Shown piece by piece: positions 1 to 64,000 of a DNA stretch of 64,000 nt. The translations under genes and the position numbers were made by a program. Source of the stretch: Saprospiraceae bacterium (GTDB lineage: Bacteria; Bacteroidota; Bacteroidia; Chitinophagales; Saprospiraceae). Where the stretch lies: positions 1-64,000 of the forward strand of contig JAHDHL010000012.1 of the NCBI GenBank assembly GCA_020631355.1, given 5' to 3'. The notes beneath the pieces are model-generated. The model was not told the DNA's origin and made no database searches. It saw nothing but the letters and a program-made list of their open reading frames with translations. Within the stretch, counting starts at the first letter, position 1. Every line of letters starts with the position of its first letter.

Positions 1-1
1 G

Positions 2-73
2 TAGACCTACTAGGACTCGAACCTAGAATGCGAGAACCAAAAACTCGAGTGTTGCCAATTACACCATAGGTCT
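2..73 (-). tRNA. tRNA-Gln (anticodon UUG)
   Basis: Read on the minus strand, this folds as a cloverleaf: 7-bp acceptor stem AGACCTA/TAGGTCT, D arm GTG...CAC, anticodon loop TTTTGGT with UUG at positions 34-36, and a T arm TAGGTTCGAGTCCTA. The anticodon stem has a U-U mismatch next to the loop. The discriminator base is A at position 2 and the following C at position 1 could start an encoded CCA, but the window edge cuts it off. It decodes CAA and, by wobble, CAG glutamine codons. Confidence 0.93.
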
Positions 74-102
74 GTAACCAACCTTTTCTTCAAAAGGTGA
101 CG

Positions 103-110
103 CAAATATA
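103..110 (-). promoter_or_regulatory. possible -7 element for the tRNA-Gln gene
   Basis: On the minus strand the sequence reads TATATTTG, a full match to the Bacteroidota -7 consensus TAnnTTTG, about 30 bases upstream of the mature tRNA 5' end. No clear TTG lies at the usual -33 distance. Between it and the tRNA, positions 81-98 form a perfect 7-bp hairpin (ACCTTTT, loop CTTC, AAAAGGT) that would sit in the 5' leader removed by RNase P. Confidence 0.35.
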
Positions 111-331
111 TAAACTTTGAATCATTCTGTAAAGTTCCCGAGATGTTTTTTTATTAAAAAATTTAATCTAGCTGCTAGCAGCAAAGATGATGGGGGATAC
201 GTTCTATAAGAACCAAACAGAAACACAGGACTAAGAGGCCATTTTTGGTCTTTTGTATTCCATACACGAATAAGATGTCTAAGGGAAATTTGCATTATCC
301 TAATCTTAGGTCTAACTTTAAAACGAGTTAA
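111..331. other. intergenic region between tRNA-Gln and the sigma factor gene
   Basis: No gene is visible. It holds a perfect 12-base palindrome GCTGCTAGCAGC at 171-182 and a wobble-containing 9-bp hairpin at 233-254 (AAGAGGCCA, loop TTTT, TGGTCTTTT). Either might regulate the sigma operon, but no good -33/-7 pair is seen in front of the sigma gene. Confidence 0.4.
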
Positions 332-895
332 ATGGAATTATCACTAAGCTTGAAGCATAAAGAAGAAGACTTCATACATGCCTGCGTCCGTAAGGAACGA
401 TGGGCCCAACGGAAGCTGTACGAAATGTACTACAGCAAGATGTTGGGTGTGTGTGTCCGTTATGCCAGGGATACTGAGGAAGCCAAGGATATTCTTCATG
501 AGGGATTCATCAAGGTTTTCAAGCACATAGCCAAATACCAACCCGGAACTTCACTCAATGCTTGGGTGAAAAGAATCATGGTCAATACTTGCATTGACTA
601 CTATCGCAAAATTTCAAGGAGGAGGACTGAAGACATGGACCACGCCAATGGTTTGTTCACCAAGGAACCGGATGCCATTGATAACTGTAGCGAGGAGGAC
701 ATCCTCAAATCGGTACAGTCATTGTCACCCGCTTACAGGGCTGTCTTCAATTTATATATTATCGAGGGCTATTCCCACAAGGAAATTGGGCAAAAGCTAG
801 GGATTACAGAAAGTACTTCCCGCTCGAATTTGGTAAAAGCTAGGTTAAAACTAAGGGAGATGTTGGCTCCCAAATATGCAGATTATGGAAAATAA
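332..895 (+). CDS. ECF-type RNA polymerase sigma factor
   Basis: A 187-residue sigma-70 family protein of the extracytoplasmic-function type, with only regions 2 and 4. Region 2 spans about residues 25-95 (core-binding and -10-recognition helices around DTEEAKDILHEGFIKVFKHI and TSLNAWVKRIMVNTCIDYYR). Region 4 spans about residues 125-180 and carries the helix-turn-helix YSHKEIGQKLGITESTSRSN. The length is normal for the family. The start ATG at 332 gives a complete region 2. The 3' end overlaps the next gene, which encodes a membrane protein with a cytoplasmic N-terminus, so the pair looks like a sigma/anti-sigma operon in which the sigma factor is released by an envelope signal. That pairing is inferred from layout. 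Confidence 0.9.
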   Translation: MELSLSLKHKEEDFIHACVRKERWAQRKLYEMYYSKMLGVCVRYARDTEEAKDILHEGFIKVFKHIAKYQPGTSLNAWVKRIMVNTCIDYYRKISRRRTEDMDHANGLFTKEPDAIDNCSEEDILKSVQSLSPAYRAVFNLYIIEGYSHKEIGQKLGITESTSRSNLVKARLKLREMLAPKYADYGK

Positions 896-2282
896 GGACT
901 TCGACAAATGGATTCGAAAGCGCCTGGAAAATGTCCAGCCTGAATTCGATCCCGGTGACTGGGATAGGATGGAGGAGGAGTTGGATAATGACGAGAGAGA
1001 ATCAAAGGAACTACTGTACTTCAAGGGAATGGAAATCGCCATCGTGCTATTGGTGGTATTGACATTGTTCAGGTATTACCCTGATTCGACACCAGTAGCG
1101 GATTATCCGTTTCAACAGGGTACCGAGGTGATTACACCCCAGGAAAGAACCTCATCAAATGGTACAAGTACGAATTCGGATGTACTATCGGATGCACAAG
1201 ACAAGGTTGCATTGGCCGATAACCATTCTAATGCAAGGAATACCGAAACTGGAAATATCGACTCTGATATACAGTCTCCCGTTCAATCCATATCAACCGT
1301 AACTCATTCTAATACTACATTATCCTCACAACAAAATAATTCAATATCGAATACAATCTACACTGATATACCTGTTTCCAATCATACCAATACAGAGACA
1401 TTTGAAAAAGTACCTTCCACTGAGAATAAGGCTCTGTCACCCATCACCATACAGCAATTATCCCTTGATAATAAGTTGGAGGTAGCAACTCTAGAGGAAA
1501 ATGTGGTTCTGGAAACTTCATCTATATTGGAAACCATAAAAATGTTGGATGTTGAAGTCAGTCCCATGGCACAGGAGCAAATGCAGATTCCCGTTCAGTT
1601 GAATAAGCCTGAATTCAGATTGAGTTATTCAATGGGATTGGACTGGAATAATATCGTAACGCCATATGATATGGATACGGGATCTTCTTTCTCGCAAGGA
1701 AATCTGGGTTTTTCATCCGCCTTGACAGCTTCAATCAAGAAGAACAGATGGGAATTCGAAACAGGTTTGGGGTATACAAGGAATGCCTACAATCCCGTGC
1801 CTGTGTATGAAGTGACAGGTAGTTCCCGGGAGGGATACGAGGCGCAGACCTTGAATAATCTGACATTCAATATTCTTAGGATACCATTGAATGCAAGATT
1901 CTTTATCAGGAAATCATCCAATCCGGTTAATTTCTATATCAGTACAGGAGCCAACCTGAATGCAGTGGCATGGTCCAATTATTCCAGATATACCTACCAG
2001 GTTAAGGAAGAAACCAATTTGGTGGATGTATTGGAGGGCAGACAACCCAAGGATGTGGTAAGTAAGAATGCAGGATTCTTTAATGATGAGACAATCGGAG
2101 AAAACTTCTTCATTACGGCGCATCTTGGTTTTGGGATGGAAAGCAGAATCAACGAGAAAACCAGTTTCTTCCTGCAACCTAAGTATACATTCTACCTGAT
2201 GCCCGGTACCACGGGATTGGGACCGAATAATGACCAATTCAATTCATTGTCATTCGACTTGGGGCTCAGATATAAGTTTTAA
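885..2282 (+). CDS. membrane-spanning anti-sigma-like protein fused to an outer-membrane beta-barrel
   Basis: About 465 residues. The start is ATG 885 (MENKDFDK), overlapping the sigma stop codon; ATG 876 is a possible alternative. A charged cytoplasmic N-terminus of about 45 residues is followed by one transmembrane helix (MEIAIVLLVVLTLF), then a long Ser/Thr/Asn-rich low-complexity stretch (about residues 70-220). From about residue 240 to the end there are amphipathic strands of an 8-10-stranded outer-membrane barrel (PorT/OmpW-like) ending in a typical aromatic terminus, GLRYKF. An inner-membrane helix and an outer-membrane barrel in one chain means it should cross the periplasm. This is the architecture of the dual-membrane-spanning anti-sigma (Dma) proteins of Bacteroides. 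The sigma-binding role is inferred from the N-terminus and the overlapping sigma gene. Confidence 0.78.
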   Translation: MENKDFDKWIRKRLENVQPEFDPGDWDRMEEELDNDERESKELLYFKGMEIAIVLLVVLTLFRYYPDSTPVADYPFQQGTEVITPQERTSSNGTSTNSDVLSDAQDKVALADNHSNARNTETGNIDSDIQSPVQSISTVTHSNTTLSSQQNNSISNTIYTDIPVSNHTNTETFEKVPSTENKALSPITIQQLSLDNKLEVATLEENVVLETSSILETIKMLDVEVSPMAQEQMQIPVQLNKPEFRLSYSMGLDWNNIVTPYDMDTGSSFSQGNLGFSSALTASIKKNRWEFETGLGYTRNAYNPVPVYEVTGSSREGYEAQTLNNLTFNILRIPLNARFFIRKSSNPVNFYISTGANLNAVAWSNYSRYTYQVKEETNLVDVLEGRQPKDVVSKNAGFFNDETIGENFFITAHLGFGMESRINEKTSFFLQPKYTFYLMPGTTGLGPNNDQFNSLSFDLGLRYKF

Positions 2283-2306
2283 TAATTCAGACTCAATTTT
2301 ATATAG

Positions 2307-2346
2307 AAGTGCTCGGTTGTTCGCAATCGGGCACTTTCTTTTTTAT
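2307..2346 (+). terminator. rho-independent terminator of the sigma/anti-sigma operon
   Basis: A 13-bp stem with two G-T wobbles (AAGTGCTCGGTTG against CAATCGGGCACTT) closes a TTCG tetraloop and is followed by TCTTTTTTT. It starts 25 bases after the anti-sigma stop codon. Confidence 0.9.
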
Positions 2347-2446
2347 GTGTATCCATTTAAATAGAAACTCATTTCCTTATATCATGGAATTATGAGGGAA
2401 CAGGGTTGATGAAGAAGTCATTTGGAAAATAGGAATGGGAAGATTA

Positions 2447-3799
2447 CTATATCTTATCCTCGTATTTACTGAAAATGACCACACCAACGATACAGAAGAT
2501 GAGGGCTGCAACAGCAGTTGCGCGGACACCCATAGGGTTATCAAGGCTTTTTCCCATAAGTAATAGGGATGGGAAAATGAGATTGGCCAGCGTAATTCCT
2601 ATTTTCATCATGAATGTACGGACCGCAAAGTAGGTGCCTGCATTATTGATACCGCCTTGTTCACTATCCCTATAAATCAAATCGGCGATGATGGCATTGG
2701 GTATGATGCCGAATGATGCCATCGGAAATGCCGAAAGGATAGCTGTGAAGTAGAACAGTATATTGATGTTGAGTGGAATCAGGTCAATGAATCCCGTTAT
2801 ACCAAAGATGATGATGTAGGAACAGAATGCCATAATGGTTACTTTCTTCTTTCCTACCTTGCGAACAGCCACGTTAATCGGCCAATAGAACAGTAAGCTG
2901 CATATCAGTGCCAATCCAAGGAAAGCAACGGATTCCGCTTGGTCCTTTCCCATTAGTAATGTGATATAATAGGCGATGCCCAATTGGATGAATGTAGCAG
3001 ATAACCAATAGGTAAGATCAGAAAATACGAATGCCTTGAGATTATTATTCTTTAGGATAAGGCTAAAGAAATACTTGAATCCACCTGGGTTTTCTACCTG
3101 ATTCTGTTGGGCATACTTATTCTCATTCAAGAAGAATACAGGGATGAGCATGCAAACCAATGCCATACAGGAAAAACTGAAAATCAGGGTTTGGAAAGCA
3201 TCAAGATAGCTGTAGCCCTGTTCCACGAATGTACCAATCAAACCATATATCGAAAAACCGGTGGCAAATCCGAATATCCAGGTCAGTGAGATGACGGTAC
3301 TGATTTTCATCCGGTCATCCGGGTGATGCCCCAATTCGGCAATCAAGGCATTATATGGAATCAGATACATCGTAAAGCAGATGTAATAGACAATGGAAAT
3401 ACCCACTAGCCATATAACATTCAGATTGGAAAGTTCATGACTGATAGGGTAGAATAGCAAAAAGGAACTCAGGGCAAATGGCAATGCGGCAATGGCCATC
3501 ATTTTCTTTCGCTTACCCAATTTATTGCCATTGAATGAATCACTGATTTTGGCTATCCAAGGATCGGTAAAAGCATCCAGTAGACGGCCTGCGGCTCCCA
3601 ATAGGCCCACAATGGTGAGAATACCCAGAATGGAACCCTGATAAAAGAAAGCAGGGAATCGTTCGATTCCATCCTCAGTAGGCATGTAGAAATAAACCAA
3701 GAGCGAGCCCGCACTGAAACTAGCCAACGACCAACCGTATTGGCCTATGGCATAAATGATGATTTGGGATAAGGGAGGCCTTGGTTTACTATCTTGCAA
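2447..3799 (-). CDS. MFS transporter, GPH-type sugar:cation symporter family
   Basis: A 450-residue integral membrane protein with about 12 hydrophobic helices spread over its length. The motif GRLLDAFTDPWIAKISD near residue 66 is the hallmark of the glycoside-pentoside-hexuronide:cation symporter (MFS_2) family, in which the Asp residues help couple cation to sugar. A second characteristic stretch, MYLIPYNALIAELGHHPDDR, lies near residues 143-162. It probably takes up a sugar or glycoside across the inner membrane; the substrate cannot be told. It lies 24 bases downstream of the ABC ATPase gene on the same strand and is probably co-transcribed with it. There is no sugar-catabolic gene next to it. 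Confidence 0.85.
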   Translation of the reverse strand: MQDSKPRPPLSQIIIYAIGQYGWSLASFSAGSLLVYFYMPTEDGIERFPAFFYQGSILGILTIVGLLGAAGRLLDAFTDPWIAKISDSFNGNKLGKRKKMMAIAALPFALSSFLLFYPISHELSNLNVIWLVGISIVYYICFTMYLIPYNALIAELGHHPDDRMKISTVISLTWIFGFATGFSIYGLIGTFVEQGYSYLDAFQTLIFSFSCMALVCMLIPVFFLNENKYAQQNQVENPGGFKYFFSLILKNNNLKAFVFSDLTYWLSATFIQLGIAYYITLLMGKDQAESVAFLGLALICSLLFYWPINVAVRKVGKKKVTIMAFCSYIIIFGITGFIDLIPLNINILFYFTAILSAFPMASFGIIPNAIIADLIYRDSEQGGINNAGTYFAVRTFMMKIGITLANLIFPSLLLMGKSLDNPMGVRATAVAALIFCIVGVVIFSKYEDKI

Positions 3800-3823
3800 A
3801 ATGTAGGATTTCTACTTTACTGG

Positions 3824-4717
3824 TTATCCTTTCTTGGTAATTTCCAAGAATTCGGACTCTAAGCTACGTTTTCTTTCCAATAATCTATTGAGAATAAGTC
3901 CTTTTTCAAAAATAAGGCGATTCAATTCAGTAGCACCGATTCCATCCTCAGGAAGTGTGATGATAAGATGATCCTTTACTTCCTCCATTTTCTTGATATT
4001 GGGTACGGCAGCCAATAATTCCTTGAGCTGGTCCATTTTGTCGGAACCGATTTCGATGAGCTTGTCTGAAGTCAGAATGGCTCCTACGGTTCCGGATGCA
4101 AGCATCTTACCCCTTTTGATGATGGCAACGTGGGTACAGATTTTTTCAACCTCATCCAGTATATGACTGGCCATTAAGATGGTCTTACCCCTGTCGGCAA
4201 TCTTGATGATGGTTTCCCTGACTTCGGCAATTCCCTCGGGATCCAAACCATTGGTCGGTTCGTCAAAAATGAGGACATCTGGGTCGCCCACCAATGCACC
4301 TGCTATGGCCAATCTTTGTTTCATTCCCAAGGAGAATGTCCTGAATTTGGATTCCTTGCGCTCCTTAAGATTCACAAGTTCCAATAACTCGTCAATATTG
4401 GGAGCGTAGTCCTTCTTGATATGTGCCACGATTTCCAAATTCTTTCTGGCAGACATATAGGGATAGAAATTGGGGGTTTCCAAGAGTGTACCGATATGCA
4501 TCCTTGCCTTTTCCCCATATTCGTTATCGAACCAAGTGTATTGCCCGGCCGTGGGTTTGATGATACCCAAGACCATACCGAGAGTAGTGGTTTTGCCACT
4601 ACCGTTGGGTCCGAGTAATCCTAGGATTTGACCTTTTTCGATATTGAGGGATAGCTGATTGACAGCGGTGATGCTGCCATATTGCTTTGTTAGATTTTGG
4701 ATGGATAATACTGACAC
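3824..4717 (-). CDS. ABC transporter ATP-binding protein (BcrA/CcmA-like)
   Basis: A 297-residue ATPase with Walker A GPNGSGKTT near residue 36, signature FSLGMKQRLA near residue 128, Walker B DVLIFDEPTNGLDPEG and the switch histidine in MASHILDEV. The extra C-terminal 80 residues fit the bacitracin/gliding (BcrA, GldA) group of exporter ATPases. Such ATPases need a separate membrane subunit, and none lies next to it: the downstream gene is a secondary symporter and the upstream gene a thioredoxin-like protein. The permease is either encoded elsewhere or has been lost. A strong terminator at 4735-4784 separates it from the upstream thioredoxin gene. Confidence 0.88.
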   Translation of the reverse strand: MSVLSIQNLTKQYGSITAVNQLSLNIEKGQILGLLGPNGSGKTTTLGMVLGIIKPTAGQYTWFDNEYGEKARMHIGTLLETPNFYPYMSARKNLEIVAHIKKDYAPNIDELLELVNLKERKESKFRTFSLGMKQRLAIAGALVGDPDVLIFDEPTNGLDPEGIAEVRETIIKIADRGKTILMASHILDEVEKICTHVAIIKRGKMLASGTVGAILTSDKLIEIGSDKMDQLKELLAAVPNIKKMEEVKDHLIITLPEDGIGATELNRLIFEKGLILNRLLERKRSLESEFLEITKKG

Positions 4718-4734
4718 TGCCCAAAGGGTTTGAT

Positions 4735-4784
4735 GAATCCTAAAAATATAAAAATCCTCATTCCAAATGCATGGAATGAGGATT
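4735..4784 (-). terminator. rho-independent terminator after the first thioredoxin-like gene
   Basis: A perfect 13-bp stem (AATCCTCATTCCA at 4753-4765 against its complement at 4772-4784) with a 6-base loop. On the minus strand it is followed by TTTTTATATTTTTAG. It lies 36 bases past the stop codon of the gene at 4821-5402. Confidence 0.9.
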
Positions 4785-4820
4785 CATATCTATCAATACA
4801 TTGATAAATTAGACGAAAAA

Positions 4821-5402
4821 TCAATCATTTTTTTCCGAAGCGGGTAATGCATTGGTTTTCTCGCCCCGATATTTCTTCTGATATATATCCCAAGGTGTTT
4901 TCTTGTAATGGTCCCCACCGAAATAAGTCATGATCGGTTCGAACTTCTCGGCAGGCAAATAACCCGGGATAGGTTGTATCACTTTCTGATTCTCATTAAT
5001 GAATACGACAGTAGGATAGCCCAATTTACCATTGGTCATCCAAGCAGCCAGTTCATGGTAACCCCGCTTGCCACTCTTGACGAACTTGTATTCCTTTCCA
5101 TTGAATTCGATGCTTTCCTTTTGTTCCGCATCGAATTTGACCGCATAGAAATTATTATTGATATAATTGGCAATCACAGGATCCTTGAAAGTACTGGCTT
5201 CCATTTTCCTGCACCATCCGCACCATTCTGTGTAGACATCAACGAATATCTTACGCTTTTCTGTCTTGGACTTTTCCATGGCCTGTTCCCAGGTCAACCA
5301 TTCCACTCCTCCCTGGGGAGCAATAGCGGTATCCACACTCACGTTTGGGGACCATACCATGGTAGCCAGCATGATGATAGGTGCGAATAGAAGTTTATAC
5401 AT
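4821..5402 (-). CDS. secreted thioredoxin-like protein (CGWC)
   Basis: A 193-residue protein with an N-terminal hydrophobic signal segment (residues 1-20) and a thioredoxin fold carrying the redox motif C61-G-W-C64, preceded by IFVDVYTEW as in the Thioredoxin_7/DsbD-gamma-like group. A cis-proline is likely in LGYPTVVFI. It probably acts in the periplasm as a thiol-disulfide oxidoreductase. It is about half identical by eye to the neighbouring gene at 5635-6201, with matching blocks around WLTWEQA, the CGWC motif, KFDAEQKE, GRRGYHELAA and IPGY. The two genes are a tandem duplication, each with its own intergenic region. Confidence 0.85.
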   Translation of the reverse strand: MYKLLFAPIIMLATMVWSPNVSVDTAIAPQGGVEWLTWEQAMEKSKTEKRKIFVDVYTEWCGWCRKMEASTFKDPVIANYINNNFYAVKFDAEQKESIEFNGKEYKFVKSGKRGYHELAAWMTNGKLGYPTVVFINENQKVIQPIPGYLPAEKFEPIMTYFGGDHYKKTPWDIYQKKYRGEKTNALPASEKND

Positions 5403-5634
5403 GATATGATTTCTTTAGATGATATGTGTATCGGAAAATCAGATACCCTAAAACCAGTGGGAGCCTACTTTCCAAATCGAATCCCTAAGGGATGAAATTT
5501 GTTGTAAACCAATAACTGGTATGTATGATTTCAAATGAATATGAGTTCAAGATAAGAATAAAGCACTTCACTAGGAAAGTGGATTAACGCTATTTTAGAA
5601 AAGATTAACCTTTGTTTTTATGGAATAGCGACAA

Positions 5635-6201
5635 TTACTTACTCTTTGATTCAATGTACTGGTCATATGTCTTGGTTTTATAATTATTGTCACCAATATA
5701 ACCCAATACATCAAGCATGTCATCAGCCTGTCTGTAACCCGGAATGATTGTGATACGGTCCACTTTTTCATCCATGGCTACGAATGAGGGATAACTCATC
5801 TTATTCTCCAACAATGCAGCGGCTAATTCGTGATAGCCCCTTCTACCATTGGCAACGTACTTGAAAGTATGTCCCTTATAAACGATGTCTTCCTTTTGCT
5901 CGGCATCCAACTTGACAGAATAGAAATGCTCATTCATATAGTTGACAACTTCCTTATCCTTGAAAGTGGTCGCATCCATACGCTTGCACCAGCCACACCA
6001 ATCGGTATAGACATCAATGAAGATTTTCTTCGGATTCTTGTCATTCTTCTCAATGGCTTCTTCCCATGTCATCCATTCAATCTTAGGAGCGATTTCTTCC
6101 GTTACGGATTCAGAATCGTTAGAAGAAATAGAGAACGAATAGGAAACAAAAGCAATAGCAACCAGAATCGGTAGGGCTAGGAGAGATGTAAATTTTCTCA
6201 T
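5635..6201 (-). CDS. secreted thioredoxin-like protein (CGWC), tandem paralogue
   Basis: 188 residues. The signal peptide covers residues 1-26 (MRKFTSLLALPILVAIAF...), and the redox motif is C69-G-W-C72 within VYTDWCGWCKRMDATTF. It shares with the 4821-5402 protein the order of motifs, the KLDAEQKED block, a GRRGYHELAA block and the cis-Pro region MSYPSF. The N-terminal 40 residues and the C-terminal tail differ most, which suggests different partners or localisation with the same chemistry. The 232 bases between the two genes contain no other gene. Confidence 0.85.
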   Translation of the reverse strand: MRKFTSLLALPILVAIAFVSYSFSISSNDSESVTEEIAPKIEWMTWEEAIEKNDKNPKKIFIDVYTDWCGWCKRMDATTFKDKEVVNYMNEHFYSVKLDAEQKEDIVYKGHTFKYVANGRRGYHELAAALLENKMSYPSFVAMDEKVDRITIIPGYRQADDMLDVLGYIGDNNYKTKTYDQYIESKSK

Positions 6202-6452
6202 TAGGATAATATTATGTGAATTTTCAGGATGGGAAATACCCGTACCTGAATGAATTCAAGGTGAAAATATATTTTAAGTCAAATGATACTCAGACATAAC
6301 TTTTTTATGAGTTACGGATTCTAAGTATTGAATATCATCTAAAGTTCAATTAGTATTCCAATAAGGCCTACTATTGGACAAGGACACATCAAATGTACAT
6401 ATGAACTGCATCCGGCGTTTCTAAATTAACAGTATTTAACCTTGTCGAAGGA

Positions 6453-6986
6453 TTACTTGTTACCAAATGTCTTGGCCATACCATTTTCCCATCTTATCCT
6501 ATGGAGTTCATAAATATGACAGACATCCATTCCGAATGAGCGTTCTTCTACCCATTCAAACCCAAGCCGTTCATAGAATCGGTGTACCCTTGTATTTTGT
6601 ACCAATGGGTCAACCAATATGGATTGAACATTCTTCGATTCAAAGCAAATACGAATGGCCAGTTCCATCATTTGGGTTCCATATCCCTTGTTGAGATAAT
6701 GGGCTTCACCAATCCAGATATCAATGGCCCGCTTATCATTAGATACATCGCCCCAGTATTTCGTTTCTTCGAGATGAGGATTTATGATTTGAATGAATCC
6801 GATGGCTTGCTCACCAATACATGCCATCAACTGTAACCGCCAGTCCAAACGGCGGGGAAGTTCATAGTCCCAATTCCAATCATCATTGGGGTCGGATGCA
6901 ATGACGTGTTCCTGTTGGTCCCAATGACGGAGTACCTCCAAGTCATCCAAGGAGGCTTTCCTAAGTATGATTTGGGAATGGGCCAT
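6453..6986 (-). CDS. GNAT N-acetyltransferase, AAC(6')-like
   Basis: A 177-residue acetyltransferase of the GNAT fold. The acetyl-CoA-binding region is GEAHYLNKGYGTQMMELAIR (about residues 93-112), followed by VDPLVQNTRVHRFYERLGF, a pattern shared with aminoglycoside 6'-acetyltransferases and siderophore-type acetyltransferases (Acetyltransf_8). The substrate is unknown. Its start lies 6 bases after the stop of the large helicase-like gene, so the two are very likely one transcript. A resistance role cannot be claimed from sequence alone. Confidence 0.82.
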   Translation of the reverse strand: MAHSQIILRKASLDDLEVLRHWDQQEHVIASDPNDDWNWDYELPRRLDWRLQLMACIGEQAIGFIQIINPHLEETKYWGDVSNDKRAIDIWIGEAHYLNKGYGTQMMELAIRICFESKNVQSILVDPLVQNTRVHRFYERLGFEWVEERSFGMDVCHIYELHRIRWENGMAKTFGNK

Positions 6987-6992
6987 GTTTCC

Positions 6993-9900
6993 CTATGGAA
7001 TCTTCTCGACTTCCGCGGGGGTATTGTCTGCCTTGATTAATCTACTGGCGAGCATACGGGCTTCCCTTTTCGGGTTTCTCCACCAATCGAGTGAATTGGT
7101 CTTGAATATCTTATACCCCGCCTCTTTCAATTTCTTATAGACAGAACGCTCGAATTCGCTGGCAACAGTTTTCATATTGCGGTCCAGAGCATCACCGATA
7201 ATCAATGGAATGGGTTGTTTGTAGTCCAAAGGAATAATGGTAATAGCTGCTGTGCCCACTTCCGATAATGGTGAAAGAAGTTTGATTCTATCGGATTCGA
7301 AGTATGGCTCTAACTCATCCTTGATTTGGGCCATGAACTTATTCATATCCCTTTCATTCTTCTTGGCTCCAGGCCATTCTATTTCCTCAAGGAATGCATA
7401 CCTTTTTTCATCATCCAAAGCGGAAGTAATGTCGGCATATTTCAGGAACTGGATTACTGGGCCACAAGCGCTGATATTCTGTTCCATTTGCTCATCCACA
7501 TAGGATTTGGGAATGGAAGTACAGATAATCAAATCCTTTTGGGTATGTCCGAGTATGATATTCAATGCGGATTGTCCGAAACTGCTTTCCATGTCTTGGA
7601 AATGCTGTGTAATATTTCCCCTGAGATTGGTAGTACCATAAGTCATGGACCAAACCACGGTTTCGTAGTGTTGTTTCAATTCAGAAACATGCAGTACGCG
7701 TAATCCGGACTCCTCCAGTTTGACAATCTTATCTGAGAACGGATTCCTTTTTTGTTTCAGATATAGAAGATAGGCACTGATGTGATCCCTTTGGGAAAGG
7801 GTATTGGTAACAATGGCAGTATGGGGCATCTGACCATCATTCTTACTCGGCATTTCTGCCAATATCCTTACCAGATGTTCTGCTTCCAAAGCATTACTTC
7901 TATTCTCCTCATTATATCTGCTTCCCTCGGATGGACTGATATGGATTCCCAACCTTTGGTAAGGTTTGGTGAAGTAATTGATGGACTTGATGCTCTTTTG
8001 ATAAGTGGTGTAGTTGATGAAATCGCTACAAGCCCTTTCATTATTGATATGTTTGTAATACAATCTGGAAATATCCATTCCGGATTCAGCCAAGGTGTTC
8101 ATGAATATCTGAACATTCTGATGATAGAGGGATTGTCTGCGATCACCGATGGCCAGTATCCTTTCCGATTTTTGGGTAATCGGAAGGGCTTGTACTGTTG
8201 AAATCAGATGTGCATCATCAAAAATGATGAGGTCGAATTGGATATCACTTTGTGTCAATAATTCCTCAGCGACATTCGGTGTCATCATCATAATGGGAAA
8301 TGATGATGGAAGTTCCTTATGTAGGGTACCGAACAAATCCTTCAGACTGACCTTAGCCGGTAATTGTGCTTTTTTAGAAGTCAGGATTTGATACAGCTTC
8401 TTATCCCTTTTTTTGAGTTGGTCCAGATGAATGGATTTTTTCTTAGACCAAATGGCATGGATATGCGTAGGCAACTGATTTCTCAGATGGGTCAACTCAT
8501 CCATGTAATCATTCCTGAAATGGTCATTCACAGCTGCTGATAAAAACGAACGGTCTGATAGACAATTATAGTAATACCAACTATTGAATGCAGGAAGCCA
8601 TTGTTTGGCATGAGACCGGACTAGGGCCTTGATGGTTTCCTTAGAAATAGGTAGGATTTCCAACCAATGCCTTTGCCAAGGATAAAAATCTTGGAAATCA
8701 GGCATGTAACGCTGACTCTTATCCAATAAGACCCAAAGATTCTCTAAAGAATCAAGCCTTTTGGTCAATGTGATACCATCATAGGAGAACCATTCCCTGA
8801 ATAATTTGATTTGGTTGAGTTCTTCCAATAGTACATCATGGAGGTATTCCAACTCACCAATCCTACTCTTATAATCCAATTGAATCTGGACGGACTTGCT
8901 ATTCAGTGCATTGGATTCCTGCCTTACTCCCAATGGGATATTATCCGTCCAATCCATTAGGGTATTGCCGAAGTCAATCAGGTATTGTTGGATGTTCAGA
9001 ATGGTATCAACTTCTTTCTTCTTAGGGAATTTATAATTGAAATAACGTTTTTCATTATATAAATCCTCTAATTCGGAAAACTCCTCATTGATTTCCCTAC
9101 GGGCTTCCTTGATATTGAAATAGGTATCAGAGAAGACTCCATACATTTGTAGTTTTGTGCTGGAGGATTTTTTGAAATCATCTCCGAAGACCTGAGCATA
9201 CTCACCAATCTTATTGAGGATATTCTGTTGTTTTTCGTTCAATTCCCTTGCATGACTTTCATAGTGTTCCCTAAGGTTATCCCTGTAGGATTCAAGTCCA
9301 TCGGTGAATCTACCTAGCAGTTCCTCTGTCTTATACTTGAAGTGCGCGAGTTGCTTGTTGATGTAAGCCTCACTCTTATTGGCTTCACGATTCAGGAACA
9401 GTTCCTCGTGCAATACTTGCAAAGGATGATCCAACCTTTTAACGGGTTGGTAAAGTCTTTCTCCCTTATTGATATCCGTTTTTAGAATATCGTATTCCCT
9501 GAAGGTGAATTTGTATTCCTTGGCATTAAGCTTACCGGATAGGATGTCCTTACCTGCATGGCGACTACTTTCGATATAATGCCCCACAGTATCCGTAAAG
9601 TCGAATGTACCGAAAGCCTGTCTATTCATCAGGTCGTGATGTGCATTGATTTTATCATGCTTGCCCAAAACTCTTTCGAGCAATATCTTGAATCCTAATT
9701 CCCTATCCTTGTTGGGTTTGTATTTGTTTTGGCTGCTTTGCTTTAGGGCATAATAGAAATTGGTCAAATCATTATTGGCATCCTTGAAAAGGTAGGATAA
9801 TGCGCCGATATGATTGGTATTGAGCGTGGAATGAATTTGTTCCAGGCTACTCTTATTGGAGGAAACAATCAGACAGGTCTTACCATTGGCTAATGCATTG

Positions 9901-10862
9901 GAAGCAACATGTATGGCCGTATGTGTTTTCCCTGTTCCAGCGCCACCTTCCGCAACGGTTGTCGCATTTTCCATGACCTGAAGCGCAATGTTCTTTTGGC
10001 ATGGGTCAGGCTTGACCAGACTGAAAGGATGATGATACAGACCATTATTGGATTGGTCCAAGGATATGGTTTCTTCTTCTTCGTTTTCCAGCTTTTCCTT
10101 GAGGTGGTGGGACAACATGAGATGATCCTGCCCATAGATACCCAGTGTACCGGAGAATCTAAGTTGTGGGTCTTCTCCCCAGTCCTTGATTTCATCTGCC
10201 GATGGAGATGGGATTATGGCAAAACCCGAAGTATTACCCGGAATATCCATTTGGATGGATATATTATTACAGAATGCGGATAATTTTCCACCATCCAAAC
10301 CATCATTGATGATTTCCTTGGCGGATTCGAGAATATCCACATTGAATCTATCCTTGAGCAAATTGACTGCGAATCTGTTGGGTCTGATATTGTAGGAAGC
10401 ATTCCTTTTGAGGGACCATGTATTGGTTCTGTGCTGACTGGGTTCAAGATCTATGTCCCAGATGAAAAGGGGCGAAGCGATAGGGAAAAGGGAATGTTCC
10501 TCCTTGTGTATCAGTAGGGGATAACCGAATCCCAACTGATGCGAGCCTTCGTCCTTTTTCTGATTGATGTGTTCTATATACAGATGATGGAACCTTTCTG
10601 AAAAATCATCACTGGCTTGTATTTCGGCATCCATTACCGCATTACCCAATAATTGTTTGATGAATTGTGTGGAGAATGCGTCACTTAATGATGCATTGGC
10701 TATATCAACCCGGTCGATGCTTATTGGAAAAGCATTCCTATAGATGGATTCCTTGAGGTTGAATTCTAGGTTCTCGGATAATTCTTGCAGTTTGGACTTG
10801 TCCCATCTCATGGTTTTCTCAACATTTAATTGGCTCTGAAAGCTTATATGCGAGGAAATCAT
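6993..10862 (-). CDS. large SF1 (DUF4011/DUF3320-type) helicase-nuclease-like protein with eroded motifs
   Basis: 1289 residues. An N-terminal domain (1-285) is followed by an SF1 ATPase core: Walker A GGAGTGKT (K312), a long insert with coiled-coil stretches (380-850), a Walker B-like FDDAH (881-885), motif III AIGDRRQ (904-910) and the second RecA half (930-1120). The C-terminus (1170-1275) ends in SLDWWRNPKREA, as in the Vsr/MTES_1575-like nuclease domain of bacterial SF1 helicases with DUF4011/DUF3320. Compared with that family as I remember it, motif VI (usually TRAR) reads ILGHTQ, motif IV has K937 for Arg, and the nuclease IECDG motif reads IIGDA. ATP binding looks kept, while coupling and cleavage look lost. 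The start may instead be M18 (10811). The GNAT gene follows 6 bases downstream. Confidence 0.7.
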   Translation of the reverse strand: MISSHISFQSQLNVEKTMRWDKSKLQELSENLEFNLKESIYRNAFPISIDRVDIANASLSDAFSTQFIKQLLGNAVMDAEIQASDDFSERFHHLYIEHINQKKDEGSHQLGFGYPLLIHKEEHSLFPIASPLFIWDIDLEPSQHRTNTWSLKRNASYNIRPNRFAVNLLKDRFNVDILESAKEIINDGLDGGKLSAFCNNISIQMDIPGNTSGFAIIPSPSADEIKDWGEDPQLRFSGTLGIYGQDHLMLSHHLKEKLENEEEETISLDQSNNGLYHHPFSLVKPDPCQKNIALQVMENATTVAEGGAGTGKTHTAIHVASNALANGKTCLIVSSNKSSLEQIHSTLNTNHIGALSYLFKDANNDLTNFYYALKQSSQNKYKPNKDRELGFKILLERVLGKHDKINAHHDLMNRQAFGTFDFTDTVGHYIESSRHAGKDILSGKLNAKEYKFTFREYDILKTDINKGERLYQPVKRLDHPLQVLHEELFLNREANKSEAYINKQLAHFKYKTEELLGRFTDGLESYRDNLREHYESHARELNEKQQNILNKIGEYAQVFGDDFKKSSSTKLQMYGVFSDTYFNIKEARREINEEFSELEDLYNEKRYFNYKFPKKKEVDTILNIQQYLIDFGNTLMDWTDNIPLGVRQESNALNSKSVQIQLDYKSRIGELEYLHDVLLEELNQIKLFREWFSYDGITLTKRLDSLENLWVLLDKSQRYMPDFQDFYPWQRHWLEILPISKETIKALVRSHAKQWLPAFNSWYYYNCLSDRSFLSAAVNDHFRNDYMDELTHLRNQLPTHIHAIWSKKKSIHLDQLKKRDKKLYQILTSKKAQLPAKVSLKDLFGTLHKELPSSFPIMMMTPNVAEELLTQSDIQFDLIIFDDAHLISTVQALPITQKSERILAIGDRRQSLYHQNVQIFMNTLAESGMDISRLYYKHINNERACSDFINYTTYQKSIKSINYFTKPYQRLGIHISPSEGSRYNEENRSNALEAEHLVRILAEMPSKNDGQMPHTAIVTNTLSQRDHISAYLLYLKQKRNPFSDKIVKLEESGLRVLHVSELKQHYETVVWSMTYGTTNLRGNITQHFQDMESSFGQSALNIILGHTQKDLIICTSIPKSYVDEQMEQNISACGPVIQFLKYADITSALDDEKRYAFLEEIEWPGAKKNERDMNKFMAQIKDELEPYFESDRIKLLSPLSEVGTAAITIIPLDYKQPIPLIIGDALDRNMKTVASEFERSVYKKLKEAGYKIFKTNSLDWWRNPKREARMLASRLIKADNTPAEVEKIP

Positions 10863-10912
10863 TCCATAGTAAAAATGACTCCTTTACATAGTATACAAAA
10901 TGCAAAATAGCA

Positions 10913-10920
10913 CAAACATA
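10913..10920 (-). promoter_or_regulatory. possible -7 element of the helicase-like/GNAT operon
   Basis: The minus strand reads TATGTTTG, a full match to TAnnTTTG, 51 bases upstream of the first ATG of the helicase-like gene. No TTG is present at the expected -33 position, so the call is weak. The rest of the 178-base gap (10863-11040) is AT-rich and holds no gene. Confidence 0.3.
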
Positions 10921-11040
10921 TTAATCAACAAAGAATATAATGCTTTGTAAGTCATTTGTTGGGCGTTTCTCCACCAATTCTATTGATAACCTATTATAAG
11001 TCTTAGGGTTAAGGAGATAAATGAATGGATTTAAAGTAAA

Positions 11041-11994
11041 TTATTCAGGTATCAGAGCAGGTCTTTGAGTAATTTCGTGATAGCAGGCAACGTCCTTGGC
11101 ATAATAGTGCAGTACCATACTCCTGCGGGTGAGTTCCGGATTGGTGATGGCATTCCCACCATGTAAAAGATTAGCATGCCAAATGAGTACATCTCCTTTC
11201 TTGGGTAAGAAAGTCTTTCTTTTGAATGTTTCCTTTTGTAATACCTCAGCTATTTTCTCCTCATATTTCCCATAGGCATCAGCCCCTAGGAAAAATCTAT
11301 TGCTACCATGATCAAAATCGGGATTAAGGATGTAGGGCAGGGTATGGCTCCCCGGATAATAATGCAATTCACCACTACCTTCCTCCACATCCTCCAACGC
11401 AATCCAAATGGCAATCAGATAGCCAAGGGGATGAGTGGTCATGTGGACAGAATCCGAATGGGTATGTTGTTGGCTTCCCTCCTCAAAGTTAATGCTCTGG
11501 AAAAGACGGACTTCCCGTCCTAGAAGCATGGACAAAATGGATTGGATATTGTTATTGTTGACCGTATCATGGAGGGATTGGGAAGCCCTCACGGCAAACA
11601 TGAGTTTCTTACTATTGGTTTGGTAATGGGTGAGTTGATGTTCCTTGATATATTCGATTTCCCTATTGATATCATCAACTTCCTTGGAACTGTAAAAATT
11701 TTCGAGGATGGCATAGCCCTTATCAGACCAATCCAGTAGACTCTCTTGGAAAGATGGCGTTAATGACTGGAATTTGGGATGCTGGGGAAGTTCGGATTTG
11801 GAATCCTTGGTGTCCAGCCAGGGCGCTTGGCCTTTCGCATCCTTGAAGTCGATGCTTGAGACGGCCTCGAAGTAGGTTTTGGAAATGCCCAAATCCTCAT
11901 ATTGTTTTTCAATATGGCGGAGTTTCTTCTTATTGAAGAAGTTATAAATCGTATATGCAGGCTTGAATCTTCTGAGCCGATCTTTGAGTCCCAT
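11041..11994 (-). CDS. phytanoyl-CoA dioxygenase (PhyH) family protein
   Basis: 317 residues, an Fe(II)/2-oxoglutarate-dependent oxygenase of the PhyH family. The metal-binding triad can be read as H-x-D in QQHTHSDSVHM and the distal His in WHANLLHGG, with a likely 2-oxoglutarate-binding Arg in ELTRRSMVLHYY. The segment GYLIAIWIALEDVEEGSGEL and PGSH is characteristic. The substrate is unknown; relatives hydroxylate lipids and small molecules. No signal peptide is present, so it is cytoplasmic. It has its own upstream gap on both sides and no obvious operon partner. Confidence 0.85.
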   Translation of the reverse strand: MGLKDRLRRFKPAYTIYNFFNKKKLRHIEKQYEDLGISKTYFEAVSSIDFKDAKGQAPWLDTKDSKSELPQHPKFQSLTPSFQESLLDWSDKGYAILENFYSSKEVDDINREIEYIKEHQLTHYQTNSKKLMFAVRASQSLHDTVNNNNIQSILSMLLGREVRLFQSINFEEGSQQHTHSDSVHMTTHPLGYLIAIWIALEDVEEGSGELHYYPGSHTLPYILNPDFDHGSNRFFLGADAYGKYEEKIAEVLQKETFKRKTFLPKKGDVLIWHANLLHGGNAITNPELTRRSMVLHYYAKDVACYHEITQRPALIPE

Positions 11995-12080
11995 ACTGTA
12001 AAATTAATATTCCTATCATAAATCTGTAAGGTTACTATACGGCAATGGGGAATTTATATCAGAATATGTATAAGGAATTC

Positions 12081-12113
12081 GAAAGGGAACGAACATAGAA
12101 TCCATTCCCTTTC
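12081..12113 (-). terminator. hairpin after the TPR gene, weak terminator
   Basis: A perfect 9-bp stem GAAAGGGAA/TTCCCTTTC starts 3 bases after the stop of the TPR gene. The T tract following it on the minus strand is poor, so termination is uncertain. Confidence 0.4.
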
Positions 12114-12115
12114 AC

Positions 12116-13606
12116 TTATTTCTTCTTGATTCGATTGAGTCCTGCCTTGGCCTTGGCATGCAGACCATTTTTGTATTCATCAGGACTGAGGTCAAGGCAT
12201 TTGTTGTAATAGGTTCTGGCTGCGTCATACTTAGCCAATTCCTCATTGATGGTTCCGGCTTCCAGAGCGGCCCTACAAGCGAAATAATACCCCAGTTGGG
12301 AGCCTTTCTCTATGGTGGTATTATAGGATGATATCGCTTGGTCGTGTTTTTTCAATGCTTGATAAATCCTACCTTTCCTGTATAGGAATTCCAACTGTTC
12401 TGCCTTGTCTGAAAACGAAGCAGCTGTTTTGGATTCCAGTACGGATTGGGCTTTTTTATAGTAGCCACCGTCAAATAATAGTCTGGCTTTCAGCAGTGTT
12501 GTATTGGGTGTCTTTCCTGATTCTGCAGCTTTGAGTGCGCTTTTGTCTCCCTCTATGGATGCATGGCCACGACTTATGATTCGCGTCATATTCTTTTTGA
12601 ATCCTTGTTCATTACCCTTGAGGAGTTCAAACCAGGCAATCCGATGGTAGCATTCCTTGATATAGTTTCGGCCTTTGAAATTCATGACATACTTGTTGAG
12701 GTAATAACCCGCATCATCATCCTGCTTGTATAATTTCGATAGCCCCAACATATAATCCAGATAGTGGAAATCATGGTATGCCTTTCCTTTCGGGCGATTT
12801 TCCAGAATTTGGATAGCCTTGTCATTGTTGCCCGTATGTTGTGCTATACTCGCTTGTGCGAAACATATCAATGGATTCTTACTGGCATCCAAACTAGAGG
12901 AATTGATGATGTTCCAAGCTCCTTTTCCCTCATTCCCGATGTGCAGGATGGTGAAGGCATACATAATGATGGTCTCATTCTTAAAGATGAAAGACGGATT
13001 ATTGTCAGCATACCTAAGAACTTCCTTGATTTCTCCTCTCCCTTGTTCTATGGTTCCGCTGAGTCCACCCATTTTGACCAAGAATTTATAGTTAGGAGGC
13101 ACAGCCCCTACAATGGAATGTAGGATGCCCAGACTCTTTTTGTTGGCTACGAAATCCGGGAATATCTTTTCGTTCTTTTCCAGCATGATGAATGCACGTC
13201 TTACCTCGAACATTGCTTTGCTATATTCATCGAATTTGGCACGGGCTACCGCCCATTGTAGTCTGATTTCTGCTTGTGTATAGAGGTAGTAGGGCGAATT
13301 CTCATCTCCGGTCTTTAGTTTTTTGAGTCTTTTGTCCTTATTGGGTTCCAATCTTTTGAATTCCTCATAATCCTCATTGATATATACCTTGAGGATATCC
13401 ACATAATTCTCTACATAGTAGGCCATCATATTATTGGGTTCCTCTGATTTGACTTCTGCCAATAGGGTAGTGGCCTCATCAAAGCGGATACTGATGGCTG
13501 CTTCGTATGCCTTTTTCAGTTTGGGTGAGAATGTGAATTGGTTGGCAGCATTAAGAGTGAAGCTACCTATGAGGGTTAGGAAAAGAATGAGGGTCAAATG
13601 TTTCAT
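12116..13606 (-). CDS. exported tetratricopeptide-repeat protein
   Basis: About 496 residues. I place the start at ATG 13606, where MKHLTLILFLTLIGSFTLNA is a good signal peptide; an in-frame upstream ATG at 13639 would add an unlikely 11 residues. The mature protein is almost all alpha-helical TPR-like hairpins. The clearest repeats are near the C-terminus: LEFLYRKGRIYQALKKHDQA, then an EKGSQLGYYFACRAALEAG unit, then LAKYDAARTYYNKCLDLSP. It is probably a periplasmic or outer-membrane-associated scaffold protein. No enzyme motif is seen. It stands alone between PhyH and the Zn-ribbon gene. Confidence 0.78.
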   Translation of the reverse strand: MKHLTLILFLTLIGSFTLNAANQFTFSPKLKKAYEAAISIRFDEATTLLAEVKSEEPNNMMAYYVENYVDILKVYINEDYEEFKRLEPNKDKRLKKLKTGDENSPYYLYTQAEIRLQWAVARAKFDEYSKAMFEVRRAFIMLEKNEKIFPDFVANKKSLGILHSIVGAVPPNYKFLVKMGGLSGTIEQGRGEIKEVLRYADNNPSFIFKNETIIMYAFTILHIGNEGKGAWNIINSSSLDASKNPLICFAQASIAQHTGNNDKAIQILENRPKGKAYHDFHYLDYMLGLSKLYKQDDDAGYYLNKYVMNFKGRNYIKECYHRIAWFELLKGNEQGFKKNMTRIISRGHASIEGDKSALKAAESGKTPNTTLLKARLLFDGGYYKKAQSVLESKTAASFSDKAEQLEFLYRKGRIYQALKKHDQAISSYNTTIEKGSQLGYYFACRAALEAGTINEELAKYDAARTYYNKCLDLSPDEYKNGLHAKAKAGLNRIKKK

Positions 13607-13704
13607 GTAAGCTAAGTTTTCAGACTCAATCGAAACCATCCATAAAATTTAGGAATATGGAATGGTGTTCAAATACTTAACGAAAAATAAGGACAAATGT
13701 AGGG

Positions 13705-13753
13705 CAAAAAAAAGAAGCCTTGAAAGGCTTTAACGATACTTTCAAGGCTTCTT
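13705..13753 (-). terminator. rho-independent terminator of the dinB-NIF3-Zn-ribbon run
   Basis: A perfect 15-bp stem (13712-13726 against 13739-13753, AAGAAGCCTTGAAAG and its complement) with a 12-base loop, followed on the minus strand by a run of T (13706-13711). It lies 20 bases after the Zn-ribbon gene stop. Confidence 0.93.
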
Positions 13754-13773
13754 AACAGGAAATAACTAAAGAA

Positions 13774-14547
13774 CTATGCTTCTGGTTGCTCAGGCTTTGG
13801 TTCCTTTCCTACCATTAGGATGTCATCATCGACAAGAACCCTACCACAGTGCTCACAGGCAAGAATTTTCTTACGCTGTACGATTTCAAGCTGCAATTGA
13901 GCAGGAATTTGGTTGAAACAGCCACCGCAAGCGTCACGTTCCACGTTCACAACGGCAAGACCATTTCTGTAATTGTGTCTGATTTTATCGTAGGACTTCA
14001 AAAGTCTATCTTCGATTTTCTTTCTCGCTCTAGCGGATTTCTTAAGCAGCTTTTCCTCATCCTTTTCAGTCTTCTCTTGGATTTTCTCCAATTCGACTTT
14101 CTTTTGTTCCAAATCTAATTTCTTGGCTTCTAATCTCTCCGTGGCATTATCCAAACTTCCTTGTTTGACCTCTATGCCATTCCTATTCTCCCTGATGCGC
14201 TTCTCGAATAATTTGATATCCAGTTTCTGAAGCTCCAATTCCTTGGTCAATGCTTCATACTCCCTGTTGTTCTTTACGTTATTCAACTGGGATTCGTACT
14301 TTTCTATCAAATTCTTGGAGTCAGCAATGTTGCCCTCCAGTTTCGAGATGTCTCTTTCTGTATCATTGATGGAATCCTTAAGGTTGTTAACCCTAGTTTC
14401 CAAACCTATGATTTCATCTTCCAAATCTTGGACTTCCATAGGAAGTTCACCTTTGAGGATATTGATTTCATCTAGCTTGGAATCAACGATTTGTAACTCG
14501 AACAACTGCTTCAGTTTCTCTGGAACTGTATACTCTTTTTTCGCCAT
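13774..14547 (-). CDS. coiled-coil protein with C-terminal C4 zinc ribbon
   Basis: 257 residues. Residues 5-180 are one long heptad-rich coiled coil. The C-terminus has two CxxC pairs, CGGC (near residue 205) and CEHC (near 228), that form a zinc ribbon of the zf-RING_7 type found in the CT398/HP0958-like family. Members are predicted to bridge nucleic acid or protein partners, and their exact role is unsettled. The start codon lies 4 bases after the NIF3 stop codon. The NIF3/Zn-ribbon pair recurs across Bacteroidota, which suggests a shared function. Confidence 0.85.
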   Translation of the reverse strand: MAKKEYTVPEKLKQLFELQIVDSKLDEINILKGELPMEVQDLEDEIIGLETRVNNLKDSINDTERDISKLEGNIADSKNLIEKYESQLNNVKNNREYEALTKELELQKLDIKLFEKRIRENRNGIEVKQGSLDNATERLEAKKLDLEQKKVELEKIQEKTEKDEEKLLKKSARARKKIEDRLLKSYDKIRHNYRNGLAVVNVERDACGGCFNQIPAQLQLEIVQRKKILACEHCGRVLVDDDILMVGKEPKPEQPEA

Positions 14548-14551
14548 ATTA

Positions 14552-15601
14552 TCACAGATAATTTACTGGATTGGTATTGATGCTTGTTTTAAGGATTGCA
14601 AAGTTACTAAATTTATCACTTAAAATCTCATATAGGAGGTCAATTGTATATTGTTCGCTCTCATAATGTCCAATGTCTGCAATGACAATCCGCCCATCTG
14701 CATCAAAGAATTCATGGTATTTGTAATCGGCAGTGATGAAAATATCCGCTTTTTTGGCGATGGCTGTCCTCAGGAGAAAGCCTCCAGAACCACCACAAAC
14801 GGCTACTTTCTTGATTTCCTTATCAAGTAATTGGGTATATCTAATACAATTGACACCCATACTTTTCTTGAGATACTTGAGGAACTTTTCGGCTTTCATC
14901 GCCTTAGGTAATTCTCCGATCATTCCTGAGCCCACCGTGTTGTCCTTGACATAAATATCCGAGGTATCGTATGTGAAGTCACTTCCTTGCATTACTTGTG
15001 AAAGTGCTGATAGGATTTGGGATTTCTTGTGAATGGGGTAGAGCATTTCCAATTTGATTTTGGGTGCTGCTACTTCATTATGGGTAATGGCTCCCACGGT
15101 GGAATAACTGATTTTGGTATTGTCGCTACTTTGTCCTGCACCTGCCTTGAACAAGGCAGTCTTGGCATCATCCACTTTTTCAATGGGAAGCATGACTGTC
15201 AGTTTTTTCAAATCATTCTTAGGGGATAGGATACGTGTTTTTTCCAAACCAATCCTGTCAGCTATCCTTTTATTCACTCCCATTCTCACATTATCCAAAT
15301 TGGTATGGATGGCATAGATGGCGATATCGTGCTTGATGGCTTTCATGACTGTTCTCTCCACATAGTTGCGACCATTGAAACGCTTCAGTCCCCTGAAAAC
15401 GATGGGGTGATGTGCAATGACCATGTTGCATCCCTTGTCAATGGCTTCATCCACGATTGATTCTATGGAATCCAGGCAAATAAGGATACCTTTCACCTTG
15501 GAGTTCGGGTCGCCAACAATCAAACCTGAATTATCATAACTCTCCTGATACATGGATGGGGCTAATGATTCCAAATAGGAGGTGATTTCTCTAATTTTCA
15601 T
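14552..15601 (-). CDS. NIF3-like dinuclear metal-centre protein
   Basis: About 349 residues from ATG 15601 (MKIREITSYL); an upstream ATG at 15625 would add 8 residues and overlap the promoter. It contains the NIF3/YbgI metal-site motifs MVIAHHPIVFRGLKR (about 60-75) and IYAIHTNLDNV (about 97-107), and near the C-terminus FITADYKYHEFFDADGR and DIGHYESE. The length fits the longer version with an inserted CutA/PII-like domain (about 120-230). Relatives form hexameric toroids with two metals per subunit and are assigned as GTP cyclohydrolase-like or as unknown. A promoter-like sequence lies just upstream, so it may be transcribed both from dinB and on its own. Confidence 0.9.
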   Translation of the reverse strand: MKIREITSYLESLAPSMYQESYDNSGLIVGDPNSKVKGILICLDSIESIVDEAIDKGCNMVIAHHPIVFRGLKRFNGRNYVERTVMKAIKHDIAIYAIHTNLDNVRMGVNKRIADRIGLEKTRILSPKNDLKKLTVMLPIEKVDDAKTALFKAGAGQSSDNTKISYSTVGAITHNEVAAPKIKLEMLYPIHKKSQILSALSQVMQGSDFTYDTSDIYVKDNTVGSGMIGELPKAMKAEKFLKYLKKSMGVNCIRYTQLLDKEIKKVAVCGGSGGFLLRTAIAKKADIFITADYKYHEFFDADGRIVIADIGHYESEQYTIDLLYEILSDKFSNFAILKTSINTNPVNYL

Positions 15602-15622
15602 ATTGTTTCCTTGTTTTGACAA

Positions 15623-15655
15623 CAAATATATTACGGCTCATCCAGCTTTTCCAAA
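15623..15655 (-). promoter_or_regulatory. promoter for the NIF3/Zn-ribbon operon
   Basis: On the minus strand TTTG (15652-15655), 21 bases, then TATATTTG (15623-15630). This matches the Bacteroidota -33/-7 arrangement. The -33 half lies inside the end of dinB. The expected transcript start is about 15 bases upstream of ATG 15601. Confidence 0.5.
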
Positions 15656-16728
15656 TCGGAAGGGAATGGAAATTCCAACTGTTCACCTGCAAGAATAGTT
15701 CCCGAAAGATTAGAAACGCCAACACCCAACAGTCGGACTTCATCCCCGATATTGATATTTTGGCGAATCAGGGTTTCTGTTTCGGCTTTAAGGAATTCGA
15801 GTGAATTGATTTCATTTGGAAATGATATGCTTCTTGTAATGGAAGAAAAATCCTTGTACTTCACTTTGATGGATAGTGTCCTACCGAATCTATCAATCTT
15901 CAGTAACCGTTGATAAACGATTTCAACGATGGGCATTATCGTTGCTACCATGGTGTCCACTGAGTTGATGTCATCAAAGAAAGTTCTTTCAGCACTTACT
16001 GATTTCCGCACCCTATGTGGCTGTACCGGGCGGTTGTCTTCTGCCCTTACGATATGATAATACCAGATGCCTGTTTTACCGAACCAAGTAGCGAGCTCAA
16101 TCTTGGATTTGGACTTAAGGTCCTTTCCGGTCCTGATTCCTAGCCGATGCATCTTATCCGTTGTAGCTTTCCCTATACCATAAAACTTTTCAATGGGTAA
16201 ATCCTCCAGAAATGAGAGTGCATCCTTGGGGCCAATAAGAGCCTGACCATTGGGCTTATTGAGGTCGGAAGCAATCTTAGCAAGGAACTTATTGATGGAA
16301 ATACCAGCAGATGCTGTCAATTTTGTTTCTTCTAGTATCCTTTCTCGGATTTCCTTGGCAATCAATGTGGCTGATGGCATATCCTTTTTATTTTCGGTAA
16401 CATCCAGATATGCTTCGTCCAAGGAAAGGGGTTCTATCAGATCCGTATATTCCCTGAAGATTTCACGGATTTGGTAGGATACTTCCTTGTAGACATCGAA
16501 TCGGTGTCTTACGAAAATCAGATGTGGACAAAGCTCTTTGGCCTTAAAGCCCGGCATGGCGGATCTGACTCCGTATTGTCTGGCCTCATAGCTGGCTGCT
16601 GCCACGACACCTCGTCGTCCACCACCACCTACGGCAACAGGCTTTCCCCTTAGTGCGGGGTCGTCCCGTTGTTCTACTGATGCATAAAAAGCATCCATAT
16701 CAATATGTATGATTTTCCTGTAGACCAT
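15631..16728 (-). CDS. dinB: DNA polymerase IV (Y family)
   Basis: 365 residues, the usual length. The N-terminus has IIHIDMDAFYASVEQRD, in which the Asp pair binds the catalytic metal and FYASVE includes the steric-gate aromatic. The second catalytic site is PLSLDEAYLDVTE. Further family marks are VRSAMPG, AGISINKFLAKIASDLNKP and the helix-hairpin-helix GIGKATTDKMHRLGIRTGKDL. It carries out error-prone bypass of DNA lesions. The C-terminus lacks an obvious beta-clamp motif other than the tail QLEFPF, which is a good match to the clamp-binding QL(S/D)LF consensus. No LexA box is visible upstream. Confidence 0.95.
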   Translation of the reverse strand: MVYRKIIHIDMDAFYASVEQRDDPALRGKPVAVGGGGRRGVVAAASYEARQYGVRSAMPGFKAKELCPHLIFVRHRFDVYKEVSYQIREIFREYTDLIEPLSLDEAYLDVTENKKDMPSATLIAKEIRERILEETKLTASAGISINKFLAKIASDLNKPNGQALIGPKDALSFLEDLPIEKFYGIGKATTDKMHRLGIRTGKDLKSKSKIELATWFGKTGIWYYHIVRAEDNRPVQPHRVRKSVSAERTFFDDINSVDTMVATIMPIVEIVYQRLLKIDRFGRTLSIKVKYKDFSSITRSISFPNEINSLEFLKAETETLIRQNINIGDEVRLLGVGVSNLSGTILAGEQLEFPFPSDLEKLDEP

Positions 16729-16783
16729 CTTCGGTATGCAAATTATCCATTATTGGATTGCGGCACAAGTGGAGTACGGGAAT

Positions 16784-16809
16784 AAAAAAGCCAAGCAAGG
16801 ATGCTTGGC
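16784..16809 (-). terminator. rho-independent terminator after the LRR-like gene
   Basis: A perfect 8-bp stem GCCAAGCA/TGCTTGGC with an AGGA loop, followed on the minus strand by six T. It separates the gene at 16889-17662 from dinB. Confidence 0.8.
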
Positions 16810-16888
16810 CGTTCAGAAGTAGTTCATGAGTAGGAGTGAGTGTGTGTGTTGTTATAGTTTCTTTGTTCTTATCCCCATCGGAAACTTT

Positions 16889-17662
16889 CTACGACAGTTT
16901 GGTTTTCTTATCCCAGGAACTGTGGAAAGTATTAATATTGAGTGTATGTAAGTTGAAGTTGGTGGCATTTTTCAGTTTTTCGAAGTGATGGTATGGTACA
17001 CAAGAAGTGAATCTTGGTCTACCCGGACCATCTGTCCATTCAAAGGATTTCAAATCAGGGAAGCAATCGCAATCAGCGAGTCGATTGATGAAGCCTTGGT
17101 GCTCATATCCTGCTTGCAAAGAGAGATATTGCAACGGATGATTGTTCCTGTCAAAAAACTGAGGGTTAGGTGCAGAGGGTAGGGTGAGTGTCTGAAGATT
17201 TGGCATTTTATCCAAAATCCTACCACCTGCTCCATTGTCATCATAATAGTCCTCGTAAGTGACCATTGAGATGTTCTCGTGAAGAACCGAAGTTTGTTCT
17301 ACTTCGAATTCTTTCAGGTTAATGAATTGAATGTGTGTGTTCTTTAATAGATCTCCTAGATCAAATAGTCTTGTTCCGTTCGTCCCCTTGTCGGCTCCCT
17401 TGATTTCAATGGATGAAATGAGTGGAGCGAACTCTTCTGTATTCAGAAGATTAAATAATTGGCTTGTCCATGTTTCTTCTTCAGGATGTATGTAAGCATA
17501 GATGCAGACGAGGTTGTCCTTATCCAGCCACGCTGCTACTTCGCTTTCAAAAGCTGGGTTGCAGTCTAATCTGAGTATGCCTAGAATGAGATATTTAATA
17601 TCCGGGTGGGGGGAGGTTTCTAGGCTAACCTTAGATTTTGGTGATAGTACTTGAGTTTCCAT
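16889..17662 (-). CDS. leucine-rich-repeat-like protein, STM4015-like
   Basis: About 257 residues. I choose M25 (17662, METQVLSP) as the start: a near-perfect promoter lies at 17721-17753, inside the longer reading frame that begins at 17734, so the upstream ATG would not be on the mRNA. The chain has irregular leucine-rich segments such as MPNLQTLTLP, LQYLSLQAG and FPDLKSFEW. It resembles the STM4015 family, whose members lie near WGR/SWIM proteins, but no such neighbour is present. There is no signal peptide. Function unknown. Confidence 0.55.
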   Translation of the reverse strand: METQVLSPKSKVSLETSPHPDIKYLILGILRLDCNPAFESEVAAWLDKDNLVCIYAYIHPEEETWTSQLFNLLNTEEFAPLISSIEIKGADKGTNGTRLFDLGDLLKNTHIQFINLKEFEVEQTSVLHENISMVTYEDYYDDNGAGGRILDKMPNLQTLTLPSAPNPQFFDRNNHPLQYLSLQAGYEHQGFINRLADCDCFPDLKSFEWTDGPGRPRFTSCVPYHHFEKLKNATNFNLHTLNINTFHSSWDKKTKLS

Positions 17663-17720
17663 AAATCGTTGGTCATTTGCTAAGTGTAAATCGTAAGGGG
17701 GGATTGTGCGATCAACAATA

Positions 17721-17753
17721 CAAACATAAGGCAAGATGCTTTAATAATCCAAA
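17721..17753 (-). promoter_or_regulatory. promoter of the LRR-like gene
   Basis: On the minus strand TTTG (17750-17753), 21 bases, then TATGTTTG (17721-17728): full matches at both elements. A TGTCACAA word (17756-17763) lies directly upstream of the -33 element, where an activator could bind. The predicted transcript starts near 17714. Confidence 0.55.
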
Positions 17754-17763
17754 TTTTGTGACA

Positions 17764-18270
17764 GGTTTTTTAGTGTGAAAACCTAAAAAAAAGTACGTTT
17801 TAGATGATGTAAAATCTTAATGTGTTTAATGGAATTGTCACATTGTTATGCAAAAAATAGATTCTTATTTTGCTATATATGAATTGTTTATGAAAGATTA
17901 ATAAATAGTATAAAATTTGCATATCACAAAATTATAAAAAGAATCGTATATAGTTGAGCGCTTGAAATCTGTTACATATATATTGCTATATGAAAAGAGG
18001 GTTGTAACAAGAATTTTTTCAAAAAAAACATTTTTTGATGCATCATATTCGATGTAGTGGTGTTTTCTGATGATGAAATATTTGATGAAAGGCCTGTTTG
18101 GATTTGATATTAAAGTTTAATTCTGACCCTTTTACAGTGACTTTTCGGTATGGAAATGATTGCTAGATGTGATTGGAAGCATATGATATCCTTTCAGGAT
18201 GAAGTCAGAATATATGTAATATGTTCAGGAGGAGTATTGGGTCAGGAGGAATTATGCTAGGGTCATATGG
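17764..18270. other. AT-rich intergenic region
   Basis: About 500 bases with no supportable gene. It holds a 7-bp inverted repeat AGGTTTT...AAAACCT at about 17764-17785, long A/T tracts, and an isolated TTGTCACA near 17836. No RNA gene is recognised. It separates the LRR-like gene from the terminator of the lipoprotein gene. Confidence 0.5.
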
Positions 18271-18309
18271 ACAAAAAACAAGGGCTGTACCATAGTCGGC
18301 ACAGCCCTT
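18271..18309 (-). terminator. rho-independent terminator of the lipoprotein gene
   Basis: A 9-bp perfect stem AAGGGCTGT/ACAGCCCTT with a 12-base loop, then TTTTTT on the minus strand. It lies 24 bases after the stop at 18334. Confidence 0.88.
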
Positions 18310-18333
18310 GAAACAATTCAGATCATATTGTTA

Positions 18334-19605
18334 TTAGAACTTCACATCAAAGGTATATGAATCAGAGTTGTCACTGTTCGTAACATTCACATTCGTACAC
18401 TTGATGATGAAGATATTGGTACCATTATTCAAAAGGAATACGTCACCGATGTTCACGACTTCTGATTGAGTGACTTGTGAACTCAAGTTATAGGCATCCT
18501 CAATTTGGGACTGGTATTGGATATCTTCGAATGCCGTAGGGAATTCTGAAGAAGAAGGCGCTACTGTAAGGATATTAGTGCCTACTGGAGCAATTCTCTG
18601 AATCCAGTTGGTTGCATTCGGTAGCGCAATATCAATACCTTGGTCTTTGATATCAGCTGTACTGTCATTAGAACCCGTACTTGTACCGGTTTCCAAGTCC
18701 AAACCACCTTGACCCGCCGGTCCACCTGCGTTCAATAGAACACCAGTCAGGTTCGTGATATTAGGAGCCGCAGCAGTAGTTGTGATATTGATGTCGGTTG
18801 AGGCAGTTCCATTACTACCACCTGTCACAACGAATGTATATGTGGAAGCAGTGCCCTGAGTTGCCACTGATCTCACTCTTACGGTAGATACGAAACCATC
18901 CACATCAGCAGCTGGCAATGTCAATGGATTAGCATCGAATGTTGTCCCATTATACTCCAAGCGAGCAAGGTCGGTCATATCAGAACCATTCTCCTGTACT
19001 GTCAAGGTAACCAATGGAGCGTTAGCTCCTCTTGTTCCCTCAAGATTCACACAGAACCATGAGTCAGGAGCTACGTCTGTAGCATCTGTTACAAAACAAC
19101 CTGAACCAGAGGAATTAACGATAGTAAGGTTGATCGGACCAGGGAAAGCTGAAGCTGTATTCACAGAAACAGTCTCTGTATCTGTATTTCCTGCCTCATC
19201 AACGATTTCGATGGTATAGGTCTTGGAAGATTCGTCAGCATGTGCTACCCAAGTTACCTCCCAAGTGAATGAGGACCTGTCAGCATCGAAAAGTAGTACA
19301 TTGGATGATGTAGCAGAACTACCATTGATGGTAAGTCTGTTAGCGAAGTCGGAAACCAATGAACCATCTTCAAGGAATCTTACATTATTCATAGGATTAT
19401 CTCCCGAAAGGGCCTCTACGGAAAAGGTAAGGATAGAACCCGGAGTAACCTCCACATCACCGGTAACAGAACCGGCACCGTTGTCTCTCAATGTCAGGAT
19501 GGGTGGGTTAGCAGAACCACCTGTTAGGGTCTCATCACATGAAGTGAAAGTGAATATGGAAGCCATAAGGATAACCAAACTTCCTAATAATGATAATCGT
19601 TTCAT
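18334..19605 (-). CDS. Ig-like-domain surface lipoprotein
   Basis: 423 residues. The N-terminus is a lipoprotein signal peptide with lipobox TSC (MKRLSLLGSLVILMASIFTFTSC-D), so the mature protein starts at Cys23 and is lipid-anchored. The rest is beta-rich, with at least two or three Ig/PKD-like modules of about 90 residues, each with a WFCVNLEG or SSKTYTIEI type strand pattern and low Lys content. The C-terminal 60 residues (GDVFLLNNGTNIFIIKCTNV) form a separate small domain. No T9SS sorting domain is present. No enzyme motif is seen; adhesion or binding is a guess. The upstream promoter contains a striking inverted repeat. Confidence 0.75.
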   Translation of the reverse strand: MKRLSLLGSLVILMASIFTFTSCDETLTGGSANPPILTLRDNGAGSVTGDVEVTPGSILTFSVEALSGDNPMNNVRFLEDGSLVSDFANRLTINGSSATSSNVLLFDADRSSFTWEVTWVAHADESSKTYTIEIVDEAGNTDTETVSVNTASAFPGPINLTIVNSSGSGCFVTDATDVAPDSWFCVNLEGTRGANAPLVTLTVQENGSDMTDLARLEYNGTTFDANPLTLPAADVDGFVSTVRVRSVATQGTASTYTFVVTGGSNGTASTDINITTTAAAPNITNLTGVLLNAGGPAGQGGLDLETGTSTGSNDSTADIKDQGIDIALPNATNWIQRIAPVGTNILTVAPSSSEFPTAFEDIQYQSQIEDAYNLSSQVTQSEVVNIGDVFLLNNGTNIFIIKCTNVNVTNSDNSDSYTFDVKF

Positions 19606-19662
19606 GATGAAATAGATTTAATTCGTGAATTATGTGTTTTGTAAATATTTCGAATAACGGTA

Positions 19663-19728
19663 TTAAGACAACAAATGTGTTGTTCGGTAACCATGTATGC
19701 AAATGTCTTAACCCAATTTTAAGACAAA
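19663..19728 (-). promoter_or_regulatory. promoter with built-in operator upstream of the lipoprotein gene
   Basis: On the minus strand TTTG (19725-19728), 17 bases, then GACATTTG (19700-19707), one mismatch from TAnnTTTG. The spacer holds a perfect inverted repeat GTCTTAA-N7-TTAAGAC (19705-19725). A third copy of TTAAGACAA lies at 19663-19671, and a perfect ACAACA-N4-TGTTGT dyad at 19668-19683 overlaps it. Confidence 0.45.
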
Positions 19729-19824
19729 TTGACACCTTTTATGATTTTGTCTACCTAAGGGCGCACAAAAGTAATCCAAAAGGACGGATTAGCCGTAATG
19801 ATAATGTGGGAAACTTCTAGGAAA

Positions 19825-20292
19825 TTATCGGATGATACTCAACCATTGCTCGTCAAAAGGGTCTAGGGCTGTCCCTTTTACCTTGGCCCTTACGGTTACC
19901 TTGTATTCCGAACTGACATTGTGGATGGCCTTTGCAGCTTTGGCAATGCCTTTGGCAAGGATATTCTTTTCTCCGAGTTGGTCAATGGATGATGAATCGA
20001 GATCGAACGGAAGGGCAAAGTCTATGTATGTTTCCTGGAATGCCTTGACTTCAAATGAATCATCCATACTGATGGAGCCTATCAGATACTCATCTACCTT
20101 GGTATCCCTACCTCTGCCTCTGCTGTATTTTTCATGAATGGTGAGTTCGATGCGGGACACGGTTTGCATCTGCTTGGTCGTGAATACCAATCTGCCATCC
20201 ACAAAACCATCCTCTGCCTTGATGGATTCAGGAATGAGCAAATCGACTTTCAGTCCCTCTATTCCTAACCAATTCTTGAATTTATCAATCAT
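19825..20292 (-). CDS. arrestin-fold protein, Spo0M-like
   Basis: 155 residues, mostly beta strands. The N-terminus MIDKFKNWLGIEGLKVDLLI followed by a DGRLVFTTKQ strand resembles the Spo0M (SpoOM) arrestin-like family, which acts on membranes and cytoskeleton in Bacillus. The identification is by pattern and uncertain. It is the last gene of a three-gene minus-strand run with the SPFH protein at 20830-21825 and the protein at 20302-20766, with a 9-base gap. Spo0M-like and SPFH proteins share membrane-stress roles, which makes the grouping sensible. Confidence 0.5.
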   Translation of the reverse strand: MIDKFKNWLGIEGLKVDLLIPESIKAEDGFVDGRLVFTTKQMQTVSRIELTIHEKYSRGRGRDTKVDEYLIGSISMDDSFEVKAFQETYIDFALPFDLDSSSIDQLGEKNILAKGIAKAAKAIHNVSSEYKVTVRAKVKGTALDPFDEQWLSIIR

Positions 20293-20301
20293 AAAGTATG
20301 C

Positions 20302-20766
20302 TTATACGAAATTCTTGTGCCAACTCTGGGCTAATGGAACTGTCCAGGAACTATCCATTTCAGATTTGGTCTTTACCAGATTATTGAAGACAAGGGTATG
20401 ATCATGAATCTGCCCGTCTTGGTATAATTGCACAAAGTCATCCTTGTGTGCTACCTGGACGTTATCATCTTTTAGATAAGCAAAATTGAGTCTGTCAAAG
20501 AAATCGGTTGCATAGCGGAAACCCAAATCCTGTAGGAAGTGTACGGATTTGTCTATACTGCACCCACTGGCACCGGCCTGGCTTTCATCTACAATCAGTT
20601 GGATGAAACGATTGTGAAGTACATCAGCCTTAGCTTTCAACGCCTTGTTATGACTCACCCATTCGGATGTGAATTGGTTGAGTTGTTGCTTGATTTCTGT
20701 TACCTCATTGTCGGATAACTCCCTGCTGCTCTGGTAAATCCAGACTCTTGAATCTTCGTGCATCAC
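20302..20766 (-). CDS. conserved Bacteroidota protein of unknown function
   Basis: 154 residues. The motif SRVWIYQSSRELSDNEV at the N-terminus and VDESQAGASGCSIDKSVHFLQ in the middle mark a family that is often mislabelled 'ABC transporter ATPase' in Bacteroidota genomes. No Walker A, Walker B or signature motif is present, so that label is wrong here. A conserved Cys (GASGCSID) may be functional. There is no signal peptide. ATG 20763 is an equally good start. It lies between the SPFH gene and the Spo0M-like gene. Confidence 0.7.
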   Translation of the reverse strand: MMHEDSRVWIYQSSRELSDNEVTEIKQQLNQFTSEWVSHNKALKAKADVLHNRFIQLIVDESQAGASGCSIDKSVHFLQDLGFRYATDFFDRLNFAYLKDDNVQVAHKDDFVQLYQDGQIHDHTLVFNNLVKTKSEMDSSWTVPLAQSWHKNFV

Positions 20767-20779
20767 TAAATGGAATATA

Positions 20780-20811
20780 CAAGCCCTACATATTCGATAA
20801 TGCAGGGCTTG
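20780..20811 (-). terminator. hairpin between the SPFH gene and the next gene
   Basis: An 8-bp perfect stem CAAGCCCT/AGGGCTTG that can extend through CAT/ATG after one mismatch. No T tract follows on the minus strand, so it is more likely an mRNA processing or attenuation structure than a full terminator. Confidence 0.45.
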
Positions 20812-20829
20812 ATGATATTTTGGATAAAA

Positions 20830-21825
20830 TTACAATCTAGCCAATAATTCCTTCTTCTTGGCATCAAACTCCTCTTGTGTCAGTATACCGGCTTCTTTGA
20901 GACCTCCTAATTCCTTAAGGAGATTCATGATGTCCTCCTTGGATTCTGCCTTGGGAGCATTCTGGTTTTGGTTCTGATTCTGGTTCATGAACATCTGTGC
21001 CATACCGAATCCTAATCCAGCACCAATACCTTCCCCGGCTCCACCGCTAGGATTCTCAGCAGCCTTTTCGATAGCATTGGCATTCTGGAATTGTTGGAAC
21101 TTGCTCATATCACCAACCATATTCATATTGGTCATCTTGTCATAGAACTCCTCCACTTCCTTGGGGAGAGAGGTACTCGTGATTTGGAACTTGACCAATT
21201 CGATACCAAAGGGATCCAAATCCTGTTGTAGAATCGGAGCAACCTTATCACCCAATTCCGTATAGTTGGCCACCATATCAAGTACGGAAACCTGTGCTTC
21301 AGCTACCGCCTCTGCAAATTTTGGAGAGACGATATCCCTCAGGCTTTCTTCTATTTCATAAATCTTGAGTACGGGTTTGGTTCCTGCAAATTCGGTAAAG
21401 AATTTTTCTGGGTCCGTAATCTTGATAAAGTAAGTGCCGAATGCCTTGACTCTGACTTGTTTGAATTCAGGGTCCCGGAGTATGATGGGATTGGGAGTGC
21501 CCCATTTTAAATTGGTGAATGTACGTGTACTTGCATAGTAAACATCCACCTTGAAAGGAGAATCGAACCCATGCTTCCAACTACGTAGTGTAGTAAGGAT
21601 GGGCATGTTATCGGTGATCAGTTCGTGCCTTCCCGGCTCATACAAGTCTGCGAATCTACCCTCATCAATCAACATGGCAGTCTGTGACTCACGGACGGTT
21701 AACTGAGCTCCATTCTTGATGTTATTATCATTGTGTGGAAACTTCCATATGACGGTGTCATTGTCGGACTCTACCCAGTCAATGACTTCAATTAATTCTC
21801 CTTTGATAAAATCGAATAATCCCAT
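20830..21825 (-). CDS. SPFH/Band 7 domain protein with C-terminal SHOCT domain (YdjI-like)
   Basis: 331 residues. The N-terminal 230 residues match the YdjI or 'virion core protein' group of SPFH proteins (FIKGELIEVIDWVES, VRESQTAMLIDEG, GRHELITDNMPIL, then the SPFH body to FYDKMTNMN). A Gly/Met linker includes an N-Q repeat (residues 279-290). The C-terminal 35 residues form a SHOCT domain (LKEAGILTQEEFDAKKKELL). There is no transmembrane helix; relatives assemble on membranes and work with PspA-like stress proteins. It is the first gene of the three-gene operon down to 19825. Confidence 0.88.
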   Translation of the reverse strand: MGLFDFIKGELIEVIDWVESDNDTVIWKFPHNDNNIKNGAQLTVRESQTAMLIDEGRFADLYEPGRHELITDNMPILTTLRSWKHGFDSPFKVDVYYASTRTFTNLKWGTPNPIILRDPEFKQVRVKAFGTYFIKITDPEKFFTEFAGTKPVLKIYEIEESLRDIVSPKFAEAVAEAQVSVLDMVANYTELGDKVAPILQQDLDPFGIELVKFQITSTSLPKEVEEFYDKMTNMNMVGDMSKFQQFQNANAIEKAAENPSGGAGEGIGAGLGFGMAQMFMNQNQNQNQNAPKAESKEDIMNLLKELGGLKEAGILTQEEFDAKKKELLARL

Positions 21826-22624
21826 TTCTAATTCAAATTTTAGGTTTTTTCATGGTATAAAGAGGTTCGTTTCCAATCCTAACCTCTTTTCAATTACAAT
21901 TTCAAGACGTTGAAAGTTGAGTTTCGTATCGCCTATCATTAATCAATATATTATTTCTTTATCAGAATGCGATGGTTTTCCGATGAATAGCAGCTAAAAT
22001 CCGATGATTTTCGAATGGATTGGGTAGAATAGTCTGGAGATCATCTGCATGATATCTATGGATATCCATTATTAACAAACGTTAAAATGCTTGTTTTTGT
22101 CATTTGGGAAATGTTGTTTAAAGATTAATCTCTGAATTGGGGTATTACCTCCTAAAGCTACATTTTACTTGTTCTTTACATATATGGAAAAATCACACTT
22201 TAAAAGTTAAAACCTAAATAATTGCATTTTGGTGTTAAGTTGTGACATGAAAAAAAGTGAAATAATTTTTTGTTTAACTGAGATGTAAATATAAATTAGC
22301 CTAAGAGAAGACAAGTAATTCTAATTCAAACACATGATAAGATTTGTCATATAGATATAATTTTATCAAAGACGGATAGGTACAAAAACTACTAAATTCA
22401 AGCTGAATAAGCTATATATACTCTCCTTTCGTCCTAGACTATAATTAGAGTTTTCTTCTGTGTAACAAGTTGGATTTTTCTGCCATACCGTAGGTGCGCT
22501 AGGATTCTTATGCCTTAATCGAATAAGATTTGTTTGTCAAATTGTGACAACACAACAGCCATTCTAATGCGTCATTGGTAGTAATCATAAACTCAATTGA
22601 TTATTTAACTTAAAGATTTACAAA
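21826..22624. other. large AT-rich intergenic region between divergent units
   Basis: About 800 bases, the longest gap in the window, between the SPFH operon and the secreted-protein block. No coding sequence or known RNA is seen. It holds two TTGTGACA words (22240-22247 and 22542-22549). The second sits in a perfect dyad TTGTCA-N5-TGACAA (22534-22550). The length leaves room for an unrecognised small RNA or a long regulated leader. Confidence 0.5.
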
Positions 22625-22918
22625 ATGAAAAAATCTGTTCTAAGAGCAGGAATGATAGTAGCGATTGCACTATCCTGTTCCATCGGAGTCACAGCCCAGA
22701 ATGCTTCTACGAATCCAGTAGGAATCAAGAAGACTGAGGGCAAGGTACTATCCGGTGCATCTTCACTTTCCGCTAAGGATAAGGAAGCATCATTGGATAA
22801 GAAAATCAAGGATATCAAAGGGAAATTGGCGAATGCCAAATCATCTGAGGCTAAGGCTAAGTATGAGAAATTCCTAATTCAGGCCAAGGAAGAAAAAACC
22901 TTATTGCCCAAACAGTAA
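22625..22918 (+). CDS. small exported Lys/Ala-rich helical protein
   Basis: 97 residues. A signal peptide (MKKSVLRAGMIVAIALSCSIGVTAQ, cleavage after AQ) leaves a mature protein of about 72 residues that is rich in Lys, Ala, Ser and Glu and predicted to be almost all helix after residue 45 (DKEASLDKKIKDIKGKLANA). No cysteine remains after cleavage and no known domain is recognised. It lies 32 bases before the P-domain protein and probably shares its transcript. Function unknown. Confidence 0.75.
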   Translation: MKKSVLRAGMIVAIALSCSIGVTAQNASTNPVGIKKTEGKVLSGASSLSAKDKEASLDKKIKDIKGKLANAKSSEAKAKYEKFLIQAKEEKTLLPKQ

Positions 22919-22950
22919 GAACTATTACTTGAACATTTAAACAGATTCCT

Positions 22951-24228
22951 ATGAAAAAGATATTTAACCTAACTATATTATTCTTAATGGCATTCTCATA
23001 CAACCAACTGAATGCCCAATGTGGATGTACGAATTGTCCATTGGCTTTACCTGATGGTGCCAACGAGGACTTCTTCGTAAATGTAAATGATGATTTGGGT
23101 CAGGCTGGTAATGCTTGTTTGACCAGTGTTTTGGAAAGTGTCAATATTAATTTTGACCACACATATCTGGGTGATTTGAGAATCAATATCACATCTCCTG
23201 ATGGTAATACTGCTACATTGGTAGGCCCTGTTGGTTTGTCAGGTGGTTCGGGTACTTATAACCTGACGTTTGAGGATGGTGCAGCCAATGGTCCTTGGGT
23301 GAGTGCAGGCCAGGGTAGTACGACTGGTACCTACGAACCCAATTCAGGTACACTTGCTTCATTGGTCACTTCAACAGTTTGTGGTACGTGGACTATTAAT
23401 GTGTTGGATGATCAGGGTATTGATTCTGGAAACTTCATTGATTTTGCCCTTGAGTTCAGTGATGGAGGTGCATCATCAACTCCAACATTTGTTTGTAATT
23501 CCGATGACCCACCGGTTTGTCCTGTAGCTGGATATGCTTACACTACTCCTACCTCTGTTTGTGCAGGCGAGACTGTGAATTTCACAGAGGGTGGTGCTTG
23601 TACGGATGACGGTCCTACCAATGGTTTAGGAACAACTGCTGATACGGACTTTGATTTGTACTTCTATTTTGACGGTACTTCCTTTGAGGCTCCTGTGGGT
23701 TTCGATCCGCTACCTAATACCATCATCGGAGGATTCATTCCATCTGGAACGAATAACTTATACAGACCGACTGCCGGTACCACAACCATTGCAGGTTGCG
23801 GTGATTTATCCACTTCTGTACTGAATCCAACATGTGCACCTATCACTGTATCATTCTTCATATTGCCATATAATTATGATTATGACTCTGACAATGATGC
23901 CGTATTTGGTGAATATACTGCAGGACTTTGTGCAGCTGAAAGACATGATGTCATCATATATCCATCACAACTTTCAGTTGTCACGACAGATGACGGTTCT
24001 ACTTGTGGTACTCCTGGTGTTGAGCTAAGGTCAGCCGACGGTACTGTCTGTGAAACAGAAACGGGAGCTGCTTGTTCATCCAATACAGATATGTTCAATT
24101 ATGATTTCAGTTCATCTCCAACAGCAACTGCATTATCAGGTGCTTCAGGAACTTGTGCATTGCCAACGCTAACTGGTACTATAAATTGTTCCAATTGTTG
24201 TAATGCCGTAACTCCGGTTTGGGATTAA
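22951..24228 (+). CDS. secreted protein with proprotein-convertase P-domain
   Basis: 425 residues. Signal peptide 1-22 (MKKIFNLTILFLMAFSYNQLNAQ). Residues about 40-165 form a P/Homo-B domain: ESVNINFDHTYLGDLRINIT, SPDGNTATLVG, and CGTWTINVLDDQGIDSGNF lead to a final LEFSD strand. The rest is Cys-rich beta structure with Ig-like pieces (PTSVCAGETVNFTEGG). The chain ends at CNAVTPVWD without a T9SS type A domain, which is unusual because P-domain proteins in these bacteria are normally long T9SS cargo. It may be a shortened relic or may use another export route. Confidence 0.8.
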   Translation: MKKIFNLTILFLMAFSYNQLNAQCGCTNCPLALPDGANEDFFVNVNDDLGQAGNACLTSVLESVNINFDHTYLGDLRINITSPDGNTATLVGPVGLSGGSGTYNLTFEDGAANGPWVSAGQGSTTGTYEPNSGTLASLVTSTVCGTWTINVLDDQGIDSGNFIDFALEFSDGGASSTPTFVCNSDDPPVCPVAGYAYTTPTSVCAGETVNFTEGGACTDDGPTNGLGTTADTDFDLYFYFDGTSFEAPVGFDPLPNTIIGGFIPSGTNNLYRPTAGTTTIAGCGDLSTSVLNPTCAPITVSFFILPYNYDYDSDNDAVFGEYTAGLCAAERHDVIIYPSQLSVVTTDDGSTCGTPGVELRSADGTVCETETGAACSSNTDMFNYDFSSSPTATALSGASGTCALPTLTGTINCSNCCNAVTPVWD

Positions 24229-24303
24229 TATTGTCGTCACTTTATTTATGAGAATGGGTTGGAGGAATCTTCAACTTACTTTATAAATTATAAAATTTAA
24301 ATT

Positions 24304-26751
24304 ATGAAGGTTAACAATATCATTTTTATGATAGGCCTTCTCATAGGCCTAATAGGGCTGACGACTAATCACGTAAACGCTCAAATTGATGTTTGTAATA
24401 CGGATGCTACATTCACAGCAACGGCTACTTCCGCAGGAGGGGAACCCAATATGGATTATATGTTGGTCCAATCGGATGGAGTAACCATAGAGGCATCCAA
24501 TAATACAGGTACTTTCAGTGTTCCAGCTGATGGTTCCTATACATTATATGCTGTGAACCACGACGGAACGGCTAACCTAACCGTAGTGCCTCCAACAGGT
24601 GCTTGTTTGGAATTCGTATTCCAGGCTGTAACGGTTTCGAATGCAGCCTGTCCGCCACCGCCTGCTATTTCTGCCTGCGAGAATGAATCATTCACAGCAA
24701 CGGCTACGTCTACAGGAGGTGAACCCAACATGGATTACATGTTGGTATGCGGAGGTGTCGTAGTCAGTACCAATTCCACTGGTACTTTTGATTTGGAAGC
24801 ATTAGGTGTAGCACCAGGAACTTGCGATTTATACGCAGTCAATCATGATGGTACGGCCAATTTGGCAGTTGCTCCGCCTACGGGGACTTGCTTGGAATAT
24901 TCAAGTAGGGTGCTTAATGTTTTGGATGCTCCTGACTTGATGGTTACGGCATCTATAAACGGTGCATGTGGTGCATCGACTGCTGATTTGACATCTGCAG
25001 TGACTGATGCAGATGGAGGAACGCTGACCTATTTTGAATCAGATGGAACCACTCCTGTAGCTACTCCGACGATGGTAGTAGCAGGGAACTATGTGATTAC
25101 GAGTACATCGGGTACTTGTTCCGATTCTGAAACGGTTACGGTTGCTCTTTTGGTTGAACCAGATTTGATGGTGAGTGCGAGTATTACGAATGCTTGTCCC
25201 GCTTTGACAGCTGATTTGACTACTGCAGTGACTGATGCGGATGGCGGAACATTGTCTTACTTCGAATCTGATGGTATTACATCTGTTATCGACCCTACTG
25301 CCGTAGCTACGGGTATGAATTATATTATCAGAAGTACACTGGGTACTTGTTCGGATGATGAAACGGTAATGGTTACTGCTACGACTTGTTCTTCTGGTCT
25401 TTCAGCTTGTGAGAATGAGTCTGTCTCGGCTACTGCAACAGCAGTAGGAGGTGAACCCAATACGGATTATATGCTTGTTTGTGGGGGAGCTGTGATTAGC
25501 TCAAACAGTACAGGTACGTTTGATTTGGATGCTTTGGGTGTAAGTTCTGGAAATTGTGACTTATACGCAGTGAATCATGATGGCACAGCTAATTTGACTG
25601 TGGCTCCGCCAACGGGCTCCTGTGTTGCATTCATTACCCAATCATTGACAGTATTGGATGCTCCTGACTTAACAGTAAATTCCACCTTGTCCAATGCATG
25701 TCCAGCTACCACAGCTGATTTGACTTCAGCAGTGACCAGTACTGGTGGTGGAACAGTTTCTTACTTCGAATCTGATGGTATTACTTCAGTAGGCGACCCT
25801 ACAGCGGTAGGGGCTGGTACTTATGTAGTATCCAGTACGGATGGAACCTGTACCGAGACTGCTAATATTACTGTTACGATTATTTCATGCGCGGGTTCTT
25901 CCGTTTGCGAACATGAGATACTGATGGTTTCCGCTTCTAATGCCAATGTTGCTGACCCTGGATATGTGTTGGAATACATGTTGGTTTGTGGAGGATCAGT
26001 TACGAGTGTGAATAGTACGGGTATGTTTGATATGGATGCACTTGGCGTAGTGGCAGGAACAGCATGTGACGTTTATGCTGTCAATCATGATGGTACAGCC
26101 AATATGGCCGTTGCTCCACCAACAGGTACATGTGTAGAGTATATCGACCAACCAGTTACCGTTTTGGAATCTACTAATGGATTGTGTAACACGCCCGTTC
26201 CTGTGGAGTTGATGTCATTCAATGGACAGGCAGAGGGTAAGGTCAATGTATTGTATTGGTCTACCGCAACTGAAATCAATAGTGACTATTTTGATGTGGA
26301 GCACTCCGCCAATGGTGAGGCATTCACTCACATAGGTACAGTGGAGGCTCAAGGGTATTCCATTGATAAGTTTGATTATAGACTAGTGGATGATTCTCCA
26401 AAGGAACTATCATATTATAGACTTAAGATGGTTGATCTGGATGAGACTTATGAGTATAGTAACATCGTAGCGATTAAGCGAGATGGTATTGCCAATTCCT
26501 TATCCATATCTAGTATCAGACCGACTCCTACTAAGAGTGAGGCAGTGATTGAGTTCACTACATTATTGGAAGGGGAAGTCAATTTCATGGTAACGGATAT
26601 TGCTGGTAGGATACTGGCTCAGGAAACCATCAATGCTACAGAAGGCCTGAACCAATATACATATGATTTCTCTGATTTTGCGTCAGCTGTTTACATTGTT
26701 TCAATGAACAATGATAATGCTCGTGATGTCATGAGAATCGTTAAGAATTAA
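24304..26751 (+). CDS. repeat-rich T9SS cargo protein
   Basis: 815 residues. Signal peptide 1-26. The body is built of two alternating modules in the order A-A-B-B-A-B-A: A modules (about 34-103, 125-198, 368-441, 533-612) share GGEPNxDYMLVCGG and LYAVNHDGTANL, and B modules (209-283, 286-360, 453-527) share ADLTSAVTDADGGT and YFESDG. A linker PVPVELMSFNGQ starts the typical pre-CTD domain (635-730). The type A sorting domain (about 735-815) ends with AVYIVSMNNDNARDVMRIVKN. It should cross the outer membrane through T9SS and be attached to the cell surface. An adhesive role is a guess. Confidence 0.87.
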   Translation: MKVNNIIFMIGLLIGLIGLTTNHVNAQIDVCNTDATFTATATSAGGEPNMDYMLVQSDGVTIEASNNTGTFSVPADGSYTLYAVNHDGTANLTVVPPTGACLEFVFQAVTVSNAACPPPPAISACENESFTATATSTGGEPNMDYMLVCGGVVVSTNSTGTFDLEALGVAPGTCDLYAVNHDGTANLAVAPPTGTCLEYSSRVLNVLDAPDLMVTASINGACGASTADLTSAVTDADGGTLTYFESDGTTPVATPTMVVAGNYVITSTSGTCSDSETVTVALLVEPDLMVSASITNACPALTADLTTAVTDADGGTLSYFESDGITSVIDPTAVATGMNYIIRSTLGTCSDDETVMVTATTCSSGLSACENESVSATATAVGGEPNTDYMLVCGGAVISSNSTGTFDLDALGVSSGNCDLYAVNHDGTANLTVAPPTGSCVAFITQSLTVLDAPDLTVNSTLSNACPATTADLTSAVTSTGGGTVSYFESDGITSVGDPTAVGAGTYVVSSTDGTCTETANITVTIISCAGSSVCEHEILMVSASNANVADPGYVLEYMLVCGGSVTSVNSTGMFDMDALGVVAGTACDVYAVNHDGTANMAVAPPTGTCVEYIDQPVTVLESTNGLCNTPVPVELMSFNGQAEGKVNVLYWSTATEINSDYFDVEHSANGEAFTHIGTVEAQGYSIDKFDYRLVDDSPKELSYYRLKMVDLDETYEYSNIVAIKRDGIANSLSISSIRPTPTKSEAVIEFTTLLEGEVNFMVTDIAGRILAQETINATEGLNQYTYDFSDFASAVYIVSMNNDNARDVMRIVKN

Positions 26752-26830
26752 TTGTAGTAATTCTTTTAGTTAAGACGCTTAGTCTGAATTTGCTCCCGTA
26801 ACTGTATTGTTGCGGGAGTTTTATCTTTTT
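26750..26830 (+). repeat. repeated 3' element, copy 1, ending in a terminator
   Basis: Starts at the stop codon of the 815-residue T9SS cargo gene and is closely repeated at 30097-30170. The shared part runs AATTGTAGTAATTCTTTTAG onward to the hairpin. The hairpin (26793-26818, CTCCCGTAAC/GTTGCGGGAG with one wobble) is followed by TTTTATCTTTTT. Compared with copy 2, two stem pairs are changed on both sides. Confidence 0.85.
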
Positions 26831-27375
26831 ACGACAAAACATCAAATTGTGACAGGGAAAAAATGTGAATATTTGCTAAAGCATCTAGTTTGGATATTCT
26901 TGCTTGTTTATATTGTATATTAATGTTTTAGATATATGATTTAATTTAAATTCAAGTTTGAAAACTTACAATTCCACTAAATTAGGTTTAAGATAAATAT
27001 TAAATTTTTAGATATTTTTATGGAAAATGAAATGATTTTGTATAACTTCATGAACAGAAGTTAGACCAATAAACGAATTAATACACAAACATTAAACTGA
27101 ACTAATAGACAAACAGAACGAAGATTAAGGCACAAGGACTATAAAGGATAACTACAATTATTCACACCTGAATCTCTTCTGGTTTAGGGTTTTACTTCAC
27201 AATAAGTCGGGATTTAATTGACCTATCTAAGGGCTGGTGGTCATTTGCTGTAATCATGTGTAATGCATTGATTATGAGGTGTATTTTTATGCCTTTTTGA
27301 AAGCAGGATGATGACTAGCCACCAAAGGGTGGGACTAGATATTATTACTCATTTAATTAATCTAAATTTTTTATC
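26831..27375. other. AT-rich intergenic region upstream of the S74-type gene
   Basis: About 545 bases without a supportable gene. It contains TTGTGACA at 26847-26854 followed by a direct TGTGA 15 bases on and AATATTTG, which could be read as a promoter (TTG, 18 bases, AATATTTG with one mismatch) for a long leader of the gene at 27376. No known RNA is recognised. Confidence 0.4.
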
Positions 27376-28383
27376 ATGCAAAGTAATTACTACATTTTAT
27401 TCCTAATGTTGTTCTTTTCTACAACTGCATTACATGCACAGAACGTTGGGATTGGGGAAGCCACACCAGATAATGCCAAGCTTGTCGTAAGTGGAAATTT
27501 ATTAGTAGGATCAGATTACACTGATTCTGGTTCAAACAAGGCTGCCGTACAACCTGACGGAGCTTGTATCCAAGGACGTACCATCATCGGAGATGACGGA
27601 TTTTTCTATGGAATTGACAAATTGGTAGTTTATGGAAATACCGAATCAAGTGGCGCATCTGCTACTTCTGGTGACAATTCCAATGGTCTTACCTATGCCA
27701 TCAATGGTTACACATCTAATGGACATGCTGTATATGGCGAGGACAATGAAGGTGGAACTGGATTAGAGGCTAATGTCAATGGTGGTACCTCTACCAATAG
27801 AGGTCGTGGAGTCTATACTATCGTGGACGAGAATAGTTACGGTCTAAGGGCTGTTTCCCAAAATACTGGACTTACAGCTGGTTATGTTGGTATACAAGGA
27901 ATTGAAAGCACACAAGTAGGTTGGGCTATTTTGGCTTCAGGTGATGTGGGTTCCACAACAGGTAACTATCTAACTGCCTCAGATGAAAGAATGAAGAAAA
28001 ATATTCTTCCTGTTTCAAGTGCTTTGTCATTGGTGACACAATTGAAGACCTACCAATACGACATGCGTCATGAGGATTATCCTACATTGGGTTTTGCTAA
28101 GAATAAGCAGTATGGTTTCATGGCCCAGGAATTGGAGCAAGTGATTCCTGAGTTGGTTTCAGAGAAGTCTGTTCCATTGAACAATGATATCCAAACAAAG
28201 GACGATATCACAAAGAATGGTAAGATTCAAGCAGAGGATATCGAAATCAAGATGGTCAATTATGTAGGTATGGTTCCCATTCTTACCCAAGCTATCAACG
28301 AGCAACAAGCAATCATTGAGGAAATGAAGGAAGAATTGCAGGCATTGAAAGCAGAATTGGAAGAATTGAAGTCAAGGGACTAA
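27376..28383 (+). CDS. secreted tail-fibre-type protein with S74 intramolecular chaperone domain
   Basis: 335 residues. Signal peptide 1-22 (...TTALHAQ). The middle part is Gly/Asn/Thr-rich beta repeat structure (GYTSNGHAVYGEDNEGGTG). The C-terminal domain starts at SDERMKKNI (about residue 207), the signature of the peptidase S74/endosialidase intramolecular chaperone; YGFMAQELEQVIPELV follows, then a trimeric coiled coil (QQAIIEEMKEELQALKAELE). In phage fibres this domain drives trimer folding and then cuts itself off; the Ser-Asp pair of the cleavage site is kept here. No T9SS domain is present. It lies 45 bases before the next T9SS cargo gene. Confidence 0.85.
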   Translation: MQSNYYILFLMLFFSTTALHAQNVGIGEATPDNAKLVVSGNLLVGSDYTDSGSNKAAVQPDGACIQGRTIIGDDGFFYGIDKLVVYGNTESSGASATSGDNSNGLTYAINGYTSNGHAVYGEDNEGGTGLEANVNGGTSTNRGRGVYTIVDENSYGLRAVSQNTGLTAGYVGIQGIESTQVGWAILASGDVGSTTGNYLTASDERMKKNILPVSSALSLVTQLKTYQYDMRHEDYPTLGFAKNKQYGFMAQELEQVIPELVSEKSVPLNNDIQTKDDITKNGKIQAEDIEIKMVNYVGMVPILTQAINEQQAIIEEMKEELQALKAELEELKSRD

Positions 28384-28428
28384 TCTCCCTCGTTCAATTC
28401 TATTTTCTAACCAATAAAATGCTTCAAT

Positions 28429-30018
28429 ATGAGAATGCAAAATATAGTGTGCGCTTGCGTACTGATCGTTTTCTGTACATTCTCCCTCCAGGCTCAACAC
28501 AATTATGAGTTCAATCAGGAAGGAGCTGATGTAACCATTATGCCGGGAGCTTCGGTCTATATCTGGGGTGATGCCAGATTGGATGGGGGTGATTTCGGAA
28601 ATAGTGGATACGTCGAAGTACAGGGACACTTTTATAATGATGATGCCGCAAGTACCCAATCCGGGAATGGTGTCGTTGAATTCCAGAATGATGATGTCAA
28701 TGCAGGCGAGGTCCAACAAATAAGAGGTACTGCCGACCTGACAGGTACAGCCGCTTTCTATGATGTGGATTTGGACAATAGGGCAGCTTCTCCCATGGTG
28801 GAGTTGAATGGTGTCAATGCCGGAGTAAGGAATACTTTGGAATTCGTTACACCCAGTCATCGTTTCCGTACATCAACCACTGATGGTACTGATGGGGAAA
28901 CCTATGCCAATTATATTCATATCCAAAATACAAGTAATGCAGCCTTGGTCAATGAATCCACGACTTCAGGTGATGCTACGAATTTCATCGAGGGAAGACT
29001 GAGATGGGATGCAGCAGCAGCTACAACGTATGTATTACCCGTGGGATTTGCTGAATCCTTGGGTGGTAATGGCAGATCCAATCAGGTAGCTACGATTTCG
29101 ACCAATACGGGTTCAGGAACCATTGAGGCCTCGTTTACACAACACGCCGGCGGACCCATCTCCACATTGAATGAATGTGATACGGATATTGATTGTGTCA
29201 TCAACCACGGTTGGTGGAATATCGATGCGATATCAGGTGCTTTTACGGATTTCGATTTGACAGTCGAAGCGGCCAATTATACCAATTGTCCGGGAGCCTT
29301 GGATGTGATTATTACAAAGAAAGCTGATGGAATGGGACTCGCAGGTTACCATTTGGATGGTTCGGATCCTTGCGATGGTGCGGTCAATACACCCGGAAGT
29401 GTGAGTAGGACAGGATTTACCGGAATGTCCGACTTTGCGATAGCTGCTACCTCAGATCAGCCCCTGCCAGTGGATTTGTTATCCTTTAGGGCTTTTGCCG
29501 TAAGGAATGACTTTATCCAAACAGCATGGGAAACTGCCGCTGAGGATGGTACCTCACATTTCGAGGTAGAGCGCAGTAGCAATGGTGTGGATTACCAATA
29601 TTTGGGAAGGGTAGAAGCTGCTGGTACGGCACATGAATACCACTTCAATGATATGGAGGCAGAAAGAGGGATTGTCTATTATTATAGAATCAGAATGGTT
29701 GATTTTGATGGATATTATGAATATTCCAATGTGGATGAAGCCATGTTGAATGGTGGTAAATTAGCTATCGTTAATGCTTATCCGAATCCGATTATCGGAG
29801 GGAATACATTCCATTTCATCATCAGTTCTGATGCGGATAAAAAGGTAGTAGCAAAGGTATATAATGCCTTGGGCCAAATCATTTACACGAAACAATTGAA
29901 TGCCTCTGAGGGAATGAACACCCTTGAGATACCTACACTTTCATGGGCAACAGGTACTTATCAGGTTGTTATCTCTGATGACAACAATGCTGAAGTGGAA
30001 AGTATCATTGTCCGATAA
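28429..30018 (+). CDS. T9SS type A cargo protein
   Basis: 529 residues. Signal peptide 1-22 (MRMQNIVCACVLIVFCTFSLQAQ). Residues 30-340 are beta-rich and similar to large surface proteins of Bacteroidota (VEFQNDDVNAGEVQQIRG, then a repeat-poor region with two Cys pairs). A PLPVDLLSFRAF pre-CTD domain (about 345-440) is followed by the type A sorting domain (about 450-529, AYPNPIIGGNTFHF ... SIIVR). It should be exported by T9SS. No enzyme motif is recognised. It ends 79 bases before the second copy of the repeated 3' element. Confidence 0.82.
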   Translation: MRMQNIVCACVLIVFCTFSLQAQHNYEFNQEGADVTIMPGASVYIWGDARLDGGDFGNSGYVEVQGHFYNDDAASTQSGNGVVEFQNDDVNAGEVQQIRGTADLTGTAAFYDVDLDNRAASPMVELNGVNAGVRNTLEFVTPSHRFRTSTTDGTDGETYANYIHIQNTSNAALVNESTTSGDATNFIEGRLRWDAAAATTYVLPVGFAESLGGNGRSNQVATISTNTGSGTIEASFTQHAGGPISTLNECDTDIDCVINHGWWNIDAISGAFTDFDLTVEAANYTNCPGALDVIITKKADGMGLAGYHLDGSDPCDGAVNTPGSVSRTGFTGMSDFAIAATSDQPLPVDLLSFRAFAVRNDFIQTAWETAAEDGTSHFEVERSSNGVDYQYLGRVEAAGTAHEYHFNDMEAERGIVYYYRIRMVDFDGYYEYSNVDEAMLNGGKLAIVNAYPNPIIGGNTFHFIISSDADKKVVAKVYNALGQIIYTKQLNASEGMNTLEIPTLSWATGTYQVVISDDNNAEVESIIVR

Positions 30019-30096
30019 TACTAACCCGAATTATTGCACATAACAATGAATTAGATATAATGGGTTTCTTGCAGTTGAAACCGAGTACAAATTCAA

Positions 30097-30170
30097 AATT
30101 GTAGTAATTCTTTTAGTTGAGACGTTGAGTCCGAATTTGCTCCCGTAGTACCTTACTGCGGGAGTTTTTT
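30097..30170 (+). repeat. repeated 3' element, copy 2, ending in a terminator
   Basis: Near-identical to 26750-26830 over about 50 bases before the hairpin, with a handful of substitutions. The hairpin (30140-30164, CTCCCGTAGT/ACTGCGGGAG) keeps the same 10-bp stem though two pairs changed (A-T to G-C, C-G to T-A), then TTTTTT. Unlike copy 1, it lies 79 bases after the stop codon. Confidence 0.85.
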
Positions 30171-30246
30171 GGTTATACTCGGACGATTGGTACCTTGTTT
30201 CGCTTGATTTTGTAGTTTATAGGCTATTTTGTAAGCCTAAATTTAA

Positions 30247-32169
30247 ATGAAAATGAGATATCTATCAGTTATCCTATGTCTCTTGGTTTGTTTTCCTTTG
30301 GTTCAGGCACAGACTTTCAGTGAGGTCTCAGAGGAAATCGGAATCAACATCGTCCAAAAGGATATGATTCTTACCGGGGGAGGCTGTGCTTTCTTTGACT
30401 ATGATAATGATGGTTTTGAGGATATCTTCATGTCCGGCGGTAGGGTACAGGATGGATTATATCGCAATAATGGTGATGGGACATTCACCAATACCATCGT
30501 TGAGGCCAATCTTCTCAAACCCGATTCACTTACCACCAATGGTGTAACGATAGGGGATATCAATAATGATGGTTGTAAGGATGTTTTCCTGAGTACGACC
30601 ATGAATGGCGATGGGGATTTGGTACACGAACCCAGTTTGTTATTCATAAATAATTGTGATGGTACCTTCACGGATATTTCGGTTTCCTCCGGTATCTCAC
30701 CTGACCGTTCCTGGGGCATCGGAGCGACTATGGGAGATGTGAATATGGATGGCTGGCTGGATATCTACTCCATCAGCTATATAGAATTACCCCAGGATGA
30801 GGAACTCCCGAATGGTGAACTCAATTTCACACATATCCCTCAGGATAACTATTTGTATATCAATAATGGAGACAATACATTCACCGAAATGGGAGCAGCA
30901 TACGGAGTGGATGATTATGGCTGTTCCTTGGCAGGCGCCTTCACGGATTACGATTTTGATAGGGATGTCGATTTGATTGTCATCAATGATTTCGGTGCTT
31001 TCGTCGAACCTACATCTCTGTATCAGAATGATTATCCGAATCCCTCATTCATTGATGTGGGTGATGCTTCAGGTATCAATTCCCAGATTTATGGTATGGG
31101 AGTAGCAATTGGTGATTATGATGAGGATGGTGACCTGGATTATTATGAAGCCAATTGGGCAGGCAATGTCCTACATCAGAACCAAGGGGATGGTACTTTC
31201 GTTGATAAGGCCATCGAAACGGGAACGGATAATTATTGGGTGCAGTATAATTCCACCACAACTGTCAGTTGGTCCACTTTCTTTGGGGATTTTGACAATG
31301 ATTCTGATTTGGACCTCTTTGTAGCCAATGGTTTTATGCCATCAGGTGCCCCGGTACCAATTGGTGATATTTTTAATTATGATGCCTATTTCCAAAACAA
31401 TGGGGATGGTACCTTTACCAATATCGCCAACCTTTTGGGTATCAATAATGAATTCATGTCAAGAGGAGCAGCTATGGGGGATTATGATAATGATGGTGAC
31501 TTGGATTATGCCGTGGTGGTATTGGACGAATACGGATTCACGCTCAGCCCGAATGAACCATTGAGGTCATTGGTTTTTAGGAATGAAACGAATAATAATT
31601 ACAATTGGATAGGATTCCAACTCCAAGGCTCAGATATCATAAGGGATGCTTATGGTTCTAGGGTAGAGTTATTCGCTGATGGCCGTACATTGATTCGGGA
31701 AGTGGATGGAGGTTCAGGACACTGTTCGCATAATTCAAGTAGGATTCATTTCGGATTGGCGGATATGACAGAAGTGGATTCGGTCCGTTTCCATTGGTTG
31801 GGTGGAGGAACGGAAACCCTGAAAACACCCGAACTGAACCAATATCACCTCATCGTACAAGGAGAAGTGCCGATGGAGGAGGAACCCGTTTCCGTTTGGG
31901 ACTATGAACAGGGACAAAATTGGTCTGTTTATCCCACCAAAGTAGATGATTATATCCATATCGAACTAAAGGAAATGCAAGGCGAACGCATCCATTATTC
32001 GATTTATGATACACAAGGGAAAAAGGTTATGGATTTGGGAGAAAGTATTGTGAATCAATCCCATAAATTGGAAACTTATAGTGGATTGGATGATTTGTCC
32101 TCAGGAGTCTATTTCCTTAAGATGGATATATCGGGTAGGGTAATTTCCTCTAAGTTTTATAAGTATTGA
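30247..32169 (+). CDS. FG-GAP/VCBS repeat protein with ASPIC/UnbV domain and T9SS sorting domain
   Basis: 640 residues. Signal peptide 1-21. Multiple FG-GAP-type blades follow, each with a calcium-binding loop such as DYDNDGFED, DINNDGCKD, DVNMDGWLD, DYDEDGDLD, DFDNDSDLD and DYDNDGDLD, so a seven-bladed propeller (CRTAC1-like) is likely. The ASPIC/UnbV domain lies at about 455-540 (NWIGFQLQG ... GSRVEL ... VDGGSGHCSHNSSRIHFGL). The last 80 residues form a type A sorting domain (WSVYPTKVDDYIHIEL ... SGVYFLKMDI). It probably sits on the surface as a Ca-dependent adhesion or glycan-binding protein. The function is inferred from domains only. Confidence 0.88.
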   Translation: MKMRYLSVILCLLVCFPLVQAQTFSEVSEEIGINIVQKDMILTGGGCAFFDYDNDGFEDIFMSGGRVQDGLYRNNGDGTFTNTIVEANLLKPDSLTTNGVTIGDINNDGCKDVFLSTTMNGDGDLVHEPSLLFINNCDGTFTDISVSSGISPDRSWGIGATMGDVNMDGWLDIYSISYIELPQDEELPNGELNFTHIPQDNYLYINNGDNTFTEMGAAYGVDDYGCSLAGAFTDYDFDRDVDLIVINDFGAFVEPTSLYQNDYPNPSFIDVGDASGINSQIYGMGVAIGDYDEDGDLDYYEANWAGNVLHQNQGDGTFVDKAIETGTDNYWVQYNSTTTVSWSTFFGDFDNDSDLDLFVANGFMPSGAPVPIGDIFNYDAYFQNNGDGTFTNIANLLGINNEFMSRGAAMGDYDNDGDLDYAVVVLDEYGFTLSPNEPLRSLVFRNETNNNYNWIGFQLQGSDIIRDAYGSRVELFADGRTLIREVDGGSGHCSHNSSRIHFGLADMTEVDSVRFHWLGGGTETLKTPELNQYHLIVQGEVPMEEEPVSVWDYEQGQNWSVYPTKVDDYIHIELKEMQGERIHYSIYDTQGKKVMDLGESIVNQSHKLETYSGLDDLSSGVYFLKMDISGRVISSKFYKY

Positions 32170-32224
32170 TGCAGCATTTATTCATCAAAAGGGATTCTAT
32201 GATTAGAATAAACGCTACGATACA

Positions 32225-32623
32225 ATGAAATGGATTTATACGATTATTTTTCTTACAGCATTAATATGTCAGATTACAGCCCAAGGAAATGATGCCGATA
32301 CCTTAATCAGGGATACCGTTCATATTGATACGAGCCAATCGAATATTCAAAAGAATGTTGAGAAACTGCTAGAGGGAAAAGTGGCTGGATTTCCCCATGA
32401 AGTCAAACCCAGAAAAAGAGAACCGGAAATCAATTCCCCAAAGATAATCGTTGAGGGTATCGAGGTTGATGAGGAATTTGCATTGACCTTGAAATCGGAA
32501 CATATCAAGAAAATTAGTGTTCTAAAACGGGAGATTTATGGAGAAGATTCTCGTTATGGAGTATTATTGATTCGCTTGAAACGGCGATGGGCCAGGAAAT
32601 TCAGAAAGCAAATCAAGAAATAG
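32225..32623 (+). CDS. small exported protein resembling an isolated TonB plug domain (copy 1)
   Basis: 132 residues with signal peptide 1-19 (…ICQITAQ). Residues 75-125 follow the plug-domain pattern of TonB-dependent receptors: IIVEGIEVDEEFAL, then HIKKISVLKREIYGEDSRYGVLLIRLKRR, in which K-x-x-x-Y-G and GVLLI-x-K match the plug signature. No barrel follows, so it is only a plug. The next gene encodes a protein of the same kind. Similar stand-alone plugs occur attached to M56/BlaR-type peptidases in this phylum; none is next to it. It may bind TonB or a partner barrel. Confidence 0.62.
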   Translation: MKWIYTIIFLTALICQITAQGNDADTLIRDTVHIDTSQSNIQKNVEKLLEGKVAGFPHEVKPRKREPEINSPKIIVEGIEVDEEFALTLKSEHIKKISVLKREIYGEDSRYGVLLIRLKRRWARKFRKQIKK

Positions 32624-32651
32624 AATATTGTTTTAATTCTAATATAATCAC

Positions 32652-32996
32652 ATGAAAATGAATAAGTTAATTATCCTTTTAATGCTGATGACCCTACCTT
32701 TTATTGGATGGTCTCAACAATCGGAACTTGAGGACGATGTTCAGAATGATGCTATTCACCTAAATAGTAAAAATAGAGCTGCCTCAGCTATAGAACCCAT
32801 TATTTTTATTGGTGAGACAAAGATTTCCCGATCTGAAATGGAAGATATAGATTCCAATGATATTGCAGAAATACATGTTTACAAGGGAGAAAAAGCCATT
32901 GAGAAGTTTGGAAAGGAAGGGGAAAACGGGGTGATAGCCATCACGCTGAAGAAGAAGAAAGTGAAAAAGTACAAGCAGCTGCTTGAAGAAAAGTAA
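32652..32996 (+). CDS. small exported protein resembling an isolated TonB plug domain (copy 2)
   Basis: 114 residues; signal peptide 1-21 (…TLPFIGWSQQ). The plug-like pattern is clear at residues 62-108: IIFIGETKISRSEMEDIDS, DIAEIHVYKGEKAIEKFG, GENGVIAITLKKKK. It keeps the VYKGxxAxxxFGxxGxNGVIxIT consensus better than its neighbour at 32225-32623. Both genes lie in the same direction with a 28-base gap and end 8 bases before the convergent methyltransferase gene. No barrel, lipobox or T9SS domain is present. The role is unknown. Confidence 0.65.
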   Translation: MKMNKLIILLMLMTLPFIGWSQQSELEDDVQNDAIHLNSKNRAASAIEPIIFIGETKISRSEMEDIDSNDIAEIHVYKGEKAIEKFGKEGENGVIAITLKKKKVKKYKQLLEEK

Positions 32997-33004
32997 GCTT
33001 GGTA

Positions 33005-33826
33005 CTAAATATATCTTTGCCAGAATTTGAAATCAGACGGAATCAATGTGAAGTGTTCCTGTTGTTTGTTTTCCTTACGGAAGAATAGGATTCCCATAAA
33101 GAATAAATCGATACTGATACTAACCTTCGGGTGCCGTCTGATTTCCTCCCAAGCTTCTTCCATGCCTTTGGACCAGTGATTATCATCAAAGATGAAAATG
33201 CTACCCTCATGTGCTTCTTCAAGGCATTGTCTGAAATATTGCACGGTAGGGGCTTTCTGATGATTCCCATCAAAAAATACATAATCCAATCGCCCCAAGG
33301 TCTCTATGGCCTTTGGCAACGTCGAATTGAATTCACCGGTAAGGATTTGGATATTTTTAATTCCCAGTTTTTGCCAATTCTGCTGCGCGACCTCGGATAT
33401 GTTGGGACAGCCCTCCAGACTGATGAATTGTGAAGTGGAATTGGGCATTGCCTGATAAGCTGCTGTCAAACCCAATGAAGTACCGAATTCGAGCATGGTA
33501 CTCGGTTGGTACAAATGAATCAGACGGAACAGTTTCCGACTTTGGGAAGCAGGGGAGACAGCCGACTTGGCAATACTACTGATGGCTCGTTCCCTACCAT
33601 TGTTGACATGTGAGCCCGCTCCAAAGTCAGTGACCGATATCTTGGAATGATTCCTGAATAAATCCTGTCTCAGTTCCTCCAGTTGTTCGAATGCGTAATA
33701 GTTACTTTGGTCTTCCAGTACACGTTCGCAGAATTCGAATACAAAAGGGGAATGCACCTTATAAAACGTCTTCGCTTTCAGGTAATACCTCAAGAATCGC
33801 CACACCAATTGTATCCGTTCTAACAT
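33005..33826 (-). CDS. class I SAM-dependent methyltransferase (O-methyltransferase-like)
   Basis: 273 residues. The SAM site is MLEFGTSLGLTAAY (about 120-133), with the acidic end of strand 2 in ISLEGCP. The Asp of the metal-binding or catalytic region is in LDYVFFDGNHQK (about 184-195), as in Methyltransf_24 O-methyltransferases, and IFIFDDNHWSKGM follows. There is no signal peptide. The substrate is unknown. It runs convergent to the plug-like genes with only 8 bases between. A terminator at 33852-33893 stops the upstream receptor gene before it. Confidence 0.84.
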   Translation of the reverse strand: MLERIQLVWRFLRYYLKAKTFYKVHSPFVFEFCERVLEDQSNYYAFEQLEELRQDLFRNHSKISVTDFGAGSHVNNGRERAISSIAKSAVSPASQSRKLFRLIHLYQPSTMLEFGTSLGLTAAYQAMPNSTSQFISLEGCPNISEVAQQNWQKLGIKNIQILTGEFNSTLPKAIETLGRLDYVFFDGNHQKAPTVQYFRQCLEEAHEGSIFIFDDNHWSKGMEEAWEEIRRHPKVSISIDLFFMGILFFRKENKQQEHFTLIPSDFKFWQRYI

Positions 33827-33851
33827 CGAATATATTCAAGCCATTTCATGA

Positions 33852-33893
33852 TAAAAAAACGCTAGACATTGGTTGATACACCAACGTCTAGCG
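33852..33893 (-). terminator. rho-independent terminator of the TonB-dependent receptor gene
   Basis: A stem of 8 bp plus 5 bp (CGCTAGAC, one mismatch, TTGGT against ACCAA, GTCTAGCG) with a 6-base loop, then TTTTTTT on the minus strand. It starts 22 bases after the receptor stop codon. Confidence 0.9.
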
Positions 33894-33915
33894 CAAAAGT
33901 ATAATGGTTCATCAA

Positions 33916-36327
33916 TTAGAACCAAGCATCCAAACGAACGGAGAAACTCCTCATTGGTTGTAATAAACCCGGACGGGATGCATACTCCTTATTCGCAAGG
34001 TTCTTGGCTACCAATGTCAGTTTCAATTGCTCGATAGGCTTGTATCCTACACGCAAATCAAAGATGCCATAAGCCGTATTATTAGCATCATAATACTGAC
34101 CAATTCCGGATAAGGCAGCTAAGGGCTCATCAATAGCCTCCACTTTGGATGCACCATTCAAACTCACACCCAAACTATAGGTCTCATCATAAGTAGCTTC
34201 CACATCCATTTTGAATGTATGTCTGTTACGATATTTCAGAATATTGAAATCAGCAGTGGAGAAATAGCCGTTTTGTTCTGCCTGTGTATCAGGAATTCCA
34301 TCAGGACTAGGGTAGGCCACTTCCTCGAATTCTTGGAATTTAGGATTGATGAACGTATATCCCAATAGATAATTCAATGCTACTTTACCACTGGTATTGG
34401 AACGTCCGGCAATGGAAATTTCCATACCCTTGATATCCGTACCACCCACATTATTGGATTGGAATCCGGGTAGGACAATACCGGGTATCTCAGAAAGGTT
34501 GAATTCCATCATATTCGAATACTTCGACCAGAAAGCGGATACATCTACGAAACCATCGAATATTCCCACCTTATAACCTTGCTTGACACCGAATTCCGCA
34601 CTCCATCCTGTCTCTGATGTCAATAATGGATTCGGGAAGATATTCAGGATGGAAACCTGCGTGAAGATATACTTCTCAGCAATCGTAGGGAAACGGTATC
34701 CCTGTCCCCATGATGCCCTAAGGAAAGTATAATCACTGGCTTGGTAACTCATTCCCACACGGAATACCGGCTTGGATTCCGTCACACTCCCATCAATGAC
34801 TTCGAAAGGACTGTTGGGATTGACTAGGAAATCATCTGGATTGTAATAAACGGTATCAGGACCTATCAGTGAATTGAACTCATATCTGGCACCCAATGTC
34901 AGATTCAACACATTCCTATTCTCGACTCTTTCTCCTTTTTCGTCCTTGGACAGATAGAATTTCTTTTCCAATTGAGCATACGTGGCAATATTAGCAGACT
35001 TGTATTGGAAATCACCATATAATGAACCCTCAACGTTCGAATTCTGACCTACAACACCCGTAGTCAGGACCAATCCGATCTTCTCAAATTTTCTTTGGAA
35101 TTGATATTCATTGTAGAAATTATCAGAGAAGTTACTCTGGTCATTGTTATTATCATTATTCGTGGAATAAAAACGACCGATATAACGGTGCTTGTTTCCG
35201 AATTTATCATAATAGGTCACGAATGGGTCAATATTGTATCTTCTAACCTTGGAGGTAGTCAGGCCACCGAGTGTACCACCTACATATGCACCTTCCTCAC
35301 CATTCTCCCAAAGGAATACCGTACTACTGTTACCTACATTGAAATTGGTGAAGAATCCGGCATTCAGATTCTCATTGAAGCGATAACGGAATTTAGTGTT
35401 GAATCGGAATCTATTATCCCATGCATTCTGGGTGTAACGTTTTTCCCTATATCCATTCATACCTAAAACCATATCCAATTTACCCATTTTTCTTCTGTGA
35501 ATAATGGAAGCACCCATCTTGTATGGCGCCGCTATGGAATCCGGTTCCCACCATTTCTTAGCTTCGTCCTTGGGAGCAGAGAACATGTCCCTGAATACCG
35601 CTACTTGGGTTTCGGGTTTGTTCTTGGCATATGCGGTTCTGATATTGATGATACCATTCAAGGCAGAGGATCCATACAATGCAGAAGCGGCTCCTTTGAC
35701 GACCTCCATTTGCTCGATATTCTCCACAGGAACATCATTCCAGTTCGGAAATCCTGCATCACCTGATAGGATTGGAATGTCATCGACAAGTAGTAATACC
35801 CTGGAACCGGCTCCGTATGAGAAACCAGAACCACCTCTGATATTGGCCTGTCCATCCACAATGGTCACACCCGGTACCCTGTCTAGTACCTGGTCCACTG
35901 TCGTGGAATTGGTTGCTTCCGCAAAGGCAGGTTTGATGACTTCTAAGGAAACGGTTACCTCACCCAAGGGCTTTTCAAACTTACCACTCGTCACGGTAGC
36001 TGTCTCCAACATCGTGGCTGCTTGCAACAAGGTAATATTGATTTCCTTGATTTCCCCGTCGCTGAGTGTGAATGTTTCCTTATAGGTGTCATATCCGGTA
36101 TAGCTGATATTGATGGTGTGTTCCCCTGCAGGAAGGGATAATTCAAAGGAACCATCATATTCTGTGACTGTTCCGTTTTCTCCCACAACTACGGTAGCCG
36201 ATATGAGGCCGTCCGGTTGGTCATCTCCCAACACGACACCCTTGACTGTCCCTTGGGCAGAAAGTGTGAACGATAGGAGGCAGAAAACAAAACTCAATAA
36301 TAGTATATAGTTCAAGTTTTTATTCAT
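33916..36327 (-). CDS. TonB-dependent outer-membrane receptor with carboxypeptidase-regulatory-like domain
   Basis: About 803 residues. The start is ATG 36327 (MNKNLNYILLLSFVFCLLSF, a signal peptide); a longer frame to 36414 would start upstream of the promoter found at 36402-36431. A carboxypeptidase-regulatory-like domain (about 25-105 of the mature frame) is followed by the plug: VDQVLDRVPGVTIVDGQANIRGGSGFSYGAGSRVLLLVDD and EQMEVVKGAASALYGSSALNG. The rest is a 22-strand barrel with aromatic-ended strands, finishing SVRLDAWF. Uptake substrate cannot be told; no SusD partner is adjacent, and the receptor looks like the FepA/CirA-type metal or cobalamin receptors more than a SusC. It needs TonB-ExbBD. 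Confidence 0.9.
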   Translation of the reverse strand: MNKNLNYILLLSFVFCLLSFTLSAQGTVKGVVLGDDQPDGLISATVVVGENGTVTEYDGSFELSLPAGEHTINISYTGYDTYKETFTLSDGEIKEINITLLQAATMLETATVTSGKFEKPLGEVTVSLEVIKPAFAEATNSTTVDQVLDRVPGVTIVDGQANIRGGSGFSYGAGSRVLLLVDDIPILSGDAGFPNWNDVPVENIEQMEVVKGAASALYGSSALNGIINIRTAYAKNKPETQVAVFRDMFSAPKDEAKKWWEPDSIAAPYKMGASIIHRRKMGKLDMVLGMNGYREKRYTQNAWDNRFRFNTKFRYRFNENLNAGFFTNFNVGNSSTVFLWENGEEGAYVGGTLGGLTTSKVRRYNIDPFVTYYDKFGNKHRYIGRFYSTNNDNNNDQSNFSDNFYNEYQFQRKFEKIGLVLTTGVVGQNSNVEGSLYGDFQYKSANIATYAQLEKKFYLSKDEKGERVENRNVLNLTLGARYEFNSLIGPDTVYYNPDDFLVNPNSPFEVIDGSVTESKPVFRVGMSYQASDYTFLRASWGQGYRFPTIAEKYIFTQVSILNIFPNPLLTSETGWSAEFGVKQGYKVGIFDGFVDVSAFWSKYSNMMEFNLSEIPGIVLPGFQSNNVGGTDIKGMEISIAGRSNTSGKVALNYLLGYTFINPKFQEFEEVAYPSPDGIPDTQAEQNGYFSTADFNILKYRNRHTFKMDVEATYDETYSLGVSLNGASKVEAIDEPLAALSGIGQYYDANNTAYGIFDLRVGYKPIEQLKLTLVAKNLANKEYASRPGLLQPMRSFSVRLDAWF

Positions 36328-36401
36328 GGTAAGACTTTTTCTGGGTGGTTGGGATGACAAAAGAACCCATAACACCTTGGTTGTAATGATTTGTCCGCTG
36401 A

Positions 36402-36431
36402 CAAATTTATACAAAATTGGCTAAAACCAAA
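36402..36431 (-). promoter_or_regulatory. promoter of the TonB-dependent receptor gene
   Basis: On the minus strand TTTG (36428-36431), 18 bases, then TAAATTTG (36402-36409): full matches to the Bacteroidota consensus. The predicted transcript starts near 36396, 69 bases upstream of the chosen start codon at 36327. Confidence 0.6.
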
Positions 36432-36723
36432 GGCATTCATTTCTTATATGTAATTCTGAGGGATAAGACCTATAATACGAGGCGATTTGATATGAATGTG
36501 TGCCAACTTGTTGTAGAATGGAGGTAAAAGCTATTTTATTTGGTAATAATATTCCAATACTTATATATATTTACTACGCAATTGAGCCTAAGAATATCCA
36601 TACAATGTCATATTCGAACACTCATTACTGAAATTGTTTTTTAACTATCCTTGGCGCATTGGAGTGATTCATTTCGTTATACAAATGTCCAATTGGGCCA
36701 AACACTTATTTAAAACTTAAAAC
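36432..36723. other. intergenic region between divergent receptor and T9SS cargo genes
   Basis: About 290 bases, AT-rich, no gene. It must hold the promoter of the 36724 gene, but I found no convincing -33/-7 pair for it. No Fur-like palindrome or riboswitch is recognised upstream of the receptor, so metal or cobalamin control is not supported. Confidence 0.5.
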
Positions 36724-37566
36724 ATGAAAAGATTCTTACTCTTATTCGCTTTCGTTTCCTTCATTGGCTCCGTAGCTGATGCACAGTGTGATCCTGATGG
36801 TACTTTGCCTGCGGATTTCATTGGTATTTCCCCTTTGGCGGATTCACAAGAACCATGTGATACATTGGTACCATCCGAAATTGCTTACAAGGATGCAACA
36901 GTGGCATATTCTTCTATCATCACCGTTACGATTCCTGCTGAAATCTCAGGTGTACAGTTGGTGGATGTTTCACTAAAGCCTGCCGATGATCCGAATCCGG
37001 GTCTTACAGGTCTTCCTGATGGATTGACATATACTTGTAATCCCCCTACTTGTGTTTTCGCAGCAGGTGATCCTGGTTGTGTGGAAATCTCAGGTTTCGT
37101 AGGTGCTGATGTTGAGGCGCAGATTTATGACCTTTTGATTACAGCTTCTGTAAATGCAGGTTTATTGGCAGGTGATGTTCGTTTCCCACTTCCTGATGAT
37201 CCGGCTGATTATACAACGATTGAAAACCTTTTGGGTGGATTCGGTTTTGCATTCCCAGAATGTCCTTACCAATTGAGAGTGGATGAGACCAACTCCAATC
37301 AGTCCGTATTCGAATCAAAGGTGAGCGTAGCTCAGAACATGCCTAACCCATTCAGCAATGTGACTACTATCGCAGTGAATGCTGAAGCTGGTGATTACTC
37401 TTTCTCTGTATTCAATACAGTAGGCGAGTTGGTTCACAACAGAGAACTGACTTTGAATGGTCAGGAAAATATTGAATTTGATGCTTCCAATTTGAGTGCA
37501 GGCATCTATTTCTATACTATTTCAAATACTGAAGGAAGTATTACGAAGCGTATGATCGTTAAGTAA
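36724..37566 (+). CDS. small T9SS type A cargo protein
   Basis: 280 residues. Signal peptide 1-20 (…SVADAQ). A beta-rich domain with six cysteines (residues 22-185, with CNPPTCVF and DPGCVEISG) is followed by a type A sorting domain (about 203-280: VSVAQNMPNPFSNVTTIAV ... GIYFYTISNTEG ... KRMIVK), which contains the classic QNxPNPF and the conserved K-x-x-x-K end. It should be exported by T9SS to the surface. Nothing in the N-terminal domain is recognised as a known fold. It has its own terminator. Confidence 0.85.
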   Translation: MKRFLLLFAFVSFIGSVADAQCDPDGTLPADFIGISPLADSQEPCDTLVPSEIAYKDATVAYSSIITVTIPAEISGVQLVDVSLKPADDPNPGLTGLPDGLTYTCNPPTCVFAAGDPGCVEISGFVGADVEAQIYDLLITASVNAGLLAGDVRFPLPDDPADYTTIENLLGGFGFAFPECPYQLRVDETNSNQSVFESKVSVAQNMPNPFSNVTTIAVNAEAGDYSFSVFNTVGELVHNRELTLNGQENIEFDASNLSAGIYFYTISNTEGSITKRMIVK

Positions 37567-37592
37567 TACAACTTTCAATACTATAGTTGGAT

Positions 37593-37624
37593 AGGTCGGT
37601 GTCTTCGGGCACTGACCTTTTTTT
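37593..37624 (+). terminator. rho-independent terminator of the small T9SS cargo gene
   Basis: A 9-bp stem (AGGTCGGTG/CACTGACCT with one G-T wobble), loop TCTTCGGG, then TTTTTTT. Confidence 0.9.
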
Positions 37625-37648
37625 ATTCCATTCTCAATAAGGAGGAAG

Positions 37649-39904
37649 TTATAAATCCAAAAGCAATTTGAGTACTGGTAGATTCTGATGGGATACCTTA
37701 TCCAGCCATTCTTCGTTTTCTGCTGAGGATGTAGGGGTTAGATTCAGTTGTCCTTTTTTCGATAATTTCAGCATCTGCTCTCGTTCCGCATTCGGGAATC
37801 TGGAAAATGTTCTTCTCAGAACAGGTAAGATATCCCTAAAGTCATCATAGGGAATATGCTCAACCCATTGGTCCAGTACATTCCAAAGGGATGGGTCATG
37901 GATGAGGATAAGACCACTACCATGTAGGAATCCTGAAATCCAATATGCAGCTTCTAGATGTTCATTTCCCTTGGATAGGGAGAGACTCATGCGTTGTCTG
38001 GTCGCTTCTTGGCTAATATGCTTCTTATCATACATGATTCTTGAAGCTGCTCCCTTGATTAGCCCATTGACAGTCGGTTGTTGGGCCACTTTTTCCAAGG
38101 CTTCCAACCATTCTTTCTTAAAATCATCATTATCAATGACGGATATCTGGTAATCCGTTTGGGAAATGAGTCCGAACATTTCCGTAGCCGCTTCCTCATT
38201 CAGTGACATACAGGCATTGGGTAGACCGATGCAGATTCTAGGAATAATCTGATCCAATTGCTTCTGTAGGGCTCCTAGGTCTGCTTGTCGGGTATTCGCA
38301 TATCGAATGGCCTCCACCAATTTGGGAATGGCCTGCATCAGGTGTGCAATATCCGTAGTAATGGCCGAAGCTTCCTGGAAAACCCTCATGAGCATATCCA
38401 TGACATAGGGTAGATTCGCCTTGATGGATTGACTGACCAATTCTGTGATTTGTGGCAATTCCTGTCCCTCATTGGCCTTGCTGATAATGATATTGGCACT
38501 GGCCTTTTCAACGGTATTGCCCCACATACCTGCTTCTATGATATTGATGGCAAAATCCGGTCGCCATCTCAATTTCCAATTCTCCTTGAAATCCCCCTGC
38601 ATTCTGCCCCAATAATTACCACGACTCACCTTGATTTGCCCCCAGGGTATTCCGATGATATTCATTCTGTGCAATAATCTGGATGCATCCAATTGGGTGG
38701 ATTTCCTCAAATCGAGTGTTCGTTCCTGTGGCTCGAGTGTATTCTTGAATTTGGTCATTCTGGTAGAACGAATCTGCTTATCCAAATCCTGTTGGAGAGG
38801 AATGACCGGAATCTCATCGGGGACGCTACCCATCACATCACCAATAATGAGTTTCTTTTCGACCAATTCCATCATGCTGTCATAGCCACCACAGAAAATG
38901 GTGACAGCAGCCTCATAAAGTTCATTCATCCCGGGTACGGACAATGAACGGAGAGCGGCTAAGGTCTCCGCTAATCGGACTGCTTCGATGACATGTGCAG
39001 AAGAAGCATCGAGGTCCTCACCCCTAAATAGTCTGGCGACAAGGGTCATCCACTTGATAACGACACCCGCTCGATCATCAAAGAGTAAGCGATACCAAGC
39101 AGGAGATACCACACCTGCACCATATCCGCTACTGACAGCAAGTCTGTCATAGGTCCAAGGTACCCAAGTGGCTTTGGTACTGGTTTTCTTGATGCCTCTG
39201 AGCAGTTTATTATCCTCAGTGGATTTGAAACGTTTGAGATTGTCCAGAACGGGACCATGCCATGCACCACATACGATAGCTACCCTGTCATGCTCCTTTA
39301 CAGCCTTACGGATGATTTTACGCATATGGGCTTCCCTTAATAGGGTGCGAGGTGTTTCATTTTTTGCCAATTCTTCCCTCAGGGCCGTCATGAGTTCTTG
39401 TATGACCTCAAATGTTTCAGCATGACCCTGACGTTGTTCGAATGTAATCTCCCACCATCTCTCGCTGTCCTCATAGCCAGCAAGTCGAGCCATATATCCC
39501 AAGGGATCCCTAACGACTTCTTCGTCCTTAGTACTTCTTTTGGGCTGTTCAATGGCCATTTGCTGGTCATTGCGCTCTTGTTCATCCAAGGTGAAATGGA
39601 TACTTTGGGGGAGATCCATGAACTGGATATTCTTACCATTCTTCAAACCCCATTTGATGGCCTGCCATTCAGGAGAGAAAGATGCAAAGGGGAAATATGC
39701 AGCTTGGCTGGGTTGCTTGGGATTGTACATCAACATCGCAACGGGAGGCTTGAGCTGCTCATTACCAATATGGTGAATGATATTCTGGGCATCCAATGGT
39801 CCCTCAATGACAATCGCATCTGGCTGCATGTCTTCCAAGGCCTTAATCAATGATTGGGCAGAACCGGGCCCATGATGTCGTATACCGAATACTTTGAGGA
39901 TAAT
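37649..39904 (-). CDS. DUF5682 family protein, start codon not canonical
   Basis: About 751 residues if translation starts near 39904. The conserved N-terminal motif VFGIRHHGPGSAQSL of DUF5682 lies in frame from 39892 to 39848. Upstream of it the frame is open to the purC stop but holds no ATG, GTG or TTG. The first usual start is TTG 39850, which would delete the motif. Candidates are ATT 39904 or neighbouring ATC codons, or a +1 shift from ATG 39932. Later segments fit DUF5682 too (VEGPLDAQNI, VAIVCGAWHGP, ETLAALRSLSVPGMNELYEA, DLRKSTQLDASRLLHRM). Family members usually lie with MoxR ATPases, VWA and SWIM proteins in predicted chaperone or conflict systems; none of these is present here. 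Confidence 0.7.
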   Translation of the reverse strand: MILKVFGIRHHGPGSAQSLIKALEDMQPDAIVIEGPLDAQNIIHHIGNEQLKPPVAMLMYNPKQPSQAAYFPFASFSPEWQAIKWGLKNGKNIQFMDLPQSIHFTLDEQERNDQQMAIEQPKRSTKDEEVVRDPLGYMARLAGYEDSERWWEITFEQRQGHAETFEVIQELMTALREELAKNETPRTLLREAHMRKIIRKAVKEHDRVAIVCGAWHGPVLDNLKRFKSTEDNKLLRGIKKTSTKATWVPWTYDRLAVSSGYGAGVVSPAWYRLLFDDRAGVVIKWMTLVARLFRGEDLDASSAHVIEAVRLAETLAALRSLSVPGMNELYEAAVTIFCGGYDSMMELVEKKLIIGDVMGSVPDEIPVIPLQQDLDKQIRSTRMTKFKNTLEPQERTLDLRKSTQLDASRLLHRMNIIGIPWGQIKVSRGNYWGRMQGDFKENWKLRWRPDFAINIIEAGMWGNTVEKASANIIISKANEGQELPQITELVSQSIKANLPYVMDMLMRVFQEASAITTDIAHLMQAIPKLVEAIRYANTRQADLGALQKQLDQIIPRICIGLPNACMSLNEEAATEMFGLISQTDYQISVIDNDDFKKEWLEALEKVAQQPTVNGLIKGAASRIMYDKKHISQEATRQRMSLSLSKGNEHLEAAYWISGFLHGSGLILIHDPSLWNVLDQWVEHIPYDDFRDILPVLRRTFSRFPNAEREQMLKLSKKGQLNLTPTSSAENEEWLDKVSHQNLPVLKLLLDL

Positions 39905-39934
39905 GATCGTTTTAGATAATGCTATCGAGCATTA

Positions 39935-40882
39935 TTATTTTAAATAATTCTTGATGTTCTTTTCTATTCGCTGCTGGATGTCAGAATTGTCATGCTTGAT
40001 GAATTCCTTACCTGTGACAATCTCATATAATTCAATGTATCGTTGGGATACCTCCCAAACAAAATCATCAGGCATGTAGGGCATGGTTTGGCCTTCCAGT
40101 CCTCTGAAATTATTCTCCATGAGCCATTCCCTTACAAACTCCTTTGACAATTGTTGCTGTGGCTCACCATTGGCTTGCCTTTCCTCATACCCTTCCTGAT
40201 AGAAATAACGGGAACTATCAGGTGTATGGATTTCATCTATGAGTACAACCTTTCCATCCAATAATCCGAATTCGTACTTGGTGTCGACTAGGATAAGACC
40301 TTGTTGGGCTGCCATTTCGGTACCCCTTTGGAAAATTCGACGGGTATAGTCTTCCAATTGGATATAAATATCTTCAGGAACAATACCCTTGGCAAGAATG
40401 TCTTCCCTTGAAATGTCCTCATCATGTCCTTCTTCAGCCTTGGTTGCCGGAGTGATGATTGGTTCCGGAAATGGATCGTGTTCTTTCATTCCCTCTGGTA
40501 GGCTAACACCACATAAGGTTCTGAGGCCGGACTTATAGGTCCTCCATGCATGACCAGTCAAATAGCCTCTGATGACCATTTCCACCCTGATGGGGTCACA
40601 GGCCTTTCCTACTGCTACATTAGGATCAGGAACTGCATCAATCCAATTCGGACAGATGTCCTTGGTGTGTTCAATGAAATAGGATGCAATCTGATTCAAT
40701 ACCTGTCCCTTGTAGGGAATCGGCCTACTAAGGATATGGTCAAAGGATGAGATTCTATCCGAAGCCACCATGACCAGTTGGTCGCCGATGGTGTAAACAT
40801 CCCTTACCTTGCCCTTGTAGAATTGGGTTTGTCCCTCAAATTGGAAATTCGTACCTAATATGCATTGGTCCTCGATAGTCAT
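39935..40882 (-). CDS. purC: phosphoribosylaminoimidazole-succinocarboxamide synthase
   Basis: 315 residues, similar in length to the longer SAICAR synthases. Motifs include [27 protein letters not shown] at the N-terminus (nucleotide-binding hairpin), [25 protein letters not shown] and [13 protein letters not shown]. It joins CAIR with aspartate using ATP to make SAICAR in purine synthesis. No other pur gene is present in the window. The DUF5682 gene follows directly in the same frame after the TAATAA stop. The promoter-like TATTTTTG at 40910-40917 lies 28 bases upstream of the start. Confidence 0.95.
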
Positions 40883-40909
40883 AATCTTTCATCTTTGTGA
40901 ATGATGTTG

Positions 40910-40917
40910 CAAAAATA
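40910..40917 (-). promoter_or_regulatory. possible -7 element of purC
   Basis: The minus strand reads TATTTTTG, a full match to TAnnTTTG, 28 bases from the purC start. No TTG is found at -33, so support is partial. Confidence 0.35.
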
Positions 40918-41032
40918 AGATTCTATATAGGAAGTTGAGGCTAATTGATGGATAAAACTTTAATGTTTGATGGATTTGATGAACAATGTGAAAGTAAGAT
41001 TGTCTTTCTTATCTAAAACCAATCTAAACAAG

Positions 41033-41040
41033 TATATTTG
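41033..41040 (+). promoter_or_regulatory. possible -7 element of the LuxR-type regulator gene
   Basis: TATATTTG, a full match to TAnnTTTG, 21 bases before ATG 41061. The nearest TTG is 30 bases upstream, too far for the usual spacing. Confidence 0.35.
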
Positions 41041-41060
41041 CAATTCAATCAACGAAACAG

Positions 41061-41717
41061 ATGCCCATTTCAGTAGCCATTGCGGATTCCCAATACCTCA
41101 TCAGGGTAGGTTTGACCCATCTTCTCAATACGAGGGAAGAAATAGAGGTGGTAGGGGATGCTCCCAACAAGCAGTCCTTGTATGCGCTATTGGAAAATCG
41201 CCAGCCAGATGTCTTGATATTCGACTACAATAAGCCCAAATCATTCGATAAGAGGGATTTGTCAAAAGTGCGGGAGATTTCTCCCAAAACAAGAATTCTG
41301 ATTATCTCAGCGGATGATAATAAGGATAGCATTTACTCCGTATTGGAAATGGGGGTGAATTCTTTCCTGACCAAGGAATGTGACGAGGAGGAAATCGTTC
41401 AGGCCATTCAAGCTACTTCCCGTGGTGAGAAATTCTTCTGTAGTAAGGTTTTGGATTACCTGCTGGAAAAATCATTCGGAAACGAACCCGAACCCTGTAC
41501 GGCCATTCCATTGACCATCCGTGAAATCGAGATTGTGAGGTTGGTGGCAGAGGGGAAAACAGCCAAGGAGATATCGGATGAATTGAGCATCAGTACCCAT
41601 ACGATATACACCCATCGCAAGAATATCATGAAAAAATTAGGATTCAGTACTTCCTCCGAACTGGTCTTGTTTGCGGTGAGGAACGGTATCTTGGATTCTT
41701 CCAATACCAATACATGA
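41061..41717 (+). CDS. response regulator, NarL/LuxR type
   Basis: 218 residues. Receiver domain about 1-120 with acidic pocket D9, phosphoacceptor D55 (VLIFDYN) and the Lys in LTKECDE. The LuxR-type DNA-binding domain spans about 150-215 (LTIREIEIVRLVAEGKTAKE, then ISTHTIYTHRKNIMKKLG). No histidine kinase lies next to it, so its partner is elsewhere. Its stop codon overlaps the start of the PhoD-like gene by 4 bases (ATGA), so the two are translationally coupled. It may control its own operon. Confidence 0.9.
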   Translation: MPISVAIADSQYLIRVGLTHLLNTREEIEVVGDAPNKQSLYALLENRQPDVLIFDYNKPKSFDKRDLSKVREISPKTRILIISADDNKDSIYSVLEMGVNSFLTKECDEEEIVQAIQATSRGEKFFCSKVLDYLLEKSFGNEPEPCTAIPLTIREIEIVRLVAEGKTAKEISDELSISTHTIYTHRKNIMKKLGFSTSSELVLFAVRNGILDSSNTNT

Positions 41718-42961
41718 TGCCGCTTATGAAATGGCTTTTGTGCCCTTACTTCCTAATTATTCCCATTATTACTTATGCCCAACAACCTGAGATTATTTCA
41801 GGCCCCTTTTTAGGGAATGCAACCACATCTTCCGTTGAGTTTTGGATGATGGGGAAGCATTTTGATGCGGTAACCGTCCTGATAGAGGATGGTGGGGAAG
41901 TGGAATTAAGGACAGCCGTGATTCAGGATTCAATAATTCTTGTAAAAGGCCAAATTATTGGCATTGAAAACAAGTCCGTCGGTACCATTCAAATATCAAA
42001 AGGCACCATTTCCCATAATGAGAAATTTTCTATTCGACTTGCTCCCCGGAAAATATCCGATTTTTCTTTTTTGGCAGGTTCATGTACATGGCCATACTCA
42101 TCCACAAATAAGAAATGGGGAATATTTGATACCATGAAAAATCTTACTTCCGATTTTATGATTTGGATGGGTGATAATATTTATTTACTAAAAGGGGATT
42201 GGAATGATGAGGAACGTGTGAATGCACGGTATATCAGTTACAGGGGCCAGAAACAACTCAATGCATTCCTGAAAAGTCAGGTTAATTACTCGGCATGGGA
42301 TGACCATGATTTTGGTCCTAATAATGCAATGGGAGATTTCGAAAATAAGGAAGTAACATTGAATGCATTCAGACAATTTTGGATTAATCCTGATTATGGG
42401 AGTGATAGTTTACCTGGAACTTTTTACACTTTCCAATGGCAGGATGCAGCATTTTATGTATTGGATGGGCGTTATTATAAATCTGATGAATCTTTGTACG
42501 GAAAAGAACAATTGGATTGGTTAAAAGCACATATTCTTGATTCTGATGCAAGGATTAAATTTATCATTGGCGGTTGTCAATTCCTACCTGAGAGCAGTGG
42601 TGAGGATTGGGGAGATCATCCTGATGAAAAAGCAGATTTCTTATCATTCCTTAAAATGAATAAAATCAGGGGAGTGGTATTTTTATCCGGTGATAGACAC
42701 TTGGCTGAGTTAAGCATCCTGGATGATGGGAGTCATCCAAAAATTATAGAAATTACCTCATCACCTTTAACCAGTTTTGTAAATCCGGGATTCTTTTATA
42801 AAAATCCACTTCGGAAAAAAGGAACCTTGGTCACCAAAAGGAATTTTGCACATATTTCCTTATTAGGAGAAGGAAGTGATAGGAAACTAAAGGTTTCCCT
42901 CATGGGACGTAAATCCCAAGTGTTCTGGAATTACGAAATCAACTTGGATGAACTAGAATAA
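41714..42961 (+). CDS. PhoD-like alkaline phosphatase
   Basis: About 415 residues; ATG 41714 overlaps the previous stop, and M5 (41726, MKWLLCPYFLIIPIITYAQQ) would give a cleaner signal peptide. A short N-terminal Fn3-like region is followed by the phosphoesterase core: FLAGSCTWPY (metal ligands), DFMIWMGDNIYL, YSAWDDHDFGPNN, VLDGRYYKSD, FLSGDRHLAEL. This is the pattern of metal-dependent PhoD/PhoD-like enzymes, which hydrolyse phosphodiesters or monoesters in the periplasm. Coupling to a response regulator is unusual and may mean control by phosphate or another cue. Confidence 0.88.
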   Translation: MMPLMKWLLCPYFLIIPIITYAQQPEIISGPFLGNATTSSVEFWMMGKHFDAVTVLIEDGGEVELRTAVIQDSIILVKGQIIGIENKSVGTIQISKGTISHNEKFSIRLAPRKISDFSFLAGSCTWPYSSTNKKWGIFDTMKNLTSDFMIWMGDNIYLLKGDWNDEERVNARYISYRGQKQLNAFLKSQVNYSAWDDHDFGPNNAMGDFENKEVTLNAFRQFWINPDYGSDSLPGTFYTFQWQDAAFYVLDGRYYKSDESLYGKEQLDWLKAHILDSDARIKFIIGGCQFLPESSGEDWGDHPDEKADFLSFLKMNKIRGVVFLSGDRHLAELSILDDGSHPKIIEITSSPLTSFVNPGFFYKNPLRKKGTLVTKRNFAHISLLGEGSDRKLKVSLMGRKSQVFWNYEINLDELE

Positions 42962-42968
42962 ACTCATT

Positions 42969-43673
42969 TTATCCATCAAAATTTTTCCTGCGTTTCTTTT
43001 CCTCCTTAAGCATGGTTTTCAAGGTTTTGAGTTCTTTTTCATCCATTTCTTTGAGCATTGATTCCATTTGGTTTTCATCCCATTCCCATACGGATGGACT
43101 GAATGGATTAGTATTTGGTGGTTGGGGTGATGGCCTTTCAATACCATCTGTGTTAAGATCCGTTTTCAATTGATTCTCCAATTCTTCTATTTCTAGGAAT
43201 TGCTCGATTTCTTCGAAATTATCGTATTCTTTTTTTAGTGTGATGAGTAATTTATTATTCAATTTTTCAGCCATCTGATAATTCTTATTCTCTTGTAATT
43301 CCCTCATTTTTCTAAGATGCTGAATGATATAGTCCTGACTGATGAGATGAATATATTCTTGGTTATCTTCTGAACGGAGATAAATCTTTTTTCTTAACTT
43401 ATGATAGCCCGTCTTATCCACTTCCATCGTTAAGGCATCATCAATTTCCCCTTGGATGGAAAAACGGGCATTACCATCCTCTTTAGTAGATTTTTCTCTA
43501 TGATTGATTTGTACGATAGCATTCGAGACAGGAGTATTATTTAATTTATCCTTAATATTCACTTTGACAATAATGTTCTTGGTGCTATCCGTATCCTGTG
43601 CTTCAGTAATGAGGGGCAAACAACATGTGATGAATAGGAAAATGATAATCTTAGAATAATTTATTTGTTTCAT
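42969..43673 (-). CDS. exported protein with carboxypeptidase-regulatory-like domain and coiled coil
   Basis: 234 residues. Signal peptide 1-25 (…LPLITEAQ). Residues 32-105 resemble a carboxypeptidase-regulatory/PEGA-like beta domain (NTPVSNAIVQINHREKST, then EDGNARFSI). A Lys/Glu-rich coiled coil (about 108-160) is followed by a Pro-rich linker (RPSPQPPNTNP) and a charged C-terminus. It is encoded one base downstream of the EAD11-like membrane protein gene, so the two form a unit: the partner's extracytoplasmic part could contact this periplasmic protein. Function unknown. Confidence 0.6.
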   Translation of the reverse strand: MKQINYSKIIIFLFITCCLPLITEAQDTDSTKNIIVKVNIKDKLNNTPVSNAIVQINHREKSTKEDGNARFSIQGEIDDALTMEVDKTGYHKLRKKIYLRSEDNQEYIHLISQDYIIQHLRKMRELQENKNYQMAEKLNNKLLITLKKEYDNFEEIEQFLEIEELENQLKTDLNTDGIERPSPQPPNTNPFSPSVWEWDENQMESMLKEMDEKELKTLKTMLKEEKKRRKNFDG

Positions 43674-43674
43674 T

Positions 43675-44478
43675 TTATCTTAATTTATTCAACAAGAATA
43701 TAAGAAGAATCGGAATAATGATAAATATCATAACCACTACTCTTATGGCATTATTTGCTAGATGATTAATAAGATGATAATTGAATTTAAAAGAGCGAGA
43801 TGGATCATCTAGTGATTTAATGATTGGCATATGTGAATATGCATCAGTATTAAGGGTTGTTACATCATTGCTGAACAATAAATTCAAATAATAGGTTCCA
43901 CTTCCCGGAAAAATAACCTCCATCTCCTGCTCATTTGGTTCCATTAGGGTATAGGTCGTTTCATTCACAGGAGTATCTTCACCCTTGGATAGGAACATGC
44001 CCTCAATATTATTATTGGCAGCATCCTCTCCTGATAATTTAAAAAGGAATGAATAGGAGTTGAATGAATCCTCTAGTTTATTGATTTCATATTTTAAATA
44101 CGGACCTACGGCTTGTGGTTCAGAGAATTGGATTCCCTTACTTTGGACAAAAAATGAAGTCGCCAATAGACAAAGGGCTGCAAATGATAACAACAAAAGG
44201 AAAGTACTTGCGAACATGAGTAAACCCGAAATGCGACTATCCAATAGTTTTAGGATACTATGATTGATCCGATTCTTGAAGATATTGTAATCATCCAAGG
44301 CAATTGTATCATTCAGATGCTGGTCATCCAGTCGTTTGATTCTTGCAATGAGTAATACAACTTGGATTTTCTTATTCCATTTTAATATACCGAGATGCTT
44401 TTGGAATAATTTACAAGCTTCAAGTGGCTGGTCATCCTCAACCAATTCCTTGATTTTTTCTTTGGTTTCTTGCTTCAT
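43675..44478 (-). CDS. two-helix membrane protein with N-terminal EAD11-like domain
   Basis: 267 residues. Residues 1-80 are helical and match the effector-associated domain 11 pattern: IKELVEDDQPLEACKLFQKH, then VVLLIARIKRLDDQ, TIALDDYN and KNRINHSILKLLD. EADs are small death-domain-like adaptors that bring effectors and regulators together in bacterial conflict systems. One or two helices follow (LLMFASTFLLLLSFAALCLLA, 83-108), then a 130-residue extracytoplasmic beta domain and a final helix (VVVMIFIIIPILLIFLL). The EAD would thus face the cytoplasm. No effector with a matching domain is adjacent. It is co-transcribed with the exported protein at 42969-43673. Confidence 0.65.
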   Translation of the reverse strand: MKQETKEKIKELVEDDQPLEACKLFQKHLGILKWNKKIQVVLLIARIKRLDDQHLNDTIALDDYNIFKNRINHSILKLLDSRISGLLMFASTFLLLLSFAALCLLATSFFVQSKGIQFSEPQAVGPYLKYEINKLEDSFNSYSFLFKLSGEDAANNNIEGMFLSKGEDTPVNETTYTLMEPNEQEMEVIFPGSGTYYLNLLFSNDVTTLNTDAYSHMPIIKSLDDPSRSFKFNYHLINHLANNAIRVVVMIFIIIPILLIFLLNKLR

Positions 44479-44504
44479 GATGATGTTTATTCAGTTACAT
44501 ACAA

Positions 44505-45365
44505 TCATTTTTCTCCGGTAATGACACTATAGAACCATATCCCTTTCTTGAATGCCTTGTATTGATTGATGGATCCCACCAGATTACCATGAGCTACCTT
44601 GGAACGGAATCCTAATGTCTTCAATAACCATTCGATAGGGTAGGAACGGGTCGTTTTTTCATGGAGTACCCGAAGTGAAGCTCCAACCTTATCATTCACA
44701 TTATCAATACGGATGTTCTGGAACCCAGCTTTTTCCATATTGGAATAATGTTCCTGTTCCGTGTCGATATCATCAATGGCCCATTGGTTGAGCCACTTAT
44801 TCTTGAGTAGTACCTCATCCTCCGTTCCTAAAGGACGCTTAAGGCGGAGGTATTCGGCCAGTACAATCCTACCACCCGGTTTCATGATTCTATAAGCCTC
44901 TTTATAGAAATCAATCTTATGCTTGGCATGGCAAACGGACTCACAGGCCCAAATCACATCAAAGGTCTGATCCTCAAAAGGAGTCTGGGTATAATCTGCC
45001 TGGATGAATCGGGCTTTACCCTTGAATTCCATATCCTTGATGGTCTTGTTGGCCTGGTCCACCTGACCTTGGGTGATATTGATGCCAGTAATATCCGCAT
45101 CAAAATGTTGCGCCAACCAAATCGTACTTCCGCCTAATCCGCAACCGGCATCCAAAACCTTATCCCCATCCCCAATCCGGGCTTGTTCAGCCAAATACGC
45201 ATTGGTATTGCTCAGGGCAGCAAAATGATTATCAGCCTTTTCCTTATCATAAAAACCAAAATGTAGGGATGGTATATGTTTGCCATACCATACAACCTTA
45301 TAATCAAATTGGGTTGCATCATAGTAGGCAACGATATCTTCCTTGGTGTTGTGTTCCTTAGCCAT
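44505..45365 (-). CDS. SAM-dependent methyltransferase, sterol/tocopherol-type
   Basis: 286 residues. The SAM-binding motif VLDAGCGLGGSTIWLA (about 68-83) is followed by ADITGINITQGQVDQA, ARFIQADYTQTPFEDQTFDVIWA and MKPGGRIVLAEYLR. The C-terminal 90 residues (KAGFQNIRIDN, IEWLLKTLGFRSK) fit the group of C- and O-methyltransferases acting on lipids, such as tocopherol and sterol methyltransferases. The substrate is unknown. It has no signal peptide. It lies divergently from the ferredoxin reductase gene. Confidence 0.85.
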   Translation of the reverse strand: MAKEHNTKEDIVAYYDATQFDYKVVWYGKHIPSLHFGFYDKEKADNHFAALSNTNAYLAEQARIGDGDKVLDAGCGLGGSTIWLAQHFDADITGINITQGQVDQANKTIKDMEFKGKARFIQADYTQTPFEDQTFDVIWACESVCHAKHKIDFYKEAYRIMKPGGRIVLAEYLRLKRPLGTEDEVLLKNKWLNQWAIDDIDTEQEHYSNMEKAGFQNIRIDNVNDKVGASLRVLHEKTTRSYPIEWLLKTLGFRSKVAHGNLVGSINQYKAFKKGIWFYSVITGEK

Positions 45366-45462
45366 GCTTCAAAGATAGGGCTTGAATCAGAAAAGGTGAA
45401 TAAACTATCCAAACATAGACATTGTTAATTAGATGATAGTGAATAGTTGTTGTATAAAAACG

Positions 45463-45470
45463 TATTTTTG
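45463..45470 (+). promoter_or_regulatory. possible -7 element of the ferredoxin reductase operon
   Basis: TATTTTTG, a full match to TAnnTTTG, 24 bases before ATG 45495. No well-placed TTG at -33. Confidence 0.4.
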
Positions 45471-45494
45471 CAGCCAAATTGAGGACTTTATAGT

Positions 45495-46502
45495 ATGATT
45501 GAAACAGATATACTCATAATAGGAGCAGGACCTTGTGGTCTTTTCACAGTATTTGAAGCAGGATTACTGAAGCTGAGATGCCATTTGGTGGATTCCCTAC
45601 CACAACCCGGAGGGCAGCTCACAGAAATCTATCCTAAGAAACCCATCTATGACATTCCGGGTTTCCCGGATATCCTTGCAGGTGATTTGGTAGACAATCT
45701 GATGAAGCAGATTGAACCGTTCAAGCCGGGATTCACCTTGGGTGAACGTGCCGAACAGATAGAAAAACTGGAGGATGGCCGCTTCAAACTGACTACCAAT
45801 AAGGGAACAGTACATGTCGCTCCCGTCATTGCCATTGCCGGCGGACTGGGTTGCTTCGAACCTCGTAAACCTCCCATTGGCAATATAGCTGAGTTTGAGG
45901 ATAAGGGTGTTGAATATATCATTCGTGACCCTGAGATGTATAGGGATAAGTCCGTAGTGATTGCCGGAGGAGGAGACTCTGCCTTGGATTGGACCATTTT
46001 CCTTGCTGATGTAGCTAAGGAAGTAACCCTCGTTCACAGACGTACGAGCTTCAGGGGTGCATTGGACTCTGTGGAGAAAGTCATGGAATTGAATGAGGCC
46101 AATAAGATTAAGCTGATTACCGAAGCTCAGGTTATAGGACTCAATGGTAAGGAAAATTTGAATGAGGTAGTCATCAAGCATAAGAAATTGGGAGAGATGA
46201 CCCAATCCACTGACCATTTCATACCATTATTCGGTTTGGCACCCAAGTTGGGACCGATAGCCGAATGGGGATTGAATATCTCCAAGAATGCCATCGAGGT
46301 GGATACATTCGATTATTCCACGAATGTGGATGGTATCTTTGCCATTGGTGATATCAATACCTATCCTGGTAAGCTCAAATTGATACTTTGTGGATTCCAT
46401 GAAGCGACATTGATGGTACAATCCGCATTTAAGATCATTTATCCGGATAAGAAATTGAGTTTCAAATATACTACGGTTAATGGAGTGAATGGATTCGAAT
46501 AA
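45495..46502 (+). CDS. ferredoxin--NADP reductase, thioredoxin-reductase-like type
   Basis: 335 residues. The FAD-binding Rossmann motif is IIGAGPCGLF (about 7-16), with PGGQLTEIYPKKPIYDIPGFP after it. The NADPH-binding motif is VIAGGGDSALDWT (about 156-168), and the C-terminal FAD motif is DGIFAIGDINT. The CxxC active-site pair of thioredoxin reductase is absent, which with the C-terminal extension (LSFKYTTVNGVNGF) marks the TrxR-like FNR group. It transfers electrons between NADPH and ferredoxin. A 2Fe-2S ferredoxin gene follows 33 bases downstream. Confidence 0.92.
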   Translation: MIETDILIIGAGPCGLFTVFEAGLLKLRCHLVDSLPQPGGQLTEIYPKKPIYDIPGFPDILAGDLVDNLMKQIEPFKPGFTLGERAEQIEKLEDGRFKLTTNKGTVHVAPVIAIAGGLGCFEPRKPPIGNIAEFEDKGVEYIIRDPEMYRDKSVVIAGGGDSALDWTIFLADVAKEVTLVHRRTSFRGALDSVEKVMELNEANKIKLITEAQVIGLNGKENLNEVVIKHKKLGEMTQSTDHFIPLFGLAPKLGPIAEWGLNISKNAIEVDTFDYSTNVDGIFAIGDINTYPGKLKLILCGFHEATLMVQSAFKIIYPDKKLSFKYTTVNGVNGFE

Positions 46503-46535
46503 GAAAATGAATTCCATCCACCTCAATACAAGCAT

Positions 46536-46862
46536 ATGAGTACAGTTAAGATAACAGTCATTGATAGGGAGGGAGAACAGCATGTTCTGGAAGCTCCCAC
46601 GGATATGAACATGAACCTGATGGAGGTTTGTAAATCCTACGAATTGCCTGTCAAGGGTACCTGTGGGGGAATGGCACTTTGTTCCACTTGTCATTGTTAT
46701 GTGAAAACAGATCACGAGTTACCAGAAATGAGTGAGGACGAGGAAGACATGCTGGACCAAGCATTCTTCGTAGATGATGATACCAGTCGTTTGGGGTGCC
46801 AATTACCCATCACGGATGATTTGGATGGTTTGGTAGTGGAACTGGCTCCGGAAGCAGAATAG
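46536..46862 (+). CDS. 2Fe-2S ferredoxin, adrenodoxin/Isc type
   Basis: 108 residues. The cluster ligands can be read as C-x5-C-x2-C in GTCGGMALCSTCHCY and a distant Cys in RLGCQL, the pattern of vertebrate-type 2Fe-2S ferredoxins. The acidic tail (EMSEDEEDMLDQ, ELAPEAE) suits reductase docking. The gene is downstream of the matching reductase, so the pair probably forms an NADPH-to-ferredoxin chain; the final acceptor is not encoded here. No Isc genes are adjacent. Confidence 0.93.
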   Translation: MSTVKITVIDREGEQHVLEAPTDMNMNLMEVCKSYELPVKGTCGGMALCSTCHCYVKTDHELPEMSEDEEDMLDQAFFVDDDTSRLGCQLPITDDLDGLVVELAPEAE

Positions 46863-46875
46863 AATATTCCCCAAG

Positions 46876-47433
46876 ATGAACAACTACCTACTGGATGATG
46901 CAGAAGATGAATTGCTCTTTCCGATGGAGCAATTGGTCTGGCATGGAAAACCTGTATACAGGCTCAAGTGGATTCTTGGAGCATCCGTGGTAGTAGCCGG
47001 TTTCTTTCTCTATGGTTTGTATCTCATTATTCCACCAATAATGGAACATGGTTTTGATTCTTCTGATTTTGATTTGTTCTTCAGAGCTACCTTAGCATTT
47101 ATTACACTTACAATTTTACTCGTTAAATATTATTCCCAGAGTAAGGAGCGTTACTGGTTGTTCAAGGACCATCTGGTCATCAGGAAAGGATTCAGGGTCG
47201 TAACCCGTACTTTTTCCTTGGATGAAATCGAAAGTGCTACTTGGGGGATTTTTGATGGGAATGCGAGTGAGGTGGATTATGTATCGTTGATGATGCAACA
47301 GAAAATCAAGGACCCCTTTTCCTTATTTCCGAGCCATACCAAAGCCTTGGTCATTGGTCCAATAAAAAATGGAGACCAACTGGTCAATCATCTTATTCAT
47401 CTGAAAACGACCTCATCCAAGAATAGCAAATAG
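46876..47433 (+). CDS. membrane protein with PH-like (YdbS/YcxB-type) domain
   Basis: 185 residues. Two transmembrane helices (about 31-53 and 69-86) are followed by a 100-residue cytoplasmic domain, starting at YWLFKDHLVIRKGFRVV, with the strand pattern of bacterial PH-like domains; a loop SLDEIESATWGI is typical. It lies 13 bases after the ferredoxin gene, in the same operon by spacing, but no shared role is evident. It has its own terminator. Function unknown. Confidence 0.65.
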   Translation: MNNYLLDDAEDELLFPMEQLVWHGKPVYRLKWILGASVVVAGFFLYGLYLIIPPIMEHGFDSSDFDLFFRATLAFITLTILLVKYYSQSKERYWLFKDHLVIRKGFRVVTRTFSLDEIESATWGIFDGNASEVDYVSLMMQQKIKDPFSLFPSHTKALVIGPIKNGDQLVNHLIHLKTTSSKNSK

Positions 47434-47464
47434 TTGGCATTTGTTGTGATACAAAATGCCGAAT

Positions 47465-47489
47465 CCTAAGTATAGCTTAGGGTTTTATT
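47465..47489 (+). terminator. rho-independent terminator of the ferredoxin operon
   Basis: A 6-bp stem CCTAAG/CTTAGG with a 5-base loop, then GTTTTATT. It is short but well placed, 31 bases after the stop at 47433. Confidence 0.6.
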
Positions 47490-47517
47490 ATATTAGGGAC
47501 ATGAAAACCCTAGTATA

Positions 47518-49017
47518 ATGAAACAATACCTAACCTTAATCCTACTCTTGGTATGTACTTTGGCATCTGCTCAGGATTGGCTGCTTTTTCCTTACCAACA
47601 AATCAATTACTACGAATACGAATCGAATGATGAAACCTACCTGGATTTCATTACTTGTGATTCTATCACTTGGCAAGGGGACACATTGAATAGTTATGTC
47701 GGAATTGATGTGCTGAATCAATTCAACAATGGTACGGGGTGTCTCAAACCCGAATGGGAAATGACATCGGATTATAATATTAGTTTCGATTTTTATGAAT
47801 TAGGATACCTGACCCTACCTGAGTTATTGAAATACCATAATGGATGGGAATATTCACTGATTAATGGAAATGATTTCATCTTCAATAACCAAGCAGGAGT
47901 AGGGGATAGTTGGGGATTTGGTGTAGATATAGATCAAGGTGAGACGGATTCTATTCGATTTGGTTGTCTGTCAAGTACATGGGAGGACATCAATGATTTG
48001 GGCGTAACGGATTCCGTAAAGTATTTTCAGGTAGATTTATATTCCGGAGACAATCATTACCTTACTACAACATGGAGGTTGAGTAAACAGTACGGCTTGA
48101 TTCAGGGAGATCCGATTCGGGATTTGATGTATGGTAGAATTTCGAATTATCAAATGATAGGATTCAGGAATCCCAGTGGGATAGTCGGTGAACAATGGCC
48201 AAGTGCCCAAGAGTTTTATGGAGCTTATTCCATAGGTGATAAGCTGAAATGGGAAATAGAAAGAGAAAATGTTCCCGGTCCCGATTATGTATCAGAAACC
48301 GGAAATATTATTTGGGACATCACATCCATCAATGAGGTCAACGATACCTTGTATATGACCTATGATTTTGAGGAAATCATTTATCATACTTCTGTCCAGC
48401 TGGGTGAGCAGGTATTCTATGAGGTGGGAACTCATACCAAAGCCATTAGATTGACGGATTTTTTGCTCTTGGACCAAGTACCCAAAGGTGGATTCACAGA
48501 TGGATTAGAGTGGGGGATACTTTACCTCAAGGGCCTCAGAAGAAAGGGAACATCCTTTGTATGGGAAGTTGGAGATGAGGGATTTTACGTCGGGGCTGAT
48601 TGTGGTATTGATTTTATACTACATGTTTCGGGATTAAGCCAATACGAACATCTGAAAGGAAAAATCAAGGAGGAAATATGGGAATATGGCCCATACTACC
48701 AAAGAAAAGAATTGATAGGATATGACTTGGGAACCGATTGTGTATGGGGTGATATTTATCCCTTATCCAGTTCGGAAATCATGGAGGATAAGACCGATGT
48801 CCTATATCCGAATCCAACTTCGGAAAAATTGTATGTCAGCACTGGGACAATTGAATCCATTAAAACCTATTCGATATTCAATCCTGTCGGGAAAAAGGTT
48901 TTTCATGCTAACTTCAATGGAGAATACGTGGATGTGTCCCGACTTCCGAAAGGGAGGTATTTCATTTTACTGGATAGGGATGATAAGCGTAGTATCCATT
49001 CCTTTATAAAGGAATAA
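47518..49017 (+). CDS. T9SS type A cargo protein
   Basis: 499 residues. Signal peptide 1-18 (MKQYLTLILLLVCTLASAQ). A large beta-rich body with no recognised enzyme motif includes four scattered cysteines (CDSIT, GCLK, FGCLS, CGIDF). The type A sorting domain begins at about residue 423 (DVLYPNPTSEKLYVSTG) and ends GRYFILLDRDDKRSIHSFIKE. It should be exported and anchored by T9SS. It is followed after 33 bases by the AraC-type regulator gene, which may be read through. Confidence 0.8.
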   Translation: MKQYLTLILLLVCTLASAQDWLLFPYQQINYYEYESNDETYLDFITCDSITWQGDTLNSYVGIDVLNQFNNGTGCLKPEWEMTSDYNISFDFYELGYLTLPELLKYHNGWEYSLINGNDFIFNNQAGVGDSWGFGVDIDQGETDSIRFGCLSSTWEDINDLGVTDSVKYFQVDLYSGDNHYLTTTWRLSKQYGLIQGDPIRDLMYGRISNYQMIGFRNPSGIVGEQWPSAQEFYGAYSIGDKLKWEIERENVPGPDYVSETGNIIWDITSINEVNDTLYMTYDFEEIIYHTSVQLGEQVFYEVGTHTKAIRLTDFLLLDQVPKGGFTDGLEWGILYLKGLRRKGTSFVWEVGDEGFYVGADCGIDFILHVSGLSQYEHLKGKIKEEIWEYGPYYQRKELIGYDLGTDCVWGDIYPLSSSEIMEDKTDVLYPNPTSEKLYVSTGTIESIKTYSIFNPVGKKVFHANFNGEYVDVSRLPKGRYFILLDRDDKRSIHSFIKE

Positions 49018-49050
49018 CAAGGCATTTCCATAAGACGGAATACATTATGA

Positions 49051-50103
49051 ATGGTCAGTAAGTTCGAGCCGGAATGGAATGAGATATACTTCATTGAGAA
49101 GTATACGATGTACCAGATTCTCAAGGGTAATGGTGGAATTGAAGTCGATTTCAAACGGTATCACGACTGGGTGGATAAACTCATTTTCCTTGAAAAGGGG
49201 CAATATATCAAATTCCTTTCCGAGCATTTTGAAGTGAGGAAAATAGAATTCGAGGATGAGCGAATATTCCGGAATAAGGATGTAAGGGTGCTGTTCAAGC
49301 ACTTACTTGCATTGGGTTATATTAATTTCAGTGAATGTAGGAATTGCCAGGAATACCTCAGCCAATCCGTTTTTTCAAAACAAGCCAGTGATATCATAGA
49401 CATATCATCAGAGCAGTGGTATTGGCAGAATCCCTTTCATGCCAACCAAGAGGAATACCACATTATTTTTGATGTCAAGGACGTAATTGACGAGGAGTAT
49501 AAAAACCACTTATCCAACGAAAGGATATCCAGAATGATTGGTATAAGGGAGTATAATGCCCAAGCCTTATACAAGGATAAGATTGGTATTTCCATCAAAT
49601 CGATGATGGGCCGAAAGCGGTTTTTGGAGAGCAAGAAAGAAATTGCTTTCTCGGATAAGAGCATCAAGGAAATTGCCTACGAATTCGGATACAAGGACCC
49701 CGCTTATTTCAATCGGGTATTCAGTAAATTGGAGGGAAAGGCCCCGAATATATTCAGGGAATCATTGGAATACAATAAAAGGGATACATTCCTACCGGAA
49801 TTATATGATTTGTTGGACAATCATCACAAGGAACAACGTTCGGTTGATTTTTATGCCCAAAAAATGAATTTGTCCATTAAGACCTTATCCCGTAAGGTTA
49901 AGGACCAGCTCAATTTAACCATCGGACAATTGATTCGTCAGGAATTGATTACCACAGCCAAATTATTATTGGCGACTGATATGCCCATCAAGGAAATCGC
50001 ATTTGATTTGGGTTTTGAGGAAGCCAATCATTTTTCCTCTTTCTTCAGACGCTATACTACCTATACTCCCCAAGGATACAGACAATCCGTATTATCAAAA
50101 TAA
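49051..50103 (+). CDS. AraC-family regulator with two tandem DNA-binding domains
   Basis: 350 residues. The N-terminal 110 residues form a ligand-domain-like region. A first HTH_18-type domain runs about 155-238 (ISIKSMMGRKRFLESKKEIA, then KSIKEIAYEFGYKDPAYFNRVF) and a second about 247-345 (KTLSRKVKDQLNLTIGQLIR, then MPIKEIAFDLGFEEANHFSSFFRRYTTYTPQGYR). Both keep the second helix-turn-helix and the phenylalanine-rich FNRVF/FSSFFRR helix that marks an AraC domain. Each domain already has two HTH motifs, so four HTHs are present. The protein probably binds two sites or one long operator. Start ATG 49051. Confidence 0.88.
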   Translation: MVSKFEPEWNEIYFIEKYTMYQILKGNGGIEVDFKRYHDWVDKLIFLEKGQYIKFLSEHFEVRKIEFEDERIFRNKDVRVLFKHLLALGYINFSECRNCQEYLSQSVFSKQASDIIDISSEQWYWQNPFHANQEEYHIIFDVKDVIDEEYKNHLSNERISRMIGIREYNAQALYKDKIGISIKSMMGRKRFLESKKEIAFSDKSIKEIAYEFGYKDPAYFNRVFSKLEGKAPNIFRESLEYNKRDTFLPELYDLLDNHHKEQRSVDFYAQKMNLSIKTLSRKVKDQLNLTIGQLIRQELITTAKLLLATDMPIKEIAFDLGFEEANHFSSFFRRYTTYTPQGYRQSVLSK

Positions 50104-50214
50104 TTTTTCGAAAAGTACAATTCAAAGGGAATTTCTTGTACCTGAACAACCGCTGTTCTCCCGCATCTTTGCATTGCAATTTATTTACAAATCATTTCTA
50201 AATCTCAATGTAAG

Positions 50215-50565
50215 ATGAATATCAAAGAACAAGTTCAACAAATGGATGCAATGGTTTCCAAGGGAGCGATTGTGGATGCGGTTAAGTCCTTTTTCTGTGA
50301 CCATGCCAGTACTTCAGATTATGGTGATGTAAGGACCCAGGATAAAAATCAGATGGTCGATAAAATGGAAAACTTTGTAGGAAGTATCGCAAAGGTAAAT
50401 GGAATTACCCATCATCATACCATCGTGGATGGTCATACCTCTGCGTCTGAGTTCACCTTTGATTTTGACATGAAAGATGGTAGTAAGATTCTATGGCACG
50501 AAATTATTCGTCGAATTTGGAACGACTCCGGAAAGGTAACTGCTGAAGAATATTTCCAAGCATAA
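50215..50565 (+). CDS. SnoaL/NTF2-like protein
   Basis: 116 residues with the cone-like NTF2 pattern: helical N-terminus (AMVSKGAIVDAVKSFFCDHA) followed by beta strands (EFTFDFDMKDGSK, WHEIIRRIWN). There is no signal peptide. SnoaL-like proteins bind small hydrophobic compounds or catalyse isomerisations; the reaction here is unknown. It lies 112 bases after the AraC regulator in the same direction and is a likely target of it. A YHS-domain protein follows. Confidence 0.72.
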   Translation: MNIKEQVQQMDAMVSKGAIVDAVKSFFCDHASTSDYGDVRTQDKNQMVDKMENFVGSIAKVNGITHHHTIVDGHTSASEFTFDFDMKDGSKILWHEIIRRIWNDSGKVTAEEYFQA

Positions 50566-50711
50566 ATTCCAAGTAAAATGAACACCAATAAATAATTATA
50601 AAAATCAATTTATTCACAATAAAGTCATTTGGGTTTTGAAGTTGGAATTAAGGTAAATGCTTGGTTTTCAAATCATAAGTTAAATGACTTCAATATTTAA
50701 TTCATAATAAG

Positions 50712-51179
50712 ATGAGACAGATTATAATGCTAATGTTTTCCCTAATATTTACGTCCTCCATTATCTTAGCACAGGATAATAAGGCCAATAATATTGATAA
50801 TAGTAATATTGCCTTGCAAGGATACAGTCCGGTATCTTATGCCGATTTGGGATTGGCGCAAAAGGGTGTCAAGACATTCAAGTCAGAGTATGAGAAAGTA
50901 GTGTATTATTTTACTTCCGAAGAACAGAAATCCAAGTTCGATAAGAATCCAGAAAAATACTTACCCAAATATGGCGGATTTTGCGCTTTCGGTATTTATG
51001 CAGGAGCAAAATTCAGAGTGGACCCTAATAAGTTCATCAGTAAGGATGGGGAATATTTCCTTTATCTGAATAATTTGGAATTGGATGCCAAGCAATTATG
51101 GTTGAATGAGAAAAATCACAATAAGTTGGTAAGTGTAGCGGACGAAAACTGGAAAAAATTAAGTCAGACCCACAATTAA
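50712..51179 (+). CDS. exported YHS-domain protein
   Basis: 155 residues. Signal peptide 1-20 (…SSIILAQ). A YHS-type domain covers about 30-110: NIALQGYSPVSYADLG, FKSEYEKVVYYFTSEEQKSKFDKNPEKYLPKYGGFCAFGI. YHS proteins bind metals or are found beside heavy-metal ATPases; the Cys of GGFCAFG is the typical residue. It may be periplasmic. With the SnoaL-like gene it forms a small unit next to the AraC regulator. Confidence 0.85.
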   Translation: MRQIIMLMFSLIFTSSIILAQDNKANNIDNSNIALQGYSPVSYADLGLAQKGVKTFKSEYEKVVYYFTSEEQKSKFDKNPEKYLPKYGGFCAFGIYAGAKFRVDPNKFISKDGEYFLYLNNLELDAKQLWLNEKNHNKLVSVADENWKKLSQTHN

Positions 51180-51205
51180 TAGATTGAATTGGATGATTAT
51201 TTTTT

Positions 51206-51237
51206 AGGCAAGACTACTTGGTAGTTTTGCCTTTTTA
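51206..51237 (+). terminator. rho-independent terminator of the YHS gene
   Basis: A 12-bp stem with one G-T wobble (AGGCAAGACTAC/GTAGTTTTGCCT), loop TTG, then TTTTTAT. Confidence 0.93.
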
Positions 51238-51381
51238 TATTGGAATTATTTAAACTTTTGGAATCAGTTGTCTTGTTGTAAGACAGATAAAATAAATTTA
51301 AATAGCTTCATTAAATCAAATATTGATTCTACACTATTACATGTTTGGATTGAAGTGCAATTATTTTTGTATCTTAATAGT

Positions 51382-52050
51382 ATGATGTATGGAAATATTG
51401 TACGATTTATATTTTTCATAATTATATTATTCCTTAATATAAATGATAGTGCTGCACAATCATTCCAAAAACAAAATGGTTTGTACGCAGGATATGGATT
51501 AGGAATATTGCATGACGAGGGAATTCCCGAGGAATTAAGTGCCAGCCATTCTTTTTCATTTGGATTTAATGTCAATCTGAAAAAAGAAAATTGGATGCAC
51601 GACTTCAGATTGGGTTTCAGTAGAAAAGGCAGCTATAATTCGATAGAGAAACATACCATAAAATTGAGATACCTAGCGTTTCAATATCTGACTGGATTAT
51701 ATTTCGAGAATATTAGAACAAGCGCCCTCCCTGGGATTTATGCTGCAGTTCTTCCTTGGAACAAGCACAAGGCACATGGTACAGGGACCTCTGATTACTT
51801 ATTCAATAGAATGGATTTGGGAGTTACATTCATGATTATGAACCAATCATTAAGAACACGAAAAAATACATGGCCGATTTACATCCAATGCCAGTATGGA
51901 TTAAGAACGGTAACAGATAACGAAATAGGATACACTGCCCTCACAGAAAGATCATCCCAATGGACCCGGAACCTTACGATTCAGTTGGGTGCTGTTTTCT
52001 ATTTTTCAAGCCATTCACCATTGAATTCGTATCCTTTTCCAGAAAGTTGA
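51382..52050 (+). CDS. small outer-membrane beta-barrel protein
   Basis: About 222 residues from ATG 51382 (MMYGNIVRFIFFIIILFLNINDSAAQ, a signal peptide); the longer frame from 51268 would start inside the terminator-proximal gap with an unlikely N-terminus. The mature part alternates amphipathic strands with turns (GLYAGYGLGI, FSFGFNVNL, FRLGFSRKGSY, LRYLAFQYLTGLYF, LTIQLGAVFYFSS), as in PorT-like barrels of 8-10 strands. It has no close functional mark. It is convergent with the response regulator at 52144. Confidence 0.7.
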   Translation: MMYGNIVRFIFFIIILFLNINDSAAQSFQKQNGLYAGYGLGILHDEGIPEELSASHSFSFGFNVNLKKENWMHDFRLGFSRKGSYNSIEKHTIKLRYLAFQYLTGLYFENIRTSALPGIYAAVLPWNKHKAHGTGTSDYLFNRMDLGVTFMIMNQSLRTRKNTWPIYIQCQYGLRTVTDNEIGYTALTERSSQWTRNLTIQLGAVFYFSSHSPLNSYPFPES

Positions 52051-52143
52051 TGGATAGGAGCCATCAGTAATTGTAATGTTCCTAATAAGCTGAGTAGGAG
52101 TAAGGGATTCATTGGCTCATGAATAAAAGTTTGAAATGACGAA

Positions 52144-52830
52144 TCATCCTTGATTCACAAACCGATACCCCACACCTCTTACAGATTGGAAGAATTGAGG
52201 CTCCTTGGGTTCCTTTTCAAAGTATTTCCTGAAAGCGAGAATGAAATTGTCAATCGTTCTCGTGGAAGGGTACACATCATAGCCCCAGACTGCTTGGAGG
52301 ATTTGTTGCCTGCTTACGACCTCATCCTTGCGTTCTGCCAAAAGTTTGAGTAACATGGCTTCCTTTTTCGTTAGCCTAAAGGGCCCTTGGTTTCCGACAG
52401 CCTCATAAGTTGTGAAATTAACCTGATTATCCCCAAAATGAAATATTTCTTCTACCGGACGGCTTTGTTTTTTGCTTCTCTTGATAAGATTGGCCACGCG
52501 TAAAAGCAATTCCTCTAGGTTGAATGGTTTGGTCAGATAATCATCCGCACCACGCTTCAGTCCCTGGATTCTATCCTTGGGAGTATCCTTAGCGGTCAGC
52601 ATGATGATAGGGACCTCACTATTCTTCAATCTTACCTGTTCGCAAATATTGAAACCATCCACCTCGGGTAACATCACGTCGAGTATGAGTAGGTCAAAAT
52701 GCTGTTCATTCGTTAGCTTGATAGCTTCCATGCCATTCCCCGTGGATACCACCTCATAATCCTCCATTTCCAGATTGAGTTTGACAATATCCCTGATGTT
52801 TTCCTCGTCCTCTACTAGTAGAATTCTCAT
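52144..52830 (-). CDS. response regulator, OmpR/PhoB type
   Basis: 228 residues. The receiver domain has the acidic pair E7-D8 (LVEDEE), phosphoacceptor D51 (LLILDVMLPEVDG), T in MLTAKD and K in YLTKPFN. The C-terminal winged helix (about 130-226) has the OmpR/PhoB marks LTKKEAMLLKLLAERKDEVV, RTIDNFILAFRKYFE and SVRGVGYRF. It follows the histidine kinase gene by 12 bases in the same operon and is its cognate regulator. The targets are unknown. Confidence 0.93.
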   Translation of the reverse strand: MRILLVEDEENIRDIVKLNLEMEDYEVVSTGNGMEAIKLTNEQHFDLLILDVMLPEVDGFNICEQVRLKNSEVPIIMLTAKDTPKDRIQGLKRGADDYLTKPFNLEELLLRVANLIKRSKKQSRPVEEIFHFGDNQVNFTTYEAVGNQGPFRLTKKEAMLLKLLAERKDEVVSRQQILQAVWGYDVYPSTRTIDNFILAFRKYFEKEPKEPQFFQSVRGVGYRFVNQG

Positions 52831-52842
52831 GCTGCGTATTAT

Positions 52843-53847
52843 TTAAGATGCCTTGGGCAATTGAATGGTGAAAACGGTTCCCTTGGGTTGGTGGTTACCG
52901 ATACTAATCTTTCCCTGATGGGCCAATACCATCTGTTGTATGATATATAAACCCAATCCGGTTCCTTTGGTTTTTCGGGTATCCTCGTTTCCTATTCTAT
53001 AGAATTTTTCGAAGACCTTTTTCTTTTCGGAATCAGGTATGCCCCAACCGTGGTCCGCAATGGTTAATTCGTCGTATTTGCCTTTTTGGGTGTGTTTGAT
53101 TTGAATGTGTTTTTCTTGGTCGGAATACTTGATGGCATTCTCTATCAGATTGATGAATATGGATACGAGGGATTTGTGGTCAGCAAAGATACTGGCTTGT
53201 TCATCCAAGGATAATTCCAATACCACATCCTTGTGTTTGGTCAATATGTTCTCCCTGATACCGTCGAGTAGGGGATACAGCTCGATGTGCTCCTTATCCA
53301 CCTCGACATTGGTAGTTTCCATCCTAGCGGCAAGCAATAGGTTATTCACCAGGCTTTCCAATCGTTCGGCTTCATTCAGTGCATTACCCGAAAATTTGGC
53401 AATCCTTTCCTGGTCCAATTTCCTTTTGCTGAATGTTTGGAGAATCAACTTGATGGATGCAAGAGGTGATTTCAGTTCATGGGTAATGGAAAGGAGAAAA
53501 TTCCTACTTTGGCGTGCGGCTTCTGTCTGCCTTTGGTATCCGCGATTGATGAACCAAATACCAATAATCAATGACAATGCCAGTACGGAAGCTTCTCCCA
53601 GAATCATACGTTCCTGTTTCTTGTATTTTTCCTTGAGTGCGAGATAATCCAGGTCTTTCTCTAGGATATTCATGTCCAAGGGACTACCATCAACGGATTT
53701 GGTAATTCTCAACAACTCTGTTTTAGCCAGAAATGCATCATTATTCTTGAGATAAAGAAGATAGGACCACCAGGCAAGGGCCAATAACATGTAGCCGATG
53801 ACTACAAAGGAGAGTAACCTTAATCGCTTATTTTTCTTGTTGGCCAA
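52843..53847 (-). CDS. sensor histidine kinase
   Basis: 334 residues. TM1 about 11-33, a short periplasmic loop of about 50 residues (34-81), TM2 about 82-100, then a HisKA domain with H123 in the H-box SITHELKSPLAS and an HATPase domain (N-box NLIENAIKYSD, G1 DHGWGIPDSE, G2 GTGLGLYIIQQ). The small periplasmic loop suggests signal input through a partner protein or the membrane rather than a large ligand domain. Its first 20 bases overlap the 3' end of the CHAT-protein gene upstream, which couples their translation. Confidence 0.9.
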   Translation of the reverse strand: MANKKNKRLRLLSFVVIGYMLLALAWWSYLLYLKNNDAFLAKTELLRITKSVDGSPLDMNILEKDLDYLALKEKYKKQERMILGEASVLALSLIIGIWFINRGYQRQTEAARQSRNFLLSITHELKSPLASIKLILQTFSKRKLDQERIAKFSGNALNEAERLESLVNNLLLAARMETTNVEVDKEHIELYPLLDGIRENILTKHKDVVLELSLDEQASIFADHKSLVSIFINLIENAIKYSDQEKHIQIKHTQKGKYDELTIADHGWGIPDSEKKKVFEKFYRIGNEDTRKTKGTGLGLYIIQQMVLAHQGKISIGNHQPKGTVFTIQLPKAS

Positions 53848-56773
53848 TGATTCCTTTTTTATTCAAGTATACACCCAAAATGATGAACAAAACAAGTGCT
53901 GAAAAGATGTATTGGGCGTACTTTTCGTACCAAGGTTCGTAAGCTATGGGATAATCTGACCCAATGATGACAATGCCCGCCCAGTAAAAGGGGTGCATAA
54001 CGTTGGGGCCACCCTTATCCAGAAACTCCAATTTGGCTTCTCTCAACGCCTTGGACTTATTCTTTCCCTGCTGGAGTTTATGGTAATATTTTACCATGAT
54101 TTCCTTGGTGGGACGGTCACTCATATGCCAGAGGGTACTAACCGTCGATGGACAACCTGCATAGGCGAAACCTCTGGCAAGGCTCATGCTACCTTCTCCC
54201 TTTTTTAGTGAACCTAACCCCGCATTACAGGCACTCAGGGTTACCATATCCAAGTCCAAGGTCATATTGTATAGTTCGTGGGCTGGCAATTCGAATTTAA
54301 CCAATGGATTCTCACTGAATATGAGTTTGGATTGCAAAGGATATTCACTATTGATGGATGTATGTCCGGCAATATGTAATATGGTATGTTCCTTGACCTT
54401 TTCCTTGAAGCTACTGATAGAGGCTGTAGTATCCTTGAGGATGCAGCCGCCCATGCATTCATTGATGAATTTGACTTCTTCCAGTGCGAATGGTAATTCC
54501 TTGAATGTTTCACTGTAATATTCAGGTGCGATTCCAAGGAATTTGGGTTTTCTTCTCTTGGATGGACTGCGGTCTATCAACTGCTGCGCAGAATAATCAT
54601 ATCTGAAAATGTGGTCATGTATCAATCTTGAATAGAATGATGAATCCTTGCCCAGTATCTCAAAGGATAGGTTATTGAGTATTCCGTCAGGAATGATGAT
54701 GAATTTCCTTTCCTGCTGATGTTGTTCATGGATGTGTTCGAATAATAACTCGTACAAGGAAACAGCTGCCTGATTGGAAAAATTCCTTTCCTTATCATAA
54801 AGCGATTCAGTCAGATCAGCTATCAATTGTTCAAGTGTCTCGCGCTTGATGGATTTCTTGATGAATTGGTGTTGCTCCGCATCAATGATAAAAATATAGA
54901 GTTCATCGGATTGGATATGGTATTCAATCAGTGTCTCGGATTTCCTGAGTGCTTTTTTTAGTTGCTCAATATTAATTTTGTTGTTGCTGTATTTCAACTG
55001 ATAATACTTGGGGTGTTTTTCCTCTATATCCAGTAGGTATTCATTGTAATCGGTATGCAATGCCACCAATCTTTCATTGATATCCCTGAGTTCCTCAGCC
55101 TGCAATTCATCTGCATTATTGAGCTGTTCCTTCAGGAAATCCATTTCGGATTTGAGTTCTTTTCCTTTTTGGAATAATGATTCGGATATACCGGTTTTCT
55201 CAATGGCCAGGTATTCATTCAATGCATCAGTAAGGGAAGCTGATTTTGTTTTTTCACTTGCTTGGAATGCATATTGCAGATAGCGCACATCATTGGTCTG
55301 ATGGTACAATTCATAAGAAATCCGGATGATGTGTTCACAAATGGGGTAGAGAGCTTCTGTCAATGCGGATTTGGAACCCTCGAATTGGTACGTAGGTTTG
55401 ATTTGTTGGGATAACGTTTGGGCCTGAATGTAAATCCCCAAAGCTTTTTCCAAAGAAATCGATTCTGTATATTTTCCTAATTGTTCATAGCAGGCTATGA
55501 GGGAGATGGGGTAGATGATGGCTTCATTTGGTGGCAATTCATTGATGTCGAATGCATAATCCCTCCTTAGGTTAGCCTTGATGGCATCAATGAGATAGCG
55601 CTCTCTTTCCTTGGAATCCTCATCATAGAGATTGGATAATGCGATGAAATTATCGGATTCCTTTTCTAGTGGAATGGCGCTTTTTAGGTGGTGCTCCTTG
55701 GACATGAGGAAATATTGTTTCGACTTTTGTCTGGAGGTATTCTTTAGCATACCCAGCTGATAAAAAATCTGAGCCTTGGCATTATTTCGATGGTGTGCAT
55801 GGTTCAATTCGGCAATATCCAACGCTTCCATATACAGTTTTTTGGCCTTTGGGGCATCCGTATGGGAATAGGCATTTGCCATGCCTATCATTTGGCTCAG
55901 GATATTCTTACTATCTTTTTGGGGCGTAACTTCCATAGCCTTTTCGTAATGATGGATGGAAGTCCTGTAATCTCCAATCTTGTAGGATGAATTGGCCAAG
56001 CCCTCATGATAATACTGGGTGAAAGGATGTTTTTCTCCATGTCGTTCCTGAGTACTGCTCAAGGCCATACTGAAGTATTTCTTTGCATTCGCAAAGTCCT
56101 TCTTGATCATTCTGATATCCCCGAGTAAACCCAAACAGCCATAGTCTATTTCCAAATCTGGTTTACTCAAACTATTATTTCGCTTGATGATATCCTTGGC
56201 CAGCGAATCTGCAGTTTCCATTTCATGCAGATAGAAATGGATGTAAGCCATATTGTAGTCACTTGTAATCCGGTCTACCTTGTATCCTCTTTTCTTAACG
56301 AAACTAGCACTAGCTGAATAAAACTCCTTGGCCTTATGGTATTCGCTATTGTATTCATAAGCATAGGCTATCCGGTCAAGGGAAGCCGCTATCCGCTTAC
56401 AAGCAAGGGTCAGTCCCTCATCATTATTCAGATTGAAAAAGAAAAAGACACGTGCGAACAAATGGAGTGAAAGCTGTTCCAAGGCTATGGAAAGTGATTG
56501 AGGATTCTCTTGTTCCTCATATTCGAAATATTGCCGTTCCAATCTGAGGTGAGCCTGTTCCAGTGCAATAGAATCCTTTTCCCAAGTAGTAACTTGAGAC
56601 AGGGTATCAGTTTCATTAGTGCTTGTATCATCGGATTGTCCCTTTGAAAGAACGGGGATTAGGAACAATAGGATACAGACAAGCCATTGTAGTCCGTTAC
56701 TTGGAATGCAGTTCATTGCATTATTAACCTTAGTATTGGAAGATACTGTAATGGTTGTTTGGGTTGTTGCCAT
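53828..56773 (-). CDS. TPR-CHAT protein, exported and membrane-anchored
   Basis: 981 residues. A signal-like hydrophobic segment (about 29-43: QWLVCILLFLIPVL) follows a short N-terminus; ATG 56716 (MNCIPSNG) is an alternative start. About 90-500 are TPR-type helices. The CHAT domain spans about 610-940 and keeps the caspase-like dyad: H804 in LHIAGHTSINSE and C849 in VTLSACNAGLGS, with KGEGSMSLARGFAYAGCPS, STLWHMSD and the final FYWAGIVIIG. A C-terminal transmembrane helix (about 955-970) follows. Signal peptide and C-terminal anchor would put the protease domain outside the cytoplasm. It lies upstream of, and overlaps, the histidine kinase gene. CHAT proteases cleave specific proteins; the target is unknown. 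Confidence 0.85.
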   Translation of the reverse strand: MATTQTTITVSSNTKVNNAMNCIPSNGLQWLVCILLFLIPVLSKGQSDDTSTNETDTLSQVTTWEKDSIALEQAHLRLERQYFEYEEQENPQSLSIALEQLSLHLFARVFFFFNLNNDEGLTLACKRIAASLDRIAYAYEYNSEYHKAKEFYSASASFVKKRGYKVDRITSDYNMAYIHFYLHEMETADSLAKDIIKRNNSLSKPDLEIDYGCLGLLGDIRMIKKDFANAKKYFSMALSSTQERHGEKHPFTQYYHEGLANSSYKIGDYRTSIHHYEKAMEVTPQKDSKNILSQMIGMANAYSHTDAPKAKKLYMEALDIAELNHAHHRNNAKAQIFYQLGMLKNTSRQKSKQYFLMSKEHHLKSAIPLEKESDNFIALSNLYDEDSKERERYLIDAIKANLRRDYAFDINELPPNEAIIYPISLIACYEQLGKYTESISLEKALGIYIQAQTLSQQIKPTYQFEGSKSALTEALYPICEHIIRISYELYHQTNDVRYLQYAFQASEKTKSASLTDALNEYLAIEKTGISESLFQKGKELKSEMDFLKEQLNNADELQAEELRDINERLVALHTDYNEYLLDIEEKHPKYYQLKYSNNKINIEQLKKALRKSETLIEYHIQSDELYIFIIDAEQHQFIKKSIKRETLEQLIADLTESLYDKERNFSNQAAVSLYELLFEHIHEQHQQERKFIIIPDGILNNLSFEILGKDSSFYSRLIHDHIFRYDYSAQQLIDRSPSKRRKPKFLGIAPEYYSETFKELPFALEEVKFINECMGGCILKDTTASISSFKEKVKEHTILHIAGHTSINSEYPLQSKLIFSENPLVKFELPAHELYNMTLDLDMVTLSACNAGLGSLKKGEGSMSLARGFAYAGCPSTVSTLWHMSDRPTKEIMVKYYHKLQQGKNKSKALREAKLEFLDKGGPNVMHPFYWAGIVIIGSDYPIAYEPWYEKYAQYIFSALVLFIILGVYLNKKGIIGQQEK

Positions 56774-56810
56774 AAAAGTATTGCTTCCATTGATAAAACA
56801 GGATATAGTA

Positions 56811-56818
56811 CAAAAATA
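56811..56818 (-). promoter_or_regulatory. possible -7 element of the CHAT-kinase-regulator operon
   Basis: The minus strand reads TATTTTTG, a full match to TAnnTTTG, 38 bases upstream of ATG 56773. No TTG at -33. It supports ATG 56773 as a usable start. Confidence 0.35.
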
Positions 56819-56840
56819 CAGAATATAATCGAGGGGCTAA

Positions 56841-56871
56841 TTGCCATTCATATAAAATTATTGTTTATTTG
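56841..56871 (+). promoter_or_regulatory. promoter of the purple-acid-phosphatase-like gene
   Basis: TTG (56841-56843), 20 bases, then TTTATTTG (56864-56871), one mismatch from TAnnTTTG. The predicted transcript starts near 56878, just before ATG 56894. It supports the shorter start of the gene. Confidence 0.45.
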
Positions 56872-56893
56872 TACATCCAAACCATTCATATCT

Positions 56894-58330
56894 ATGCAGG
56901 TTAGTCGCCTCCTTTTATTCATCCTATTCCTAGGGTATTTTGGAGTGTCTCCATCCGTTTATGCAAAGACGGACAAGTATCGCTGCATGTGGCAGGAAGA
57001 TCCATCTACTTCAATGGTGATTGGTTGGAATCAGGTCAATGGCAAATCTCCCATTCTCTATTTGGATACGATTCCACACGGTAATGATGTGGATGCATAC
57101 AGTGTTTTTTACCAACCGGACAAGACGGTTTGGTACAAGAGAATGAATAATCATTTTGTTAGGCTCAAGGGACTCAGGCCCAATACCGTTTATTATTTCA
57201 TCATCAAGGATTCGAATTCGGAGAGTAGGGTCATGTCATTCAAGACCTTGCCGGAAAAAGACGAGGGCCTTTCCATCATAGCCGGAGGGGATTCCAGGAA
57301 CCATCGGAAATATAGGCAGAATGCAAACAGGATGGTTGCTAAACTTAGACCTCATTTCGTCATGTTCGGAGGTGATATGACAGGCTCTGATGGCGCCACT
57401 TCTTGGAAAAGATGGTTGGATGATTGGCAGTTGAGTATTGGAGAGGATGGCCGTCTGACTCCCATCATAGCTGCTCGGGGTAATCATGAAAGAAGCAACA
57501 GTGTCATTCATAAGATATTCGATGTTCCCAACAAGGATATATACTATGCACTCAGCATGGTTGATGGTCTTTTGAGGGCTTATACCCTCAACTCCATGAT
57601 AGCTCCGGGGGGAAAGCAAAAGGATTGGTTGGAAAAGGATCTGATGGACCATCAGAATGTCCGTTGGAAAATTGCACAATATCATCATCCGATGCGTCCC
57701 CATCATTCAAGAAAGAGTGAGAAATTATCCCAACAAAAATATTGGGCACCATTATTCTATGAATATGAGATGGATTTGGTAGTGGAATGTGATGCGCATG
57801 TTGTCAAGACTACTTATCCCATAAGGCCATCCAAGGAAAAAGGAAGTGATGAGGGTTTCATCAGGGATGACGAGAGGGGTACGGTATATGTCGGTGAGGG
57901 ATGTTGGGGTGCGCCGTTGCGAAGTAACAACGACAATAAGGATTGGACTCGAGCAAGTGGCAGCTTCAATCAGTTCAAATGGATTTTCGTGGATCATGAC
58001 CGAATGGAAATCAGAACTGTCAAGACAGAGAATCCGGACGAAATAACAGGCCTTACGGATGAATCTCGATTCTCGATTCCCAAGGAAATACAAATTTGGT
58101 CACCTCCTACCGGTGATGTCATAGTTCTGGGCCAATCCGGCCCGTATGAGAATGAGGAAACATCATTCGTAGCCGGCCAACAAGTAGCGGAAGCCAGTGT
58201 CATGTCCTTGCCAGAAAATTCAGGTGATACATGGAACAAGCTGTTGATTGCTGGTTTTTTCACCATTCTCATTTTGTTCATGCTACTGCCTTTCCTACCC
58301 AACTTTAAGGGATTTGGTTTGTTGAAATAG
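56894..58330 (+). CDS. purple-acid-phosphatase-like metallophosphoesterase, membrane-anchored
   Basis: About 478 residues from ATG 56894 (MQVSRLLLFILFLGYFGVSPSVYA, a signal peptide); the longer frame from 56759 would overlap the divergent CHAT gene. An N-terminal Fn3-like domain (about 25-115) is typical of purple acid phosphatases. The metal site can be read as AGGDSRNH, MFGGDMTG, ARGNHE, YHHPMRP and ECDAHVVK. The last motif replaces the usual GHxH with DAH, keeping one His. A C-terminal helix (about 455-472) suggests an inner-membrane anchor. It probably hydrolyses phosphate esters outside the cytoplasm. Confidence 0.84.
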   Translation: MQVSRLLLFILFLGYFGVSPSVYAKTDKYRCMWQEDPSTSMVIGWNQVNGKSPILYLDTIPHGNDVDAYSVFYQPDKTVWYKRMNNHFVRLKGLRPNTVYYFIIKDSNSESRVMSFKTLPEKDEGLSIIAGGDSRNHRKYRQNANRMVAKLRPHFVMFGGDMTGSDGATSWKRWLDDWQLSIGEDGRLTPIIAARGNHERSNSVIHKIFDVPNKDIYYALSMVDGLLRAYTLNSMIAPGGKQKDWLEKDLMDHQNVRWKIAQYHHPMRPHHSRKSEKLSQQKYWAPLFYEYEMDLVVECDAHVVKTTYPIRPSKEKGSDEGFIRDDERGTVYVGEGCWGAPLRSNNDNKDWTRASGSFNQFKWIFVDHDRMEIRTVKTENPDEITGLTDESRFSIPKEIQIWSPPTGDVIVLGQSGPYENEETSFVAGQQVAEASVMSLPENSGDTWNKLLIAGFFTILILFMLLPFLPNFKGFGLLK

Positions 58331-58350
58331 TACAACAAAATCACATTGTG

Positions 58351-59001
58351 ATGTCCTTGATAGAAACACTTGAACATAGATTACAACTTTCCCTACCCGG
58401 TAAGGATGCACATGCCAAGATGACCCATTTGGGACGTTTTCCCAATCCTACGATTCCATCGGAACACAAGAAAGCGTCTGTATTGATTTTACTTTATCAA
58501 AAATCGACAGATTGGCATACCGTATTGATGAAACGGACAAGCAGATTCAAGAATGACAAGCACAAAGGGCAAATCAGTTTTCCGGGAGGACAAGCCGAGA
58601 CTTTCGATATCAATAAGGCAGCGACTGCCGTGAGGGAAACAGAGGAGGAAGTCGGGATTCCAGGTACTAATATCAAAGTTTTGGGGGGATTATCCCAGTT
58701 GTATATCCCTGTCAGTAATTTTTTGGTACATCCTTTTGTAGGATATGTTCCTGAAGAACCGAATTTTTCCCTTGATTCCGATGAAGTGGATGAAATCATT
58801 GAGACGCCACTTTCTCTCCTAATGGATGGTGCCATCCAGCAAGAGACAACCATTGATTTGCCTAACGGCTTCCAACTCAAGAATGTACCTTATTTCGATG
58901 TTCATGGTCATGTGGTTTGGGGAGCTACCTCTATGATTATTTCCGAGTTCATCACAGTTTTGGATGATGTGGGGTTCAGTACCCGAATGCCCAAAATATA
59001 G
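58351..59001 (+). CDS. CoA pyrophosphatase, Nudix family
   Basis: 216 residues from ATG 58351. The Nudix box is GGQAETFDINKAATAVRETE followed by EEVGI, with the UPF0035/CoA-pyrophosphatase mark LMKRTSRFKNDKHKGQISFP just before it. It should split coenzyme A or acyl-CoA into 3',5'-ADP and phosphopantetheine. The Nudix Glu residues are complete. It lies 20 bases after the phosphatase gene and 3 bases before the MBL-fold gene. Confidence 0.9.
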   Translation: MSLIETLEHRLQLSLPGKDAHAKMTHLGRFPNPTIPSEHKKASVLILLYQKSTDWHTVLMKRTSRFKNDKHKGQISFPGGQAETFDINKAATAVRETEEEVGIPGTNIKVLGGLSQLYIPVSNFLVHPFVGYVPEEPNFSLDSDEVDEIIETPLSLLMDGAIQQETTIDLPNGFQLKNVPYFDVHGHVVWGATSMIISEFITVLDDVGFSTRMPKI

Positions 59002-59004
59002 AAT

Positions 59005-59868
59005 ATGGAAATAACAACGCGCCATCTTACATCCCCGATAGGTAGTATTACCATTCATGCCATTTGTACCGGATATGTGGCATTAAAAAAGGCAGCCTAC
59101 GAAACGACCCAACCCGGTTTATGGGCTACGGTCAAGGCTTTCAGGAATCCTGATTTTTCGGAATGGATGCCCATTTATGCTTGGTTGATACAACATCCTG
59201 ATGGGAACTTCCTCATTGATACAGGAGAAAATGCGCAAGTGAACGAGGATACATATTTCAAACCCTTAGGTTGGTTGATGAATTATTATTTCACTCAGCA
59301 AATGGGCTTCAGAATCAGTAGGGCAGAGGAGATTGATGTCCAGTTGAAAACATTAGGTCTGGATAAGAATGATATAGATTGGATTTTCCTAACTCACTTG
59401 CATGTGGACCATACGGATGGCCTGATGCATTTCCCTGATACTCCTGTCAAGGTCAACCGATTGGAAATGAAAAAGCAACATGGTGTTTTCCCAAAGCTAT
59501 TTCCCGATCATTTCCATCCAGAACTTTTGGAATTCGATACGACTTATGAAACATTCGGAAAGGCATGTTTCCTAAATGAATCCAAGGATATCATAGCCGT
59601 TCACACACCGGGTCATACATATGGACATAGTTCGGTCCTGATTCGGTTTGATGAGGGATACCTCCTACTAGCGGGTGATGCGATTTATCGTCAGGAGCAG
59701 TTATTCAATCAGCGATATTCAGCAACGGTAGCTAGTAGACAATTGTGCGAATCGACCATTTCCAATATCAAATCCTTTGCATCCAAGCATTCGACTGTCA
59801 TTCTACCATCCCATGATATGGCATCAGGTTCAAGGCTGAAAGCGCTTTCATATCTCCGTTTGGACTGA
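59005..59868 (+). CDS. MBL-fold metallo-hydrolase, AHL-lactonase-like
   Basis: 287 residues. The dinuclear zinc motif is LTHLHVDHTDGL (about 130-141), followed by HTPGHTYGHSSV and LAGDAIY, with a last ligand in ILPSHD. The N-terminus (…WMPIYAWLIQHPDGNFLIDTG) fits the N-acyl homoserine lactonase (AttM/AiiA) subgroup, but lactonase activity cannot be proven from sequence. No signal peptide. It starts 3 bases after the CoA pyrophosphatase gene, in one operon. Confidence 0.87.
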   Translation: MEITTRHLTSPIGSITIHAICTGYVALKKAAYETTQPGLWATVKAFRNPDFSEWMPIYAWLIQHPDGNFLIDTGENAQVNEDTYFKPLGWLMNYYFTQQMGFRISRAEEIDVQLKTLGLDKNDIDWIFLTHLHVDHTDGLMHFPDTPVKVNRLEMKKQHGVFPKLFPDHFHPELLEFDTTYETFGKACFLNESKDIIAVHTPGHTYGHSSVLIRFDEGYLLLAGDAIYRQEQLFNQRYSATVASRQLCESTISNIKSFASKHSTVILPSHDMASGSRLKALSYLRLD

Positions 59869-59925
59869 ACAAAGCCGCAAGGCTCTTGTTAACCCTAGGT
59901 CTGAAATGCTTTAAAATCTTTTGGT

Positions 59926-60669
59926 ATGAATCTGTCTTTACGTTGGTCTTGGTCCTTGGGAATCCTCATTTTGTTATCAATCCTCGCATGTGAATCTACG
60001 GATAATATAGTGATTGTACCCGGGGAAATAGAGGAAGAACCAACCAACCCGATACCACCTGATCCTCCATTACCAGATTCCATTACTTATCTGGCATTAG
60101 GGGATTCCTATACGATTGGTCAGGGAGTATCACCGGATATGAGATGGCCTAATCAACTTAGTGCGGCATTGGAGAGTGAGGATATTCATGTAAAGGATTT
60201 GGATATCATTGCTCAGACAGGGTGGACAACGACCAATTTGCTCAATGGTATAGACATGGTCAATCCCGGACCTTATGATATGGTTTCTCTGTTGATTGGA
60301 GTGAATAACCAATACCAAAGCAAACCTTTTGAATTGTATGAAACGGAGGTGGAAATCCTACTGAATAAGGCAGTACAGCTTGCAGGGAGTATTGATAAGG
60401 TATTTGTAGTATCCATTCCAGATTACGGAGTCACACCGTATGGATTGGGGAATGAGGAACAGATAGCCCAAGAATTGGATGAATACAATGCTTATATGAA
60501 ATCCAGATGTGATGCCTTGGGAATCCCATTTATCAATATTACTGAAATTTCAAGGGAACTGGGCAATTCTGAGGGAGCTTTGGCCAACGATAACCTGCAT
60601 CCGAGTGGTGAACAATATGCTGCTTGGGTCGTGGAGATTCTGCCAGTAGCAGCTGGATTATGGCAATAA
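59926..60669 (+). CDS. SGNH/GDSL-hydrolase lipoprotein
   Basis: 247 residues. A lipoprotein signal peptide with lipobox LAC (LSILAC-ES, Cys22) anchors it to a membrane. A Pro/Glu-rich linker is followed by the SGNH core: block I LALGDSYTIGQG (Ser nucleophile), a Gly in block II near NPGPYDM, block III GVNNQ (Asn), and block V NDNLHPSGEQY (Asp-x-x-His). It is an esterase or lipase on the periplasmic or outer surface; the substrate is unknown. It lies 57 bases after the MBL gene, past a small hairpin at 59868-59890. Confidence 0.9.
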   Translation: MNLSLRWSWSLGILILLSILACESTDNIVIVPGEIEEEPTNPIPPDPPLPDSITYLALGDSYTIGQGVSPDMRWPNQLSAALESEDIHVKDLDIIAQTGWTTTNLLNGIDMVNPGPYDMVSLLIGVNNQYQSKPFELYETEVEILLNKAVQLAGSIDKVFVVSIPDYGVTPYGLGNEEQIAQELDEYNAYMKSRCDALGIPFINITEISRELGNSEGALANDNLHPSGEQYAAWVVEILPVAAGLWQ

Positions 60670-60698
60670 AAAAGACCACCTGGTCGAAAGGCGGTCTT
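60667..60698 (-). terminator. rho-independent terminator of the MarR-pirin-cupin operon
   Basis: A stem with one mismatch (AAGACCACC/GGCGGTCTT), 9-base loop, then TTTTTTATTG on the minus strand. It overlaps the end of the SGNH gene on the other strand. Confidence 0.75.
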
Positions 60699-60752
60699 CT
60701 CAAAATATGATAAAACACAAATTACTACCAATTATTAAGTGTTGCTGTGGGA

Positions 60753-61367
60753 TTATTGATGTTTATGAATGATGAGTACAATCGATTCATCATTTGATTC
60801 CAGCTGATATTTTGCCTTATAATTACTAAGTATTCCAACATCCTCATTGATGGATTGGCCATCAACATTGAAACTTCCTCTAATTGGAATGAAAAGCGCT
60901 TCCTCGGTCTGTTCGGGAGAATAGTGATGTACACATGTATTGAGACGTATGATATTCCCTGAGTAACCATTATGCTCAAAAATATTTACAGTTTGGTTAC
61001 TTGTCAGTTCGAATTGGGTAGAATCCGAATTTTCAGTCAGCATGACATCGTATTGACGCAGCCCCATATTGAGTTGGAAGTCTTGTATTCTAAGGCTGAC
61101 ATGTATCAGGTCATCATGACCTTTGGAGAATCCATCCCTAAAAAAGATATCCTTCTGATAATTAGATAGCCAATCCACACGGATTTTGGAAATATCCGGT
61201 TGGTTAGTGGAGAAAAAGCCATGTCTGACATGTCTTTTGGCCTTAGGTAGTTCAATCAACAAGGATTGTTTCCTAGCATTCTGGCCATGGGGCAACATGG
61301 CAGTAGGAAAGAAACTGATGGCCAAAGAAGCCCAAGTGCCCATTCGCACGAATAGCCTTCTATTCAT
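60753..61367 (-). CDS. exported cupin-like protein with Tat-like signal
   Basis: 204 residues. The N-terminus NRRLFVRMGTWASLAISFFPTAML has a twin-arginine-like RRLFVR followed by a hydrophobic stretch. The C-terminal 100 residues (ALFIPIRGSFNVDGQSI, then NYKAKYQLESNDESIVLII) have the strand pattern of a cupin such as the second half of pirin or HutD-like proteins. No clear His-rich metal motif is seen. It is the last gene of the MarR-pirin unit, 51 bases after pirin. Its function is unknown; a relation to pirin chemistry is suggested by context. Confidence 0.55.
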   Translation of the reverse strand: MNRRLFVRMGTWASLAISFFPTAMLPHGQNARKQSLLIELPKAKRHVRHGFFSTNQPDISKIRVDWLSNYQKDIFFRDGFSKGHDDLIHVSLRIQDFQLNMGLRQYDVMLTENSDSTQFELTSNQTVNIFEHNGYSGNIIRLNTCVHHYSPEQTEEALFIPIRGSFNVDGQSINEDVGILSNYKAKYQLESNDESIVLIIHKHQ

Positions 61368-61418
61368 TTCAAGTTATGTTTGTTTCAATAATTTCAGTTC
61401 AATTCTATCGGTGTGGGC

Positions 61419-62291
61419 CTATTCCTCAAAATTTTCAACAAGAATACCCATCTTACCATTTTGGTAATCCTTGATGGCATCCATGATTTCCCTTTCGGTA
61501 TTCATAACAAAGGGGCCGTATGTGACTAGATTTTCATTCAACGGACTGCCGGAAAGCAGTATAGCGCGGGTGTCTTCTTTGGTATCAACAGAAAATTCTG
61601 TGCCATCATTCTCGAACCAGACCAAATCCTTGGTTTTCGCCTTTGATTTGTTGTTAATCGTTAATTCCCCATCGAGGATATAAAGAAATGCATTGTATTC
61701 CTCAGGTATGGGGATATCCATCTTCGCGCCTTTCTTGAGATTCAACCTAAGGATAAGTAATGGAGAATAGGTGTCGATTACAGCATTAATTCCCTTGAAT
61801 TCTCCTGCAACGACACCTATTTCTGCCAATTGGTCTTCTGTGGTCAATTTGGGTGTGTCATTTGAACTTAATGGTTGGTACTGAGGTGTATCCATCTTGT
61901 TTTTTGCTGGAGCATTGACCCAAAACTGGATAATTTCAAAATGCCCTCCTTGTTCAGCCAACTTTTTGGTGGGGCGTTCACTGTGTATGATACCTTTTCC
62001 GCTATTCATCCATTGTGTTCCTCCTTGGCCCACAATACTATTGTTACCTTCCGAATCCCTGTGTTGTAACTCTCCATTAAAGATAAGTGTCACCGGAGAG
62101 AATCCCCTGTGAGGATGTGGTCCAACACCTACATTCTGTTGCAATTCTCCTCCCTTGAGTTGGTCATCCCAATGGTGGACCAATAAGAAAGGATCTATCT
62201 GGTCCATTCCTCTTTGGGGGAGGGGTTGATCCAGTATGATGCCGCCCATATCCACTTTTTGGGAGGCCACGATTTTTTTGACAGTTCTCAT
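61419..62291 (-). CDS. pirin family protein
   Basis: About 290 residues from ATG 62291 (MRTVKKIV); an upstream ATG at 62315 would add 8 residues. The pirin core is DPFLLVHHWDDQ, then VGPHPHRGFSPVTLIFNGELQHRDSEGN and GTQWMNSGKGIIHSE, with the His and Glu residues that bind the single metal and give quercetin 2,3-dioxygenase activity in YhhW. The second cupin half (about 170-285) completes the fold. It lies 75 bases after the MarR gene and has a MarR-type dyad in its upstream region. Confidence 0.92.
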   Translation of the reverse strand: MRTVKKIVASQKVDMGGIILDQPLPQRGMDQIDPFLLVHHWDDQLKGGELQQNVGVGPHPHRGFSPVTLIFNGELQHRDSEGNNSIVGQGGTQWMNSGKGIIHSERPTKKLAEQGGHFEIIQFWVNAPAKNKMDTPQYQPLSSNDTPKLTTEDQLAEIGVVAGEFKGINAVIDTYSPLLILRLNLKKGAKMDIPIPEEYNAFLYILDGELTINNKSKAKTKDLVWFENDGTEFSVDTKEDTRAILLSGSPLNENLVTYGPFVMNTEREIMDAIKDYQNGKMGILVENFEE

Positions 62292-62319
62292 GTTTCTTCT
62301 TTCTGTTCCTGACAAATTA

Positions 62320-62333
62320 TGTTGTAAACAAAT
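62320..62333. promoter_or_regulatory. operator-like site upstream of pirin
   Basis: TGTTGTAAACAAAT, a 14-base word identical to 62839-62852 upstream of the MarR gene. Its core TTGT-AA-ACAA is a dyad. It lies 28 bases upstream of the pirin start. Confidence 0.6.
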
Positions 62334-62366
62334 GTTGTGATAAAAAAATTGGATTGGACTGTCTTG

Positions 62367-62816
62367 TCAATCTTCTCTCAATTTTTTAAGGTTCTCTACC
62401 ATCTGTATCCTATCCTTTTCGGATATTTTCTCATGGAAGAACCCATCCAATTCATCTTCGATTTTAGGCAGGACATCCTCGATGAGTTCCAGCCCCTCTT
62501 TGGTGATGATAACATCCATTCTTCTTCTATTATTCGGGTTGACATTCCTGTCAATCAGTCCCTTATCCTTGAGTCTATCCAGTAAACGGGTAATATCACA
62601 TTTCGAGAAAAGGATTCTACTTTTCACATCACCTACGGATAATGGTTCAGGATTGGAGCCTTGTAGAATTCTCAGTATATTAAATTGTACATGAGTGATT
62701 CCAACAGTGGCCAAAACCTTTGAAATCTTATTATCCAACCAATTTCCTGTATGGAGAATTTCCACTACCATAAGCATATAATCCCTGTATTGTGATGCTG
62801 TTTCTACCGAATCCAT
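62367..62816 (-). CDS. MarR-family transcriptional regulator
   Basis: 149 residues. The winged-helix domain (about 45-115) has ILRILQGSNPEPLSVGDVKS, SKCDITRLLDRLKDKGLIDR and the wing VNPNNRRRMDVIITKEG; long helices at both ends form the dimer. The Cys in FSKCDITR might sense oxidants, as in other MarR proteins, but this is only a suggestion. It lies upstream of the pirin gene, and both promoters have the same dyad, so it probably represses itself and pirin. Confidence 0.9.
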   Translation of the reverse strand: MDSVETASQYRDYMLMVVEILHTGNWLDNKISKVLATVGITHVQFNILRILQGSNPEPLSVGDVKSRILFSKCDITRLLDRLKDKGLIDRNVNPNNRRRMDVIITKEGLELIEDVLPKIEDELDGFFHEKISEKDRIQMVENLKKLRED

Positions 62817-62838
62817 CTGTATCTGTAATGACGAATGT

Positions 62839-62852
62839 TGTTGTAAACAAAT
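62839..62852. promoter_or_regulatory. operator-like site upstream of marR-type gene
   Basis: TGTTGTAAACAAAT, identical to the site at 62320-62333. It overlaps the -7 element of the promoter, so a bound dimer would block transcription. Confidence 0.65.
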
Positions 62853-62878
62853 ATACGGGCTTTCTGAATGTTAGGCAA
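62848..62878 (-). promoter_or_regulatory. promoter of the MarR-type gene
   Basis: On the minus strand TTG (62876-62878), 20 bases, then TATATTTG (62848-62855), a full match. The predicted start of the transcript is about 27 bases upstream of the gene start. Confidence 0.6.
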
Positions 62879-62911
62879 GGATATGACCCAAAAAGTCATT
62901 TTGATTTGGGA

Positions 62912-62943
62912 TAAAAAAAATAGCCTACTTGCTAAAGGTAGGC
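62912..62943 (-). terminator. rho-independent terminator of the PD40 protein gene
   Basis: A GCCTAC/GTAGGC stem, extended by TT/AA with a bulge, then eight T on the minus strand. It lies 41 bases past the stop at 62985. Confidence 0.75.
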
Positions 62944-62984
62944 CATTCGAAATAATTCAAAATCTATTGTTGCTATGTCTTTAT

Positions 62985-64000
62985 TCAAATCTTTTTGATG
63001 AGTGTGGCTTCCAATTGTAGGAAGTTATTCTCCTGTTCGGATGGGGTAATGGTTGCCGTATATGGAATATATCCATCCTTTGAAATGATGATTTCATAAG
63101 TGGAATTATTATCCAAGGACATTTCGAAACGATCTGAGGACAAATCCCATTCCTTGGTTTCATCCTTGCGTTTTACGGGTATGGCTTGGATTGAAGTGTC
63201 CGAAATGCCATTCACACCTGCAACATCCAAAACACGGACGGATAATATCATATCGTCTTCCTTGAAACGGAACATGAAAATATCATCGTCCCCTCCATCC
63301 CTTGAAGAAGTAAATAATCCGTACTTCCCATTTTGATGCAAGCAAAAACTGATATCATCCTGCGAACTATTGATGGGTTGTCCAAGATTGGTAGGGGTAC
63401 TCCAGTTACCATATTCATCCATTTCGGAAAAGAATATGTCAAAGCCACCATAACCTATATGTCCCTTGGAACAGAAGAACAAGCGTCCATCATGACTGAA
63501 TGATGGGAAACCCTCATGACCACTGGTATTGATGGAGGGGCCCATATTTTCGGGTCTGGACCATTCACCATTCGCTAGCCTTGTACTCATATAGAGATCT
63601 AGTCCGCCTTCTCCCTTAGAACGGTTGGATACGAAGAACAACATCTTTCCATCCGGAGAAATCGCAGGATGCATATAATTGATATTGGGATTACAGAAGT
63701 TCAGTTTTTTGACTTCTTTCCATTTCCCATTTTCTCTTTTGGCACAATATAGCTGCAGGGCAATTTCACCCTTTCTGTTTTCTATGTGGTCGTTTTGTGA
63801 GAAAACCATCACCTTACCATCCTCTGTGAATGAGGCAGGCCCTGTGTTTTTGTTCAGCTGATTGATTTTCTTGGGTAGCATTTCAGGGTTGCTGTATTCC
63901 ATTCTACCACTTCTGGGAGCAAAGTACAAACTCAGGAAATCCCGGCCTGTGGTCCCGTTGTGTTCCTTGAACAATGAAGCACCACGCTTTCTATCGGATA
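62985..64000 (-). CDS. PD40 beta-propeller protein with C-terminal carboxypeptidase-regulatory domain (partial)
   Basis: The reading frame stays open to the right edge, so only the last 338 residues or so are seen. PD40/TolB-like blades are clear: MHPAISPDGKMLFFVSNR, EGFPSFSHDGRLFFCSKG, and DDISFCLHQNGKYGLFTSSR, each followed by a GGxD-type turn. The last 85 residues (from SVRVLDVAGVNGISD) form a carboxypeptidase-regulatory-like domain ending in IKKI. The PorE-type TPR-PD40-CRD-OmpA proteins of T9SS have a similar order, but no OmpA peptidoglycan-binding domain follows here. Role unknown. Confidence 0.8.
   Translation of the reverse strand, partial: SDRKRGASLFKEHNGTTGRDFLSLYFAPRSGRMEYSNPEMLPKKINQLNKNTGPASFTEDGKVMVFSQNDHIENRKGEIALQLYCAKRENGKWKEVKKLNFCNPNINYMHPAISPDGKMLFFVSNRSKGEGGLDLYMSTRLANGEWSRPENMGPSINTSGHEGFPSFSHDGRLFFCSKGHIGYGGFDIFFSEMDEYGNWSTPTNLGQPINSSQDDISFCLHQNGKYGLFTSSRDGGDDDIFMFRFKEDDMILSVRVLDVAGVNGISDTSIQAIPVKRKDETKEWDLSSDRFEMSLDNNSTYEIIISKDGYIPYTATITPSEQENNFLQLEATLIKKI

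Follow-up and report, generated by a model that had tools for sequence, protein, structure and literature searches.

CHAT proteases are best known from cytoplasmic CRISPR and cell-death settings. What, then, might a CHAT protein do when its gene shares an operon with those of a sensor histidine kinase and a response regulator, as found in a Saprospiraceae genome? In the window, i.e. the whole stretch of 64,000 nucleotides that was analyzed, this operon and the promoter-like motif ahead of it are laid out as follows.

56811..56818, minus strand: promoter-like motif TAnnTTTG, upstream of the CHAT gene (motif scan)
53828..56773, minus strand: gene of the TPR-CHAT protein, 981 aa (ORF; Pfam CHAT and TPR_12)
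52843..53847, minus strand: gene of the sensor histidine kinase, 334 aa, TTG start (ORF; Pfam HisKA and HATPase_c; hydropathy)
52144..52830, minus strand: gene of the OmpR-type response regulator, 228 aa (ORF; Pfam)

By ORF coordinates, the CHAT and kinase genes overlap by 20 bases (53828-53847) and the regulator gene follows the kinase gene after 12 bases (52831-52842), in agreement, both in coordinates and strand, with the initial annotation. TAnnTTTG, which we take to be the Bacteroidota -7 promoter motif, was also found upstream of CHAT in two related genomes (G008 and G002) and was absent in a third (G006), four upstream regions having been examined. Scans for sigma-70 promoters and terminators gave site counts about equal to those of shuffled sequences, or lower. 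Within the two proteins at the start of the operon, the following features were located.

56657..56707, minus strand: N-terminal hydrophobic segment of the CHAT protein, residues 23-39, likely signal peptide core (hydropathy)
55928..56128, minus strand: best TPR_12 match, residues 216-282, within a helical region (Pfam)
53957..54766, minus strand: CHAT domain, residues 670-939 (Pfam)
54362..54364, minus strand: presumed catalytic histidine H804 (invariant alignment column)
54227..54229, minus strand: presumed catalytic cysteine C849 (invariant alignment column)
53864..53914, minus strand: C-terminal hydrophobic helix, residues 954-970, with a basic tail behind it (hydropathy; similar layout in relatives)
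53608..53751, minus strand: kinase loop predicted to be periplasmic, residues 33-80 (hydropathy; comparison with relatives)
53479..53481, minus strand: kinase phospho-acceptor H123 (unchanged across all 10 rows of alignment A1)

The kinase matched the Pfam models HisKA (5e-11) and HATPase_c (3.6e-26), with HAMP unmatched, and the regulator matched Response_reg (3.8e-32) and Trans_reg_C (2.8e-22). Together they hold all the parts of a two-component system, i.e. HisKA, HATPase, receiver and winged-helix output, with the kinase residues intact and D51 of the regulator, by inspection, the likely phospho-acceptor. The earliest in-frame ATG of the kinase is at residue 20, within helix 1. Its hydrophobic segments, residues 9-25 and 81-97 by hydropathy, leave a loop of about 50 residues between them. 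Neither protein reached the NCBIfam cut-offs for RprXY or the Bacteroidota PhoBR (RprY 167.4 against 370, Bacteroidota PhoB 184.4 against 270, Bacteroidota PhoR 131.6 against 500), and no RprX model stood among the 25 of 83 entries listed.

The 981-aa protein belongs to PF12770 (CHAT) by a significant model match (E 4.4e-50; 171.2 bits against a cut-off of 24) and the presence of the His-Cys dyad, while its TPR_12 match has an E-value of 2.1e-12. Both dyad columns are invariant in 21/21 CHAT domains of alignment A4, which used 21 of 22 stretches, the long-branch L144 copy being omitted. A profile of these domains aligned H804 and C849 to an H and a C of solved CHAT chains from Craspase entries (best E 5e-5); the protein is a putative protease. 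A PDB search with the single protein sequence (E up to 1) returned 26 sequences, which matched the TPR part and not the CHAT domain. Translation may start at M1 or M20. Hydropathy gave exactly one N-terminal and one C-terminal hydrophobic segment, also scored in 38/56 and 46/56 other CHAT proteins, respectively. The CHAT domain is thus probably periplasmic and tethered to the inner membrane by the C-terminal helix, a topology predicted from hydropathy. An AlphaFold2 model, made with one relative (L224) aligned, was of low confidence (mean pLDDT 51, pTM 0.35), with helices across residues 55-586 and the highest confidence at about 171-280. The initial annotation had described an intact dyad and an extracytoplasmic CHAT domain on the same side of the membrane as the kinase loop; the former is borne out by the invariance and the alignment to Craspase, and the latter holds as a hydropathy prediction.

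In the genus of the window, a CHAT gene lies directly upstream of the kinase gene in all seven assessable genomes, i.e. that of the window and 6/6 genus-mates, a recurrence by which the linkage exceeds chance. The spacing is -32 to +25 bases, counted from the first start codon since genes were called by a simple ORF rule. Outside the genus, in contrast, CHAT was found upstream of the orthologous kinase at 0/71 loci (72 were fetched, one with fewer than 800 upstream bases being dropped from this count). The upstream gene was hemL in 38 of these and another gene in 33, and the kinase therefore generally needs no CHAT neighbor. No kinase was found within the 1.5 kb flanks of the best 27 non-genus CHAT loci. 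In a second collection, one of 76 kinase loci had CHAT upstream, on an apparent G005 contig (both are 5418 bases long), and 19 had hemL. Sampling was at the family level, with the wider Bacteroidota covered by 12 order-level or other loci and the second collection. A response regulator gene follows the kinase within 400 bases in 62 of the 70 non-genus loci with enough sequence, and the kinase-regulator pair is old and widely shared in Saprospiraceae. Within the genus, hemL and the kinase are on separate contigs in all six genomes (of nine) where hemL was found. Genes of about 430-470 aa ahead of the kinase in relatives were considered as CHAT-less TPR ancestors and rejected, as those read were hemL. 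Neither a first scan of genome contigs with the CHAT protein nor a scan of viral contigs with the CHAT alignment yielded a confirmed relative; one candidate-scoring step took at most 10 candidates per genome.

In the CHAT tree, the seven kinase-linked proteins fall into a single clade (support 100/97), which also includes one unlinked member (G002, L035). Its gene adjoins a DUF2400 gene and not a kinase gene, and that genome, which is 80% complete, yielded no orthologue of the kinase. Judging from gene order and tree, the CHAT-kinase-regulator operon is a lineage-specific recruitment in one genus-level Saprospiraceae group. The survey for this operon suggested in the initial annotation thus succeeded within the genus but not beyond it, and unlinked relatives, named there as evidence against the association, do occur at the non-genus kinase loci and in G002, although the linkage holds in the genus. 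Metallophosphatase and Nudix genes are syntenic in 2/2 genus loci extending that far, and ferredoxin genes in 4/5; as these neighbors have no known tie, the CHAT-kinase linkage by itself is moderate evidence. In the genus, identity drops to 20-26% in the TPR part while the CHAT dyad stays, near-complete CHAT proteins fall to 26-31% identity, and the evolution of CHAT far outpaces that of the kinase and the regulator. The median length of the kinase loop is equal with and without a CHAT neighbor, without visible remodeling.

An ECF-sigma-like gene was found within 3 kb of 27 of 54 other CHAT genes (13 from the window's genome and 41 in 40 regions) compared with 2/72 control loci, the 54 not being a random sample since the 40 regions were chosen mostly by rank from the top of a list. 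Some control loci were short; with at least 2.5 kb required on both sides, the counts were 20/39 and 2/50. The sigma-like profile was seeded from CHAT-adjacent genes and applied likewise to the controls; at E 0.01, a Pfam Sigma70_r2 match was obtained for 18 of 28 sigma-like ORFs. Such loci usually also hold a one-helix anti-sigma-like gene, exactly one hydrophobic helix being present in 25 of 29 anti-sigma-like proteins near CHAT. From this enrichment it follows that signaling neighbors are not random for the CHAT family. A general preference of CHAT for kinases was considered and rejected, as only 4/54 of these loci had a kinase within 3 kb. Based on their genomic context, we take these CHAT proteins to feed into transcription from the envelope side, attached in the window's operon to a two-component system.

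Among known systems, DegS, a serine protease, differs in that it cuts an anti-sigma factor, whereas CHAT cleavage in the window operon is putative. The DegS-RseA site-1 proteolysis, which has been compared with Craspase, is similar in that an envelope protease gates transcription (PMC10028731). In the type III-E CRISPR Craspase, the TPR-CHAT protease Csx29, activated by target RNA via Cas7-11, acts on the sigma inhibitor Csx30, and Csx29/Csx30/CASP-sigma proteolysis is tied to a transcription regulator (PMC10028731). The window protein shares the TPR and CHAT layout and the aligned dyad, but has a predicted signal peptide and transmembrane helix, and its linked gene encodes a kinase instead of a sigma inhibitor. 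For ECF54 sigma factors, CHAT, subtilase and carboxypeptidase genes are described in the gene context and proteolytic control has been proposed (PMC8999054). Here too a CHAT gene adjoins a transcription regulator, but the latter is a two-component system; the operon has no sigma-like ORF next to it, the only one in the window being far off at 332-895. A T9SS-tailed subtilase gene adjoins CHAT at one locus (L129). In Thioploca ingrica and Beggiatoaceae, a TPR-CHAT gene is reported just downstream of that of a REC-domain protein (PMC5108060); these are, however, Gammaproteobacteria, the partner is described there as a REC-domain protein, not a kinase and OmpR-type regulator operon, and the pair is separated in a related genome named there (PMC5108060). 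Metacaspase genes likewise share operons with sigma-70 genes in Myxococcus and others, a caspase-like gene and a transcription regulator in a single operon, and signaling and sensor domains are counted in 23 operons, the operon section describing no kinase-regulator operon (PMC3501461). The domain there is, however, Peptidase C14 and not CHAT.

Tentatively, and short of an even chance, we favor the reading that an inner-membrane-tethered periplasmic TPR-CHAT protein was co-opted to feed accessory input into an old two-component pair, a plausible new way of switching an old sensor kinase. The CHAT domain and the kinase loop are predicted on the same membrane side. The TPR part would contact a partner protein or a cue in the envelope, which would alter the CHAT domain near the short kinase loop; the domain would shift kinase output via binding or limited cleavage, and the regulator would relay the change to DNA. 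The operon may then parallel, on the two-component side, the sigma/anti-sigma-like loci adjoining many sister CHAT genes. This reading draws on the genus linkage, the single clade, the dyad kept despite TPR divergence and the shared C-terminal helix, as well as on the ECF-sigma-like enrichment, the one-helix neighbors and the precedent of Csx29 acting on Csx30. Against it we count the 0/71, 1/76 and 0/27 loci, the unlinked CHAT of G002, the synteny of other genes, the unremodeled loop, the fast evolution of CHAT, the hydropathy-based topology with its N-terminal segment in 38/56 proteins, and the low-confidence model. The interpretation given in the initial annotation, with CHAT as the sensor or gating protease of the kinase, has partial support from the genus linkage, the dyad, the predicted same-side topology and the sigma-like enrichment, gating itself being a conjecture.

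Several of these points would also fit a rearrangement in the genus ancestor that put the kinase pair behind CHAT, with shared transcription and no functional tie. The changeable upstream neighbor of the kinase, the displaced hemL, the retention of unrelated genes in the genus block and G002 all favor it; yet the near-zero spacing persists in 7/7 genomes despite the CHAT divergence, and the sigma-like enrichment speaks against random neighbors, making this explanation possible but on the doubtful side. Effector roles are known for CHAT and caspase-like proteases, and the regulator might instead control its own operon, with CHAT as the output, for instance a protease of the envelope or of regulated death, and without a part in gating the kinase. 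CHAT is indeed the first gene of the operon, behind the promoter-like motif, but no convincing OmpR-type direct repeat was found upstream of it, and in PADLOC it matched a TPR model only, kinase and regulator matching candidate families within their kinase and receiver domain regions, respectively; we regard this as unlikely. PADLOC also gave a weak LmuA match in one neighboring protein. The distant relationship to the Craspase CHAT chains would suit an envelope-side antiphage system related to Craspase, which is nonetheless very improbable given the predicted periplasmic location and the conserved local synteny in the genus. Moreover, the Cas7-11 and nearby array of a type III-E system were not found, PADLOC giving no CRISPR-Cas or gasdermin family match in nine neighboring proteins and a simple scan of the whole window no CRISPR-like repeat array, in line, as far as these cover, with the absence of such genes stated in the initial annotation.

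Extending the recruited-input reading to the family, Saprospiraceae may have an expanded set of periplasmic TPR-CHAT proteases, tethered to the inner membrane, that serve as exchangeable transcription switches on the envelope side. At roughly half of the examined loci these would act on one-helix anti-sigma factors, the genus copy being rewired to a kinase as a caspase-gated two-component system; this broader scheme is speculative and improbable. If a periplasmic, membrane-tethered CHAT protein is tied to kinase or sigma signaling, caspase-like proteases would also serve ordinary bacterial envelope sensing, and the same reading would suggest a function for a CHAT family (PF12770) that counts 20 matches, partial ones included, in the window's genome alone.

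The operon lies entirely on the minus strand and consists of three genes, all confirmed with Pfam:

52144-52830, minus strand, OmpR-type regulator gene
52843-53847, minus strand, histidine kinase gene
53828-56773, minus strand, TPR-CHAT gene

The CHAT and kinase genes overlap by 20 bases, with the TTG start codon of the kinase falling within the 3' end of the CHAT gene, and the regulator follows the kinase after a gap of 12 bases; the arrangement given in the initial annotation is thus correct. The intact dyad it had claimed is also borne out by alignment, by which H804 and C849 are the predicted CHAT dyad. Both columns were invariant in 21 out of 21 CHAT domains, and in a second alignment H and C occurred in 61 of the 62 rows, the exception being a fragment that is gapped at the H position. 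A profile built from these 21 domains matched solved CHAT chains, including those of Craspase entries, at an E-value of 5e-5 at best, and paired the H and C with an H and a C of those chains.

As judged by hydropathy, the CHAT protein has one hydrophobic segment near its N-terminus and a helix near its C-terminus, the latter followed by a basic tail, and the kinase has two helices flanking a loop of ~50 residues. Out of 56 other CHAT proteins scored in the same way, 46 had the C-terminal helix and 38 the N-terminal segment, and 26 were full-length with exactly these two segments. Hydropathy of the window protein and its relatives supports a periplasmic CHAT domain, i.e. the predicted placement outside the cytoplasm, on the same side as the kinase loop, that had been proposed.

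The kinase is old and its link to CHAT new. At E 1e-40, a clear kinase orthologue was found in 152 out of 199 family genomes, with a single match in each, one genome excepted, and 79 kinase loci were fetched, not counting the window. CHAT was directly upstream of the kinase in all six genus loci with enough upstream sequence (a seventh, which ends inside the kinase, was left out), but in none of the 71 loci outside the genus, where the upstream gene was hemL in 38 and another gene in 33. Within the genus, hemL was found in six of nine genomes, always on a different contig from the kinase. In a separate collection, CHAT was the upstream gene in one out of 76 cases, matching genus-mate G005 in content, and hemL in 19. 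Viewed from the CHAT side, a kinase was present in the 1.5 kb flanks of 3/3 genus loci and 0/27 of the best non-genus loci. The initially reported linkage is real but limited to one genus as far as sampled.

Outside the genus, at locus L213 (genome G138), the kinase pair is linked to hemL and its regulator faces a convergent CHAT gene. In order-level relatives, the orthologous kinase has next to it or in its vicinity a very large ORF (1219-1236 aa) that weakly resembles kinases; Pfam identifies the single scanned example (L111, 4102-7773) as a membrane histidine kinase, and loci L116 and L119 likewise have large ORFs upstream of the kinase.

All seven kinase-linked rows of a 63-domain CHAT tree fell in a single clade (support 100/97), and the link is one recruitment. 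The eighth clade member is that of genome G002, where CHAT adjoins a DUF2400 gene; no kinase orthologue was found in this genome, which is 80% complete. Identity to the window across the genus was 81-85% for the regulator (5 genomes), 56-67% for the kinase (7 genomes), 39-46% for the CHAT domain (6 genomes) and 20-26% for the TPR part (4 genomes). The protease domain and dyad are retained, with the presumed sensing (TPR) part drifting. In genome G008 (L084, 1482-4656), the CHAT gene was read as two overlapping ORFs (163 aa and 898 aa), a sign that either the gene or the assembly may contain a frameshift.

Adjacency within the genus alone is moderate evidence, because a block of genes with no obvious tie to the operon is also kept, namely metallophosphatase and Nudix genes upstream (the latter by inspection; in both loci long enough to tell) and, on the downstream side of the regulator, ferredoxin genes (4/5 loci). 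Regulator and ferredoxin are neighbors in four genus-mates, unlike in the window, where they are ~5 kb apart and 46876-52050 holds an AraC-type regulator, a T9SS-sorted protein and a YHS-like protein. The kinase loop showed no sign of remodelling for CHAT in length or identity, its median being 48 residues in five genus-mates and 71 others alike, and its identity (47% versus 32%) roughly paralleling that of the kinase domain (57% versus 48%).

Alongside the observed gene identities, order, residues, clade and spread, we infer membrane placement, kinase contact and any cleavage; the CHAT protein would serve as an accessory input at the envelope side. The initial model, with CHAT as the sensor or protease gating the kinase, is plausible as one reading among others. 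Precedents for such a role are the cleavage of the sigma inhibitor Csx30 by Csx29 (PMC10028731) and the proposed control by proteolysis of ECF54 factors with CHAT neighbors (PMC8999054). Metacaspase-sigma operons have been described as well (PMC3501461), as has, in Thioploca ingrica, a TPR-CHAT gene immediately downstream of one encoding a REC-domain protein (PMC5108060). No description of a CHAT-kinase-regulator operon of this kind appeared among the matches listed from the open-licence literature, by titles, abstract starts and passages.

The window's genome has 20 CHAT matches, 19 of them above the Pfam cut-off and some partial. Several are in cassettes, some tandem, of an ECF-sigma-like gene, a one-helix anti-sigma-like gene, a T9SS-tailed secreted protein and TPR-CHAT:

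L133, 2988-13791, cassettes of this type
L132, 3032-12056, cassettes of this type
L134, 6929-12036, cassettes of this type

A sigma-like gene was found within 3 kb of 27/54 CHAT loci versus 2/72 kinase control loci (20/39 versus 2/50 where the sequence extended for 2.5 kb or more to either side), and a kinase within 3 kb of 4/54 CHAT loci. Pfam identified Sigma70_r2 in 18 out of 28 sigma-like proteins near CHAT. Of the 29 anti-sigma-like proteins, which would be anti-sigma factors judging from gene order and layout, 25 had a single hydrophobic helix, in most cases within residues 60-135; scans of three of these proteins gave weak, sub-cut-off TPR matches in two and none in the third. Within the window, no sigma-like gene occurs near the operon. 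At another locus of this genome (L129, 620-5616), 116 bases separate a TPR-CHAT gene from an upstream subtilase gene whose product carries a T9SS sorting tail, which recalls ECF54 contexts; at L128 (5122-10190), a 734-aa TPR histidine kinase is encoded 191 bases downstream of a further CHAT gene, in the same orientation. The larger lead is that of membrane-tethered CHAT proteins tied to sigma-like loci across the family.
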